A DNA stretch of 34,490 nucleotides from Spirochaetes bacterium RBG_13_51_14 (GCA_001829455.1 MIBH01000056.1:7051-41540), one strand, 5' to 3'; positions 1-34,490 are shown, counted from the stretch's first letter. Notes: generated from the letters alone by a model not told the origin. A program made the numbers and translations.

Positions 1-648
1 CTCGACTGCCACTATTATACGGACCATGCCGGCCCGTCACTCGTCGCGGCCTTCTGTCTTCTGCTTCTCCCCCTCCTGCCGCGCCTTCGCGGGAAACGGA
101 TCATGTCGCTGTCGATACTGGCTGCGATTGCCGTGGCGTGGCTCGCCATGGAAGTTCACAGCACGGTCAAGCGGGACGATATAATAGCGATACGGCACAG
201 GCAGGGCACACTCCTCCTCGTAAAAGACGGCGATGTCCTTTCGGTGATCGGGGAGCTTCCGGAAAAGCCGCAGATTGAACTGGTTCAACATGAGATCGCA
301 TTCAGGGTTTGCCGTGAGGTCAACCTGCATATACCACATCCCGATTATCGCAATATTGCCGGTTACACATATCTCTTAAAGCGGCTGCCGGTGCGGCGGT
401 GCTACCTGTCAGTCAATTTCAATGTGCGTAAGTATACGCGGCGGTTTTTTGATATCCTGGAACGGGATACGGTGGAGCTAATCATTCATGATTGCGGCCC
501 CGGTGCCATTTCGGGATTTTCCGCGGACCGAGGCGATTTTCCGGAACAAGTCTGCGGGCTGTACGAACGGGTATCAGCCGGAACGGATCCACTGTGGATC
601 GGCAGGTTTTTTAAAAAAACCCGCATAAGATATTTAACGTTGCATTAA
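1..648 (+). CDS. Membrane protein C-terminus, possibly ComEC/Rec2-like (5' partial)
   Basis: The frame is open from base 1 to the stop at 646-648, so this is the 3' end of a longer gene, about 215 residues of which are visible. The ATG at 103 is internal: the upstream codons already encode a hydrophobic segment. Two membrane segments lie at about residues 12-30 and 35-52, separated by a basic stretch (PRLRGKR). A soluble tail of about 160 residues follows. Helices followed by a short beta-rich tail (IIAIRHRQGTLLLVKDGD, then LIIHDCGPGA) recall the end of the competence domain plus degenerate C-terminal domain of some ComEC/Rec2 DNA-uptake channels. No metallo-beta-lactamase HxHxDH motif is present, so the assignment is weak; the alternative is an unrelated membrane protein. 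It converges on the UbiA-like gene with a 115-base gap in which I see nothing. Confidence 0.45.
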   Translation, partial: LDCHYYTDHAGPSLVAAFCLLLLPLLPRLRGKRIMSLSILAAIAVAWLAMEVHSTVKRDDIIAIRHRQGTLLLVKDGDVLSVIGELPEKPQIELVQHEIAFRVCREVNLHIPHPDYRNIAGYTYLLKRLPVRRCYLSVNFNVRKYTRRFFDILERDTVELIIHDCGPGAISGFSADRGDFPEQVCGLYERVSAGTDPLWIGRFFKKTRIRYLTLH

Positions 649-763
649 TAATATGTCGTTTAGACTTGCGCAAAATTACTGTTTAGGGACGGGCGGTAAA
701 CCATCGATCTCACTTATAGCGGCCCGCAACGCTCTCATAATTCACCATCAGGATGGTAGACGA

Positions 764-1687
764 TCACCCAGCATTAAAAAAATATACCGCCGAGACGCTT
801 AAAAGGGCAAGCGAATATATCGCACCGGCAGTCTCAACCATCTTTGATGTTTTATTGTCCCGCCGCACCGTGAAAATAAACTCCACGGCGAGGAAGGCGA
901 GATATACGGTCCCGATTATCACGGAATATATTAGTGACCGAAAGATTGAAATGTAGAAATAGGTGAAGGCGCAGCCAGCCAGTGCCGCCACCACTTGGTT
1001 TGCAAAAACTGCGCCCCCGATCCCCCACACCTTAGTGTATGAATCCGCATGCTCCCGCTCCCGGTCGGGCGACCAGGTCTTACGCGCAATCTCGAAGTTA
1101 ACGGTGGCCATCATGCTCCCTGACAGAAAGATGAAAAGAAAGCCCGGATGTTCCGATACAGCCTCGGCCAGGCTTAACCGCTGGGAAATTCCAAGAAGGA
1201 GCGCGAGCGGAACCAGGAGTTGGTGGCTCAGGAGATAGAACCACGTTCTTTTATTGAGATACTCGGGCGCGAAAAATTCCTTGAACATGAGATAGACATA
1301 GGCCTGGATGGCCAGCCATATAACAAAGGGCCACGCACCCAGGTAGAGGGCCATGGCGCACTGAAGCATGACCAGCACTATGAGGAGTTTCCGCAGATCG
1401 GGCAACGTGATGGTTCCCCTGCTCAGCATCCTATCAGGAAACGCCGACGCGTCCTTCGCGTAATCTTTGTGCTCGTCGAGTATGCGGATCTGGAAGAGTA
1501 CCATGAACAGAACCAGGCACCCCATTATCGATTCCAGGAGATCGACCGGCGTGTGTCCTTCGATTATATTGGGAAAAAAATAAGACATATAATAGAGCGC
1601 GGCAGCGTATGAGAAGGTCGCCGGCAGGGGGAAGCGTTCCTTGGTGTAGAGATAATACTTTTTTAAAAGGTAGATGTTCGTATCCAT
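764..1687 (-). CDS. UbiA-superfamily membrane prenyltransferase
   Basis: About 307 residues with roughly eight membrane segments. The family transfers a polyprenyl group from its diphosphate to an acceptor inside the membrane, using Mg2+ held by two Asp-rich loops. The first loop is visible as DEHKD at about residues 71-75 with a further D at 79, followed by AFPDRMLSRG, a typical UbiA context. The second loop is altered (NFEIARKTWSPDRE), with Glu/Arg/Lys where many members have DxxxD; related UbiA-like proteins share this pattern. I chose the ATG at 1687 because AAAGAGG lies just upstream. The longer reading would add a low-complexity MAAGGPAGKEDV. The gene overlaps the preceding CDP-alcohol gene by 25 bases, so the two are probably co-translated. 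It is last in a five-gene operon. The acceptor is unknown: a lipid, a quinone precursor or a glycerol phosphate are all possible. Confidence 0.8.
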   Translation of the reverse strand: MDTNIYLLKKYYLYTKERFPLPATFSYAAALYYMSYFFPNIIEGHTPVDLLESIMGCLVLFMVLFQIRILDEHKDYAKDASAFPDRMLSRGTITLPDLRKLLIVLVMLQCAMALYLGAWPFVIWLAIQAYVYLMFKEFFAPEYLNKRTWFYLLSHQLLVPLALLLGISQRLSLAEAVSEHPGFLFIFLSGSMMATVNFEIARKTWSPDREREHADSYTKVWGIGGAVFANQVVAALAGCAFTYFYISIFRSLIYSVIIGTVYLAFLAVEFIFTVRRDNKTSKMVETAGAIYSLALLSVSAVYFFNAG

Positions 1688-2853
1688 AACATCCTCTTTA
1701 CCGGCAGGGCCACCAGCGGCCAAAGAACGACAATGGCAACCGCAGTGGCGGTCGATATTGGGAAAAAGAGCCAGGTGGCAAAGGCGACCCCAATGCCTGA
1801 ATCTATCTGATCGACAGATATAAAAAGGAGTCTGTTCTTTACAGGGACTTCGCCGGGCCGTATCCCGAGCCTCCTCTTTAAAAATGAATTGGGAAGCTCG
1901 AACAGAGCATATCCAAAACCCTGCGCCAGGCCGATCTGCCAGAAAGGAATGGCAAGCAGATCAATGGTCAGGTCGAGAGGACACAGGATCAGTATTCCCC
2001 GGAGAACGAGGGCGCCGAAAACGCTGAAAACCGGCATGAGTATGAAACCGCGGATAGTTTTATTTGAACCGAAGATCTTTTCGCTTACCGGTAATCTGAG
2101 AGATGAAAGCCAGTCTTTTGACACGATAAGCATGTGGAGCGATCCTCCGATGATTGCCGGAATGGCGGTAAAAAAACCCGACAGAAGATGGCGCTCCGCA
2201 TCGTGCATGAGTTGACCGCCGGCGAATTCACGAGGATTTATAACCCCGAAACCATCCAGCGCGAAGAGAAGCGACGCGCCGAGAATAACCGTCAGCATCA
2301 ACGGTATGCTTTTAAACTTAAAAAAGCTGCGCCGGTACACCATGAAGAGTGAAAAAAGCGCGAATAGTCCTGCCACTATGGGGAATATAGCGCCATGGGG
2401 GAAAAACCAGTCCGCGATATATAGTATCCCAAGAAAGAGCACGCTCCAGAATACCGGCATGCCAAAATACGCAAGCCCACTTTTGTCATCTTTTATATTG
2501 CCGATTTCATTAAAGACGGAAAGTCGCACCACACCGGACACTATGAACAGGAGGAGAATAATCCCATAATACCAGATATTGAAGCCCCACCGGTACAGGA
2601 AGAGTGATGGGACCGCGAGGTAATCAAAAACGTCCACAAAACCGTCCAGGTAGCGGCCAAAATCGCTTTCCAGCCCGAATTTGCGGGCCAGCACGCCATC
2701 GAGCGCATCCACCAGCATCGCTATGAACAGGAGACTCAGTGCGAGGGAAAACTCACCCGCCAGCACCAGTGCAGCTGCGCAGAGCGATATGACAATCCCG
2801 CTGATTGTAAGACAATCGACCGGGTTAAGGCTTACGATAAAATACTTTTTCAT
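1663..2853 (-). CDS. Fusion: CDP-alcohol phosphotransferase + CarS/CdsA-like CTP:phospholipid cytidylyltransferase
   Basis: About 396 residues, all membrane-embedded, in two halves. The N-terminal half carries the complete CDP-alcohol phosphotransferase motif DGxxAR-x8-GxxxDxxxD at about residues 52-74 (DG, AR, G, D and D all present). This family displaces CMP from a CDP-alcohol to make a phosphodiester lipid. The C-terminal half resembles CarS (CDP-archaeol synthase) and CdsA: FGSNKTIRG at about 261-269, then SFLKRRLGIRPG and a terminal DQID. The acidic residue normally before the SFxKR motif is Glu rather than Asp. One chain therefore seems to hold both the enzyme making a CDP-activated lipid and the enzyme consuming one. 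The start at 2853 is preferred over 2874 because AGAGTGG precedes it. It lies 84 bases downstream of the ligase gene and overlaps the UbiA gene by 25 bases. Confidence 0.85.
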   Translation of the reverse strand: MKKYFIVSLNPVDCLTISGIVISLCAAALVLAGEFSLALSLLFIAMLVDALDGVLARKFGLESDFGRYLDGFVDVFDYLAVPSLFLYRWGFNIWYYGIILLLFIVSGVVRLSVFNEIGNIKDDKSGLAYFGMPVFWSVLFLGILYIADWFFPHGAIFPIVAGLFALFSLFMVYRRSFFKFKSIPLMLTVILGASLLFALDGFGVINPREFAGGQLMHDAERHLLSGFFTAIPAIIGGSLHMLIVSKDWLSSLRLPVSEKIFGSNKTIRGFILMPVFSVFGALVLRGILILCPLDLTIDLLAIPFWQIGLAQGFGYALFELPNSFLKRRLGIRPGEVPVKNRLLFISVDQIDSGIGVAFATWLFFPISTATAVAIVVLWPLVALPVKRMLWIRTSTF

Positions 2854-2937
2854 GTTGACCACTCTTGCATACATTGATTAAAGATTATATATCTGCTCCA
2901 CATCATATACGTTGCTGGGCCCCCAAATCATTACTCG

Positions 2938-4551
2938 TTAATCCAGCATCTTTATGAGCGCGGGGCGATCTATTTTGCTGTTATGCCTCTTATCCAGGGG
3001 GATACGGTTCATCTCTCGTATCGATATGTCGTCACAATCAGATCCTCTCATCAACTCCCGAATCGCCTTCAACGAGGCCTCACGCTTCGCCGTTCGATCG
3101 AGCACCACTGCGAGTATCGGGCGGTCCGCTGTGCCGGATGCCACGACGGCGGATCGTACCACGCCCGGTACTTCATCTATTTTTTTCTCAAGGAGATACG
3201 GATGGATGAGCCTTCCTCCGTGCTGTACAACGTCCCGGGCCCTCCCGGTGAGCCATATCCGTCCCTTTCGATCAAGATAACCGGTATCGCCGGTGCGGTG
3301 CCACACGCTGCCATCGGGACAGGGGATCTTGTATTCCCCGATTGGCCCGGGATTAGCCACATATCCCCGTGAAACATGATCCCCGGCGACCACGATCTCG
3401 CCGATCTCTCCGATCTGGAGGGTGTAGCGTTCGAGGGTATGATCGCTGATGGAATCGTGATCGGGCGGCAGATTGACTATTTTTACCCTGACAAAGCCGT
3501 ACGGTTTTCCCACGAGGAAGCCCTCGCCTACCGATTCAAGAATATCATCTATTGAAATACTGCTGATCGGTTCCGCCTCAGTAGACCCATACACGACCCT
3601 TATCTCAGCCCCGGGGAATGCTTGCCGCAGTATGGCGCATAATTTTCGCGGCACCGGGGCACCGCCGGTGACAATGAGGCGCATAGATGGCAGACGCATT
3701 TTATTGTGTATGATATGCTCCGCAACCCGTTTCATGAAGACCGGCGCCGCGCTCAGCCTGGTCGGCTTGAATTCCCGGATCTGCTGAAGGATAAGGGACG
3801 GATTAACACGTTTAACAGCGGCGAAGTCCACTGCCGCGATCAGGGTCGGCATGCCGCAGGCGAGATTGTGCAGCACATATACCGGGAAGGCGGTCATATC
3901 GATATCACCGGGGCGATCGGGCAGAATTGCCCGGTTGGCCAGGTGCTGCTGCTTGAGGCCCCAGTGCTTCCGGTCGGCCCCTTTGGGCCGGCCGGTGCTG
4001 CCTGACGTGAAGGAAATAATGCCGGTAGTCTCACGGTCGCACGGCACAATGTCGATCCGATGCGATCCCGCTTCTTGCAGATGCGAAATCGGACGGATAC
4101 CGATGCCGTCGCCATCAACCGAGTAGCATCGGTATTTCCACAATCGTGGGATGAAATACCGGATGCGGCAGAATTTTTGTTTGGTGATAATCGCTCCCGC
4201 CATTGAGTCGTCAAAGGCTGTGAGCATCTTTCTGAAACCCATGCTGATATCCACGAGCACTGGAATCATTCCCGAGGCCAGCATGGCGGCGATGATGCAA
4301 TACAGATCGACGCTGGGCGGGATCATGATGATGACACGGTCACGGGGCCGGTATCCGGCTTTCCTGAAACCCCTCTGGTATGATGCTATCTTCCTGCCCA
4401 TCTCGCCGAAGGTCGCGGTTTCATACCGGGTGACCGCGTCATTGCTCCATGCGACTGGTATACGGAGGGCTTCCCGGTGGGGATGCTTTTCAATCTGCTC
4501 AACTACCAATTCCACCAGGTTGCCTGAAGATTTTTTATGATTATGCTTCAT
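2938..4551 (-). CDS. AMP-forming acyl ligase, OleC/fatty-acyl-CoA-ligase-like
   Basis: A 537-residue member of the ANL superfamily, which activates a carboxylate as acyl-AMP. Visible motifs: the P-loop FTSGSTGRPKG at 181-191, the A5 motif VVYGSTEAE, the A7 motif RTGDTGYLDRKGRIWLTGR and the end motif SKIDR with the candidate catalytic Lys. The stretch DIDMTAFPVYVLHNLACGM, followed by VDFAAVKRVNPSLIL, resembles OleC (beta-lactone synthetase of olefin biosynthesis) and related fatty acid-CoA ligase family proteins more than acetyl-CoA synthetases. No OleA, OleB or OleD homologue is in the window, so olefin synthesis is not supported. It follows the GNAT-like gene by 12 bases and precedes the CDP-alcohol/CarS fusion. 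It may charge an acyl or hydroxyacyl group for the neighbouring acyltransferase-like protein; that is inference. Confidence 0.85.
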   Translation of the reverse strand: MKHNHKKSSGNLVELVVEQIEKHPHREALRIPVAWSNDAVTRYETATFGEMGRKIASYQRGFRKAGYRPRDRVIIMIPPSVDLYCIIAAMLASGMIPVLVDISMGFRKMLTAFDDSMAGAIITKQKFCRIRYFIPRLWKYRCYSVDGDGIGIRPISHLQEAGSHRIDIVPCDRETTGIISFTSGSTGRPKGADRKHWGLKQQHLANRAILPDRPGDIDMTAFPVYVLHNLACGMPTLIAAVDFAAVKRVNPSLILQQIREFKPTRLSAAPVFMKRVAEHIIHNKMRLPSMRLIVTGGAPVPRKLCAILRQAFPGAEIRVVYGSTEAEPISSISIDDILESVGEGFLVGKPYGFVRVKIVNLPPDHDSISDHTLERYTLQIGEIGEIVVAGDHVSRGYVANPGPIGEYKIPCPDGSVWHRTGDTGYLDRKGRIWLTGRARDVVQHGGRLIHPYLLEKKIDEVPGVVRSAVVASGTADRPILAVVLDRTAKREASLKAIRELMRGSDCDDISIREMNRIPLDKRHNSKIDRPALIKMLD

Positions 4552-4563
4552 AGAAAGGCTGCT

Positions 4564-5682
4564 TTATAAACTTTTGGCGAACAATCCATAATGGCGCTTG
4601 ATATCGTCACACCCCTCGAAAACTCGCCGTGCAATGTTCAGTGAATAATTATCTTCGCGCATGGTGGCGCCTGCGCAGCGGCTGTAGTGCGGCAACGCCC
4701 ATTTCATGCAGAAGTATACCATTACCGTAAAAAGGCCCTGGTTTCTCCATTTCGGCTGGATTCCGACCGTTTTAAGAAGCAGCGTCGGTTTCATGAGGAA
4801 TTGAAAATGCTTGCCGTACTCAAGCTGACCGGGGGCGATCCGGTTAGGAGCCCCCTGGCGGCATAACAAGCCGTAATCCGGGAGATTGATGAAAAAACCG
4901 GCTATGTTCCCTTCCGAATCAAGGGCAAGAACCGATGATTCCGGGCAGATGTTGCGGGCCAGAGTGGCTCCGAAGCCAGCCTTGAATTCCTCGGAGGAGA
5001 TTTTGGTATACGCGAAATTTCCGGAGAACACGGCGTCGACAAGTTCGTATAGGCTCTCCAGACTTTTTAACAGGAAATCGTGCGTGAGGGGAACGAAGAC
5101 GATCCCGTTCTCATCCGCTCTCTTCATGTCGTCCTTTGAAATTTCACAGGAGCGCTGATATGCCTGGTGAAGATCGCCACCCAATGTCATGTATCGATAT
5201 GCAATCTTAAAACCGAGGTCTTCCAGGAACCTCGGATAATAGGGTGGATTATACGGTTCTCCCGGGTAACAGCCGTCCTCGAACCGGTCCAGGCGGATCC
5301 GGTACGATCCGAAAGTCGTAAAATTGATCGGTCCGTAAACGGTGACGGCTCCTTTGTCGCGCGCCCACGATTCAAATTCTGAAAAAAGCTTTCGATTTGC
5401 ATGGTATGCGTCAATCGTTTCCCAGTATCCGAAAAAGGCGACGTGCTGGTCATTGATCAGCAAATCCGGATTATAGAAACCGGCGAGACGGGCCATATCA
5501 GGTTCGCATCCGATCCAGGCACTGTTCTTATCAAAATACCGGTTGTGAGGTCCGAAGGCCAGCTTCAGCATGCCGGGCGATTCGGGTATCCAGTTCGGGT
5601 CGCCGCGGTATACCTCGCACGCGACCCCATGAAATTCATCAGGGAAATTGTTTTCAGATTTCCAGTCCATGCTTTTCATCAT
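4564..5682 (-). CDS. GNAT-fold acyltransferase-like protein, function unassigned
   Basis: About 372 residues with no signal peptide or membrane segment. The pattern (RGDPNWIPESPGMLKLAFGP, then HVAFFGYWE, VYGPINFTTFGSYR and PYNPPYYPRFLEDLGFKIAYRYM) matches a large family annotated as GNAT/N-acetyltransferase-like proteins of about 370-390 residues. The C-terminal half ends in a GNAT-like part (WRNQGLFTVMVYFCMKWA, then REDNYSLNIARRVFEG). An acyl-CoA or aminoacyl donor would be expected, but the substrate cannot be read from sequence. Several starts lie close together at the dikinase stop: TTG 5691, ATG 5682, ATG 5679 and ATG 5670. I took ATG 5682; none has a good ribosome site, which suggests translational coupling to the upstream gene. 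The adjacent acyl-adenylating enzyme makes an acyl transfer step plausible. Confidence 0.65.
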   Translation of the reverse strand: MMKSMDWKSENNFPDEFHGVACEVYRGDPNWIPESPGMLKLAFGPHNRYFDKNSAWIGCEPDMARLAGFYNPDLLINDQHVAFFGYWETIDAYHANRKLFSEFESWARDKGAVTVYGPINFTTFGSYRIRLDRFEDGCYPGEPYNPPYYPRFLEDLGFKIAYRYMTLGGDLHQAYQRSCEISKDDMKRADENGIVFVPLTHDFLLKSLESLYELVDAVFSGNFAYTKISSEEFKAGFGATLARNICPESSVLALDSEGNIAGFFINLPDYGLLCRQGAPNRIAPGQLEYGKHFQFLMKPTLLLKTVGIQPKWRNQGLFTVMVYFCMKWALPHYSRCAGATMREDNYSLNIARRVFEGCDDIKRHYGLFAKSL

Positions 5683-5683
5683 A

Positions 5684-8410
5684 TCATGCAATTGATTTCA
5701 AGCCGGGCGAGGCCTCGAGCCTCCGAATTACGCCCGTGCTCCCGTCCATGTGGACCCGTTCTCCGTCCCTTAGAATTTTGGTAAGTCCCGGGATATTTAC
5801 GATGGCCGGAATGCCCAACTCGCGGGCGACGACGGCGGAATGCGACAGGGTGGAACCGCGCTCCACCAGTATGCCGCCGGCGGTGGGGAAAAGGGGTGCC
5901 CAGCCGGGGTCGGTCCGCACCGTGCACAATATTTGTCCCTTCAGGTTGAGCTCGTCATGGGGCGAGAATATCAGCTTGATTTTTTCCTCGCAGGTGCCGG
6001 GATAACAACCGATACCTCGCAGCTCCCCGGCGTTTTCCCTTGTCTCTTCCTTCTGATGGTACTCGTACCGGTTGTGGTGGTAGACAGGGCCTTTCGTCGA
6101 AAAATGGTGCGGCAACTCTTCCTGTTCATAGGAGCGGTATTCTTCTTTCCGGGCCGACACCAGCGGTTGTATCCGGGATTGGACGCATCGTCCGTCCATA
6201 TACGCTTCTATTTCCTCTACGGTTACATAAAAGATGTCCCGCGGCTCCTTTAAGAGGCCATGGAATGCCATCTGGTTACCGATTTCAAGGTAGATATCTC
6301 TGATCAAACCAAAAGACCTGGTCCTCATGAGACGCATGTTCTCGCGGTTTTTTACAGCCTGGCGGAGTTTCATCAGATCCCTTCGGAACTTTCTCGCTTT
6401 AAGGCGGCCGAGTTTCGCCCGTATCATGCCGAGAGCATTCACTTCAGAGCCTGCCCTGAATTTGCGCTCGTTTTTCGCGAGGGTCTCGACGGTGAGATCA
6501 TCCCGTGACAGGTAATTCTTTATGACCGCGAACAGAAACGAGGGGTCCTGGCGGAGCGTGACTGATTCAAGCTTGAGCTCCCCGATGCAGCGGTCGCCAT
6601 AGAGTTCGATATATTCCAAGCACTGTTCATAGGCGTGTTTGTCGGCGTTCTGCAAAACGTCCAGCAGGCACCGGTTGTCCGATTTCATGATGAGCATCGA
6701 CAAGTCCGGTTTCGTTCGGATGTAGTCGCACAGGCGCAGTATGAACTTGGTAGGCTCGGTGCTCTCGATGCCCTCCTCGCCGGCCATGAGGTTGTTCTGC
6801 ATGACCACCGGGTTCACTACGCCGGCCTTTTCGAGCCAGCGGTGGACCCGTCCATTCATCATCATGACGTAGAAATCGTTGATGATGGGTGTCTGCCAGT
6901 TATACATGATCCGAACCTCGAGGCGCTTTGCCATCTCCACCAGCTCAGCCATCTCCAGGGTATGGAGCCGTGCCCGGCTGACCAAATCTTTCTCCGCCTT
7001 GAACATGGCCTGGAATTCGGCGACAAGCCGGTCAATCCTCCGGAACCCAGCCAGGAGCTTGCACAGCGTCTTGAAGAGCTGCGGTATCCGAATAATTTTT
7101 TCCCCTATGTTCAGACACCGATCTTCAACTAAATCAACCGGGTCCTGGAGACCCATCATCCGCTCCATATCGGCCTTGTTGGTCTTAAAAAAAGGAAGCA
7201 GCAGCAAAGCCCTGTACCAATTGTTGATATTGTAGTATATCCGCCCCTTCACCAGGCCGAGCAGATTTTGGAACACAGGCCTGATCTCCTCTCGTCGTGC
7301 TTGGGATACGCCCAAAAGTTTGAAGGTCTGCTCATAGACGATGGAATAGGCCCTGTTGGCGAAGGAATAGGTGAGCGGCGTTGTCACGCCACAGTAGCTT
7401 TCCTGGATGTTGGAATTGTCCCATACGATGGTTTTCCCCGACGGCTCGGCAGGGGCAGGCAGGGATGTTATCGGCCTTGTCTGAAGTATATGGAGTCGGT
7501 CGCTGTCGTATGCCCATTCGATATCCTGGGGAAAACGAATAAGCTCTGCGATTTTCCTCCCCGCTTCGGTTATTTCCCTTATTTCCGCTTCTTGAAGACA
7601 TCCCACTTTTCGCAGGTCGGCGGGTACGGCGGTTTCCCTCGTGCCGGAGCCCCGTTCTGTATCAAATACGATCTGGTTCTCCTTGTCGTTTATGGTCTCG
7701 CGGATATCGGTCCCATACAATGAGACCGTGTATTCATCGGCGTCACAGCTTCCTGAAACGACCCCCTCGCCGAGTCCGTAGCAGGCCGAAATGAGGCCGT
7801 GTTTCCTGCTCCCGCTCAGGGGGTGGGCGGTAAAGAACACGCCGGAGACCCGGGAATGTATCATCAGTTGCACAATGACCGCTATCCTTGCGTCAGACGG
7901 GTCCTGGCCGTGCAGCAGGCGGTATCGTATGGAACGTTCGTTGAATGCGCTGGCGAAACAGGCGATCACTGATTTCGATATGTCCCCAAGGCCTCTCAGG
8001 AATAGAAATGAATCCATTTGCCCGGCGAAGGAGGCTGCCGCGGCGTCTTCCCCCACCGCAGATGAACGGACCGCGAAAAAGGCCTTGTCCCAGCAGTCAA
8101 ATTCCCCCAGCTTCTCATTGAGGGCTTCGGCGATACAAGGGAGGAGGCCCTTGCCGGCGATCCTGTTGCGTATTTCCTGCGATACGGTGCCTGCGCTGTT
8201 GTCGTCGGGTAAATGAGAGAGCGCATCCATGATCCAATCATGTTCCCCGACCATAACCTGTTCCTCAAAGGCCCTGGTGGTTATAACGATCCAGGGGGGC
8301 ACCCGGAAGCCGTTTCTCGTGAGCCACGCCAGATTCCGGGCCTTACCGCCGATTATCTCCTCACCGTAAGACGATGCATCATCCTGAGTGAGTACATATC
8401 CTGCCTTCAT
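5684..8410 (-). CDS. PEP-synthase/rifampin-phosphotransferase-like dikinase (ATP-grasp + swivelling His domain)
   Basis: 908 residues. The N-terminal third is a PPDK/PEP-synthase ATP-binding domain: GGKARNLAWLTRNGFRVPP at 21-39, FAVRSSAVGEDAAAASFAGQ, VSGSCDADEY and ILQTRPITSL. A long helical middle region of about 450 residues follows. The chain ends in the swivelling phosphohistidine domain, GSTLSHSAVVARELGIPA, with the expected phosphorylated His at about residue 857, and only 51 residues remain after it. The C-terminal PEP/pyruvate TIM barrel of true PEP synthase and PPDK is therefore absent. This is the architecture of rifampin phosphotransferase (Rph) and related enzymes, which move the beta-phosphate of ATP via His to a small molecule bound by the middle domain. 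It is the first gene of the five-gene operon. The natural substrate may be an operon intermediate; self-resistance is an alternative. Confidence 0.85.
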   Translation of the reverse strand: MKAGYVLTQDDASSYGEEIIGGKARNLAWLTRNGFRVPPWIVITTRAFEEQVMVGEHDWIMDALSHLPDDNSAGTVSQEIRNRIAGKGLLPCIAEALNEKLGEFDCWDKAFFAVRSSAVGEDAAAASFAGQMDSFLFLRGLGDISKSVIACFASAFNERSIRYRLLHGQDPSDARIAVIVQLMIHSRVSGVFFTAHPLSGSRKHGLISACYGLGEGVVSGSCDADEYTVSLYGTDIRETINDKENQIVFDTERGSGTRETAVPADLRKVGCLQEAEIREITEAGRKIAELIRFPQDIEWAYDSDRLHILQTRPITSLPAPAEPSGKTIVWDNSNIQESYCGVTTPLTYSFANRAYSIVYEQTFKLLGVSQARREEIRPVFQNLLGLVKGRIYYNINNWYRALLLLPFFKTNKADMERMMGLQDPVDLVEDRCLNIGEKIIRIPQLFKTLCKLLAGFRRIDRLVAEFQAMFKAEKDLVSRARLHTLEMAELVEMAKRLEVRIMYNWQTPIINDFYVMMMNGRVHRWLEKAGVVNPVVMQNNLMAGEEGIESTEPTKFILRLCDYIRTKPDLSMLIMKSDNRCLLDVLQNADKHAYEQCLEYIELYGDRCIGELKLESVTLRQDPSFLFAVIKNYLSRDDLTVETLAKNERKFRAGSEVNALGMIRAKLGRLKARKFRRDLMKLRQAVKNRENMRLMRTRSFGLIRDIYLEIGNQMAFHGLLKEPRDIFYVTVEEIEAYMDGRCVQSRIQPLVSARKEEYRSYEQEELPHHFSTKGPVYHHNRYEYHQKEETRENAGELRGIGCYPGTCEEKIKLIFSPHDELNLKGQILCTVRTDPGWAPLFPTAGGILVERGSTLSHSAVVARELGIPAIVNIPGLTKILRDGERVHMDGSTGVIRRLEASPGLKSIA

Positions 8411-8933
8411 CGACGTTACCTGCCGTCAATCAGTATCAGTTACGATTTATAAATGTTAAATATCCCACTACCTGCCAGATATAGAGATGAAAATTCCCCA
8501 CTGGAAGCTCTCGGTGCTGATAGACCGGCTTTACGCCAAACGGAGCGGTGTATTTTTGTTATAAGTTAAAGAAAATTACGCAACAGAACTGTGGGTCATC
8601 CACCCCGGCTTGGACACAAGCTTTGCTCATAAAAATTTTACCAAGGTTTAAAGAGTGATGCGAGATAAATATATTTTATATTTTTATAAGCCAATTTTTG
8701 ACAAAAAAATCATATTAGTCAACAAAAAAACAATAGATTATTGACAAATGATATAAGGTAGACGCAAAATTTAATGTATTTATGGTCATGATATCCATCT
8801 GCATGCCAACGATGGTGGGTAATGGCGCCATTTCCAAAACTACATGGATGTAGGTTTTGGGACGCACTCCAGGGCAATCATCCCAATTTGATTTTTTAGA
8901 GTTTTCCTAATAAAAATGAGAGGGATAATTTCA
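8411..8933 (+). other. 523-base intergenic region, no gene recognised
   Basis: This separates the divergent dikinase and amidotransferase genes. Composition falls abruptly from GC-rich to AT-rich at about 8.55 kb, which marks the left edge of the AT-rich block carrying the amidotransferase. I found no RNA gene, no convincing repeat and no complete promoter. TTGACA hexamers occur near 8698 and 8742, but neither has a good -10 at 16-18 bases. The ribosome site of the amidotransferase (GAGAGG) lies at the right end. Confidence 0.5.
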
Positions 8934-10106
8934 ATGAACGAGATAAGAAGATGTTCAAAATGCATTCTACCTGCAAATTTCAGAAATATATATTTTGATA
9001 AAAATAATACATGCAATTATTGTAACACCTATGATTTGTTAAAAGATAAGCTCTGTAACTATGATTATTTAAAAAAGCTCCTTATCGAGAGATTTGATTC
9101 GGTTCGGGGTAAATATGAATACGATTGTCTGGTAGGAATCAGCGGAGGGAAGGACAGTTGCTATATCGCATATACATTAGTAAAAGATTATAACTTACGC
9201 GTGCTGACGTTCACCTATAATAATGGCTTTTTAAGCGATTACGCAAAACGCAATATCGATCTGGTCATTAAAAAGCTGAAATTGGATCATTTCTATTATT
9301 CGGTAGATTGGAGCATTCATGGAAAATTTTATAAGAGCGCTATTGAAAAGTTAGGTCTGCCGTGTCTGGGTTGTTCCTACCTTGGCGGCATTCTGATGAA
9401 CAAACTTGCATACGAAAGGAGAATTCCATTTTTTGTTCATGGGCGATCGCGCGCGCAGATGTTTAAAGAACTTGCTCCCGGTTCTCTCGATGCATTCGTA
9501 CCTTTTATTAAATGCAATATTTCCCCATATAACATACATAATGTGAAAAATGCTGGAAGTGATGCTCTGGCTATGGCATTTAAACTTTTAAACAGGGTGA
9601 TCCCTGATGAAGCGCATAAGAAAAAGATTATAGAGAATTTTTTCCCGGATTTACATAGTTATTTCAATGATGCGCAAATTCCTGAATTTCTTGCTTTTTT
9701 TCTCTATGAACAATATGATGAAAAGAAAATGATGGATATACTTGAGAGAGAACTCGGATGGAAACGCCCCGATTCGACGGATATTTTAGGTCATCAGGAC
9801 TGTATAATTCATGACGCTGCAATACATTTGAATTATCAAGTTCTTGGTTATCCCCTTTTAGCGCAAGAATTAAGTGTCATGGTTCGCGAGAATGACTTAA
9901 CGAGGGAGGAAGCGATGAAAAGGTTGTATAACGAGGAAGCGTTATACAATTATCCTAAAGGACCGATGAATGAATTGTGCAAACGAACTGATATCGATGA
10001 AGCTGATATCAATAAAATAATAAAAAGGAACAGAAAGAAACATAAATTAATGCGGTTACTGATTAGAATTAAATATTTTATTAAAAAGCCAATATTAGAA
10101 ATCTAG
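8934..10106 (+). CDS. N-acetyl sugar amidotransferase (WbpG/PseA-like PP-loop enzyme)
   Basis: About 390 residues. An N-terminal CSKC (C7, C10) and CNYC (C27, C30) pair looks like a small zinc knuckle. It is followed by the PP-loop SGGKDS at about 70-75, which adenylates the substrate. This arrangement is typical of N-acetyl sugar amidotransferases, which convert a UDP-N-acetyl sugar to an acetamidino sugar for LPS O-antigen or flagellin glycans, normally with HisH- and HisF-like partners supplying ammonia. No such partners are in the window. The ATG at 8934 is preferred over 8916 because GAGAGG lies 9-10 bases upstream. The gene is markedly more AT-rich than its neighbours, uses many AAA/AAT/ATA codons and is flanked by gene-free DNA on both sides, which suggests horizontal acquisition. 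Surface polysaccharide modification is the most likely role. Confidence 0.85.
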   Translation: MNEIRRCSKCILPANFRNIYFDKNNTCNYCNTYDLLKDKLCNYDYLKKLLIERFDSVRGKYEYDCLVGISGGKDSCYIAYTLVKDYNLRVLTFTYNNGFLSDYAKRNIDLVIKKLKLDHFYYSVDWSIHGKFYKSAIEKLGLPCLGCSYLGGILMNKLAYERRIPFFVHGRSRAQMFKELAPGSLDAFVPFIKCNISPYNIHNVKNAGSDALAMAFKLLNRVIPDEAHKKKIIENFFPDLHSYFNDAQIPEFLAFFLYEQYDEKKMMDILERELGWKRPDSTDILGHQDCIIHDAAIHLNYQVLGYPLLAQELSVMVRENDLTREEAMKRLYNEEALYNYPKGPMNELCKRTDIDEADINKIIKRNRKKHKLMRLLIRIKYFIKKPILEI

Positions 10107-10363
10107 TTATTACACATGGCGCAGCGTAGATGTGAATAACAAATAAATTATAAACGTGATATCATGGTGGCGGCCGTGGCAGCCGCCCGGGCATCACAAG
10201 TCACTATCACGGTGATCAGGAGATTTCCGCAGGCGACCGCTTTCCAGAACAACCCGGCACCAGTAAAAAAACCGGAGTCCGATATTTAACTTTACAATAA
10301 TAACATGCCGGTTAAAGTAGTGTACCGGGTCAATGTCCCGATTTCATCATATGAGTGCGCGTA

Positions 10364-11854
10364 ATGTTTGATTCGTCCATTCTGGCAAAACAGTTCGACC
10401 GGGGAGAAGAGGTATACATCAGCTTTCAGTATATCAGCAAGGAGGTTGAGATTGACATCAATTCACTTCTCGCCAAAGTACTGTCGCGTTTTGACATCGG
10501 ATACCTGTACGATACCTTTGAATCCATTTTGCGCGAACTGATACAGAACGCGGTCAAGGCGAACATTAAGCGGGTCTGGTTTGAGAGCCAGAATCTCGAT
10601 ATTGATGGCGAAGGGGATTACCGGACCGGCATGAAGAAATTCAAGGAAGTCGCCTATCATCCCGAGCTGATGAAAGAGAAGCTGCTGGAAAGCCCGTATC
10701 GCATTATTGTAAAACTACGGCGGCGGGAGCAGGGGATCGATATCGATATCATCAACAACGCGCGGATCGTACCCGGCGAAATGGGCAGGATTCAGAACCG
10801 GCTTAAAAAGGCCGCGGAATGTAAGAATTTCGCCGAGGCGTATGAGAATATGTATGATTCATCGGAAGGGGCGGGCCTGGGGATCATCCTGTCGGTGATG
10901 CTGCTTAAAAACGCCGGACTTGACATGGATCTGTTCAGGATTATTTTCGAGCATGATTCGTTGAAAATTTCACTCATGATTCCATGGGTCCTGAAAAACT
11001 TTGAAATTACTTCCACCATAAAAGAGAGAATACTTGAAGACGTTAATTCGCTGCCCACCTTTCCGGAAAATATACTAGAATTACAGACCCTCTGCAACAA
11101 TCCTGAAACGACTATTGAGGCGATATCCGCAAAAATCAGCCTTGATCCGTCGCTGACTGCCGATGTCCTTAAGCTATCCAATTCAGCAGGATTCATCACC
11201 GGGAAGCGGATCAGGAAGATCAACGAGGCGGTCATGATCATCGGGCTGAAAAACCTGAACTCAATCCTTATTGCAGCGTCTTCGCGGAAGATCCTTGACA
11301 AGCGGTACCGGAAGTTCGAGCAGGTGTGGGAGCATTGCAATAGGACTGCTTACTACGCGCGGAACATTGCGCTGGAGAAGGGGTATTCGTATATCGCCGA
11401 CAGCGCATTCATATCCGGGCTTCTGCATGATATCGGTAAGATCGTACTCCTGTCCACGGATATTGGCCTCGTGAACCAGATATCGGAGATCGTAAAAAAC
11501 CGGAAGATCAGGACTACCGCCATTCTGGAGGAGATAACTATCGGCATAAGCCACTCGACCATCGGCGCGCTCATCGCCGAGACGTGGAACTTCCCCGAGG
11601 ATCTCGTCGAGGCCATCAGATACCATCACGCGCCCCTGAATCCCGAAATTCGTAATAGTGACCTGGTCATGATTGCATACCTGGCCAACCAGATGAGCAA
11701 CATGGAGTCGAAAGATACGGACCTGCTTTTTATCGAATCGGAGGTGCTCGAGGCATTCGGAATCGGCTCACGGGCTGACTATGATGAATTTTACCGCCGA
11801 CTCAGGAATCGCTACAACAGCCATCACCAGTTTTTAAAGAAAAGCGCGCCATGA
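10364..11854 (+). CDS. HATPase-HDOD signalling protein
   Basis: About 496 residues. The N-terminal 200 resemble a GHKL ATPase: an N-box ELIQNAVKAN at about 58-67 and a G-box GAGLGIILS at about 169-177. No histidine phosphoacceptor helix, sensor or receiver domain is visible. An HDOD domain follows (about 220-430), with LPTFPENILELQTLCNNP near its start and an HD-like LLHDIGKI at about 354-361. HDOD proteins act in signalling, often linked to c-di-GMP or chemotaxis. Combined with a nucleotide-binding domain they are probably stress or motility regulators. The start is uncertain: GTG at 10355 or ATG at 10364. The 258 bases upstream hold a short GC hairpin (10169-10187) and no clear promoter. 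Its TGA lies within the next gene's ATGA, so the two are translationally coupled. Confidence 0.85.
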   Translation: MFDSSILAKQFDRGEEVYISFQYISKEVEIDINSLLAKVLSRFDIGYLYDTFESILRELIQNAVKANIKRVWFESQNLDIDGEGDYRTGMKKFKEVAYHPELMKEKLLESPYRIIVKLRRREQGIDIDIINNARIVPGEMGRIQNRLKKAAECKNFAEAYENMYDSSEGAGLGIILSVMLLKNAGLDMDLFRIIFEHDSLKISLMIPWVLKNFEITSTIKERILEDVNSLPTFPENILELQTLCNNPETTIEAISAKISLDPSLTADVLKLSNSAGFITGKRIRKINEAVMIIGLKNLNSILIAASSRKILDKRYRKFEQVWEHCNRTAYYARNIALEKGYSYIADSAFISGLLHDIGKIVLLSTDIGLVNQISEIVKNRKIRTTAILEEITIGISHSTIGALIAETWNFPEDLVEAIRYHHAPLNPEIRNSDLVMIAYLANQMSNMESKDTDLLFIESEVLEAFGIGSRADYDEFYRRLRNRYNSHHQFLKKSAP

Positions 11855-13578
11855 GCATGTATATCCTTAAAGAGACACCCGGTGGCAAGCAAACACTGGT
11901 GTATAAAAATTCCCGCGAGGTTCGAATCCACTCCGCCTATGACCCGGTCCGGGAAGCCGAGCGAGCGGTCGAGGGCTTCACCATCGGCCGGGCTTCGGTG
12001 ATTGCCGTTTCGGGTGTCGGCCTCGGGTATCATATTGAATGCCTGAAGCGCAAGTTTCCCGGCATGCCGATTGTCGCGGCAGAGCGTGATGCCGAGGTGG
12101 TGGCCATCGCCCGGAAGGTCTGCCCGCGCCACCTGGACGGAGTGGCCGTGATTACCACCGGAGCCGAGCTTTCGGCGGTTTTCGAGGAGGTGGACATCAC
12201 CGGTTTTCGCGGCATCGCTCATTACATCCACCGCCCCTCCTATCAGATCCATCGGGAATTTTACGATGGTGTCATGCGTGAGATGAGCCAATATATTTCA
12301 TCGAAAATAAGCGATCTGCTCACGCGGTTCGAGTTCGAGGAACGCTGGGTTGAAAATATTCTGCATAACATCCACCATCTGTTCACATCGATCAGGGTGC
12401 TGCAGCTTTTCGGGAAGTTCCCGGGCTGTCCCGGCGTAATCGTGTCAGCGGGCCCGAGCCTGCGAAAGAACCTCTATCTCCTAGGCCAGATGCGGGAGCG
12501 GGCGCTCATCGTCGCGGTGGACACCGCGGCGCGGGTTCTCCAGAAAAAGAATTTCGTTCCGCACATCATTATGACTCTTGACGCGCAGAAATACAGCCTC
12601 AAGCATTTTCTAGGACTCCATGCCGGCGGAGCGGCGCTCCTGGCGGACCTGGTGTGCTATCCGCCGGTGGTGCGCTCATACTGCGGATGGAAGATATTGA
12701 GCGCCACGTCGAAGTACTATACCGCCGCTGACGGAAGGCTGTCGCGTGAAACAACGCCGCTCATGGGATGGATCGAGAAACATGTGGAACCGATCGGCGA
12801 CATCCAGTCGGGCGGTTCCGTGGCCACGAGCGCCTTTGATCTCCTCCTGAACATGGGGTGCAGCCCCATTATCCTGGTCGGGCAGGACCTGGCCTATACC
12901 GGAAGGGAGATACATTGCAGCGGCACCTATCACAATGATGAGTGGCTTCCCCGGACGTCGCGGCTCCATGGCCTGGACACTATCAACCAGAACATTGTGA
13001 GGAAGCGCAAGATCAAATATGTCCCAGCTTATGGCGGTATGGGGCTGGTCATCTCTGATTTCGTGTTTGACCTATACCGCGGCTGGTTTGAGGATTCGGC
13101 CCGCAAGGTGAGCGTTCCGGTAATCAACGCTACTGAAGGCGGCGCCCGCATCTCAAATACCGATGAGCGCTCCCTGTTGTCGCTCATTGATCAGTATGCT
13201 GTCCTGACCCCTTCGCCAGCCGCGGTACTTGAGCGGACTCTCTCGGCAGTGAAGCGGGAAAAGCCGGACCGCCTGGTAAAAGCTATGCGGGACGCCATAG
13301 CCGACCTGGAGTGCGTCCGCGAGGCAGCGTCACGCTCTATTCCCGAGCGGGACCGGTCAACCGCGGTTGAAGAGCTGGTCAACGGCGGTGACATGCGGCT
13401 CATCATGCAGCCCTATCTCCGCAGGGCTCGTACCTTCCTGGCCCGGTACCCCGCCGGACCGGAAGAAGGGGAGCGACGCATGCTTGCCGAAATTCGATCC
13501 GCGGCGGAGCGTCTTATTCCCGCCCTGGAGGAGGGCGTCCGCAATCTCCTCAACCCGGTGACGGTTAACCATGGCTGA
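11851..13578 (+). CDS. MptE-like (DUF115) protein, motility-associated-factor glycosyltransferase family
   Basis: 575 residues, cytoplasmic. The central domain is the DUF115/MptE-like fold: VIVSAGPSLRKNLYLLGQ from about residue 196, IVAVDTAARVLQ, PHIIMTLDAQ, GGSVATSAFDLLLNMGC and IILVGQDLAYTGREIHCSGT. In Maf proteins this domain transfers nonulosonic acids (pseudaminic or legionaminic acid) onto flagellin; in archaea MptE is a 6-hydroxymethylpterin pyrophosphokinase. The N-terminal region of about 180 residues resembles the Maf N-terminal domain. It starts inside the stop of the HATPase-HDOD gene (ATGA overlap). A sugar-transfer role fits loosely with the acetamidino-sugar enzyme about 2 kb upstream. 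No flagellin gene lies nearby. Confidence 0.85.
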   Translation: MSMYILKETPGGKQTLVYKNSREVRIHSAYDPVREAERAVEGFTIGRASVIAVSGVGLGYHIECLKRKFPGMPIVAAERDAEVVAIARKVCPRHLDGVAVITTGAELSAVFEEVDITGFRGIAHYIHRPSYQIHREFYDGVMREMSQYISSKISDLLTRFEFEERWVENILHNIHHLFTSIRVLQLFGKFPGCPGVIVSAGPSLRKNLYLLGQMRERALIVAVDTAARVLQKKNFVPHIIMTLDAQKYSLKHFLGLHAGGAALLADLVCYPPVVRSYCGWKILSATSKYYTAADGRLSRETTPLMGWIEKHVEPIGDIQSGGSVATSAFDLLLNMGCSPIILVGQDLAYTGREIHCSGTYHNDEWLPRTSRLHGLDTINQNIVRKRKIKYVPAYGGMGLVISDFVFDLYRGWFEDSARKVSVPVINATEGGARISNTDERSLLSLIDQYAVLTPSPAAVLERTLSAVKREKPDRLVKAMRDAIADLECVREAASRSIPERDRSTAVEELVNGGDMRLIMQPYLRRARTFLARYPAGPEEGERRMLAEIRSAAERLIPALEEGVRNLLNPVTVNHG

Positions 13579-13786
13579 GGCGGGGAAATAGAATTAATTG
13601 GATTCCAAAACGGCTTTACCATAATGGAGCGGGATAACCGAGAGTCCGTGATCCGGTGCAGGCTTGGCGGGTCCAGTCCCGGAACTAAAGAATTTATATC
13701 AAGGAAACCGATAATTCAATTGATACCGATAACTATCAGGATTCGTGATAATGAGTCCCAGTCATAACCATTACAGGAATTACTTC

Positions 13787-14629
13787 ATGTTTAAGCGATT
13801 TTCGATGATGGCGACACTCATCGCTCTTTCCATGATACAGTCCCAAGCCGACGTGAAACAACAGCCCCCGGATTCAGTAGACTGGAGCAGGGGGGTCATC
13901 GTCGCGTACGGGACCGTGCGGGTGGATATAAGTGAACAGGGACGGCCGATGGATGGCGATAGCGGGACCGTCATTTCCTTAAACCGGGGCAGGGTGGCGG
14001 CGTACCGCAAGGCGCGCGAGCGCGCCATCGAGAATATGACCCGTCTGGTAAAGGGAATACGGGTCGATTCCGATACCATGATGTCTGATCTGCTGGATCG
14101 GAGCGACGTGGTCCAGACACGGATTGTCTCCATCATCAGCGGGAGGGTAAAAATTCTCGAATATCCGATTGATTTCGCCATTTCGGGTTGCCGAGCCGAG
14201 CTTTCCATCGGGGATATTCTTCCCGCGGTGCCCTACACCTATCCGGGGGATGAATTCCCCGCCCGGATCGATAATCCTATCCCGACCGATTACACGAGCC
14301 TCATTGTCGAAGCACGGGGCATTCCGGTCGAACCGATGATCCTTCCGTCTATCTTCAATGAAGAGGGGCTTGAGGTGTACGGCCGGTTTTACGTGGACAT
14401 ACGGCATGCATCAAAGTTCGGTATCGTCGCCTATGCCCATAACGAGGATGAGGCTATGAAGATCCGCTCGGCTGGCGGTCATCCCTATTATGCCGTGGCT
14501 GTCAAGGCAATGAAGGGATGCCCGGTTCTGGGGGAACGTGATATCCGCAAGATATTCAGCAGCGGCAAAACGGTTGAGAGTCTGAAAAAATGTCGGGTGA
14601 TTTTTATTATTGATAAAATAAAGGAATGA
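13787..14629 (+). CDS. Secreted LPP20/FlgT-like envelope protein
   Basis: About 280 residues. The ATG at 13787 gives a normal signal peptide (MFKRFSMMATLIALSMIQSQA) and has AGGA 8 bases upstream; upstream starts at 13745 or 13751 would precede it with a polar extension. The mature part contains an alanine/arginine-rich helix (RVAAYRKARERAIENMTRLV) followed by beta structure. This is typical of LPP20/FlgT-N domains, found in outer-membrane lipoproteins and flagellar T-ring proteins. No lipobox Cys is visible, so it is probably periplasmic rather than a lipoprotein. It lies 208 bases after the MptE-like gene. The exact role is unknown. Confidence 0.65.
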   Translation: MFKRFSMMATLIALSMIQSQADVKQQPPDSVDWSRGVIVAYGTVRVDISEQGRPMDGDSGTVISLNRGRVAAYRKARERAIENMTRLVKGIRVDSDTMMSDLLDRSDVVQTRIVSIISGRVKILEYPIDFAISGCRAELSIGDILPAVPYTYPGDEFPARIDNPIPTDYTSLIVEARGIPVEPMILPSIFNEEGLEVYGRFYVDIRHASKFGIVAYAHNEDEAMKIRSAGGHPYYAVAVKAMKGCPVLGERDIRKIFSSGKTVESLKKCRVIFIIDKIKE

Positions 14630-14721
14630 TAGTATATTAATGATCAGGAAGCCGAAGCTCAGCCGTCATTCATTTAAGGCGAGCGTGCTATCCATACGGC
14701 TTTGATGAAGAGGGTTAAGGA

Positions 14722-15426
14722 ATGCGCATGAAGGTTTCTTCACGTTCTGTGAATAACGCCGTATTCGGAATCGACCGGCTCATAAACAGCATACCCATAC
14801 GGACCCAGCAGACGGTTAAAAGTCTCTTCTACCTGGTGTTATTCGGTCTCACCATCGGCGGGGCTGTCTTGGGAGCCATCCAGGGGAAAGACGCCGCCAA
14901 GATAAAGAGTTCACCTATTATCGAGAACACCAATGATGCTTTTGAGATCGACATAAAGCGGGAACGCGAGGGAGGCAACTATGCCTCCATGCTCGATACT
15001 GAAGTGATCAATGAGATGAAGAAGATCGATAAGGACAAGATACAGTTCCCGTCCCGCTCTAACCTTGAGCCCGAAACCGACAGGGGAATCATCGAGCCTG
15101 AATCCCCCCGGAAGGTCAGGCCGTCGCCGGATGTCACGGTCCAGGATCCTCTGTTCGAAGGGGACTACCGGTCGAAGCGGGGCATAGATTCCGATGTGCG
15201 GCCGATCGAGAAGCCCGGCGGGCCGTCTTCAGAGGACCATGAGTCGATTGTTGAATCCGAGAAAAAAGAGATCGAACCGCTTCACAACTGGAAGTCTGAA
15301 GCCGGGTCGGATGCGGAACGGCGCCGCACGCAGGATAAACTGCTGGAAAAGAAAAAGCCAGTCCGGGGCTCCGACATACGGTCTCCCGAACCGGCACATT
15401 ATGATGACGGGATAATCGACAATTGA
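14722..15426 (+). CDS. Single-pass membrane protein with long charged tail, unknown function
   Basis: 234 residues, not recognised. One strongly hydrophobic segment lies at about residues 35-56 (SLFYLVLFGLTIGGAVLGAI), after a basic N-terminus, giving an N-in orientation. The remaining 175 residues are hydrophilic, rich in Glu, Lys, Pro and Ser, and probably disordered, which suggests a periplasmic tether. AGGG lies 7 bases before the ATG at 14722; ATG 14728 is an alternative with AAGGA. The stop overlaps the TTG start of the TPR gene (TTGA), so the two products are probably made together and may interact. The layout recalls envelope-spanning scaffold proteins, but no family can be named. Confidence 0.65.
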   Translation: MRMKVSSRSVNNAVFGIDRLINSIPIRTQQTVKSLFYLVLFGLTIGGAVLGAIQGKDAAKIKSSPIIENTNDAFEIDIKREREGGNYASMLDTEVINEMKKIDKDKIQFPSRSNLEPETDRGIIEPESPRKVRPSPDVTVQDPLFEGDYRSKRGIDSDVRPIEKPGGPSSEDHESIVESEKKEIEPLHNWKSEAGSDAERRRTQDKLLEKKKPVRGSDIRSPEPAHYDDGIIDN

Positions 15427-16394
15427 AACACATGATCGCAACCGTTTTGCTGTTCTCTTTGTGGGCGTGGGCCGGAATCCTCAGGGCCCGGGCAACCGAG
15501 CATGAGCCTGATCTTATCGCCCAGGATTACTCGAAGACCGAAGAAATCATCAATGAGATTCTCACTGAGACGCCGGGCGGTAACACGCCCGATATGAAAA
15601 AGGCGGGGCAGCCCGACGACTCGGCAGCGGAGAAAAGGAAGGGCGGCGCGACGAACGATAGTGCCACCGCAGAAAAAAAAGCCGCGCCCGCTTCAACCTC
15701 CGGCCCGGAGAAAAAGAATTCAACTTCAGGGGAAAAGTCCTCACCCACGGTGACGAGCGAAGAGGCGGTTCTGCTTAAGACGGGCATCGATTTTTTTAAC
15801 AGCGGCCTGTACGAGCACTCACTTAAAAAATTCCAGGAATTGGTCACGAAATATCCGCAGGGGACCTTTAAAGACAGCGCGCGTTTCTGGCTGGGGAAGA
15901 TACAGCTGAGGCTGTACCGGTACGATGATGCGATTAAAGAGTTTTCAGCAGTATCGCCTGATTCGGGCGATTATCCAGCGTCGATCTATTACTCGGGCGA
16001 GAGCTGCCAGATGAAGGGAGACCAGATTTCATCGATAGAATATTACCAGAGGGTATACGCGCAGTTTCCGGTTCATGAGCTCGCTGATAAGGCGCTCCTG
16101 AATATCGGAAGACTCTACATGAACCAGAAAAAAGGGCCGCAGGCCCTTGATTCCGCGGTTAAACTTGTAAAGAATTACAAGGACCGCGATACCGTTGACG
16201 ATGCCTACTACCTGATGGGAAATATTTACGAGAAGGACCCGCTGCTCAAGGACATAGAAATTGCCCGGAAGATTTACCGGCAGTTTATCAAAAATGGCTC
16301 GACCGACGACCGGTTCGGAAAGTCCCCCCTGAAAAAGCGGGTTCAGGAGGATCTTGCCCGTATTGAAAAAATGTACTTCAAGATGGAGCAGTAA
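15423..16394 (+). CDS. Periplasmic TPR protein, YbgF/CpoB- or BamD-like
   Basis: 323 residues. The TTG start at 15423 keeps a positive n-region (MKHMIATVLLFSLWAWAG) before the hydrophobic signal core; ATG 15432 would lose it. Next comes a low-complexity linker of about 85 residues rich in Lys, Ala, Ser and Pro, then tandem TPR units from about residue 118: FFNSGLYEHSLKKFQELV, YPQGTFKDSARFWLGKIQL, SIEYYQRVYAQFPVHELADK and further copies. This repeat phase (YPxGxxxxxAxFWLG) is that of YbgF/CpoB and BamD, which act in Tol-Pal or outer-membrane assembly. There is no lipobox Cys. It overlaps the single-pass membrane protein gene by 4 bases and is 9 bases from the DtxR-family gene. Confidence 0.75.
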   Translation: MKHMIATVLLFSLWAWAGILRARATEHEPDLIAQDYSKTEEIINEILTETPGGNTPDMKKAGQPDDSAAEKRKGGATNDSATAEKKAAPASTSGPEKKNSTSGEKSSPTVTSEEAVLLKTGIDFFNSGLYEHSLKKFQELVTKYPQGTFKDSARFWLGKIQLRLYRYDDAIKEFSAVSPDSGDYPASIYYSGESCQMKGDQISSIEYYQRVYAQFPVHELADKALLNIGRLYMNQKKGPQALDSAVKLVKNYKDRDTVDDAYYLMGNIYEKDPLLKDIEIARKIYRQFIKNGSTDDRFGKSPLKKRVQEDLARIEKMYFKMEQ

Positions 16395-16403
16395 CGGCAG
16401 GCC

Positions 16404-16868
16404 ATGACAGATCAGGGCAAATCAAAATACAGTTACCGGGATACCGGCCTCACCTCCAATATGGAAGACTATATGGAGGCCATCGTGATGCTCTCGGCGA
16501 AGAACAAGGTGGTGCGGGTCAAGGATATCGCCAAAAAGCTGAACATCAAGATGCCCAGCGTGTCCGCCGCGCTCGCCAAACTCAAGGAGATGGAGCTCAT
16601 CGATTACGAGAAGTACGGATACATCGAGCTCACGGAACGTGGCCAGGAAATCGCCGACCGGGTGCTCAAGCGGCACACCTGCCTCATTGAGTTTTTTTCA
16701 AACGTGCTGCAGATTGATTGCGGTATCGCCGACGGCGAAGCCTGCAAAGTTGAGCATGACCTGGCGCCCCAGACCTGCTCGCAGATCCATAAATTCTTAG
16801 ATTTCTACAAGTCAGAAGAAACGGCGGGGAGCGACTGGATCGTTCGTTTAAAGAAATCTCTGAAATAG
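16404..16868 (+). CDS. DtxR/MntR-family metal-dependent repressor
   Basis: 154 residues. The winged helix is clear (VKDIAKKLNIKMPSVSAALA, residues 39-58, and wing YEKYGYIELTERG). Ligand positions can be read against MntR and DtxR: D22 and E25 (MEDYMEAI), H91, then C114, E117 and H118 (ACKVEH). D22 is the MntR-type residue (DtxR has Met there), whereas C114 is the DtxR-type residue (MntR has Glu). The site is therefore mixed, so manganese, iron or zinc cannot be decided by eye. There is no C-terminal SH3-like FeoA domain. It is the last gene of the plus-strand operon. No metal transporter is adjacent, so its targets are probably elsewhere. Confidence 0.85.
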   Translation: MTDQGKSKYSYRDTGLTSNMEDYMEAIVMLSAKNKVVRVKDIAKKLNIKMPSVSAALAKLKEMELIDYEKYGYIELTERGQEIADRVLKRHTCLIEFFSNVLQIDCGIADGEACKVEHDLAPQTCSQIHKFLDFYKSEETAGSDWIVRLKKSLK

Positions 16869-16918
16869 CTTGCTGGCATACAACCGGACAATTCGCGGCG
16901 GGTCGTATGACGATATGA

Positions 16919-18997
16919 TCAGCTCGCCTTTTCCTTTTTCTTTAACTCCATCTGCTTCAGCACCTTTTCCTGTATCTCTCTGTTCACCGGAACGTATTTG
17001 AAGAATTCCATGGAGAAATTGGCCCTGCCGCTCGATATGTTCCTGAGCTGGGTCGCGTATCCGAACATCTCCATGAGCGGCACGAAGCCGATGACCTTCT
17101 GGGACCCCTTGCGGTACCGGCGCATCGATTCGATGCGGCCGCGACGCTTGTTCAGATCGCCCACGACATCGCCGATATAGTCATCCGGCGTGTTCACCTC
17201 GATTTTCATCATCGGCTCGAGAAGCATCGGACCTGCCTTGAGAAATCCTTCCTTGAAGCAGATCGCCGCGCACGTTCTAAAGGCCATATCGGAGGAGTCC
17301 ACTTCGTGGTAGGTGCCGTCCAGGAGGACCGCCTTCACGTCGACGACCGGAAAGTCGGAGAGTATACCTTCTCCCATGGCCTTCTCGATGCCTTTGCGCA
17401 CGGACGGGATATATTCCATCGGAATGACCCCTCCCTTGATCCTGTCCTCGAATTCGAAGCCCTTGCCTTCGTTGGGCTCGAGCCGCATGACGGTATGGGC
17501 ATACTGTCCGTGGCCGCCGGTCTGCTTGACGTGCTTGTATTCGCATTCCACTTCCTTGGTTATGGTCTCCCGGAAGGCGACCGACGGTTCGCCGACCGTG
17601 GCGGTGACGCCGAATTCGGTCTTGAGACGGTCAATGATGATCTCGAGGTGTAGCTCGCCCATTCCCGCTATGATGGTCTCGTTGGTTTCGTCGTTGAACC
17701 GCACCGTGAAAGAGGGGTCCTCCATGGCAAGCTTTTTGAGCGAGGCGCCGAGTTTCTCCTCCTCTTTTTTGGTGGGCGGTGATATTTTCATCTCGATGAC
17801 GGATGGCGGTATGAAGATCGACTCCAGGTGAAGGGGGTGTTCGGAATCGCACAGGGTGTCGCCCGTCTTTGAATACTTCATGCCGATGAGGGCAACGATA
17901 TCGCCGGGCCCGGCAGCGTCAATTTCTTCGCGTTCCTTGGCGTGAATGCGCAGGATACGGCCGATGCGTTCCGGCTTCATTTTGGTCGAATTAAGCACCT
18001 GCATCCCGCTCTTCAGCTCGCCGGAGTAGACCCTGATAAACGTCTGCTGGCCAACGTACGGGTCGTGGATGAGCTTGAAGACAAGGGCCGTAAAAGGGTC
18101 CTTCGTCGACGGGTGGCGGGTGTGAGATTTATCCATGTCATCCATGTCCATACCGACCACGGCGCCGATGTCAATCGGCGAGGGGAGGTAATCAACGACG
18201 GCGTCCAGGAGGAGCCTCACGCCCTTATTCTTGTAGGCGGAGCCGCAGAATACCGGGGTGATGAGCATCTTTATGGTTGCTTCCCGGGCCGCCTTTTTCA
18301 ATAGTTCGGCAGACACCTCGGCGCCGTTGAGGTAGAGCTCCATGATTTCTTCATTATAATCAGCGAGCTTTTCCACAAGATGATTCCGCGCTTCCTCCGT
18401 TTTCGTTTTGTAAGCATCGGGAATCTCGATGATCGTACGTTCCATTTCCCTGAAGATATACGCTTTGCGCTCAATGATATCGACGGAACCTTGAAAATCA
18501 TCCTCATTGCCGATCGGCACCTGAAAGGGAACCGGATTGGCGTCCAGATACTTATCCATCTGATGGAGCACCTCGTAAAAGTCGGCGCCGACCCGGTCCA
18601 TCTTGTTGACAAAAGCGATCCGGGGCACCCGGTAGCGGTCAGCCTGATTCCACACCGTCTCGCTCTGGGGTTCCACGCCGGCCACGGCGCAGAAGACCGC
18701 TATCATGCCGTCGATGACACGGAGAGATCGTTCGACTTCAACGGTGAAGTCCACGTGACCCGGTGTGTCGATGATATTAATCATATTGTTGTTCCAGGAG
18801 CATGATATGGCCGCGGAAGCTATTGTAATGCCCCGCTCCTGTTCCTGTTTCATGAAGTCCATGGTGGCTTCGCCGTTATGGACTTCACCGAGTTTTCTCG
18901 TTGTTCCGGTAAAGAAGAGTATCCGCTCAGTCACGGTTGTTTTGCCGGCGTCGATATGAGCGGCTATTCCAATGTTTCTCAGTTTTTGCAATGACAT
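16919..18997 (-). CDS. fusA: Translation elongation factor G
   Basis: 692 residues, full length. This GTPase drives ribosomal translocation. G1 [14 protein letters not shown] (13-26), switch [10 protein letters not shown]3 DTPGHVDF, G4 NKMD and G5 GSA are present, as are the domain IV tip [12 protein letters not shown] and domain [21 protein letters not shown] differs from the canonical form (TGKxHKIGEVHDGAATMDWM) in the direction I associate with the spirochaete/delta/planctomycete EF-G subgroup (spdEFG), but that needs a tree. GAGGAAC precedes the ATG. The gene is not next to rpsL, rpsG or tuf, so it is a solitary copy. Its leader carries a long hairpin (see 19027-19082). Confidence 0.95.
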
Positions 18998-19026
18998 ATT
19001 GTTCCTCTATATTGATTATGCAAACA

Positions 19027-19082
19027 GGGGCTATCTCAAAAGCCCCCTATATCCCCCAGAGGGGGACTTTTGAGATAGCCCC
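19027..19082. repeat. 16-bp perfect inverted repeat in the fusA 5' leader
   Basis: The arms at 19027-19042 (GGGGCTATCTCAAAAG) and 19067-19082 are exact reverse complements. The 24-base centre has two C5 runs (19043-19047 and 19053-19057) and one G5 run (19061-19065), so two mutually exclusive inner stems can form. It ends 29 bases upstream of the fusA ATG and lies downstream of the candidate fusA promoter, so the mRNA should contain it. It could be a leader regulatory structure or a small mobile palindrome; no U-run follows, so it is not a simple terminator. Confidence 0.8.
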
Positions 19083-19124
19083 GGGCGGTTGTTTTCGCAT
19101 ATGGCGTTAAACAAAATAGAATGG

Positions 19125-19153
19125 CATATTCTATTGAGGCCTTTTTTTGTCAA
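19125..19153 (-). promoter_or_regulatory. Candidate fusA promoter
   Basis: On the minus strand a perfect TTGACA (19153-19148) is followed, after 17 bases, by AATATG (19130-19125), a weak -10. A TAGAAT at 14 bases is an alternative. It sits between the MITE-like repeat and the leader hairpin, about 130 bases from the fusA start. The -35 is convincing and the -10 is not. Confidence 0.4.
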
Positions 19154-19178
19154 TAGAATTTTGATGTTTTTTTTTATT

Positions 19179-19278
19179 AGACTTTGTTGCATAACTACTC
19201 ATAATTATTCATTTTTACCCCCGCCGCCGAAGGCGGCGGGGGTAAAAATCATTGATTATTGAGTTATGCAACATGTCT
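19179..19278. repeat. MITE-like palindromic repeat, copy 1
   Basis: A 100-base element bounded by AGAC and GTCT and flanked by T and A, giving TAGAC...GTCTA ends. The imperfect terminal inverted repeats share TGTTGCATAACT. The core is a perfect hairpin with ACCCCCGCCGCC against GGCGGCGGGGGT and a 3-base loop, inside further pairing (TTTTT/AAAAA). A second copy lies at 30835-30933. It has no coding capacity. The TA at both ends is what an IS630/Tc1-type element would leave. It lies downstream of the secreted TPR gene and upstream of the fusA promoter and could act as a terminator between them. Confidence 0.85.
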
Positions 19279-19312
19279 ATTGATGTACCTGCGCCAATCC
19301 TATAAAATTATT

Positions 19313-19801
19313 TCATTCTTGAAGAATATTCAGCATATCAAGCTGCAGCTCCGCCTGTTGACGCCATGCTGAATCGTGATGGTTTTCGACTATGTCGTTA
19401 AATATAACGGCGGCCTTTTTGTCATTTCCCATCTTTAGATAACAGATGCCGATGTTGAAATAAGCCTCCACGCCGCTTTCCGTGGTGCTGAATTCCTCAA
19501 AGAGTAACTGGTAGTTATCGATTGCTTTGAGATATTCCAGCCGGTTGAAGTATATCTCAGCAAGGTGCCGATACGCCTCGTCTCGATGGTTTCCGTTGTA
19601 GTATATTTCGAGATATTCATTGAATGTTTCAAGGGCCTTGTCATACATCTTAAGCTTGATGAAGCTGACGCCGTTCTGAAATTTCAGGTCATCGGCGAGA
19701 ACGTCCAGGTTTTGCGCGTCTTTATTTTCATCAGCCGCGCGCACGAAAATCGGTACGGTGACCATTATCAGCATGATACATACGATTTTGAGATCGCGCA
19801 T
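19313..19801 (-). CDS. Small secreted TPR protein
   Basis: 162 residues. A signal peptide (MRDLKIVCIMLIMVTVPIFVRA) is followed by about three TPR-like units: FQNGVSFIKLKMYDKALETF, DEAYRHLAEIYFNRLEYLKA and GVEAYFNIGICYLKMGNDKK. GAGG lies 8 bases before the ATG. It is a short relative of the larger TPR protein at 15423 and is likely a periplasmic adaptor. No partner gene is adjacent: the MFS gene lies 168 bases upstream on the same strand, and the MITE-like repeat follows downstream. Confidence 0.75.
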   Translation of the reverse strand: MRDLKIVCIMLIMVTVPIFVRAADENKDAQNLDVLADDLKFQNGVSFIKLKMYDKALETFNEYLEIYYNGNHRDEAYRHLAEIYFNRLEYLKAIDNYQLLFEEFSTTESGVEAYFNIGICYLKMGNDKKAAVIFNDIVENHHDSAWRQQAELQLDMLNILQE

Positions 19802-19968
19802 ATCGGTATCCTCATATTGTGCATTCTGCCATATTGTATCGGCAACAATGCGACATAAGATTAATTATTTTTTCCAGCCCGCTCCGCGCATGCGGCCGCA
19901 CGGGCAGGTGTCACATGACTTCTATCCGCGCATCAGGATCATCTGACCCTCTATCCATGTTTAAGTCT

Positions 19969-21162
19969 CTAGTCAATACTCAGGGCCGCATCCACCTTGA
20001 TATCCAGGCTGCCGTATCTCAGCGTAAGGGCTATGATAACGCCAATCGCGATAATGAATGCTGCGGCGCATACATTGAATGCGACCAGGTAGGTATTGGA
20101 ATAATCGATCAGCATTCCGAGGGTCAGAGCAAAAAGCATCATGCCTCCATTGAAGCAGGCGGTAAACAGCGCATTGGCAGTGCCCCGGTCTTTCTGGGGC
20201 ACCAGGCTCACCATGGTGGCGTTGAGTACCGGATACAGAATCCCGTGTGTTATGCCGTACATGATGCTGACCGTGAACAGCATGCAGATCGTATCGAGGG
20301 CATTCAGGAAGATGTTCATCAGGGCGCCCGCGGCGAATGCCGCCGCGATAAGCACGTTCCTGTTGATCCGATTGACGATCCGCATGAAGGTGATCCTTAT
20401 CAGAATAAGAACGCCGATATAGATAAGAAAAAAATATGAGTACTTATAATCTGTAGTTGTGCGGATAAAGTTGGGGAGGTACGTGATAATGACGCCGAAT
20501 CCGCCGCCAAAAATTATTGTGGAGATCGCCATGAGGAGATACCTGGTGTTTTTCAGAAGGTGCAGTGATCCCCGGGTCGCGGGTTCAACAGGATTCCGGG
20601 CGTGAAGATCCATCCTCGGAATCATATAGGTGATGGCGATGCTCATGGTGACCAGAGCCGCGGATAGAAAAAAAATCAAGTAGTGTGAATATCCCCGGGA
20701 CAGGAGCAGTTCGCCGAAGAAAGGGCTCAGCGCGTTGCTCAGGGCTCCGGTGATGCCGTAGACTCCAATGGCTTCCGCGGCGTCTTCCAAGGGGACGACA
20801 TCAAATATGATAGTGGTGCCCAGTATCATGGCGATGGAGAATCCGATTCCATGGACGATGCGGATCAACAGAATCAGCCAGGTGAGCGATGAAATCAGAA
20901 GGTAGGATGAGTAGGCAATAGCGAGGATGAGGTATCCGAATCGGAGAATTCGAATCCTGTCCCTGCCATGCATGAATGACCCGATGGTGACGGCGGTCAC
21001 GATGGTGAAAACTTTATCGATGTTGTTCATCACTCCTATATACGATTCGGACGCGCCCATGTTTTTCAGGAATATCGGCAGCAGGATATACAGCGAATTA
21101 CCCAGGAAGAACAGGAAATTGGCAAGGGCCAGATAGTAAAAAATAGGATTATATCGTCTCAT
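19969..21162 (-). CDS. MFS transporter
   Basis: About 397 residues with 12 predicted membrane segments. The loop 2-3 region (GSFMHGRDRIRILRFGYLILA) is a variant of the MFS motif A (GxLaDRxGRR), and DRGTANALFTACFNGGMMLF in the second half is typical of sugar or drug antiporters. Its general resemblance is to the YfcJ/AraJ-type exporters; the substrate cannot be named. The ATG at 21162 gives normal MFS length and starts just before the first helix (MRRYNPIFYYLALANFLFFL). The longer frame to 21315 would add an unlikely 51-residue extension with no ribosome site. Confidence 0.85.
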   Translation of the reverse strand: MRRYNPIFYYLALANFLFFLGNSLYILLPIFLKNMGASESYIGVMNNIDKVFTIVTAVTIGSFMHGRDRIRILRFGYLILAIAYSSYLLISSLTWLILLIRIVHGIGFSIAMILGTTIIFDVVPLEDAAEAIGVYGITGALSNALSPFFGELLLSRGYSHYLIFFLSAALVTMSIAITYMIPRMDLHARNPVEPATRGSLHLLKNTRYLLMAISTIIFGGGFGVIITYLPNFIRTTTDYKYSYFFLIYIGVLILIRITFMRIVNRINRNVLIAAAFAAGALMNIFLNALDTICMLFTVSIMYGITHGILYPVLNATMVSLVPQKDRGTANALFTACFNGGMMLFALTLGMLIDYSNTYLVAFNVCAAAFIIAIGVIIALTLRYGSLDIKVDAALSID

Positions 21163-21478
21163 GGTTGTGCCATTTTTTCGGAGCTGGAAAATCAAGAATT
21201 TTTGGTTTCTGAACAATTGGCAATACTTTTTTTTTCTATTCGTAAATATCGGGGATGATATGCTAAAATGATTCAGGTGGGCGATCTCCATGATAAAAAT
21301 GTATTGCAATACCAATTCCTGTTATTATATAGTAATAAACAGCGGCATTATGAATATGTATCAGGATGTTGGAAAAGCACCTCCATTTCGGCGATTCTTT
21401 TCCGGCACTTGCTTATTATCCGGTTACCGGGTGTTCTTCTATTGAACAGTCTATTAAAATATTTCACGGAGGTCATCG
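21163..21478. other. 316-base divergent intergenic region
   Basis: This lies between the divergent MFS and nitroreductase genes and is AT-rich. A weak plus-strand promoter candidate is TTGCAA near 21304 with TATATA 16 bases on. A strong ribosome site (GGAGG) lies about 8 bases before the nitroreductase ATG. No repeat, RNA or regulator box was recognised. Confidence 0.4.
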
Positions 21479-22036
21479 ATGGAACTTATGGAAGCTATTC
21501 TGAAGAGAAGGAGCCAGCGTAAGTTTACCGATTATTATGTTACCGATGACGAAATCAGGGAGCTTCTCGACGCAGCACGCTGGGCCCCATCCTGGGCCAA
21601 TACTCAAATCTGGGAATTTATCATCGTAAGAAATAAGGAAATCATACAAAAAATTGCAAGCACATACACTGAGAACAATCCGGCTATTAAATGCTCTCAG
21701 GGGGCTTCGGTCCTCATTGTCGGATGCGCAAAGACCGGCGTGTCAGGGGGGCAAAAAGGGATCAAGGAAACTATTTTTTCAGAATGGTACATGTTCGATC
21801 TGGGCCTGGCGGTCCAGAATCTGTGTCTCAGGGCCCATGAGCTGGGGCTTGGGACGGTTATCGTGGGCTTGCTTAACCACACCGCTCTCAAGAAGCATCT
21901 CTCAGTGCCGGAGGGGTATGAAGCGGTGGTGGTTCTTCCTATCGGCAAACCCGTGGTGCCGGATAAACAGGGACCGCCCCGGAAGGAGATAAAGGATTTC
22001 GCACATCTGGATACTTTCAGTACGCCGTACGCGTGA
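21479..22036 (+). CDS. Nitroreductase-family FMN oxidoreductase
   Basis: 185 residues. Typical features are the N-terminal RRSQRKFTDYYVTDDEIREL with AARWAPSWANTQIWEF (FMN phosphate and isoalloxazine contacts), and the C-terminal LGLGTVIVGL followed by VVVLPIGKP. The family reduces nitro groups, quinones, enones or flavins with NAD(P)H; the physiological substrate is unknown. GGAGG precedes the ATG. The enoyl-CoA hydratase starts 23 bases downstream, so the two are co-transcribed. Confidence 0.9.
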   Translation: MELMEAILKRRSQRKFTDYYVTDDEIRELLDAARWAPSWANTQIWEFIIVRNKEIIQKIASTYTENNPAIKCSQGASVLIVGCAKTGVSGGQKGIKETIFSEWYMFDLGLAVQNLCLRAHELGLGTVIVGLLNHTALKKHLSVPEGYEAVVVLPIGKPVVPDKQGPPRKEIKDFAHLDTFSTPYA

Positions 22037-22059
22037 AGAATACATGATTGGAGAGCGTC

Positions 22060-22875
22060 ATGCTGAAAACAGGCATAGAACTTGAATACCGCGGCCAAAG
22101 CGCGTTAATAATTCTCAACCGGCCGGACAAAAAGAATGCCTTTGATAAAGAAATGTGGGCCAGTCTGGAACAGGCGGTGGCGCGGTTGAAAAAAAAACTT
22201 CCCCGAGCGGTTGTTATTACCGGAGCGGGAGATAAAGCCTTCAGCGCCGGGTTTGACGTCAGTCCGGACAATCCGCAGGTGGCAGACCTGGTTGAGGCGG
22301 TGCAGAAACACAATCGAAGACCGGTCGAGGCGCTGGTCCGGTATATCCGGGAAACCGTTGACAGCCTGGTCTGCCTGCCGGTACCGATGATTGCGGCAAT
22401 CAACGGCCTTGCCTATGGGGGAGGCGCTGAGCTTGCCGCGCGGTGTGATATGCGGGTCATGGACCCCGGCGCAGTGATATGTTTTTCCGAGACCCGTCTG
22501 GGGCTCATGCCTGACTGGGGAGGGGGAGTTGCCCTGACCCGTCTCCTGGGAAGGTCAAAGGCGGCGGACCTGATACTGACGGCCCGCCGTGTGGATGCAG
22601 TTGAGGCATTCCGCATCGGACTGGTAAACCGTATCAGCGGCCCGGGCAAAACCCTTGAAGAATCCCTCGAGCTGGCGGAAACAATCTCCCAAAACGGTCC
22701 CTTCGCGGTACGTGCCGCTCTGGAAGTCGTGCGCAGATCTTCGGAAATACCGCTCAGGGACGCCCTGGAACTGGAGACATTGATCGCGTCGGACCTGATC
22801 GCTTCAGGCGAATGTATTCATGGGATCACGGCGTTTCTATCGAAGAGAGAGCCGGAGTTTCCCGATACCGAGTAA
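22060..22875 (+). CDS. Enoyl-CoA hydratase/isomerase (crotonase) family protein
   Basis: 271 residues. Crotonases stabilise a thioester enolate in an oxyanion hole; enoyl-CoA hydratases use two Glu. Both are present with the canonical 20-residue spacing of rat mitochondrial hydratase (E144/E164): one in GLAYGGGAELAARCD and one in CFSETRLGLMPDWGG. AFSAGFDVS supplies the first oxyanion-hole strand. A true hydratase activity is therefore plausible. The ATG at 22060 has GGAG 6 bases upstream; the TTG at 22048 is less likely. It follows the nitroreductase. The acyl-CoA synthetase at 28-30 kb could act in the same acyl-CoA pathway, but it is not linked by operon. Confidence 0.9.
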   Translation: MLKTGIELEYRGQSALIILNRPDKKNAFDKEMWASLEQAVARLKKKLPRAVVITGAGDKAFSAGFDVSPDNPQVADLVEAVQKHNRRPVEALVRYIRETVDSLVCLPVPMIAAINGLAYGGGAELAARCDMRVMDPGAVICFSETRLGLMPDWGGGVALTRLLGRSKAADLILTARRVDAVEAFRIGLVNRISGPGKTLEESLELAETISQNGPFAVRAALEVVRRSSEIPLRDALELETLIASDLIASGECIHGITAFLSKREPEFPDTE

Positions 22876-22955
22876 AACTCCATATATTGATTTGCTCTGA
22901 CTCCTCTAAAGACTAAAAATAATATTGACAAAATATAAAAATATCCAGTAGCAAT

Positions 22956-23303
22956 ATGACAACAAAACAGGTTTCATATCAGCACCGTAAAACAATGTCA
23001 ACATATAGAGATGCGCTTAAAAGGATTGATAGTGAAGCATTTATCTGGATATTCGGATTGATCGCCCTGGCTTTCGTCAATCCACATGGTGAAAACCATT
23101 TTACGCTCTGCCTTTTTAAAAACCTGGGCTTGGACTTTTGTCCTGGATGCGGGTTGGGGAGATCAATCGCGTATCTTTACCGCGGTGAGTTCGTTTCGTC
23201 GTTTCAAACACATCCGCTCGGTGCTGTTGCCGTTGTAATATTGATCCGGAGAATTGTTCAGCTTATCAGAAAATCATCGGCACTGACTGACCCAAGGAGA
23301 TAA
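22956..23303 (+). CDS. DUF2752 membrane protein
   Basis: 115 residues. The DUF2752 hallmark FCPGCGLGRSIAYLYRGEF is followed by SSFQTHPLGAVAVVILIRRI. Two membrane segments lie at about residues 30-44 and 82-98. The function of the family is unknown; the CPxCG pair may bind metal or be redox-active. TTGACA near 22925 lies too close to the ATG to be its promoter unless the start is at 22995 (MSTYRDALKR), which is possible. The TM2-domain gene begins 4 bases after its stop. Confidence 0.8.
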   Translation: MTTKQVSYQHRKTMSTYRDALKRIDSEAFIWIFGLIALAFVNPHGENHFTLCLFKNLGLDFCPGCGLGRSIAYLYRGEFVSSFQTHPLGAVAVVILIRRIVQLIRKSSALTDPRR

Positions 23304-23307
23304 AAAC

Positions 23308-23661
23308 ATGGCGAATATCTTACAATTATTACCTGAGATTGAAAGCGATGAAATGGTTTATATCAAGGAGTTGATTAAAAATTATGATGATAATCAGGCC
23401 CAGCAATTCGCTGCCGTGTATCGTTCAAAGAGAAGGGATTCGCAGACGGTCCTGCTCCTCACCCTGCTCGGTTTTGTCGCAGTATCAGGTGTCCAGAGAT
23501 TCTTTCTGGACCAGATCGGGATGGGGCTTCTGTACCTTTTTACCGGAGGACTCTGCTTCATAGGCACCATTATCGATCTGGTGAAACATAAAAAACTAAC
23601 CCTGGAATATAATCAAAAAGCGGCTCAGCAGGTTGTCCTCATGATGAAAAGCGATCGCTAG
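23308..23661 (+). CDS. TM2-domain membrane protein
   Basis: 117 residues. A soluble N-terminal region of about 45 residues (with AQQFAAVYRSKRRD) is followed by the TM2 domain: LLLTLLGFVAVSGVQRFFLD, GMGLLYLFTGGLCFIGTIID and a basic end. GGAG in the end of the DUF2752 gene serves as ribosome site, so the pair is coupled. DUF2752 and TM2 genes are commonly adjacent in bacteria, which suggests a joint membrane function that has not been defined. Confidence 0.85.
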   Translation: MANILQLLPEIESDEMVYIKELIKNYDDNQAQQFAAVYRSKRRDSQTVLLLTLLGFVAVSGVQRFFLDQIGMGLLYLFTGGLCFIGTIIDLVKHKKLTLEYNQKAAQQVVLMMKSDR

Positions 23662-23771
23662 CATCGATTTTATTCTCGCAATAATCCTGCCATGGCTTCA
23701 GAATGGAAGTCGATAACATTTCATGCCCGTCGTACGTTTTTTAGATTGTAACGAAAAGGTATTCCAGCATC

Positions 23772-25484
23772 ATGTTTATACCTACCACAGCCGAAGAAGT
23801 TATATCCTATGGTTGGGACCGGCTCGATATCATCCTTGTCTCGGGAGACACCTACATCGACAGCCCATATATGGGCACAGCCATTATCGGCCATGTTCTC
23901 ATGGACGCGGGGTACCGTGTGGGGATTATAGCACAGCCTGATGTCAGGAGCAGCGTCGATATCACGCGCCTCGGAGAGCCCCTCCTCTTCTGGGGCGTGA
24001 GCTCCGGCTCGGTGGACTCCATGATATCGAACTATACCGCTTCGGGGAAAAAGCGTCTCAATGATGATCTGACTCCCGGCGGCAGGAACATCCGGCGGCC
24101 AGACCGGGCGGTGATTGTTTACACCAACCTTATCCGGCGGTTTTTTAAAAACAGTGCGCCGATAGTTATCGGTGGAATAGAGGCAAGCCTGCGCCGGATC
24201 GCCCATTACGACTTTTGGGATGACCGGGTTCGCCGTTCCATACTATTCGACGCCAAGGCTGATATTCTGGTGTATGGCATGGGTGAGCGAACGGTGCGTG
24301 AGCTGGCCGATTGCCTGAAAATGGGCAACAATTATCGCCACATACGGGGGCTCTGTTATATTTCCGGAGAAGCAATCGATGGATACATCGAGTTGCCTTC
24401 TTTTGAGTCTGTCGCTGAGGATAAACGGAAATTCCAGCGGATGTTTGATATCTTCTTCCATAACAGCGACTCCATGAGCGGGAAGGGTATGACGCAGAAG
24501 CATGGTGGCCGGATCCTTATCCACAATCCGCCGTCGAATCCCCTTTATACAAAAGAGTTGGATCATGTGTACGAACTACCCTACGAGCGCGATACACACC
24601 CCTATTATAAAAAAAGGGGACTGGTGAGGGCGCTGGAGACGATACGGTTTTCCATCACAACGCACCGGGGGTGCTTCGGCGGCTGTAATTTCTGTTCGAT
24701 AGCGGCGCATCAGGGGAGCGGGGTGGTTTCCCGCAGCGAAGCATCAGTCATTAAGGAGGCTGAAAATTTATCGCGTCACCCTGGGTTCAGGGGAATCATA
24801 TCGGATATCGGCGGACCAACGGCGAACATGTACGGGATGCGATGCAAAAAGCTGGCACAGATAGGTCAATGCGCCGATCGCCAGTGCCTGACCCCGGATG
24901 TTTGCAACAGGATGAGGGTGTCGCATAAATCACAGGTGCGCCTGCTCCGCCGCATACGGCGCATTCCCGGCATGGGAAAAGTTTTTATAGCATCCGGCAT
25001 CAGACACGATCTGGTTATGGCCGATGATGAGACAGGCCGGGAATATCTGGCCGAGATTGCGCGATATCACGTTTCGGGGCAGCTCAAGGTAGCCCCTGAA
25101 CACAGCGAGTCACGGGTCCTCGAACTCATGGGCAAGCCATCGGTGGAGAGCCTGCTCTCGTTTAACAAACTTTTCAACAGCCTCAGCCGCACGTACCGGA
25201 AAAAGCAGTTCCTCACCTATTACCTTATTGCGTCTCATCCCGGCTGCACGCTGCATGATATGAGGGCTTTACGCGCGTTCGCTCAGAGGGAGCTCCACGT
25301 AATTCCAGAGCAGGTCCAGATCTACACACCCGTCCCTTCCACCTGGTCTGCGGTCATGTATTATACCGGCACGGATCCCTTCACCGGCGATACAATTTTT
25401 ATTGAACGAGATATGCGCAAAAAGGAGCACCAGAAAGCAATTATATGCAGAATGAGTTCGAAAGAAAGGAAGCGTAAATTATAA
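23772..25484 (+). CDS. ygiQ: YgiQ-family radical SAM protein
   Basis: 570 residues. YgiQ/UPF0313 proteins have an N-terminal cobalamin-binding-like region (LDIILVSGDTYIDSPYMGTA, GHVLMDAGYRVGIIAQPD), then a radical SAM core whose CxxxCxxC motif is CFGGCNFC, with Cys at residues 301, 305 and 308. DIGGPTANMYGMRC and HVSGQLKVAPEHSE are also family signatures. The reaction is not established for the family. The length is slightly below that of long E. coli-type members, which carry an extra C-terminal extension. The start at 23772 matches the family N-terminus (MFIPTTAEEV). It stands 110 bases after the TM2 gene. Confidence 0.92.
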   Translation: MFIPTTAEEVISYGWDRLDIILVSGDTYIDSPYMGTAIIGHVLMDAGYRVGIIAQPDVRSSVDITRLGEPLLFWGVSSGSVDSMISNYTASGKKRLNDDLTPGGRNIRRPDRAVIVYTNLIRRFFKNSAPIVIGGIEASLRRIAHYDFWDDRVRRSILFDAKADILVYGMGERTVRELADCLKMGNNYRHIRGLCYISGEAIDGYIELPSFESVAEDKRKFQRMFDIFFHNSDSMSGKGMTQKHGGRILIHNPPSNPLYTKELDHVYELPYERDTHPYYKKRGLVRALETIRFSITTHRGCFGGCNFCSIAAHQGSGVVSRSEASVIKEAENLSRHPGFRGIISDIGGPTANMYGMRCKKLAQIGQCADRQCLTPDVCNRMRVSHKSQVRLLRRIRRIPGMGKVFIASGIRHDLVMADDETGREYLAEIARYHVSGQLKVAPEHSESRVLELMGKPSVESLLSFNKLFNSLSRTYRKKQFLTYYLIASHPGCTLHDMRALRAFAQRELHVIPEQVQIYTPVPSTWSAVMYYTGTDPFTGDTIFIERDMRKKEHQKAIICRMSSKERKRKL

Positions 25485-25618
25485 TTGGCGATAACTCACA
25501 TTGTCGACTTCTTATAACCGTATGAAAAATCAATCAATTACCATTGATAAACTCCGCAAAGAAAACTGTTTGAAATCTACAGTATATTCACGGAATACTG
25601 TCGTAAAAAATATTTTAT

Positions 25619-27493
25619 ATGATAAAAATAATAAATCTCACAAAGTCGTTTGGGAAACAGATTCTGTTTGATAACATCACTGTAAGTATCAATCGGGGGG
25701 AGCGAGTGGGTCTGGTGGGCCGTAACGGCCATGGCAAAACCACGCTTTTTCGTATCATTATCGGCGAAGAGCTTCCCGATTCCGGTGAGGTTGCTATACC
25801 ACGGAATTACCGTATCGGATATGTCACCCAACAACTTATTTTTACCGAGGAGACCGTGCTGGACGAGACCTGCCGCGGGCTTCCAGAGCATCTTCACACT
25901 GAAACCTGGATGGCCGAGAAAGTTCTCTCCGGGCTTGGTTTCTCCAAACAGGATATGAAACGCCCCCCTCTTGATTTTTCCGGTGGATTCCAGGTGCGGC
26001 TCAACCTGGCCAGGACTCTGGTATCTGAACCGGACCTCCTCCTCCTTGATGAGCCGACCAACTATCTGGACATTGTATCGATCAGATGGCTGGAGAAGTA
26101 TATACGCCAGTGGAAAAGCGAGATTATTATTATAACTCACGATCGCTCCTTCATGGACAGCGTTACCACTCATACCATGGGCATCCACCGGAAAAAGATA
26201 CGAAAGATCGAGGGGAGCACGGAAAAGTATTACAGCCAGATTCTCAAGGAAGAAGAAATCTTCGAAAAAACTCGTATAAACGATGAAAAGAAGCGGAAGG
26301 AAACCGAGCTTTTCATCGCACGATTTCGTGCTAAAGCACGACTGGCGGGTATGGTGCAATCGCGCATCAAATCGCTGCAGAAGCAAGATAAGCTCGATAG
26401 ACTCGAGAAGATCAAAACCCTGGAATTTTCCTTCAGCTACAAGCCATTCCCGGCCAAGGTACTCATGAGTGTTGAGAACCTTTCTTTTTCATTCGGGAAA
26501 GAGGATTTAATCAGAGATTTAAGCATCACCATAGGTCGAGAGGATCGGATTTGCGTTATCGGGAAAAACGGGAAAGGGAAAACCACACTGCTCCGTCTTC
26601 TTGCGGGCGAGCTTGTTCCGCATAAAGGCGTCATCAATGCCCATGGCGAGATGAAAATCGGGCACTTCGCACAGACCAACATCAGCCACCTCATTGATTC
26701 TTTTACGATTGAAGAGGAAATCATGAGTAATGGTAGCGACCGACAGCGGGCGCGAGACATCGCCGGCGCCATGATGTTTGAGGGCGATATGGGGCTTAAG
26801 AAGATAAGCGTCCTCTCGGGTGGGGAGAAGAGCAGGGTGCTCCTGGGGAAGATTATATCGCAGCAGTCGAACCTGCTTCTCCTTGACGAGCCAACCAACC
26901 ACCTGGACATGGAGTCCAGCGATGCGCTACTCGCAGCCATCGATGATTTTGAGGGCGCAGCTGTGATCGTTACACACAATGAGATGTTCCTCCACTCTCT
27001 TGCCAGTCGTTTCGTGGTGTTCCAGGATTGCGGAGTATCCGTTTTCGAGGGAACGTATCAGAACTTCCTTGATAATGTTGGATGGGAGGATGAAAGGGAT
27101 GCACCCATAGTTGGGATGCCTTTTATTCAAGCTACTGATTTCAAAGAAAACGTGAGCAAGAAAGATTTACGAAAAGTAAGGGCTGATATCCTTTCAAGAA
27201 AATCAAAAACAATTAATCCACTGAAGGCAAAAATTGCTCACATTGAGTCAAGCATTCAAACTAAGGAAAAACAGCTCTCTGGCATGAATAATGAGATAAT
27301 AGCCGCTTCCAGCGCTGGTAAAAGCGAAACGATATCACGCCTATCAAAAGAGATACATAAAACCCGTACTGATATCGATTCACTTTTTGATGAACTTGAA
27401 TCCCTCATTTCTGAATTAGAAATGAAGTCGCTTCAGTTCGAGCAGGAATTGGTGAATATTAGTATTGATGCGTCGAAAGGATGCAGCTATTGA
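25619..27493 (+). CDS. ABC-F family ATPase
   Basis: 624 residues with no membrane segment. Two ABC cassettes: Walker A GRNGHGKTT (34-42) with signature FSGGFQVRLNLA and Walker B LLLLDEPTNYLD, then Walker A GKNGKGKTT (315-323) with signature LSGGEKSR and LLLLDEPTNHLD. The inter-domain linker (about 205-280) is long, charged and helical, as in ABC-F proteins that reach the ribosomal P/E-site tRNA. A C-terminal coiled coil (about 545-615) resembles Uup/YheS-type tails. ABC-F proteins act in translation or antibiotic resistance; this one cannot be placed in a subfamily by eye. It overlaps the convergent small secreted gene by 7 bases. Confidence 0.92.
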   Translation: MIKIINLTKSFGKQILFDNITVSINRGERVGLVGRNGHGKTTLFRIIIGEELPDSGEVAIPRNYRIGYVTQQLIFTEETVLDETCRGLPEHLHTETWMAEKVLSGLGFSKQDMKRPPLDFSGGFQVRLNLARTLVSEPDLLLLDEPTNYLDIVSIRWLEKYIRQWKSEIIIITHDRSFMDSVTTHTMGIHRKKIRKIEGSTEKYYSQILKEEEIFEKTRINDEKKRKETELFIARFRAKARLAGMVQSRIKSLQKQDKLDRLEKIKTLEFSFSYKPFPAKVLMSVENLSFSFGKEDLIRDLSITIGREDRICVIGKNGKGKTTLLRLLAGELVPHKGVINAHGEMKIGHFAQTNISHLIDSFTIEEEIMSNGSDRQRARDIAGAMMFEGDMGLKKISVLSGGEKSRVLLGKIISQQSNLLLLDEPTNHLDMESSDALLAAIDDFEGAAVIVTHNEMFLHSLASRFVVFQDCGVSVFEGTYQNFLDNVGWEDERDAPIVGMPFIQATDFKENVSKKDLRKVRADILSRKSKTINPLKAKIAHIESSIQTKEKQLSGMNNEIIAASSAGKSETISRLSKEIHKTRTDIDSLFDELESLISELEMKSLQFEQELVNISIDASKGCSY

Positions 27494-27864
27494 TTCCTTA
27501 TTGATATAAGTGAATACGTATCACCAGCAGCTTTTTCGACCACAACCGTTACGTTCAATGAGCTATCCTTAATTTTAAGAAATTGTTCAATTTTTTGACT
27601 GCTTTCATTATCGAAGGGAATGAGCGCACCATAATGATATAGGGAATAGCCGCTGGCAGCGCAATCGGGCATCAGCGCACACTCTTTTGTATGTGTTTTT
27701 ATGAATGATTCGATACTTGTCTTGTGGGCCTTTGCGCACAGATTGTCGATAATAGTACCTGAAAGGGTCATTGTATTAGATAATGCTTCTTTCGGTTTTT
27801 CCGCAGCTATAATAGCATTAGACAACAGTATCATTACAGCCAGAAGAGTCATAACTTGTTTCAT
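27487..27864 (-). CDS. Small secreted protein with conserved Cys motif, unknown function
   Basis: 125 residues. The signal peptide is clear (MKQVMTLLAVMILLSNAIIAA). The ATG at 27864 is 6 bases from GGAGG, whereas 27867 would be only 3. The mature part starts with a beta strand, TLSGTIIDNLCAKAHK, then HTKECALMPDCAASGYSLY, with three Cys in total. The end LNVTVVVEKAAGDTYSLISI suggests a small beta-barrel. Similar short exported proteins with a GxxxDxxCA / HTKxCAL pattern exist in other bacteria as hypothetical proteins; no function is known to me. Metal or redox binding by the Cys residues is possible but unproven. Confidence 0.75.
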   Translation of the reverse strand: MKQVMTLLAVMILLSNAIIAAEKPKEALSNTMTLSGTIIDNLCAKAHKTSIESFIKTHTKECALMPDCAASGYSLYHYGALIPFDNESSQKIEQFLKIKDSSLNVTVVVEKAAGDTYSLISIRNQ

Positions 27865-27998
27865 CATCAGCCTCCATAATATTAAGATTATTTTAAAATA
27901 CTAAAATTCCTTTTATCAGTCAAATATTTCCACGGGAATTTATTATCCTGACATTATATCGATATTTGTTTGTTCTGTCCGTCTGTACATCTTTGAGG

Positions 27999-30113
27999 TC
28001 ATTTTGCTATGTCAAGAGCTATCCGAACTCTTGCGTCTAAGGCGATGATTCCAGAACCATCAGTCAGTATTCGGGCCGGATTGATGTCCAGCTCCAGTAT
28101 TTCCGGGATTTGAGCTAGAAGAAGAGTTACTCGATGTATCATATCAACATACGCATTAATATTACCCTCTGATTTGCCTCTGGCGCCTTTTAGAATTTTA
28201 TAAGATTTCAGTTCGCGTACCTTGTCCTCGATTTCCTCACGACCGGCGGGGCAGAGTAGGACTTTTACGTCTTTGAAGACTTCAATATAAATCCCACCGT
28301 ATCCGAAAAACACCACCGGGCCGAAGGATGGGTCATGCCTGCCGCCGATGAACATGTCATACCCATCGCCTGCCATCTTCATGACCCTGACGCCCTGGAA
28401 ACGGGCGTCGCTCTTGTAATTAATAAGGTTTTTCCTGATCTCTTCAAAACTCTCTTTCACTGACTGGTCGTCGCTCAATCCAATGATGACCCCACCTGCC
28501 TCTGACTTGTGGAGTGCGTCTGGCGATACCACTTTGAGTACCACGGGATAGCCAATTTTTTTTGAGATTGAAACCACTTTGTCCGCATCTTGCTCTACAG
28601 CCGATTCAGCTACTGATATGCCGTAACATGAAAGAAGTTCCAGGGTCTCCTCACCGATATCGCCGGGATGGTCTTTGACCCATTTTTTTGCAACGGCCGT
28701 GTCAATCTTGTCTGGCAAATGGTATTCCCTTGGTTTTTGAAGTTTTCTCATCTGGTAATCGCACTGTTTTTTGAGTGCGAACATCATCTCCTCAAAGCTG
28801 TCGAAGAGAGGGAAGTTAATGTTTTTCTTTATTGTTGATATTGTTCCGGATAAGCCAAAGATGCACGCCCCCAGCGGCTTGCCCGATGAGAGCATGGTGC
28901 CGGTAGCTTCCTTGGAGATGTCGGTATGGAACATTTTATAAAAAACATCCTCCCCACGTGGCATCTGGGGCCACTGACTCACGAACACGGCGCCGTCAAC
29001 GTTATCGTTATGCATTACTTCATAAAATATCTTTGTATAGAGATTCGGATCATAGATGTCCCCCATGTCCAGGGGGTTCGAGAAATTAATGACACCGGCA
29101 TTGGAGAAGCCTCTTAATCCATTGAAAAAGTCTTTACCGGGGTCAGCGAACCTGAAGCCAATCTTCTCGCACAGGTCCGCCATCATGACGGTTATGCCGC
29201 CAGCCGGGCTCATCATCATTAATCTGTTGCCCCGCATAGGAGGCAGATCGAAAGCCTTTGCGAGAGATATGAATTCATTGAGATGTGCTATCCTGATAAT
29301 GCCGGCCCGAGCGAAGGCCGCGTCGATGATCTCATCATCGTTGGAGAGCGCTGCTGTGTGGCTCATGGCTGCTTTTCGTCCGGCGCTGGTGGTGTTTGAC
29401 TTTAGTATGACGATGGGTTTATCGATCTTTTCAGCCGCTGACAGAAGCTCTTTCCCCCGGCTTATACTTTCGAGATACATGCCGATTATCTTCGTTTGCG
29501 GATCTCGGCCGAAATATTCCAGGAAATCAACCTCGTCCATATCAAGTTTGTTTCCGATGCTGGCGAATTTAGCCATACCAACATTTTCATCCATCATAAA
29601 ATTCCAGAGCATGAGGCCAACGCCACCGCTCTGGGATATTATTGAGAGCCCGCCCTTGGGCGGGGGATAGGAGGGTACGAAAGGGAGGCAGAGACCGTTA
29701 TCAGTGTTGGCCACGGTGACTCCGTTGGGACCCACGAACCGGATGCTGTGCCTATGGGCTTTTTCTATTAAAAGGTCGGCGAGCTTACTACCTTCCTGAT
29801 TCAGTTCATTGAAACCGCCTGATGGGATTGCCATATGCCGGACGCCGAATTCACCGCATTCATCAACGATGTCCGGGATATATTTAGCCGGTACCAGGGC
29901 ATAGACCAGATCTGGCACGATCGGGAGATCACCGACTTTTTTATACATTCTGATACCTTCAACTTCAAGATCTTCTGAGCGGGGATTAACCCCGAGAATT
30001 CGTCCCTTGTAACCCCAACGGATCAGGTTTTCCAGTACCAGGCGGGGTATGTTGTTCGCTTTTGAAGATAGGCCTATAATCGCAAGCGATTGGGGATAGT
30101 ATATTTTTTCCAT
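27999..30113 (-). CDS. ADP-forming acyl-CoA synthetase (acetate-CoA ligase type), fused alpha/beta
   Basis: 704 residues. It interconverts acyl-CoA + ADP + Pi and acid + CoA + ATP. Domains in order: CoA-binding Rossmann (YPQSLAIIGLSSKANNIP through NPRSEDLEVEG), succinyl-CoA-ligase-like flavodoxin domains, and a C-terminal ATP-grasp (IGYPVVLKVVSPDALHKSEA, about 530 onward). The phosphorylated His of the family is H252 in AAMSHTAALSND. The alpha and beta parts are fused in one chain. GGAGG precedes the ATG by 7 bases. The substrate (acetate, branched or aryl acid) cannot be read. It stands alone, with 131 bases to the small secreted gene downstream and a 357-base gap upstream. Confidence 0.9.
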   Translation of the reverse strand: MEKIYYPQSLAIIGLSSKANNIPRLVLENLIRWGYKGRILGVNPRSEDLEVEGIRMYKKVGDLPIVPDLVYALVPAKYIPDIVDECGEFGVRHMAIPSGGFNELNQEGSKLADLLIEKAHRHSIRFVGPNGVTVANTDNGLCLPFVPSYPPPKGGLSIISQSGGVGLMLWNFMMDENVGMAKFASIGNKLDMDEVDFLEYFGRDPQTKIIGMYLESISRGKELLSAAEKIDKPIVILKSNTTSAGRKAAMSHTAALSNDDEIIDAAFARAGIIRIAHLNEFISLAKAFDLPPMRGNRLMMMSPAGGITVMMADLCEKIGFRFADPGKDFFNGLRGFSNAGVINFSNPLDMGDIYDPNLYTKIFYEVMHNDNVDGAVFVSQWPQMPRGEDVFYKMFHTDISKEATGTMLSSGKPLGACIFGLSGTISTIKKNINFPLFDSFEEMMFALKKQCDYQMRKLQKPREYHLPDKIDTAVAKKWVKDHPGDIGEETLELLSCYGISVAESAVEQDADKVVSISKKIGYPVVLKVVSPDALHKSEAGGVIIGLSDDQSVKESFEEIRKNLINYKSDARFQGVRVMKMAGDGYDMFIGGRHDPSFGPVVFFGYGGIYIEVFKDVKVLLCPAGREEIEDKVRELKSYKILKGARGKSEGNINAYVDMIHRVTLLLAQIPEILELDINPARILTDGSGIIALDARVRIALDIAK

Positions 30114-30470
30114 TTTTTTACCTCCAACAGATCATCATCGTTATCACAAATTGCTGTCTTATGAGATTTTTTACTTCAATTATCTGTATGAAGCGGCAAG
30201 CGTCGCTCAGAATGGTGGTTGTGATACTATTTTTTACAACCCGGTCGTTATACTTCATTAGATAAACATGCCGGCAATTAGGATTATCGGATATCTATTG
30301 ATTTCCTGGCTTCATATAATAAGCATATCTATTGCCAAATCTGTATCAGAACATTTCGGTCTGAGAGGAAAAGTGTAGCCCCTCCTCTTTGTAAAAGACG
30401 CGCACTAAAACATCGTACCAGATTTATCATAGGTTATGAACAGTTCGAACAGTTTAATGAGGAAATCGAT
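30114..30470. other. 357-base intergenic region, nothing recognised
   Basis: It contains the ribosome site of the acyl-CoA synthetase (GGAGG, 30121-30125 on the minus strand). No ORF with a ribosome site, RNA gene or MITE copy was seen. A short direct repeat GAACAGTT occurs near 30435-30450, next to the end of the STAS gene, and is of unclear meaning. Confidence 0.5.
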
Positions 30471-30761
30471 TCACAGGATGCCCTGCAGCGAGGATAGTTG
30501 CAATATGCGTTTTACATTTTCTGAACAGTTTATAATAGTCAGGTTTTTTTCAAATTCCTGGAGCTTTTTTTTAAGTGTCAGTAATATCCTTATGCCAGAT
30601 GAATCGATATAATCAACTTTCCCCAGATCAATCTCAACGTTCTTTCCGTAACTGTGGATATTAGTGATCTTGTCACTAAAGGGCTTAATGGTGGTGGATT
30701 CCAGGTTGCCTTCAAGGCTAACTTTAACGGTGTCGTCAGTTTGGTTTATCTTTATCTTCAT
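30471..30761 (-). CDS. STAS-domain anti-sigma factor antagonist
   Basis: 96 residues forming one complete STAS domain. VDYIDSSGIRILLTLKKKL (49-67) contains the Ser pair S54/S55, one of which would be phosphorylated by a cognate anti-sigma kinase as in SpoIIAA. The protein starts MKIKINQTDDTVKVSLEGNL with GGGGACGG upstream. Such proteins switch sigma factors or sit in stress-signalling (RsbV-like) modules. No kinase or sigma gene is adjacent. The HATPase-HDOD protein at 10 kb is a distant candidate kinase only in principle. Transcription probably starts at the promoter at 30934-30962, so the MITE lies in its leader. Confidence 0.88.
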   Translation of the reverse strand: MKIKINQTDDTVKVSLEGNLESTTIKPFSDKITNIHSYGKNVEIDLGKVDYIDSSGIRILLTLKKKLQEFEKNLTIINCSENVKRILQLSSLQGIL

Positions 30762-30834
30762 TACCGTCCCCTTTGGTAGATATCTGGAATTGAAAATGTC
30801 TGAATTATGGTATTTTTTTTGATAATATTATCCT

Positions 30835-30933
30835 AGACTTGTTGCATAACTACTCATAATTATTCATTTTTGCCCCCGCCGCCTCCGGCGGCGGGGGCAA
30901 AAATCACTGATTATTGAGTTTAACAACAAGTCT
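30835..30933. repeat. MITE-like palindromic repeat, copy 2
   Basis: 99 bases, homologous to 19179-19278 over the whole length. It is bounded by AGACT and AGTCT with TA outside both ends. The core hairpin is GCCCCCGCCGCC against GGCGGCGGGGGC. Relative to copy 1 the outer core pair changes from A-T to G-C on both arms, and the loop changes from GAA to TCC. The right terminal repeat has diverged slightly (TTTAACAAC for TTATGCAAC). Confidence 0.85.
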
Positions 30934-30962
30934 ACTATAATATCCTTATTGTTATATGTCAA
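30934..30962 (-). promoter_or_regulatory. Near-consensus sigma-70 promoter for the STAS gene
   Basis: On the minus strand a perfect TTGACA (30962-30957), a 17-base spacer and TATAGT (30939-30934). The -10 ends exactly at the edge of the MITE-like repeat, so the predicted transcript begins inside the repeat at about 30927 and carries its hairpin, about 165 bases ahead of the STAS ATG. This is the best promoter in the window. Confidence 0.75.
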
Positions 30963-31168
30963 CAATCTTTATAAGATGGAAGAAAGATGTCTGATTTTAA
31001 CAGGCCCCTTATATACAGTAATACAGGAATCATATACTAACCTTTGGCGGAGGGTCTCGCACGGGATACATCAGCTATCGGGATTGCTAATATCTGCAAT
31101 AAATTTACGTTAATGTAGATGAATTAAAATATTGTACTTTAACCGTTCCCAATAATTATTCAATACAA

Positions 31169-32230
31169 TCAATATAGAACAAAATTCCCTATACCTAAGA
31201 GCTGCCCACCTGCAGTCCAAATTTCTACCATGTATTCACCAGTTCCTTCGAGGATTGTGTGACGAGACCATGTGCCGAATCCTTCTTTCCTGCCGCCATG
31301 GATTTCACTCAAACTTACAGTGAAAAGCCGCCTGCCATTGTGGTACCAAACGTGGTTTATTTTTTCTGCAAGACCCCGTGGTGCAAATATAGAAGAATAA
31401 AAGTACACTTCCGGAGTTATATCGATTTTTGATCTGTAGAAGGATTCCTTCGGCCTGAAAAGTTCAATATTGCGGCACGCAGTGGTATGGGTAAGCTTCA
31501 GCGGAGACGGCGGAATGATACTTCTCCCAAACCAAAGAAGTGCGAAGAAAAGAGCGATACCAAAGAGAAAAACGGTAGTATTTTTTTTATTCTTTAGAAT
31601 GTCAATATGAGGATACACGAAAAGCACTACTGTCGTTGCTGCTACTCCACCAGATAGTAGCAGGCTGAATATGTTCCGCATGCCGAAAATTATCGGGAAG
31701 AGGAAGTTAAGAACACAGAAAAAAGTAAGGGCGTAAAACAGGGAACTTCGCAGCGGATGCTTGGCTATGAAACACTGGTACAGGTGGTACCAGCTTGCTA
31801 TAACCGTTAGGCCCACTATTACCGGTGCAAAAAATATATTTCGCGATGGAAAAGTCATTGATTTGAAATAAAATGGGATCACGAAGAGCAGCATATTATT
31901 AAGAATAAAGATGAGGGCGGTGTCCCAGAAAATGGTAATGATGCCCTTGGTATCCTTTAAGAGATATAGCCGGAAGGTTATGTAAAAAAAAGCGAAGATC
32001 ACCGAGACAATAGCTATCGGTACGTATTCAAATCCTTTTTTAAAGAGGAAGACAACAAGCAGGCTGATTACTAACGCAATGAACGGTTGGAACTTCATGA
32101 TTCGTTGAAGGCCTGACGGCCATTGTGTGAAAATTGCACCAAGGTATAATAATAGTCCCTTTAATCCTGATGGGAATTCTACTCGAGACGGAAAGCCCTC
32201 GGTGTAATAGTTATGTATGATACGAATCAT
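31169..32230 (-). CDS. Polytopic membrane protein with C-terminal DUF2914 domain
   Basis: 353 residues. About eight membrane segments fill residues 20-245. A soluble extracytoplasmic C-terminal domain follows, ITPEVYFYSSIFAPRGLAEK, then INHVWYHNGRRLFTVSLSEI, TWSRHTILEGTGEYMVEIWT and GGQLLGIGNF. This is the DUF2914 pattern (HxWxxNG, W/SR, GxWxVxVxTxxGxxLGxxxF). The function is unknown. It is AT-rich, like the rest of the right end. No ribosome site is obvious at the ATG at 32230. The 235 bases between it and the second MITE hold nothing recognisable besides the STAS promoter. Confidence 0.75.
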   Translation of the reverse strand: MIRIIHNYYTEGFPSRVEFPSGLKGLLLYLGAIFTQWPSGLQRIMKFQPFIALVISLLVVFLFKKGFEYVPIAIVSVIFAFFYITFRLYLLKDTKGIITIFWDTALIFILNNMLLFVIPFYFKSMTFPSRNIFFAPVIVGLTVIASWYHLYQCFIAKHPLRSSLFYALTFFCVLNFLFPIIFGMRNIFSLLLSGGVAATTVVLFVYPHIDILKNKKNTTVFLFGIALFFALLWFGRSIIPPSPLKLTHTTACRNIELFRPKESFYRSKIDITPEVYFYSSIFAPRGLAEKINHVWYHNGRRLFTVSLSEIHGGRKEGFGTWSRHTILEGTGEYMVEIWTAGGQLLGIGNFVLY

Positions 32231-32297
32231 AGATGGTGATTAATAGAAAAAAGGCCGAAGATAAATTGTCAAACAGTATTTAAATTATAATTTTAAC

Positions 32298-32314
32298 TAC
32301 CGGCTATGCCGGTA
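32298..32314 (+). repeat. Putative IS200/IS605 left-end hairpin
   Basis: TACCGGC-TAT-GCCGGTA forms a perfect 7-bp stem with a 3-base loop about 90 bases upstream of tnpA. Subterminal hairpins of this kind are what TnpA binds as single strands in this family. Role inferred from position. Confidence 0.6.
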
Positions 32315-32366
32315 AGTTTGGAAGAGTTATACCATTTATTAGTTTAAAAAAAATTAAGAAAAATAA

Positions 32367-32400
32367 ATCCTCCTGAACAAAAAACAAGTTACAGGAGGAT
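32367..32400 (+). promoter_or_regulatory. Ribosome-site-sequestering hairpin of tnpA
   Basis: ATCCTCCTG (32367-32375) is the exact reverse complement of CAGGAGGAT (32392-32400), with a 16-base loop. The right arm contains the tnpA ribosome site AGGAGG, 5 bases before the ATG at 32404. Folding would hide it. Translation repression by a leader hairpin is known for IS200 tnpA. Confidence 0.8.
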
Positions 32401-32403
32401 AAA

Positions 32404-32742
32404 ATGGGTATAGACAAATTAGCACATGTAGTATGGGAATGCAAGTATCATATTGTAATTGTGCCAAAATACCGGTACAAAATTTTCAGTAGGGAAGTAA
32501 AAGAATCAATTAAAGATGAGCTTAAAAAGCTCTGTCTATGGATGCGGGTACAGATTATTGAAGGACATGTATGTAAGGACCATATCCATATGTGTATAAC
32601 AATACCACCAAAAATGGCTGTTTCAGAGGTAGTAGGCACATTAAAGGGCAAAACAGCAATAAGGATGTTCAAGAAATTTCCCGAGCTAAGGAAGCAATAT
32701 TGGGGCAGTCACTTTTGGAAGTCGACAGATGCGGCTTTATGA
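32404..32742 (+). pseudogene. tnpA: tnpA, Y1 transposase of IS200/IS605, 3'-truncated
   Basis: 112 codons remain of a normal 140-150. The N-terminal part is intact: HVVWECKYHIVIVPKYRYKI, then IIEGHVCKDHIHMCITIPPK with the HUH metal-binding motif at H60-I-H62, and the LKGKTAIRMFKKFPE helix. Family members continue after HFW with a GY..STVG segment and a helix carrying the catalytic Tyr. Here the frame leaves homology after HFWK (32721) and ends with STDAAL, read from the antisense of the SGNH gene. Without the Tyr it cannot cut DNA, so it is inactive. Confidence 0.9.
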
Positions 32743-33457
32743 GAGCGTTCAGCATCTTGTAACCGTCTTTATTTATATGAAATGAATCAACGGCATATTC
32801 GCGTTTCATCTTTCTATTTTCAAGAAATATGGGGTCGCAATTGATAACTATATTATCCGACGAATTTTTTTTCATCAAGTGATAATTTACTTCATGTATG
32901 GCTTCCCTGGTGTTTTCAGACCAGACCGGCCATCGGGCAGGGCAGATCGTCGAGGCGGGGAAAATCGTGAGAACTACCGTCCTTATCCTCTTCCTGTGCA
33001 GCATCGAAATAATGTTGTCAAAATTAGACTTGCATTTTTCAATTATTGTTCTGTCTATCTCCGGCAGCGCGCCGATGCTGCTGCAATCGTTAACGCCGAG
33101 TTCGATGACCACGATATCCGGTTTCAATGATAATAGATCACGATCAATACGAAGAAGAGATTGTGCTGTCGTCTCGCCGGGCATCCCGCGGTTTATCAGC
33201 TCACACCGGGGCATGAGCGGTAGCGGTTTCCATTGATGAATCCGGGAATCTCCGAAAAAAACTATCCTGATCGCGCTGTTGCTTCCCTTTTGGGCGGTTC
33301 CGTTTTTATAAGAGTAAAATAAAGAGCCGGTCGGATCAATCTGATATTTTTTTTTCTGTTTATAACATTCAACAGCTATATGATATAGGGCAACATTTAA
33401 GGCGATTGACAATATGAGTAATGCCGAGATTGTCGGTAAAAAGAATTTTTGTCTCAT
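32669..33457 (-). CDS. Membrane-anchored SGNH/GDSL hydrolase with an IS-derived C-terminal tail
   Basis: 262 residues. An N-terminal membrane anchor or signal segment (about 7-27) precedes an SGNH hydrolase domain: FFGDSR with nucleophile S71, the RGMPGETT block with G94, GVND with N123, and DSFH with D224 and H227. All four blocks are present, so it should be an active esterase or acyl-glycan hydrolase acting outside the cytoplasm. Normal homology seems to end near DGYKMLNALIKPHL (231-244). The last 16 residues or so are read from the antisense strand of the broken tnpA, so the original stop was lost when the IS remnant joined. The fold should tolerate this. Confidence 0.85.
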   Translation of the reverse strand: MRQKFFLPTISALLILSIALNVALYHIAVECYKQKKKYQIDPTGSLFYSYKNGTAQKGSNSAIRIVFFGDSRIHQWKPLPLMPRCELINRGMPGETTAQSLLRIDRDLLSLKPDIVVIELGVNDCSSIGALPEIDRTIIEKCKSNFDNIISMLHRKRIRTVVLTIFPASTICPARWPVWSENTREAIHEVNYHLMKKNSSDNIVINCDPIFLENRKMKREYAVDSFHINKDGYKMLNALIKPHLSTSKSDCPNIASLAREIS

Positions 33458-33648
33458 AATAAAGTAATATTGCCGTATATGAAAGATGAACGAAGCCGTT
33501 ATACGCTATGATGCATTAAAAATATTATGAGGCAATACTTGTCAAGAAAAGTTTAAGTTGACCGGTGAGTGAGTTGCGTGCTCATCCTGAGCCCCCGCTT
33601 ATAGCAATCGGGCCAAATCCCGAAGTTCCGAAACGATTATTTGCTGCT

Positions 33649-34490
33649 TTAGTAGTCTATCGCGGCTCCATTATTTTCTGGTGGATTACCTGCATTATAA
33701 TAATAATTATTAGTAAATGTTTCAGGTGCGGGACCGTCATATGCAATAGGGCCAAATCCAATTTTTTCAAATCTATTATTGATGACCCTTATATGACTTC
33801 CATATCCATGAGTATTCATGTTCAAAACTATACAATAATTGGGCGTATGGAGATAATTTCCTTCAATGGTTACATTATCAATAGCCCCCTCCCATGCTTG
33901 TATGAATAATGAACCAGAAGTATTTATCAAACTTTCAAGGTAATTATTTTGAACTAGACAAAGAGAACCGCCGAAATTCCTGATCGTCATGGATTCACCA
34001 TGAGATGGTTGCGATGGCGAACCAAAATTGCCACCCCGTAACCCATGAATATAATTCTGGATTATACTGCTATTCATGGAATCATGATGAAAAAGTCCGA
34101 TGCCATCACCCATGCCGTATATGTTATTATTGTGTGCGATTATTCCACTTCCCCTTATCGCAAAATCAGCATATATATAAGGGTCTGTAACTGCTGTACC
34201 GTCTATATCACAATTCGTAATAGTAGTTGGACTTGTTGCCCATTTTCCAACAGTGGGATCATATGTAAAAATAATTGACCCAAGATGTTGGGATCCGGTA
34301 GGCTGTATCCAGCAACGATCTATTGTTATTCCGCCATTGTAAAGCCATAAGGCTCCGGTAATTTTCTGCATAGAAATTGTAGTATTTGCTGCGGGAGCGA
34401 TAGGGCCTGTATATAGTGGCAATGAATTTTTATCGATTCCAACACCAGCAAGTCCAGTATTCGTCTCATTGAGCTGCCAGCCCATCAGCG
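33649..34490 (-). CDS. Right-handed beta-helix repeat protein (5' partial)
   Basis: At least 280 residues. The frame stays open to the window edge, so the ATG at 34485 is probably internal and the N-terminus is missing. The repeats have the parallel beta-helix pattern with Asn ladders: GIIAHNNNIYGMGDGIGLFH, SSIIQNYIHGLRGGNFG, CLVQNNYLESLINTSGSL, VTIEGNYLHTPNYCIVL and IRVINNRFEKIGFGPI. It is rich in Asn, Gly and Ser. Such proteins are usually secreted, often polysaccharide lyases or adhesins; no catalytic site is identifiable. The 191 bases between it and the SGNH gene hold nothing recognisable. Confidence 0.8.
   Translation of the reverse strand, partial: LMGWQLNETNTGLAGVGIDKNSLPLYTGPIAPAANTTISMQKITGALWLYNGGITIDRCWIQPTGSQHLGSIIFTYDPTVGKWATSPTTITNCDIDGTAVTDPYIYADFAIRGSGIIAHNNNIYGMGDGIGLFHHDSMNSSIIQNYIHGLRGGNFGSPSQPSHGESMTIRNFGGSLCLVQNNYLESLINTSGSLFIQAWEGAIDNVTIEGNYLHTPNYCIVLNMNTHGYGSHIRVINNRFEKIGFGPIAYDGPAPETFTNNYYYNAGNPPENNGAAIDY

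Follow-up and report, generated by a model that had tools for sequence, protein, structure and literature searches.

What, if anything, do five closely spaced minus-strand genes in an uncultured spirochaete make together? The genes lie in a 34,490-nucleotide stretch of DNA (the whole of which is called the window here) from Spirochaetes bacterium RBG_13_51_14, a MAG (G000) of 3.56 Mb that is 90% complete, and reading of the ORFs combined with family searches places them from position 8410 down to 764 with short gaps or overlaps. The initial annotation had described five genes spaced by -25 to +84 bases and belonging to dikinase, GNAT-like, AMP ligase, CDP-alcohol phosphotransferase/CarS fusion, and UbiA families. 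All five ORFs were found in place, and the family searches agree with these assignments, with CarS and UbiA scoring below the Pfam cut-offs. The features of the locus are as follows.

8916-10106, plus strand: WbuX-like gene, divergent from the operon
8411-8915, strand not applicable: A+T-rich intergenic stretch separating the operon from the WbuX-like gene
5684-8410, minus strand: dikinase, 908 aa (Pfam/NCBIfam, profile alignment to PDB 5hv2, clade and motif)
4564-5691, minus strand: GNAT-type acyltransferase-like protein, 375 aa (profile A3, tree, operon homologues)
2938-4551, minus strand: AMP-forming acyl ligase, PRK09274-like, 537 aa (Pfam/NCBIfam, tree)
1663-2874, minus strand: CDP-alcohol phosphotransferase/CarS-like fusion, 403 aa (Pfam/NCBIfam, motifs)
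764-1687, minus strand: UbiA-superfamily membrane prenyltransferase-like protein, 307 aa from the ATG at 1687 (longer ORF, 1723-764)

The fusion probably starts at the ATG at 2853, which sets the gap from the ligase at +84, and the UbiA start at 1687, with a ribosome-binding-like AGAGGA immediately 5' of it, sets the overlap with the fusion at -25. A candidate promoter likely lies within the intergenic region; promoter- and terminator-like motifs showed no excess over chance level. A separate MAG of the same genus (G002) repeats the first four genes (dikinase, GNAT, ligase, fusion) in identical order at 57-72% identity, so neither the fusion nor the gene order is an assembly artefact.

The first gene product illustrates how misleading a model name can be. 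The dikinase matches PPDK_N (E = 4e-71, ATP-binding domain, residues 18-319) and PEP-utilizers (8e-22, His domain, residues 824-893) in Pfam and exceeds the cut-off of NCBIfam NF004883, a model named for PEP synthase. That identity was rejected, as the His domain is C-terminal with neither a PEP-utilizers_C match nor a TIM barrel after it. The layout is instead that of Rph, with PPDK_N, a middle domain, a C-terminal PEP-utilizers His domain, and no PEP-binding TIM barrel. The profile alignment to PDB 5hv2 (E = 7e-151) is collinear over the outer domains (residues 4-325 and 549-895) with the His aligned; we take 5hv2 and 5fbs to be Listeria Rph, though the structure file labels both PEP synthase. 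The substrate-type middle domain carries the motif DNSNIQESYCGVTTPLTYSF starting at residue 331, and the phospho-His domain holds a catalytic-type H857 in VERGSTLSHSAVVARELGIP. Similarity to PigC and RedH also extends over the full length of the protein (320-330 bits), and these enzymes share with Rph and the dikinase the same succession of ATP-binding, middle substrate, and C-terminal phospho-His domains. On this alignment and layout, the dikinase is assigned as an Rph/PigC-type phosphotransferase with a middle domain that diverges from that of rifampin phosphotransferase. Unlike Rph, PigC, or RedH, it belongs to a clade of its own, formed by the cluster dikinases apart from other family members (100/99), with the middle-domain motif DNSNIxES (SNANIxES in Streptomyces clavuligerus), a UbiA partner, and no rifamycin or prodigiosin context.

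The GNAT-like protein matched none of the Pfam or NCBIfam models. Its match to the bCerS-type profile A3 (9e-29) is to a profile built from homologues, several of them adjoining Spt genes, and is a comparison by profile, not with a characterised bCerS sequence. A Rubrobacter homologue (tblastn, 2e-9) sits between an aminotransferase (Spt-like) gene and an oxidoreductase (reductase) gene. Bacterial N-acyltransferases of the GNAT family make ceramide (PMC11324152, PMC11087976), and the profile match and tree identify the operon protein as a distant homologue, or sister, of bacterial ceramide synthase. It differs from the homologous bCerS/CC_1154-type enzymes in its low identity (~20%), in its position outside the Spt-linked clade, and in an operon without Spt. 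The operon GNAT subfamily is common to G000, G002, a spirochaete of another family (G063), and the alphaproteobacterium Roseinatronobacter; in the tree, the Spt-linked and housekeeping bCerS-type proteins form a group that excludes them (96/94), their own mutual grouping is weak, and neither the operon nor the core clusters contain Spt genes. AlphaFold models built from two-sequence alignments were too poor for use for both the GNAT and the fusion (pLDDT 39 and 42).

The ligase matches PF00501 (1e-42) and scores 421 bits against NF006754 (cut-off 478) and ~190 bits against OleC models. PRK09274 and OleC are its nearest named models, and it shares the AMP-binding fold with the OleC beta-lactone synthetase. 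The earlier description of the protein as OleC-like was not borne out: the operon ligases form one clade that is split from OleC at 100/99, and none of OleA, OleB, and OleD is encoded beside the operon ligase. An ole olefin/beta-lactone cluster was rejected on this tree and gene context; ole-type clusters were found in related genomes that do not have the operon.

The remaining two proteins are membrane enzymes. Residues ~19-200 of the fusion form a CDP-alcohol phosphotransferase domain (PF01066, 6e-14) with the complete family motif D56xxDGxxARx8Gx3Dx3D81 at residues 56-81. Residues ~231-388 resemble the CTP-transferase CarS, with NKTIRG, ELPNSFLKRR, and DQIDSG stretches; the scores are 18.3 bits for PF01864 (cut-off 22) and 34 bits for NF003114 (E = 2e-8, cut-off 148, residues 231-388). 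A CarS-only homologue elsewhere in the G000 genome exceeds the cut-off with 66.7 bits. The window UbiA scores below the cut-off for PF01040 (E = 7e-6) and matches the NCBIfam prenyltransferase model NF004617 (3e-17), while the orthologues of G063 and Roseinatronobacter score above the Pfam cut-off (49 and 44 bits). With the family match, the first Asp-rich motif places the protein in the UbiA superfamily: RxxDExKDxxxD, which contains DxxxDxxxD, is conserved in all five cluster members. The region of motif 3 (the second Asp-rich motif) reads ExxRK in 5/5, in an alignment made up of cluster members with no canonical quinone-type UbiA across the region. Since this third region is ExxRK, the donor may be unusual.

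How far do these genes travel together? Full-length close dikinases occur in three of 46 class genomes, namely G000, G002 (72%), and G035 (39%). The UbiA type is present in only 3/393 sampled spirochaete genomes (G000, G002, and G063), all three of which hold the core dikinase, GNAT, and ligase. The G063 genes overlap in the order MMPL-UbiA-dikinase-GNAT-ligase, with an MMPL-family transporter gene immediately before UbiA. In G002, the UbiA gene (64%) lies on a separate contig from the other four genes, truncated where that contig ends; its neighbours, as read from sequence, are TetR-TolC-HlyD-MFS-type genes. The fusion was found in two of the 393 genomes, those of the sister species G000 and G002, and is absent from the G063 contig that carries the core operon. 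A DUF3419 (BtaA-like) gene is present in one of the 46 class genomes, G035, where it sits beside an operon-type ligase.

Outside the Spirochaetota, the evidence for spread comes from a plasmid collection searched by tblastn with the dikinase, UbiA, and ligase. All three queries converged on one record, NZ_CP121116.1, a complete plasmid of Roseinatronobacter sp. S2, on which an operon encodes UbiA, the dikinase, DUF3419, a 439-aa membrane protein, a 281-aa protein, and the AMP ligase. The matches to the window proteins are 2e-20 for UbiA, 3e-116 for the dikinase, and 8e-51 for the ligase; the 281-aa protein is a GNAT homologue (1e-8 to the window GNAT, 1e-18 to that of G063). In place of the fusion, the BtaA-like DUF3419 and the 439-aa membrane protein lie between the dikinase and the GNAT. 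The 439-aa protein has a KRKLVHVG stretch reminiscent of CTP-dependent prenol kinases or CTP-transferases, a resemblance that we regard as a lead only because no Pfam or NCBIfam model matched the protein. In Streptomyces clavuligerus, a related dikinase gene overlaps a UbiA gene, with AfsA-like and ICMT genes adjoining; the related dikinase of S. durmitorensis lies beside AfsA-like, ICMT, P450, and KAS III genes, where no UbiA is annotated. Nothing useful was found in the viral contigs searched. The initial annotation would have been refuted by genome surveys showing no joint conservation of the five genes. The outcome was the opposite for UbiA, dikinase, GNAT, and ligase, which occur together across phyla; the CDP-alcohol/CarS fusion, an accessory seen in just two sister species among the 393 genomes, lies outside the conserved core. 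Because the four core enzymes recur together in the family of G063 and on the Roseinatronobacter plasmid, the core and the operon built on it constitute a real, conserved, and apparently unnamed pathway. No named pathway or paper joining these families was found in the open literature searched, and within that scope the earlier remark that no named pathway with this gene set is known stands.

The substrates, step order, and product of such a pathway are proposed here from the gene identities, the layout, the catalytic motifs, and the cross-phylum conservation of the core, which were read directly. The product is most likely a fatty-acylated, prenylated, phosphate-bearing lipid. The ligase would activate a fatty or hydroxy-fatty acid as an acyl-AMP or thioester, the ceramide-synthase-like GNAT would move the acyl group onto an amine, and UbiA would furnish a small acceptor with an isoprenoid or similar chain. 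Rifampin phosphotransferase phosphorylates a hydroxyl with the beta-phosphate of ATP via phospho-His. By analogy, the dikinase may phosphorylate a hydroxyl in the same manner through phospho-His857, converting ATP to AMP and phosphate along with the phosphorylated acceptor. CarS chemistry yields CDP-lipids from lipid phosphates (PMC9385802); the CarS domain would likewise turn the lipid phosphate into a CDP-lipid, whose CMP would then be exchanged for a polar head group by the adjoining CDP-alcohol phosphotransferase domain. The outcome would be an amphiphilic, phospholipid-like molecule that is membrane-bound or exported. We give a probability of roughly 50% to the operon being a biosynthetic cassette of four conserved enzymes plus an exchangeable membrane module, in the window operon the fusion, on a route to such an amphiphile. 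Besides the shared core operons and the overlapping dikinase-UbiA pair of S. clavuligerus, support comes from the fusion as a pair of membrane enzymes of head-group chemistry, the MMPL-family transporter gene that directly precedes the G063 UbiA, the homology of the GNAT to ceramide-synthase-type proteins beside Spt genes, the collinearity of the dikinase with Rph structures, and the separate clades of the cluster dikinases and of the cluster ligases. CDP-lipid head-group chemistry does not appear to be general, because the CDP-alcohol/CarS protein is not beside the G063 core and is replaced in Roseinatronobacter. A more ambitious version, which we put forward tentatively and would not yet bet on, is an undescribed bacterial lipid class in at least two phyla with a mobile core. 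Here, an amine-bearing isoprenoid or isoprenoid-like backbone would be fatty-acylated, the Rph-type dikinase would act as a lipid kinase, and head-group modules would be exchangeable, with CDP-lipid chemistry in spirochaetes and DUF3419 aminocarboxypropyl transfer in Roseinatronobacter.

The same genes can be read in other ways. The dikinase could act as an ATP-driven ligase like PigC/RedH, or as a hydroxyl kinase, in making a secreted prenylated and acylated signal, pigment, or antibiotic. The two Streptomyces neighbourhoods point to specialised metabolism, and the full-length PigC/RedH similarity, the patchy occurrence and plasmid location of the core, and the TetR-TolC-HlyD-MFS-type genes adjoining the G002 UbiA fit as well. 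No further tailoring genes flank the core in spirochaetes, however, and both the fusion and the BtaA-like DUF3419 of Roseinatronobacter belong to membrane-lipid enzyme families, which leaves this a possible but unlikely explanation. We are more doubtful of a phosphosphingolipid branch, in which the GNAT would be the ceramide synthase for the base made at the Spt-like locus of contig C22, the dikinase a ceramide kinase, CarS the source of CDP-ceramide, and the phosphotransferase the enzyme that adds the head group. There is precedent in Caulobacter, where, beside an N-acyltransferase and a ceramide kinase, the route employs a protein whose CDP-DAG-synthase-like domain is proposed to yield NDP-activated ceramide (PMC11324152); the operon shares this logic of N-acyltransferase, lipid kinase, and CTP-transferase. 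The operon departs from this precedent in its different kinase, its UbiA, and its want of Spt linkage. The idea retains some probability because G000 has an Spt-like locus and lacks the housekeeping bCerS-type gene that a profile search found in five sister genomes. That locus (acyl-AMP ligase/ACP/Spt-like/SDR) matches by its gene content the published finding that SPT co-occurs with ACP and acyl synthetase (PMC9386255). The missing bCerS-type gene may be a true loss or reflect the 90% completeness of the assembly. UbiA, for which the route has no role, and the gene distribution argue against this branch: G002 carries the operon GNAT plus a separate bCerS-type GNAT, the Spt-linked clade does not include the operon GNATs, and Spt and bCerS-type genes are present in other members of the genus that do not have the operon.

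Two further readings are far less probable. An archaeal-type ether-lipid pathway, with UbiA as DGGGP synthase and CarS and the CDP-alcohol phosphotransferase completing the phospholipid, draws on the closest solved relative of UbiA being DGGGP synthase (E = 1.5e-7), on the CarS and archaetidylserine-synthase-like domains of the fusion, and on the presence of all three archaeal families. The initial annotation saw no GGGP synthase or polyprenyl reductase in the window, and no PcrB/GGGP synthase scored above cut-off in six genus genomes (G000, 90% complete, and five relatives), and we rejected the pathway on this ground. The operon also differs from the archaeal pathway in its added acyl-activation, acyl-transfer, and dikinase steps, which ether lipids leave unexplained, and in the fusion of CarS to the phosphotransferase; CarS is missing from the other core clusters. 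That unrelated genes lie side by side by chance is equally hard to credit. The five genes are not together in most relatives and UbiA is unlinked in the G002 assembly, but the core is adjacent in both G063 and Roseinatronobacter, and the rare UbiA occurs only where the other core genes do.

With the core conserved across phyla, what had been five genes with loose annotations can be treated as a pathway open to testing, and misleading names are corrected for the dikinase (PEP synthase) and the ligase (OleC-like). If the product is a lipid, the pathway would represent an additional membrane-lipid class, in which an Rph-type dikinase serves as lipid kinase and the head-group module attached to a fixed core can be exchanged. 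The four-gene core is compact enough for expression in E. coli.

The source genome, G000, has a further CarS-dikinase neighbourhood on contig C13, where a CarS-only gene and a distant dikinase gene are arranged tail to tail (L-numbers denote loci outside the window, each with its own coordinates).

L023:6745-7338, plus strand, CarS-only protein gene (PF01864, 66.7 bits)
L023:7350-9962, minus strand, second, distant dikinase gene

Contig C22 of G000 carries a probable sphingoid-base locus, and this gene set is conserved in related spirochaete genomes.

L113:8988-13951, genes for an Spt-like enzyme, ACP, fatty acyl-AMP ligase and SDR reductase

Sequence reading and ligase homology point to ole-type clusters in related spirochaetes, in which KAS-III-type genes and an OleD-type epimerase gene flank an OleB-OleC-type fusion of ~900 aa.

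L152:2213-7832, ole-type cluster
L153:6937-12599, ole-type cluster

A group of genes on a Streptomyces durmitorensis plasmid looks like an unstudied metabolite cluster: it combines a related dikinase and two KAS III genes with AfsA-like, ICMT, nitroreductase, P450, nucleotidyltransferase and thymidylate kinase genes.

L176:4669-14991, plasmid gene cluster

Within the window, the genes adjoining the operon suggest a role in flagellin glycosylation, and a transposase ORF is also present.

8916-13578, plus strand, WbuX-like N-acetyl sugar amidotransferase, HDOD protein and MptE-like/PseD-domain protein
32404-32742, plus strand, IS200-type transposase ORF
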